12,209 nt of DNA from Bacteroidota bacterium. GTDB taxonomy: Bacteria; Zhuqueibacterota; JdFR-76; DREG01. Position 1 is the first letter of the stretch; each line of letters starts with the position of its first letter. A program made the position numbers and the translations under genes. Positions 1 to 12,209 of this stretch are shown one piece after another. Location: assembly GCA_030624545.1 (NCBI GenBank), contig JAUXJX010000016.1, positions 1 through 12,209 of the forward strand, given 5' to 3'. Below the pieces are notes generated by a model. The model was given only the letters and a program-made list of their open reading frames with translations, was not told the DNA's origin and made no database searches.

Positions 1-215
1 ATTGAAGTGGCGTTGGTTGGACCCGTCTGCAGATGGCGGGAAGACCCGAATAACGCTCCCACAATGGAGCCCACCATGAAGGCATACAGCCCATATTGGG
101 GATCAACGCCGGCAATGAGTGCATAGGCCATGGACTGGGGCAGAGCAACGAAGGCTACGGTTAGGCCCGCGCTGAGGTCATGACGAAGATTTTGACGGCC
201 GTAAGTGGATTGCAT
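1..215 (-). CDS. SulP-family anion transporter, N-terminal part (cut by window edge)
   Basis: The reverse strand from 215 reads an open frame of 71 codons that runs off the left edge without a stop. The peptide begins MQSTYGRQNLRHDLSAGLTV and continues with PQSMAYALIAGVDPQYGLYA and, further on, LQTGPTNATS. The P-Q-(S/A)-M-A-Y-A-L motif, the PxYGLYA turn and the TGPTNATS segment are hallmarks of the first membrane helices of SulP/SLC26 transporters, which move sulfate, bicarbonate or other anions across the inner membrane. The ATG at 215 is the first in frame after an upstream stop within the repeat tract. No convincing Shine-Dalgarno sequence precedes it, and a heptamer array begins only about seven bases upstream. 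It follows the molybdoenzyme on the same strand after a 388-bp spacer, so co-transcription is uncertain. The family call is firm. The transported anion and whether a STAS domain follows are not visible. Confidence 0.88.
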   Translation of the reverse strand, partial: MQSTYGRQNLRHDLSAGLTVAFVALPQSMAYALIAGVDPQYGLYAFMVGSIVGALFGSSRHLQTGPTNATS

Positions 216-221
216 TGTTTT

Positions 222-374
222 AGGGGACAGGTTTAAGGTATAGTGTATAAGTTATGAATTATGAATAACGAATTATGAATATGAATGGTGAATGGTGAAT
301 AATCAATTGTCAATTATCAGTTATCAGTTATCAGTTATCAGTCACCAATTACGAATTTTGAATTATGAATCATG
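222..374. repeat. Degenerate heptanucleotide tandem array (about 21 units)
   Basis: From 222 the sequence can be cut into consecutive 7-nt units, with a single 6-nt unit near 278-283. Units drift from AGGTTTA and AGGTATA at the left (229-242) through AATTATG (257-277) and AATGGTG twice (284-297) to AGTTATC three times (319-339), then back to AATTATG (361-367). The register holds for about 150 bp although the unit sequence changes. The array ends a few bases from the SulP start codon, so it forms that gene's 5' region. Nothing in it looks like a protein gene. Confidence 0.85.
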
Positions 375-435
375 GTTCTACTTAGATTTAGTCGCACAAA
401 TCCGAGATTCCATTGAATGTATGTTTTTGTTTTCT

Positions 436-511
436 GGTTTCTAGCCGCCTAGTGGCGATATGTTTATAGATGCCTCCCGCCTGCGGAGGCAGGCTAACGG
501 AGCTTTCAACC
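436..511. repeat. MITE/REP-like palindromic element
   Basis: The ends are imperfect inverted repeats: GGTTTCTAGCCGCCTAG at 436-452 and, on the other strand, GGTTGAAAGCTCCGTTAG at 511-494. Inside lies a 7-bp hairpin, TGCCTCC (471-477) with GGAGGCA (485-491). It overlaps an alternative 6-bp stem, GCCTGC (479-484) with GCAGGC (489-494). A short stem CGCC/GGCG (446-449 with 454-457) flanks it. The element lies downstream of the molybdoenzyme gene on its transcribed strand and could act as an RNA hairpin, but no T-run follows, so an intrinsic terminator is not supported. A dispersed repeat is the better reading. Copy number cannot be judged from one window. Confidence 0.5.
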
Positions 512-545
512 AAATGCAACAGCAATTTATTCTTAGAAGAACCTG

Positions 546-580
546 AATCATAAGTTAAGTGCAATAAGTTATGAGTTATT
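546..580. repeat. Short heptamer array, five units
   Basis: Five 7-nt units in register (AATCATA at 546, then variants ending with AGTTATG at 567 and AGTTATT at 574) lie between the MITE-like element and the stop of the molybdoenzyme gene. They match the unit type of the larger array at 222-374. Heptamer tracts therefore lie on both sides of the 375-545 segment. Confidence 0.55.
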
Positions 581-603
581 TGGAGTTGGAACATGAAGTA
601 TTC

Positions 604-3462
604 TCACTTCTTCTTATAAAACATCTCCTCCGCTGGCCGCAATGGTCGATTCAGCCATAGAGGTCTGCGCAATCCGTTTGGACCGGGTGCGGGACGAGCG
701 AGCTTCAGCCATTCTTTGTAAATCTGGAATGACTTTTCAGTATCGATGAACACATCTCCGTATTGATCCTCCGGACGGGCTTTTTCAATCCGCACCTTTT
801 GATGCCAGCAATGCATGCCGCTGACCGGATCGGGATGAACCGGAAAGGTGATATTTTGATGCACTCCTCCATCGCTCCAAAATATTCTGGAAGAATCCGG
901 GTCAGGGCTCTCGAAAGGACGGATTCCTTCCAGTTGCGTCATCTTCCATTTTCCATCCTGTCGCTCAACAGACACCAAATTGGTTGCCCAGCGATTTCCC
1001 TTGGCATCTTGCGGCCGGCGCCATCTTCCGAGATGATGTGAGCAGGCCACGACTCCGGGTTTCATGCCCTCAGTGACCCAAACCCGGTCGACAAAATAAC
1101 CGATATCAGTATTAACCCGGATCAAATCACCGGAGCGAATGCCCAGGCGCTGGGCATCAGATGTGTGCATCCATACCGGATTCCGATTGGAGATTTCCGC
1201 CAGCCATTTGGCATTTCCGGAGCGGGAGTGAATCAAGGTTGGCAATCGAAATGTCGGCACCAGAGGAAATTCACCTTTCTCCGGAGCCAGATGATCCGGG
1301 TGCACATGACTCTTGACATAGGTTGGAATCCTAAATTCCGGCCAGCCCCAATCAACCATGGTTTGAGAATAGAATTCCTGCTTGCGCGACGGCGTAGGAA
1401 AACCCGTGCAGGCCACTTCGTCCACTATAACTCCGACGGCCTTGCCATTCTTGTGAAGGGTTCCGGTTTTGGGATCGGGGCTTGCATCCCTGGTTTCGTC
1501 GTCGGAAAGCTCTTTCAGATGCTTGTCATAGGATGTCTTTTCAACCTCAAAGGCGCCATATTTGCGCATGAAGTCCAGCGGCGACAACGACTCTTCCGCT
1601 GCTTTTTCCGTCAATCCTTGAGTATGTTCGAATAGATATTGATAGTATTCGTCGATTGTGATTTTCTCTCCTGGTCGGTAGGGCGAAATAAAATGCTCCT
1701 TGATACCGAGGCTGCCATCCGGATCAATCCGCCACGACAGCTCAATCCAGAATTCGTCCTCCTCCCATACTTCCCACGGGTTGGCTTCATGAGTGAACGT
1801 AACCGGCTTGCCCATTTTTCGAGCCGCTTCCCGCAGCACCGGCTGGCGGAAGGCGATCCACATGCCGGAATGCGTTTCATAACTGATGAGGTCGTGCCGC
1901 TCGCTGGCGTGGCCCATGGGCAGAACGTAATCGGCAAAATAGGCGGTTTCGTTCCAGGTTGGAGTAAGCGCGGCATGGAGGCCGATCTTGCTCTCATCCT
2001 CAAGGACCTCGATCCATGAAAAGCCGTCCGGATAGGTCCAAACCGGATTGAAAACGCGGGTAAAATAAACATCTAACTTGCCCCTGCCCTCTTTGAGAAA
2101 ATGCGGCAGCAGAAAGCTCATCTCGTAATGGGCGAGAGGATACTCTTTCGGAAAATGCAGCTCATTCCAGAATTTCTGTGCTGGCGGTTTGTCGAATACC
2201 GCAGGCTTGAATTTGTTCCAGCCGCTTGGCGAAGTTCCACCGTACGAGCCTACGCTACCGGTCAAGACATTGAGAAAATGCAGACAGCGCGCCACGGCCC
2301 ATCCTCCCAAATTACCGCTGCCTGCGCTGCGCCAATTGTGGGAAGCGAAGCGAGTTCCGGCGTCCCCGATTTTTCTAGCCACTTCCACAATGGCTTCCAC
2401 CAGCACACCGCTCTCGCGCGCAGCAAACTCAGGTGTGTACTCTTTGTATGCTTCTTTCAGCAGCATGATGAAATTGGAAAATGTGACGTTTGTTTGAGGA
2501 TGCTCCTTGACCAAAAACTCCTGCCAGTTCACCCAGTTTCGCAGGAACGTTTCATTGAACAGATTCTCGTCTAGAATTACCTTCGCCATGGCGAGAAGCA
2601 CTGCAGCCTCACTGCCGGGATAGGTCGGCATCCAGTAGTCAGCCATGCTGGCGGTGTTTGAAAGGCGTGGATCCATGACGGCCAGTTTGGAGCCGCCCAT
2701 CAATCCCTCGATAATGCGCTGGGCATGGGGATTGAAATAGTGTCCGGATTCAAGGTGCGCGCTGATGAGCAGAATAAATTTGGCGTTGGCGTGATCCGGC
2801 GAAGGCCGGTCGAAGCCGTGCCAGATGGCATAACCAAAGCGGGCGCCGGCAGAACAGATATTGGTATGGCTGTTGTGCCCATCCACCCCCCAGGATTGCA
2901 GAACACGATCCATATATCCTTCGTGGCCCGGTCGGCCGACATGGTAAACCACTTCATTGTTGCGCTTTTCCTGTAATGCCTTTCGAATACGTCCGGCAAT
3001 GTCGTCCAGGACCTCATCCCATGAAACCCGCTGCCATTTGCCCTCGCCGCGTGCGCCGTTGCGCTTCAGGGGATAGAGAATTCGGTCCGCATCTTTGATC
3101 TGGTTGATTGTGGCGGGCCCCTTGGCGCAGTTGCGGCCGCGGCTGCTGGGGTGATAGGGATTACCTTCGAACTTGCGGACCTGCATGTTTTCTTTGTCGA
3201 TATAGCTGAGGAGTCCGCAACCCGCCTCGCAGTTGAAGCAGGCTGTGGGTACGATGACGTAATGTCTGGCATCCCGGCGCGGCCAGCTCTTGGCTTCATA
3301 TTCGACCCAGTCATCCCATTTTTCGGGAGGAGGATAATCTCTTAAATTCCCCGGTTCCAGGAGGCTGGGAAGATCCGGGCCGAGATCGTCATGAAGATTA
3401 GGAATAAGGTGAAGTGTTTCGGAAATTTTTTCGATTAAGCCAGGTTTATGGCTGGCGGGCAT
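604..3462 (-). CDS. Cytoplasmic molybdopterin oxidoreductase, catalytic subunit (DMSO reductase superfamily)
   Basis: A 952-residue catalytic subunit of a complex iron-sulfur molybdoenzyme. Visible are an N-terminal [4Fe-4S] site C75-x2-C78-x3-C82-x29-C112, followed by a Lys (K114) typical of the electron relay, then the bis-MGD catalytic domain. Cys203, in SHTNICSAGARFG, sits where Cys/Ser/SeCys/Asp ligates Mo or W in the family and is the likely metal ligand. A C-terminal dinucleotide-binding domain covers about residues 725-910, with a MHCWHQKVRIEKA segment near its end. The first 65 residues hold no twin-arginine signal with a hydrophobic stretch, so the enzyme should stay in the cytoplasm. 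GGAGAA (3467-3472) lies at normal distance from the ATG at 3462. It follows the FeS/membrane subunit by 68 bp, and the two should form a quinone-linked complex. Superfamily is certain; substrate (sulfur oxyanion, other oxyanion or organic compound) and direction are unknown. It resembles neither NarG (Asp ligand) nor periplasmic NapA. Confidence 0.9.
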   Translation of the reverse strand: MPASHKPGLIEKISETLHLIPNLHDDLGPDLPSLLEPGNLRDYPPPEKWDDWVEYEAKSWPRRDARHYVIVPTACFNCEAGCGLLSYIDKENMQVRKFEGNPYHPSSRGRNCAKGPATINQIKDADRILYPLKRNGARGEGKWQRVSWDEVLDDIAGRIRKALQEKRNNEVVYHVGRPGHEGYMDRVLQSWGVDGHNSHTNICSAGARFGYAIWHGFDRPSPDHANAKFILLISAHLESGHYFNPHAQRIIEGLMGGSKLAVMDPRLSNTASMADYWMPTYPGSEAAVLLAMAKVILDENLFNETFLRNWVNWQEFLVKEHPQTNVTFSNFIMLLKEAYKEYTPEFAARESGVLVEAIVEVARKIGDAGTRFASHNWRSAGSGNLGGWAVARCLHFLNVLTGSVGSYGGTSPSGWNKFKPAVFDKPPAQKFWNELHFPKEYPLAHYEMSFLLPHFLKEGRGKLDVYFTRVFNPVWTYPDGFSWIEVLEDESKIGLHAALTPTWNETAYFADYVLPMGHASERHDLISYETHSGMWIAFRQPVLREAARKMGKPVTFTHEANPWEVWEEDEFWIELSWRIDPDGSLGIKEHFISPYRPGEKITIDEYYQYLFEHTQGLTEKAAEESLSPLDFMRKYGAFEVEKTSYDKHLKELSDDETRDASPDPKTGTLHKNGKAVGVIVDEVACTGFPTPSRKQEFYSQTMVDWGWPEFRIPTYVKSHVHPDHLAPEKGEFPLVPTFRLPTLIHSRSGNAKWLAEISNRNPVWMHTSDAQRLGIRSGDLIRVNTDIGYFVDRVWVTEGMKPGVVACSHHLGRWRRPQDAKGNRWATNLVSVERQDGKWKMTQLEGIRPFESPDPDSSRIFWSDGGVHQNITFPVHPDPVSGMHCWHQKVRIEKARPEDQYGDVFIDTEKSFQIYKEWLKLARPAPGPNGLRRPLWLNRPLRPAEEMFYKKK

Positions 3463-3530
3463 GAAGTTCTCCGTTAATCTAATGAAACAAGTAAGTGGGT
3501 TTTCTGCTCCGACATCATTTTGTTAGACAT

Positions 3531-5201
3531 CTAACTCAACGGTATCAATTGCGGTGCACGCACCCAAATGTGTTCATTAACATAAATCCCAATGAGTGAC
3601 AGAGCGCCGGCCACCGAAAGAAGCCACTGACCTCCAAGCCAGACAAGCGCCAGGGGCAAAATATTGCCGATGAGTACAACCCCGATCCAGAAGCCCGTTC
3701 TAAATCGGCCTGAAGTTATAATCTGTACGGTTTTCTTCGCATCTTCGCCGGAATGGGTCGTGACTATTTCGGAAAATAAATCGAACAGGTTGAAAATGAT
3801 TCCCACGTAGAACACTGCTCGCAGAAAGGAGACCCAGTCTTCGCCGCTCTCAAAAAATGCGGACAGAATCGCAAAGGCTGATGTACCCGCCACAACGGCA
3901 TGGGCAAGCATGTGAAGAACAAGCGCCGGACTCTGCCAAAAGTCTCGGCCTTTGGCCTGGGCAAAAAGGAAGGCCGTGTAAACGGCGGTGACGACAGCCA
4001 GAATCGCAGCGGACCACAAAGCGACGGTCTCGATGGTTCTCCATTCGAGCCACTTTGCTGCGGCCCAAAGTACCAGGAAGCCGCCGTACAGTGTGATGGC
4101 GTAGCCACCGCGCACAAGCCAGGATTTCCATTGCGGCCTGAGGAGCACATAGGCGAATCGCAAAGGTTGATCCAAGTCCTTCACCAGGAAGATTGTTGTG
4201 AGTCCCAGGAAAATCAATCCAACAGCGACACCGGCCCATTGAGTTCTCTCCGAGACAGCCGTAAGACCGGAAACTAGAGCCAGAAAAAGAACCAGGAACG
4301 CGCCGGAGGAAATGGCTTTGGTCCAGATATAGGCAGTAACATCTGTGCCCCAGAGCACCCCTTTGTCAGGGCTATCGTAGACACGCCTCGCTTTTTCCTT
4401 AACAACTTCCATTGCCTTGCGCAGCATCTTGCCGGAATCACCATCGCCTGGGACGAGCACTTTGTCTGGTTCGCCTTCTTCTCCACCAACCCAATTTTCT
4501 CTACCATCATTCTTTCCGGTCAACTGGCTAAGCAATTCAGCCGGATCGGCTTCGGCAACCCGCGCTTCGGCATATTTTGCGAAATGGCCGACGCCGGAAA
4601 GTTGGGAACTCCACATATAGCTTCCGGATCGTTCTGTCGCGATAGGATTCAGCGATGCCTCATCGCCATTGATGTAGAACAATCTTGGCCGAGTGCCTTT
4701 CTCTGCTTTACGAGCTGTCACCTGCTCTCGCGCCAGGAGCTGCGAGATTTCTGATTGTGGATTGTCCATGTCACCGGAAACAATGGCATGAACGGGACAA
4801 ACATTGACGCAAGCAGGTTCGAGGCTTATATCCACGCGATGGGCGCAATAATTGCATTTCGCTGCCGTTTCGGTCTCGGGATCGATATATAAAGCGTCAT
4901 AGGGACATGCTTGCATACAGGATTTACAGCCGATACAGCGGCGTCCGTCGAAATCGACAATGCCGTCCTCTCGATGAAACAAGGCAGTGGTTGGACAAAT
5001 ATCAACGCAGGGCGCGTCCTCGCAGTGATTGCATCTCATCACTGAAAAGAGTCGCCTGGTATTCGGGACTTCTCCCTTCTCAATATACTTCACCCAGGTG
5101 CGATTCACGCCGATGGGCACGTCGTGCTCTGCCTTGCATGCGACAGTGCAGGCGTGGCAGCCGATGCATTTGCGGTTGTCTATGATGAAGCCGTAGTTCA
5201 T
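3531..5201 (-). CDS. Fused DmsB-like four-cluster ferredoxin and NrfD/DmsC-like membrane anchor
   Basis: A 556-residue fusion of two subunits that are usually separate. Residues 1-140 carry sixteen cysteines in four groups (12/15/18/22, 57/60/65/69, 89/92/95/99, 116/119/131/135), the DmsB/PsrB pattern that binds four [4Fe-4S] clusters. Residues about 145-280 form a polar linker. Residues about 285-545 hold roughly eight hydrophobic helices with the NrfD/DmsC-like segment KDLDQPLRFAYVLLRPQWKS (341-360). Such anchors bind quinone, lack haem and pass electrons to or from the FeS subunit. There is no Tat signal. It lies 31 bp after the membrane HdrD-like gene and 68 bp before the molybdoenzyme, which it should wire to menaquinone or ubiquinone. 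The Shine-Dalgarno sequence is weak (AAGAAA), but the start immediately precedes the first cluster motif as in relatives. Role firm; exact family (PsrC, DmsC or SoeC type) not resolved. Confidence 0.88.
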   Translation of the reverse strand: MNYGFIIDNRKCIGCHACTVACKAEHDVPIGVNRTWVKYIEKGEVPNTRRLFSVMRCNHCEDAPCVDICPTTALFHREDGIVDFDGRRCIGCKSCMQACPYDALYIDPETETAAKCNYCAHRVDISLEPACVNVCPVHAIVSGDMDNPQSEISQLLAREQVTARKAEKGTRPRLFYINGDEASLNPIATERSGSYMWSSQLSGVGHFAKYAEARVAEADPAELLSQLTGKNDGRENWVGGEEGEPDKVLVPGDGDSGKMLRKAMEVVKEKARRVYDSPDKGVLWGTDVTAYIWTKAISSGAFLVLFLALVSGLTAVSERTQWAGVAVGLIFLGLTTIFLVKDLDQPLRFAYVLLRPQWKSWLVRGGYAITLYGGFLVLWAAAKWLEWRTIETVALWSAAILAVVTAVYTAFLFAQAKGRDFWQSPALVLHMLAHAVVAGTSAFAILSAFFESGEDWVSFLRAVFYVGIIFNLFDLFSEIVTTHSGEDAKKTVQIITSGRFRTGFWIGVVLIGNILPLALVWLGGQWLLSVAGALSLIGIYVNEHIWVRAPQLIPLS

Positions 5202-5232
5202 GGAATTATTTTCTTGGAAAGATCATCCATCA

Positions 5233-7329
5233 TTAGAGGGCTTCTTCCACAAGCTGAATGATGTCCTTCACTTCAATCTTGCCCTCATTCCCTGAGGTTT
5301 TGACAGCGTCCGAGTACATGGTAAAATCCTTAGGACAAGCAACAACGAAATAGTCGATGTCTCCGAGAGCAAGAGCTTCCTTGATGCGCATTTCGCTGGG
5401 GCGCTCTTCGATATCTGAGTCGTCCATCCAGATCCGGCCGCCACCGGCGCCACAGCAAAATGTGTTTGTGCCGCAGCGAGGCATTTCATAGAGCCCAACT
5501 CCCAGGGCCTCTAAAACACGCCTCGGCGCATCAACTTCTTTGTTGTAGCGACCGAGATAACACGGGTCGTGGTAAGTAATTCTATGATGGAGTTTCCTGG
5601 AGAATTTGATTTTTCCCTCGTCGATCAACTTTGCCAGAAGTCCGGTATAATGGTAAATGGAGTATCCGCCACCGAATTCCGGGTATTCATTTTTAATTGT
5701 ATTGAATGAATGCGGGTCCGTTGTAAAAATCTCCTTGAATTTGGCTTTCTGCAAAACGGCGATATTGTCCTCCACCAGCATTTCAAACAGACCTTCTTCA
5801 CCAACACGCCGGACATCATTTCCCGCGTTTTTTTCGCCATCATATAAAAGGCCAAAATCGATGCCCGCTTTGCTTAGGACGCGTGCCACGGTCCGGGAAA
5901 TATCTTGCAGCCTCGGATCGAAGGACGCATAATCGCCGACAAACCACAAATATTCCGCCGCCTCTTTACGAACATCCTTGACGGCGAAATCCAGACCCTG
6001 GGTCCACGTGCCGCGCATGCGCTCCGGCTGGCCAAAGGAATTGCCGTAATCGCCAACGTTCATCAAGGAATCCTGGAGCATACTATCCATCTTGCCCTCA
6101 TCCACCAGTCGACGCCGCATCTGGACAATGCTGGTTAGATGTTCGATTCCTACCGGACAGGCTTCAATGCACGCCATACAGGTCGTGCAGGCCCACAAGG
6201 TCTCTGGACTGATTACGTCGCCGGCAACTGTGACGCCCTCAGTTTTGCCTGCAGGCCATTTAGAATCGCCGTCTAATCGCTGGCCCACCCACTCATTGAG
6301 GCCAATTGTCGAATCGGCGTAGGTGCGCAGATCTAGAATAAGATCGCGCGGAGATAGCGGCGTGCCCGAAGCGCAAGCCGGACAAGCGTCATGGCAGCGG
6401 CCGCATTTTGTACAGGAATCAAAATCCAGCAACTCCTTCCAGGTAAAGTCCTCGATTATTTGGTAGCCCATGCCTTTTTTCATGGCTTCTTCCGGGATGC
6501 GTGGCAGCCGGCGAGCAGCCAACTCATCCGTAAAGGCCAAATTTACGAAATCGAGAATGATATGCATTGCCTTGGAAAATGGGATCGAGGCGATGAAGAC
6601 CATCACAACAATGGCATGAAACCACCAGGTGTAGGCATGGAGGCTGTTTGCCCATGAAACGAGTCCAAACGAGTCGGTAATATTCGCAATCAGCCACCCG
6701 GCCGGGGACCAGACTTCAAACGCCAGCCGGTCGGCCGCGATGCGAAATCCTTCGATAAGGAACCCCGTTATCCCGATGACAAATAGAAGCCCGAAAAAAA
6801 TCCAGTCATCCACACGATATCCGGATCGCTGATATTCACCCTCTTTGCGATCTACGCGGGCGTAATCCAATTGGGGTGGACGAAGGAACCCGCGTCGAAT
6901 CATCATCATGAGCAAACCGATTAGAAAGAGCACTCCCCAGACATCCAGCACCAGTGAAAAGATGAGGTAGAAGCTTCCCCGGAGCAAATGAAAGCCCAGG
7001 AAACGAAGCATATCGTGATCGATGAAAACGATCACGGTGCCAATAAACAGAAAGACAAATCCCAAGAATATGAGGAAATGTGCCAGTCCGGCATAAACGT
7101 CTTGTTTAAAGATGGTAGAATTACGCGCCATGATGCTCATGGCTCTCATGATCCTCTTTCCGAGATTATTGAAACGATAGGCGGGTCGACCCCTACAGTA
7201 TTTGCGAAATCGCTTGTAAAAACCGTAACAGAAAATCGCCATCCCCACAATTGAGAATATATAGAAAATCAATTGCAGCAAAAATGAGAAGTTTCGAAAG
7301 ATCTCACGCGTGGGAACCACGTCAGGCAT
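5233..7329 (-). CDS. Membrane-bound HdrDE-like Fe-S oxidoreductase (NarI-like domain, ferredoxin domain and CCG domains), probable Etf:quinone oxidoreductase
   Basis: A 698-residue protein. Residues 14-250 hold about five hydrophobic helices (near 14-37, 77-103, 117-145, 174-193, 227-250) with histidines H84, H231 and H238 placed as possible b-haem ligands of a NarI/HdrE-type domain. Two [4Fe-4S] motifs follow: C306/C309/C312/C316 and C381/C384/C387/C391. The C-terminal half is HdrB/HdrD-like. The first CCG repeat (about 460-545) has lost its cysteines (EKNAGND where relatives have CCG; TDPHSFN where CxxC would be). The second keeps C590, C625-C626 and C665 but has CPKD for CxxC. Such proteins beside etfBA are taken to pass electrons between Etf and quinone. 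GGGAGGAA (7334-7341) precedes the ATG. It comes 165 bp after etfA and 31 bp before the FeS/anchor gene. Architecture certain, Etf partnership inferred from context. Confidence 0.88.
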   Translation of the reverse strand: MPDVVPTREIFRNFSFLLQLIFYIFSIVGMAIFCYGFYKRFRKYCRGRPAYRFNNLGKRIMRAMSIMARNSTIFKQDVYAGLAHFLIFLGFVFLFIGTVIVFIDHDMLRFLGFHLLRGSFYLIFSLVLDVWGVLFLIGLLMMMIRRGFLRPPQLDYARVDRKEGEYQRSGYRVDDWIFFGLLFVIGITGFLIEGFRIAADRLAFEVWSPAGWLIANITDSFGLVSWANSLHAYTWWFHAIVVMVFIASIPFSKAMHIILDFVNLAFTDELAARRLPRIPEEAMKKGMGYQIIEDFTWKELLDFDSCTKCGRCHDACPACASGTPLSPRDLILDLRTYADSTIGLNEWVGQRLDGDSKWPAGKTEGVTVAGDVISPETLWACTTCMACIEACPVGIEHLTSIVQMRRRLVDEGKMDSMLQDSLMNVGDYGNSFGQPERMRGTWTQGLDFAVKDVRKEAAEYLWFVGDYASFDPRLQDISRTVARVLSKAGIDFGLLYDGEKNAGNDVRRVGEEGLFEMLVEDNIAVLQKAKFKEIFTTDPHSFNTIKNEYPEFGGGYSIYHYTGLLAKLIDEGKIKFSRKLHHRITYHDPCYLGRYNKEVDAPRRVLEALGVGLYEMPRCGTNTFCCGAGGGRIWMDDSDIEERPSEMRIKEALALGDIDYFVVACPKDFTMYSDAVKTSGNEGKIEVKDIIQLVEEAL

Positions 7330-7390
7330 GGACTTCCTCCCAATGTTTGTTGCCCTCTTAACTCAAGCTAAGACTTGCGCTCTTATCATT

Positions 7391-7488
7391 GAGGTATAGA
7401 GTATAAGGTATAGGGAGATTGGATTCACCTCATACCTATACCTCATTCCTTATACCTTATACCACTCTATACCAGATACCTCAAACCC
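7391..7488. repeat. Head-to-head heptamer arrays forming a long inverted repeat
   Basis: The left part (7391-7412) reads GGTATAGAGTATAAGGTATA at 7393-7412. The right part (7431-7488) is built of TATACCT-type 7-nt units with one 3-nt insertion. The left arm pairs with 7451-7473 over 20 bp with a 3-nt bulge, leaving a 38-nt loop. In the transcript this would be a strong hairpin between etfA and the 698-aa gene. No T-run follows, so RNA processing, attenuation or simple repeat inversion are all possible. Confidence 0.75.
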
Positions 7489-7494
7489 CGGTCT

Positions 7495-8463
7495 CTATCC
7501 CTTCAACTTTTCCGATAACTGACCCACCACGTCAAACAGATCCCCAACCACCCCATAATGAGCATAATCAAAAATAGGGGCATTGGGATCGGAATTGACG
7601 GCGATGATTAGCTCCGCATCCTTCATGCCTTCGATGTGCTCCGGAGCTCCGCTGATTCCGACCGCCAGATACAACTTGGGTTTTACTTTCAAACCCGATT
7701 TGCCAACCTGGCGCGTCTTGGGAAGCCATTTGTTATCGACGATGGGGCGCGATGCTGACAAAACCCCGCCAAGCGCATCCGCCAATTTCTGAAGTACGGG
7801 GAGATTGTCTTCGCTCTGAATGCCGCGGCCAACGCTAACGAGAATATCCTGCTGTGTAATGTCCACGTCGCCGGCTTCAGGTTCGATCAATCGCTTAAAG
7901 CGTATTTTGAGATCGGTGAGACTGTCCGGCGGCGAGACCTCCTCCACCTCGGGAACATTGTCACTTTTGCCGTCTTCAGAAGAGAAAGAGCCCGCGATTA
8001 CTGAAATTATGCAGCGATCTCCTTCAAGTCTAGACTCCACATTCATCTTTCCGCCATAGAGCTGGCTGGTAACGGCAATTGTACCGTTTTTCGCGGATGC
8101 GTCAACGGCATAGGCGACAAGCGGGAGATCGAGATCAACGGAGAGGGCGGCAGCTAAATCCATTCCCATCGAAGTGTTCGGCACGAGGGTGACTTTAGGC
8201 TCGTGAGTCTTGAGAACTTCCATAAGACACTTCGAATACGAATCCGGGTTGAACTCGGCGATCTGTTCGTGGTCGATGCATATAACCTTGTCGGCTTTGC
8301 CCATTTGCCTGTTCAAATCCTCTACCCCGCCTCCCAAAAGAACGCCAACCAGGCTTCCGTCGAGATTATCCGCAAGCTCTCGGCCTTTTCCCAATAATTC
8401 AAATGTCACATCCTCAAGATTTCCCATTAGGTGTTCTGCGATTACAAATACATCCTGACTCAT
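7495..8463 (-). CDS. etfA: Electron transfer flavoprotein alpha subunit
   Basis: A 322-residue EtfA of normal length. The N-terminal half (1-190) is the alpha/beta Etf domain. The C-terminal FAD domain shows GRG (212-214), SRPIVD (238-243), RQVGKSG (251-257), GISGAPEH (269-276), NSDPNAPIF (290-298) and YGVVGDLF (303-310), the standard FAD-contacting motifs. It pairs with EtfB to carry electrons from acyl-CoA dehydrogenases or other flavoproteins, or to bifurcate them. Its ATG overlaps the etfB stop in an ATGA, so the two are translationally coupled; GAGGG lies upstream inside etfB. The next gene is the membrane HdrD-like protein, the expected quinone-side partner. No dehydrogenase gene is in the window. 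Whether this Etf bifurcates cannot be settled from motifs alone. Confidence 0.96.
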   Translation of the reverse strand: MSQDVFVIAEHLMGNLEDVTFELLGKGRELADNLDGSLVGVLLGGGVEDLNRQMGKADKVICIDHEQIAEFNPDSYSKCLMEVLKTHEPKVTLVPNTSMGMDLAAALSVDLDLPLVAYAVDASAKNGTIAVTSQLYGGKMNVESRLEGDRCIISVIAGSFSSEDGKSDNVPEVEEVSPPDSLTDLKIRFKRLIEPEAGDVDITQQDILVSVGRGIQSEDNLPVLQKLADALGGVLSASRPIVDNKWLPKTRQVGKSGLKVKPKLYLAVGISGAPEHIEGMKDAELIIAVNSDPNAPIFDYAHYGVVGDLFDVVGQLSEKLKG

Positions 8464-9227
8464 TGCTTTAACCCTCTTTCACTTAAAATATTCAAGATTT
8501 GATTCGCGACGTCTTCCGCTGAGCCTTCAATCATTTGTGCGCCGTCACTAGTTTCGGGTTTGAACATGCGCTGAACTGTTGTCCCAACGGCTACGCTCAC
8601 GTCACCTGCCGGCATTTCCTCAAGCTCGGTGGAACGCATGGCCTGCCGTACGCGGCTGACAGGGGCGTACCTTGGCGTCTGACGTGCCGCTTGGATTCCC
8701 AACACACCGGGCAAATCGACTTCGAATTCGCCCATCAACCCACCTGAGTACTCCTTGTGGACGATTGCTTTACCGTCCTGCAGATTAACCCCGGTGACTA
8801 CACTCACATGAGGCAATCCCAGGTAATGGGCAAGCAAAACGGCAACCTGACCGTCTCGGTCGTCTGCGGCCTGCACACCGGTCAGAATCAGGTCATATTC
8901 TAGCGACTCCAGGACGTTGGCAAGGGCTTTTGCGGCAACATGGCTTGGAATCGCTTCACCAAAGTCACCGGTCACTTTGATGAGCTTGTCCGCGCCCTTG
9001 GCCGCCGCCGTGTATAATGATTTTTCGATGTCCGCGCTGTCGAGAGCTATGGCCATAACATTCGCCCCGCTTTCTTCTTTAAGACACAGCGCCTCTTCGA
9101 GGGCGTGATCGTCAAATTCGTTGATCTTGTATTTCAGCCACTCCCGGTTGAGGTCTTTGCCGGATGCATCCACCTCCAGCTCCTCCACCAAATCCGTGAC
9201 TTGTTTAATTGGTACGATGATGTTCAT
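8460..9227 (-). CDS. etfB: Electron transfer flavoprotein beta subunit
   Basis: A 255-residue EtfB. It opens with MNIIVPIKQVTD, has INEFDDHALEEAL (35-47) in place of the usual NPxD-A-EEA stretch, and carries the nucleotide loop GVQAADDRDGQV (117-128) followed by LAHYLGLPHVSVVTGV. That loop contacts AMP in classic Etf and the second FAD in bifurcating Etf. Here it has DRDGQV rather than the DGDTAQVGPE typical of NADH-linked bifurcating members, so a different or absent second flavin is possible. AGGAG lies about ten bases before the ATG at 9227. The stop overlaps the etfA start by 4 nt. Upstream is a 313-bp spacer with a gene remnant and repeat arrays, so etfBA may have its own promoter there, though no clear -35/-10 pair was seen. 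Confidence 0.95.
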   Translation of the reverse strand: MNIIVPIKQVTDLVEELEVDASGKDLNREWLKYKINEFDDHALEEALCLKEESGANVMAIALDSADIEKSLYTAAAKGADKLIKVTGDFGEAIPSHVAAKALANVLESLEYDLILTGVQAADDRDGQVAVLLAHYLGLPHVSVVTGVNLQDGKAIVHKEYSGGLMGEFEVDLPGVLGIQAARQTPRYAPVSRVRQAMRSTELEEMPAGDVSVAVGTTVQRMFKPETSDGAQMIEGSAEDVANQILNILSERGLKQ

Positions 9228-9266
9228 GTGCGGGGCTCCTATCGGTTCATTGGTTGGATTGACTCC

Positions 9267-9479
9267 TTATGATTCCTGATGAAAGGTATAGCGTAAAGGC
9301 ATAAGGTATAAGGACGTCCTCTTTTGGCTTCTCACAAAGTTTATATATCCATTGAGGATTTTCTTAGCATCTTCTATCAAAAATATGCCTTCATCCAACA
9401 AGTTTCGATTTATGTAATCCAGATCGTAGCAGCTAATGGGAAGATCCTTTAATTCGTAACGAGACCCACGTGAAATTCT
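9267..9479 (-). pseudogene. C-terminal remnant of a four-helix-bundle (S23/IVP-type) protein gene
   Basis: Reverse-strand codons from 9479 to the TAA at 9267 give 70 residues without an ATG at the front. SRGSRYELKDLP near the start, and LLDEGIFLIEDAKKILNGYI followed by NFVRSQKR, match the last two helices of small four-helix-bundle proteins related to the 23S rRNA intervening-sequence protein (ARGSLxEx..., then ...LNGYIK). A stop lies only four codons upstream of the AGA at 9479, inside the heptamer array, so the N-terminal half is gone. The last dozen or so codons read through the other heptamer array, giving an unrelated tail. It lies between the 421-aa CCG gene and etfB, bracketed by inverted heptamer arrays. 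Family recognition is from memory of conserved motifs. Confidence 0.7.
9283..9313. repeat. Heptamer array, AAGGTAT orientation
   Basis: Four units read AAGGTAT (9283), AGCGTA (6 nt), AAGGCAT (9296) and AAGGTAT (9303), followed by AAGG. It marks the 3' side of the gene remnant and overlaps its last codons. The orientation is opposite to the array at 9486-9541. Confidence 0.7.
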
Positions 9480-9485
9480 GTAGCC

Positions 9486-9541
9486 TATACCTTAAACCTC
9501 ATACCCTATGCCTCACACCCTATGCCCTAAACCTCACACCT
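9486..9541. repeat. Heptamer array, TATACCT orientation, abutting a stop codon
   Basis: Eight uninterrupted 7-nt units: TATACCT (9486), TAAACCT, CATACCC, TATGCCT, CACACCC, TATGCCC, TAAACCT and CACACCT (9535-9541). On the minus strand the consensus is roughly RGGYWTR. The last unit touches the TGA of the 421-aa gene (9543-9541), so the array starts exactly where that gene ends. Confidence 0.85.
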
Positions 9542-10806
9542 CACCCACCCATCGCCCCATCCACCAACTCGATGATATCCCGGACAATCAACTTCCCTTC
9601 GTTGCCGGTAGACTTGACGGCATCTTCAAAACGGGAAACCTCGTAAGGGCAGCAAACTGCCAGAACATCCGCTTCGGTTTCCACCGCCTCCCGAACCCGG
9701 CGCTCGGACAAGCGTTCGATGACGTGGTCGGCCATGAAGCTGTCCAGCCACATACCGCCGCCTCCGCCACCACAGCAATAACTGTTTTCACGGCATCGCC
9801 CCATCTCAATAAGCTGCACATCCGGGATTGATTCGATCATTTGCCGCGGTGCATCGAATTCGCCATTGCGTCGGCCGAGATAACAGGGATCATGGAAGGT
9901 AACCTTGTAATTCAGCTTGTTCTTAAGCTTCAGGCTTTTTACCAAGGGCGCCAGGAATGTGGTATAATGAATTACATCAAACTCACCGCCATAGGTGGGA
10001 TATTCATTGCGGAAAGCGTTCAATGCGTGTGGATCGGTCACCAGAATCTTCTCGAACTTATATTTCTTCAGTGTGCGGATATTTTCCTGTGCGAATTCTT
10101 CGAAGAGGCCTTTTTCGCCCGCCAATCGTTGCGAATCACAGGTACATTTCTCTTCTACGCCGAGGATGCCAAAATCTATGCCGAGAGTATGAAGTATCCT
10201 GGCCAATGCCAAACTGGCGTCTTTCCCACGGGGATGGTATGCCGGATAGCATTCCACGAACCAGAGAACGTCCACCGGCTTCTTGATCTGTGCCATGATC
10301 GGCACTTCGACTTCAGCCTCTTTCGCCCAATCCGCTCGTTTGCGCGGAGATTTACCGATGGGATTGCCGTACTCAAAGGTGTTCTCAAAGGCTTCCTGAA
10401 GCTCTGCCGGAACATACCCCTCCAAAACAGCCTCCTCCCGGACAGCCGGCATAATCTGGATCATATCGACTTCTTTGGGACAAACTCGCAGGCAGTTCAT
10501 GCAAGTAGTGCATTGCCACAAATCGTCATCGTTAAAGAGGTCTAGACCCGCTTGCACTTTGCGATAGATCTTTCTCGGACCATAGTCGCCAACAATTTCC
10601 ACAGGGCAGACCGGAACACACTGGGCGCATTGGTAGCACCATCCTAATGATTCACCGCCATCAAGCGAAGTGATCTTATCCATGAATGCCGTGTCATAGT
10701 CGACCACGATTCGTTGGTCGAACATGCGGTTCCATTCACGGGTCAGCTCGATCCCGTCGACCACCACGCTTTCTTTTTCGCGAATCTGTTCCTTGCCGAC
10801 CGGCAT
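9541..10806 (-). CDS. Soluble HdrCB/HdrD-like (Fe-S)-binding oxidoreductase with CCG domains
   Basis: A 421-residue soluble protein without membrane helices. Two [4Fe-4S] motifs, C57/C60/C63/C67 and C99/C102/C105/C109, form the HdrC-like part. Two CCG repeats form the HdrB-like part. Repeat 1 is degenerate (C186, then CTC at 221-223, and TDPHALN near 257-263 instead of CPHC). Repeat 2 keeps C308, C344-C345 in CCGGGGGG, and C385-C386, but lacks the final CxxC. HdrB-type proteins hold noncubane [4Fe-4S] clusters and reduce disulfides or act as electron relays. It is clearly paralogous to the 698-aa protein's C-terminal half, down to the shared tail GNEGK-x5-DII-x-LV. GGAAG near the end of the preceding gene serves as RBS; only two bases separate that stop from this ATG. 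With the HdrA-like gene upstream it probably forms an Hdr-type complex. Substrate unknown. Confidence 0.9.
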   Translation of the reverse strand: MPVGKEQIREKESVVVDGIELTREWNRMFDQRIVVDYDTAFMDKITSLDGGESLGWCYQCAQCVPVCPVEIVGDYGPRKIYRKVQAGLDLFNDDDLWQCTTCMNCLRVCPKEVDMIQIMPAVREEAVLEGYVPAELQEAFENTFEYGNPIGKSPRKRADWAKEAEVEVPIMAQIKKPVDVLWFVECYPAYHPRGKDASLALARILHTLGIDFGILGVEEKCTCDSQRLAGEKGLFEEFAQENIRTLKKYKFEKILVTDPHALNAFRNEYPTYGGEFDVIHYTTFLAPLVKSLKLKNKLNYKVTFHDPCYLGRRNGEFDAPRQMIESIPDVQLIEMGRCRENSYCCGGGGGGMWLDSFMADHVIERLSERRVREAVETEADVLAVCCPYEVSRFEDAVKSTGNEGKLIVRDIIELVDGAMGG

Positions 10807-10808
10807 AT

Positions 10809-11540
10809 TCAGTCTTCCAACTTGTGCACGCCAAGCAGTCTTCGGGAAAACTCTGGCAATCCGGGCATAACCTTGTTAAACTCCTGGGTCATTCTCATTC
10901 GAAGAACTGTGTATACATAAACGACGTACACGCAGCTCAAATACGCATCAACCCCGAAAGGACCGGTGCTAATTACATCAAATCCCGCCGCTTCGCCGAC
11001 GTGGTGTAGGAAGGCGGTGGCTTTGCCAATCTTAACATAGGACTCGCCCACGCTGGATGCTTCCAAATCGTAATCTTCGGTAATTACCAGGGGAAGAGCG
11101 CCAGTTTGTGTCTTGGGATCCCAAATCCATCTGGTCCATAACCAGAAGTTACCGGGAATGGTGAAATGAAGCAGTTCGCTGGCCAAGTCAGAGCGCATAC
11201 TCTCATTGAGGCCGCCTATTTGATTATGGAAATTCTGAAATCGATTTTGTATTTGATCCTCGCCGTAGAGCAGTTCTGCTATCCATTTCTTTAACAGGTC
11301 GAATTCATATTTTTCAATGATCTCACCCGCTTTGCGTCGTGTGGCGAAAATGTGGCGCAATACGGCATAAAGATCTTCCTCTTTGAATCCATCAAGCTGA
11401 TCTTCCCCCAATTTTGATTGAAATTTGAGACTCTTCCTTTCGAGATCTGAACATACCTGGTTTAGCTCTTCCTGAGAGATCTTGCCGAGGGCTTCTTTCA
11501 TGAATTCTTTTGCGGAATCAATGTCGATAAATTGGGCCAT
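10809..11540 (-). CDS. Conserved-looking hypothetical protein of an Hdr gene cluster
   Basis: I do not recognise a domain in this 243-residue protein. It is predicted mostly helical and acidic to neutral, with a charged N-terminal third (residues 1-110), an aromatic patch FWLWTRWIW (132-140), and one hydrophobic stretch near 198-213 (DAYLSCVYVVYVYTVL) that could be a buried helix rather than a true membrane span. It has only two cysteines (C30, C203) and no cluster motif, so it is unlikely to carry Fe-S itself. It sits between the HdrA-like gene and the soluble CCG protein, with a 2-nt gap to the latter, so the two are tightly coupled. The start at 11540 has only a weak GAAG-type RBS. A structural or docking subunit is the likely role, by context alone. 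Sulfur-oxidising Hdr-like (sHdr) clusters also have a hypothetical gene after hdrA, but homology was not tested. Confidence 0.8.
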   Translation of the reverse strand: MAQFIDIDSAKEFMKEALGKISQEELNQVCSDLERKSLKFQSKLGEDQLDGFKEEDLYAVLRHIFATRRKAGEIIEKYEFDLLKKWIAELLYGEDQIQNRFQNFHNQIGGLNESMRSDLASELLHFTIPGNFWLWTRWIWDPKTQTGALPLVITEDYDLEASSVGESYVKIGKATAFLHHVGEAAGFDVISTGPFGVDAYLSCVYVVYVYTVLRMRMTQEFNKVMPGLPEFSRRLLGVHKLED

Positions 11541-11569
11541 GCTTGCTTCGCGTCAATTGCGTGTTCCGC

Positions 11570-11753
11570 GTCATTGTTGTCATTTGGCTGAAGCCGTCAT
11601 TTAATTGCGGCGAAATAGCTCCACTTATCATCAACCGCCCAAACCTCTTCTCCCATCTCCATGGTCAACTGATAGATTTGAAGCTCCTCCAACTTCATCT
11701 CTATCCTCCCAAAAATGACCTAATGACTATAAATGACACCGTAGGCAAATGAC
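11570..11753. repeat. GTCATT / AATGAC motif clusters in inverted orientation
   Basis: GTCATT occurs at 11570, 11579 and 11596. Its reverse complement AATGAC occurs at 11714, 11722, 11732 and 11748. The two clusters lie on either side of the small gene remnant at 11597-11698 and point in opposite directions. Spacing is irregular (8-17 nt), unlike the strict heptamer arrays elsewhere in the window. Confidence 0.5.
11597..11698 (-). pseudogene. N-terminal remnant of a four-helix-bundle (S23/IVP-type) protein gene
   Basis: The reverse strand encodes 33 residues starting MKLEELQIYQLTMEMGEEVW and continuing DDKWSYFAAIK before a TGA. This matches helix 1 of the small four-helix-bundle family, which usually begins M(K/R)LE(E/D)L-x-IY-x-L-x-ME-x-G-x-x-(V/I)W...KW-x-x-F-AKDTIGKQLVRAADS. 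Here the reading stops just where the KDTIGKQ block should come, so about three quarters of the gene is missing. A good GGGAGG RBS lies a few bases upstream of the ATG, which means the fragment may still be translated. It lies between the HdrA-like and 243-aa genes. Motif recognition is from memory; a chance short ORF is unlikely given the length of the match. Confidence 0.7.
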
Positions 11754-11758
11754 AGTTC

Positions 11759-12209
11759 CTACGACGCCGCCTCTACGCTTTGCCTAACTGCGATCACCGC
11801 CTTCATCACCGCCAGGCCAGCCGCGGAGACGCTATCTTCAAGATCTGCGGGGCCGGTAGAAGCTCCTGCAGCAAAAACGCCGGGCACTGATGTGGTCACT
11901 GTATCGAGGGCTCCTCCCATCGTTTCGATAAATTTATACTTGTTCTGCTTCAAACCGAAAACTTGAGCCATCTCCCGCGTTCCGGAACTAGGTTCCATAC
12001 CGACTGAAAGAACGACAATGTCCATAGGTATTTCAAAGGGCCGTCTTAAGGTTGTGTCTTCTCCTCGGACCACGAGTTTGTCCCCCTTTTTCAGAATTTC
12101 CGTGGCGATGCCTTTGATATAAATCACTTTGTGTTTTTCCTGGGCCGGCCAATATATTTCATTTTCCCAGTAGCCATACATGCGCATATCGATGTAGAAG
12201 ATAAACACC
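11759..12209 (-). CDS. HdrA-like FAD-dependent protein, C-terminal end (cut by window edge)
   Basis: The last 149 or so codons of a gene that starts beyond the right edge; the GTG at 12208 is an internal Val codon, not a start. The peptide shows FYIDMRMYGYWE, then VVLSVGMEPS, PGVFAAGASTGPADLEDSVS and an alanine-rich tail. This is the signature of the C-terminal half of the HdrA/QmoA flavoprotein fold (FYxDxRxxG, VVLxxGMxP, FAAGAxxGPxDIxDSV). HdrA-type proteins carry FAD and, in methanogens and some bacteria, bifurcate electrons between ferredoxin and a disulfide. The protein ends about 30 residues after the last motif, so the C-terminal ferredoxin-like domain of methanogen HdrA is absent, as in QmoA-like forms. 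Presence of N-terminal cluster or flavin motifs cannot be judged. Confidence 0.85.
   Translation of the reverse strand, partial: VFIFYIDMRMYGYWENEIYWPAQEKHKVIYIKGIATEILKKGDKLVVRGEDTTLRRPFEIPMDIVVLSVGMEPSSGTREMAQVFGLKQNKYKFIETMGGALDTVTTSVPGVFAAGASTGPADLEDSVSAAGLAVMKAVIAVRQSVEAAS

Follow-up and report, generated by a model that had tools for sequence, protein, structure and literature searches.

Gene content of the locus

The window, that is the whole stretch of DNA analysed here, is one complete contig (G000:C283) of 12,209 bp. Open reading frames and domain models place eight genes on its minus strand, and the one-strand order given in the initial annotation (HdrA, an unknown subunit, HdrCB, EtfBA, HdrDE and a molybdoenzyme) is correct. 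The first gene encodes the flavoprotein sHdrA (11759..12209), recognised by HdrA models. Because the window is the whole contig and its end cuts this gene, sHdrA is visible only in part, as its last 149 residues. It is followed by sHdrH (10809..11540, 243 aa), identified from its homologs and from its conserved place between sHdrA and sHdrB3, by sHdrB3 (9541..10806), a fused sHdrC2-B2 with 4Fe-4S and CCG domains, by EtfB (8460..9227), assigned from domain models and comparison with the PDB, and by EtfA (7495..8463), in which domain models identify an FAD-binding domain. Next is EtfD, or EMO (5233..7329), a membrane Etf:menaquinone oxidoreductase recognised from 4Fe-4S and CCG domains and from PDB entry 9ojn. 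The molybdoenzyme consists of a SoeB-SoeC-like protein (3531..5201), in which domain models find a ferredoxin-type 4Fe-4S part and an NrfD anchor fused in one frame, and a SoeA-like molybdopterin subunit (604..3462) with Molybdopterin, Molydop_binding and Molybdop_Fe4S4 domains and an N-terminal 4Fe-4S site. A ninth gene on the same strand, outside the span originally annotated, is the start (3-215, within 1..215) of a SulP sulfate permease, of which a domain model recognises the first 71 residues.

The genes for EtfA and EtfB overlap by 4 bp, and the gap between EtfD and the fused FeS/NrfD-Mo module is 31 bp; the spacers between EtfA and EtfD (165 bp) and between B3 and EtfB (313 bp) are present too. 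Four terminator-like sites occur on the minus strand, all of them intragenic. A promoter and terminator scan of the window gave results at chance level, and an Rfam search of it gave no match. The cluster is probably transcribed as a single unit.

The remaining genes are found on other contigs of the same genome. Positions 12166-12209 of the window recur exactly as the opening 44 bases of contig C212, and it is on this 44-base overlap that the sHdrA junction rests. Aligned to a 353-aa sHdrA homolog, C212 covers residues 1-218 and the window residues 205-348. C212 carries the start of sHdrA, then B1 and C1, and together with contig C60 it provides C1, B1, a split LbpA, two TusA, DsrE2, DsrE3 and sLpl. 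The end of LbpA is on C212 and its start is on C60 beside sLpl, and the two pieces are presumably one gene broken by the contig boundary. At the other end, contig C503 overlaps the SulP end of the window at 97%, carries SulP onward, and continues into a MobA-like gene (named by eye).

The block is a type II sHdr cluster

The sHdr proteins form a sulfur-oxidizing heterodisulfide-reductase-like system, of which type II has so far been known mainly through gene order. The block from HdrA to HdrDE is a type II sHdr cluster, in the order sHdrA-H-B3-EtfB-EtfA-EtfD. The available part of PMC11582611 defines type II as shdrC1B1AHB3 with etfAB in one cluster. Here C1, B1, A, H and B3 are syntenic, the window holding H, B3 and the last part of A, and C212 the start of A, B1 and C1; etfAB is within the cluster and on the same strand; C2 and B2 are fused as B3, a protein of 421 aa that has both 4Fe-4S and CCG domains; and both LbpA (in pieces on C212 and C60) and its partner ligase sLpl (on C60) are present. 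The predicted function of the cluster is the oxidation of sulfane sulfur to sulfite.

Clusters of the same kind are Group III of the 2018 LbpA paper (PMC6067878), Sulfobacillus hdr cluster II, and the hdr-etf-tusA-dsrE-lbpA cluster of T. roseum. The resemblance to type II sHdr-LbpA clusters extends to the gene set, the order, the fused B3, EtfBA with EtfD, and the LbpA, TusA, DsrE and sLpl partners. The difference is that here the cluster runs straight on into a Mo module and SulP on the same strand, whereas the descriptions, in the parts available, name no Mo gene. The available part of the PMC12590107 text on KSB1 does not mention the cluster.

Conservation was assessed in 80 related loci, taken as the best 80 out of 130 relatives, which leaves out distant ones. 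sHdrA, sHdrH and sHdrB3 are adjacent and in the same order in all 80, and this constant association of an HdrA, a 243-aa protein and a CCG protein is beyond what chance would give. Other partners in these loci are B1 (76), C1 (69), EtfB (59), and LbpA (65), TusA (63) and DsrE3 (63); a TusA, DsrE, sLpl or LbpA gene was accepted at any plus-strand position of the locus. Each of the 21 loci without EtfB ends no more than 4.9 kb from sHdrB3. The count for EtfD is inflated by its likeness to sHdrB3 and was not used, but where a locus had matches to EtfB, EtfA and EtfD (58 loci), the order was B3-EtfB-EtfA-EtfD in 48.

The former unknown subunit is sHdrH, for which 1010 homologs were found. One of these, L158, is 24% identical and is located beside sHdrA and two separate CCG/Fe-S genes in the type I order (C1B1AHC2B2). 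This type I locus shares C1, B1, A and H with the cluster described here, but in place of B3 it has two separate genes (251 and 305 aa), named C2 and B2 from position, length and inspection by eye, and within 20 kb no member of the Etf/EtfD families was found. The sHdrH of the window matches nothing in Pfam or NCBIfam. Assignment to a named family was rejected, the weak and scattered matches of its relatives (best E 0.00035, in 2 of 48) being taken as chance. A sequence search of the PDB gave no credible match, Foldseek gave none with E < 0.99 in the PDB or viral models, and none was found among plasmids. It is worth adding that the models of two members show a weak likeness to 8-oxoguanine glycosylases (Ogg2, HhH-GPD), although the two models come from overlapping alignments and are therefore not independent.

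The molybdoenzyme resembles SoeABC

The molybdoenzyme most likely belongs to the SoeABC type of sulfite:quinone oxidoreductase, facing the cytoplasm and with SoeB and SoeC joined in one protein, and judging by genomic context its substrate would be sulfite. Like SoeABC of Allochromatium and Aquifex, it has a Mo subunit with an N-terminal 4Fe-4S site (Cys 75, 78, 82 and 112), an FeS protein and an NrfD anchor, and inspection by eye of residues 1-70 of the Mo subunit showed no Tat or other signal-like stretch. Unlike in SoeABC, the FeS and NrfD parts are encoded together in a single gene, and one alignment covers both in 44 of the 60 other Mo loci; in plasmid relatives from Azoarcus and Sulfurovum (33-39%), none of them labelled SoeA, the two stretches are separate. 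The hosts of the fused form are, by title, KSB1, Bacteroidetes, Chloroflexi and Actinomycetota genomes and haloarchaeal plasmids, whereas a 2021 survey, in its available part, gives SoeC in Proteobacteria, Clostridia and Aquificae (PMC8076601).

The nearest solved relatives of the Mo subunit are ArrA (E 1.4e-36) and PsrA/thiosulfate reductase (3.4e-35), and its Cys203 aligns with a Cys in both. These matches would suit a quinol-fed reductase of the polysulfide/thiosulfate/tetrathionate type, which would use electrons from sHdr to reduce another sulfur compound and leave the sHdr-Etf-EtfD part unchanged. We regard this as unlikely, since reductases of that type face the periplasm, whereas no Tat signal is seen here and a cytoplasmic orientation is assumed for SoeAB (PMC8076601, available part); the neighbours include sulfite- and sulfate-type transporters, TusA/DsrE and rhodanese; AprA, of the alternative pathway for oxidising sulfite, is commoner where the Mo enzyme is absent (5 of 16 Mo-negative against 2 of 64 Mo-positive sHdrH genomes, p 0.003, kinship ignored); and the genome itself has two haem-copper oxidase genes.

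Association of the Mo module with sHdr

A Mo ortholog is present in 64 of 80 sHdrH-bearing genomes (40/51 and 24/29 in two sets), a count to which the window genome itself and two members of the phylum picked up via sHdrH (G024 and G035) contribute. At the threshold used it is missing from the other 16, of which 11 also show no AprA. Some of the assemblies lacking the Mo gene may be incomplete. Within the same phylum, the ortholog occurs in 7 of 8 genomes with sHdrH, the present one included, against 11 of 74 without it (Fisher p 6e-5, kinship ignored), where a positive is a match above 50% identity and the weak matches in G036 and G038 (28-29%) count as negative, G036 having a Mo gene. The 14 control genomes of the family search were used only where the search returned them.

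The Mo module is also common without sHdrH, with 16 of 195 genomes in a Bacteroidota order in addition to the 11 of 74 above, and is therefore not an sHdr subunit. In such cases it is often, not always, found with sulfur genes: with DsrE-TusA on Rhodococcus pRHL3, with rhodanese-TauE on a Natrinema caseinilyticum plasmid, and with TusA-DsrE and SulP in G002, of the same family, while in T. roseum and Natrinema halophilum (two of the four plasmid neighbourhoods examined) no sulfur gene lies beside it. SulP follows the Mo gene at 12 of 60 other Mo loci.

Physical linkage was counted in 77 genomes, three of the 80 loci being left out (L039 and L079 as short contigs, L091 as the same assembly series as L090). 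Separation of the Mo and Hdr/Etf operons in relatives had been proposed as the sign of a chance adjacency, and the outcome is mixed: the two are within 19 kb in 11 genomes and on different contigs in 50, and the enzyme is missing in 16. Contigs were equated by equal size, and the 50 include L087, whose locus has the FeS/NrfD gene and the start of the Mo gene, and L029, whose contig ends within the FeS/NrfD gene. The 50 genomes, five of which have more than 20 kb visible on both sides of sHdrH, would fit an adjacency that is a local accident of lineage without functional meaning, as would G024 (40 kb apart) and G035 (separate contigs). Such an accident is nevertheless very unlikely, given the co-occurrence of the Mo gene with sHdrH and the fact that the 11 linked genomes are by title KSB1, Chloroflexi/Chloroflexales/Oscillochloris, Acidimicrobiia/Actinomycetota/Amycolatopsis, Marinimicrobia and Thermoanaerobaculia, with the Mo gene upstream or downstream. 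The adjacency is not obligatory, yet it recurs in several phyla and in different arrangements. Both co-occurrence statistics and physical position link the Mo module to the Hdr/Etf block, and the proposal of one functional neighbourhood stands.

Electron transfer to quinone

The membrane protein is related in sequence to a characterised Etf:menaquinone oxidoreductase, the mycobacterial EtfD (9ojn, E 2.5e-83), the best stretch being residues 365-695 and 347 of the 1042 chain residues. Both are membrane proteins with HdrC/HdrB-like parts that pass Etf electrons to menaquinone; the mycobacterial Etf is served by beta-oxidation, whereas here it is presumably fed by sHdr. Identification as Qmo, Dsr or Tmc was rejected (QmoC 44/300 bits, DsrK 60/400, TmcB 56/735).

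The HdrA is of the short sHdrA type. The homolog L027 (353 aa) aligns over almost the full length with 6tjr (349 aa; residues 5-342, E 5.6e-90), while for the 643-671-aa HdrA chains the best match covers about 240 residues; the long HdrA (about 650 aa) with extra domains, as in bifurcating HdrABC, is not what is found. EtfB is closest to 1o94 (E 5.7e-39), followed by 5ol2 (4.2e-23), 1efp (9.4e-22), 1efv (2.9e-20) and 4kpu (1.4e-19). The latter four presumably include both bifurcating and ordinary Etfs, and since these score alike the Etf comparison is weak evidence. HdrA, EtfAB and CCG proteins are found in known bifurcating enzymes, and the superfamilies are shared with HdrABC/EtfAB, but flavin-based bifurcation, in which Hdr-Etf would divide electrons between quinone and a low-potential acceptor, is highly improbable given the short HdrA, the EtfB nearest to 1o94 (with the weakness just noted), a window without a hydrogenase gene, and a Mo subunit far below the formate-dehydrogenase model cut-off (137 against 666 bits). 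Of the original suggestion that electron transfer or bifurcation is joined to two quinone-active membrane complexes, the transfer of Hdr/Etf electrons to quinone and both complexes are retained, and the bifurcation is dropped.

A predicted route from sulfane sulfur to sulfate

We consider it probable that the cluster serves cytoplasmic oxidation of sulfur to sulfate, by type II sHdr, by EtfBA and EtfD leading to menaquinone, and by the adjacent SoeABC-like Mo enzyme. TusA and DsrE-type carriers would hand over sulfane sulfur to the sHdr complex (sHdrC1-B1-A-H-B3 with the lipoyl protein LbpA), which would oxidise it to sulfite; electrons would leave through EtfBA to the membrane EtfD and on to menaquinone. 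The Mo enzyme would oxidise the sulfite to sulfate, also reducing quinone, while SulP may move the anion and the MobA-like enzyme may make the Mo cofactor. We infer both the direction of electron flow and the transport role of SulP. A serial route through quinone to the Mo substrate, as originally envisaged, is not supported: judging by its genomic neighbourhood, the Mo enzyme would be a second source of electrons for quinone, acting on the sulfite made by sHdr. The two enzymes would therefore feed quinone in parallel, one in going from sulfane sulfur to sulfite and the other from sulfite to sulfate.

The sHdr machine itself is known; what is modestly new is the close pairing with the Mo enzyme and the fused membrane anchor, and the surprise for a specialist is moderate because each half was already known. 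Only tentatively would we suggest that the fused-anchor Mo enzymes form a distinct and widespread clade of sulfite:quinone oxidoreductases, in bacteria and haloarchaea, which usually completes sulfur oxidation by type II sHdr and for which AprAB/Sat can stand in, with sHdrH a re-used HhH-GPD DNA-glycosylase fold. The fused SoeBC-SoeA pair is a testable marker. The link between sHdr and the Mo enzyme would give many uncultured lineages, by genome title KSB1, Saprospiraceae, Chloroflexi, Actinomycetota and Marinimicrobia, a predicted path all the way from sulfane sulfur to sulfate, in which quinone is reduced at two sites and Apr/Sat is bypassed.

Identity of the Hdr/Etf genes

The window, a whole contig of 12,209 bp (C283), carries nine minus-strand genes, and the order of Hdr, Etf and Mo genes on one strand given in the initial annotation is borne out: the end of HdrA, a 243-aa protein, a CCG/4Fe-4S protein, EtfB, EtfA, a membrane CCG protein, a fused ferredoxin/NrfD protein (FeS/NrfD, 3531..5201, 31 bp from the preceding gene), a molybdopterin subunit (Mo, 604..3462) and the start of SulP. 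The 243-aa protein has no Pfam or NCBIfam match. It has 1010 homologs at E <= 0.001. A search with it gave 130 genome loci, and in 80/80 of the best 80 it has HdrA on one side and the CCG protein on the other. The partners in these best 80 of 130 are B1 (76), C1 (69), LbpA (GcvH-like, 65), TusA (63), DsrE3 (63), EtfB (59), DsrE2 (55) and sLpl (49). In all 21 loci lacking EtfB the sequence ends no more than 4.9 kb from B3; where present, EtfB is up to 5.1 kb from B3. For each partner a single representative was checked for domains (CCG, Fer4, DsrE, GCV_H, LplA-B_cat, Radical_SAM, TusA, ArsR-type HTH, Sulfate_transp with STAS).

The Hdr/Etf part is the type II cluster already published for the sulfur-oxidizing heterodisulfide-reductase-like (sHdr) system, described in extracts of PMC11582611 as a single syntenic cluster, shdrC1B1AHB3 plus etfAB, B3 being a C2-B2 fusion. 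Passages in other papers give the name Group III to a similar arrangement seen in Actinobacteria and Firmicutes (PMC6067878), and describe a Sulfobacillus cluster II with Etf and a long HdrC of six transmembrane helices (PMC4378227), and a 19-gene hdr-etf-tusA-dsrE-lbpA cluster in Thermomicrobium roseum, up about 45-fold during persistence (PMC6776052). The 243-aa protein, initially annotated as an unknown subunit, is sHdrH: a homolog of 24% identity (locus L158) follows C1-B1-A and precedes two separate genes of 251 and 305 aa, named C2 and B2 from position, length and inspection by eye; this is the type I arrangement.

Models of two sHdrH members, built from overlapping alignments, give the protein (window 10809-11540) a predicted fold with a weak likeness to HhH-GPD 8-oxoguanine DNA glycosylases (Ogg2). 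Two further conserved families were seen. One, of about 87 aa (L027, a relative's locus, 5582-5890, and homologs), occurs in 16 loci; it separates sLpl from DsrE3 in L027, as it does in the window's own genome, and its representative has no Pfam match. The other, of about 370 aa (L027 15746-16861; L160 7475-8578), is conserved in 7 loci, has a cysteine motif that is radical-SAM-like by eye, and in L027 directly follows lipoyl-assembly genes.

The own genome (2.86 Mb, completeness given as 77%) has the whole sHdr cluster, spread over several contigs. C212, whose first 44 bases match window 12166-12209 exactly, carries the beginning of sHdrA, followed by sHdrB1, sHdrC1 and the tail of an LbpA; C60 holds the start of an LbpA, DsrE3, the small conserved protein, sLpl, DsrE2 and two TusA. 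At the other end SulP continues on C503, and the gene after it looks MobA-like by eye. There, in contrast to the exact 44-bp overlap, window 1-199 matches C503 1-199 at 97%, either because the strains in the bin vary or because a second copy exists. In the Mo-SulP spacer (318-544), stretches 318-352, 374-470 and 494-544 match other own-genome contigs at 79-91% and appear to be dispersed intergenic repeats. The genome also has two genes for haem-copper oxidases, which suggests aerobic respiration.

Electron path

The bifurcation envisaged in the initial annotation is not borne out. The sHdrA of L027 (353 aa) aligns along its length to the short 6tjr, which we take to be Hyphomicrobium sHdrA. 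The best match of the window EtfB is 1o94 (E 5.7e-39), and the next-ranked Etfs are a mixture of bifurcating and ordinary ones that fits either type. The membrane CCG protein matches mycobacterial EtfD (9ojn, E 2.5e-83), the structure of which is interpreted, in extracts of PMC13083937, as an electron wire that links Etf with menaquinone. On balance, the sequences point to plain electron transfer for the Hdr/Etf part.

The molybdoenzyme and its association with sHdr

The Mo subunit has no apparent Tat signal (by eye). Both ArrA and PsrA have a Cys where it has Cys203 in the alignment, at the position presumed to ligate Mo. Orthologs (E <= 1e-150) occur in 64/80 sHdrH-bearing genomes (40/51 and 24/29), the window genome included, with 55-83% identity at the 60 other Mo loci. 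Ignoring kinship, Mo is found within the phylum in 7/8 sHdrH genomes (own included) versus 11/74 others (p 6e-5), and in the Bacteroidota order around G121, a seed genome picked for having sHdrH, in 3/3 versus 16/195 (p 8e-4). AprA (TIGR02061) occurs in 7/80 sHdrH genomes, namely 5/16 Mo-negative versus 2/64 Mo-positive (p 0.003, kinship ignored); 11 of the 16 Mo-negative genomes show neither.

Linkage of the sHdr and Mo genes among relatives is mixed. Among 77 genomes with loci, Mo is on the sHdrH contig in 11, at 6.6-18.2 kb, upstream or downstream and in 9 on the same strand (one KSB1, three Chloroflexi, four actinobacterial including an Amycolatopsis, two Marinimicrobia, one Thermoanaerobaculia); it is on a different contig in 50, five of these with more than 20 kb seen either side of sHdrH, and absent in 16. 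Within the phylum, G032 has on one strand B3-EtfB-EtfA-EtfD-sLpl-LipS1-like, further genes, ArsR-like, FeS/NrfD and Mo, three opposite-strand frames being called between them. sHdrH and Mo are 40 kb apart in G024 and on two contigs in G035. From these counts and arrangements, the direct junction of the window is not general, and the Mo-sHdr association is.

The fused FeS/NrfD protein is matched at 54 of the 60 other Mo loci, with a single alignment spanning both parts in 44; in the remaining 10 the match begins within 235 bases of the fetched end, which would place the FeS part outside the fetched stretch. The fetched flanks of the other 6 gave no match. Plasmids of T. roseum and Rhodococcus and two of Natrinema carry the fused form. 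In Azoarcus (33%) and Sulfurovum (39%) the FeS and NrfD stretches are separate. In the sulfite:quinone oxidoreductase SoeABC, SoeB and SoeC are given as separate subunits or genes (passages in PMC8076601 and PMC5114278).

Gene neighbourhoods and likely substrate

Sulfite as the likely substrate is suggested by the genes found beside the Mo/anchor pair elsewhere. On Rhodococcus jostii pRHL3 the order is DsrE-TusA-FeS/NrfD-Mo-Mrp, and also present within about 13 kb are rhodanese, a TauE-type exporter and MBL-fold hydrolases. In Natrinema caseinilyticum the order is rhodanese-TauE-FeS/NrfD-Mo-Mrp-MoCo guanylyltransferase. G002, of the window genome's family, has TusA-DsrE-(407-aa protein)-FeS/NrfD-Mo-SulP-MobA-like in a genome without sHdrH; there the Mo module either takes part in a different sulfur route or has outlasted a lost sHdr. 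SulP follows Mo at 12 of the 60 other loci; a cable-bacteria model has SulP exporting sulfate (extracts of PMC13293266). In G056, two small membrane proteins, YeeE-like by eye (L165 13938-14939), lie beside FeS/NrfD-Mo, followed by SulP, and possibly provide sulfur import. Speaking against sulfite, the copies of the pair in Natrinema halophilum and on the T. roseum plasmid have no sulfur genes alongside, but amino-acid transport and other genes. The latter plasmid is the 918-kb NC_011961 (L176); sHdrH had no match in the plasmid collection, so the published T. roseum cluster is presumably chromosomal.

Sulfite oxidation was likewise concluded for Sulfobacillus molybdoenzymes without signal peptides (passages in PMC4378227). 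A pairing of type II sHdr with Soe did not turn up in our literature searches, which covered parts of open-licence papers. As a sulfur-oxidation machine the block is of a known kind, and the directly adjoining molybdoenzyme, in its fused-anchor form, is the probable sulfite-oxidising partner of the sHdr machine.
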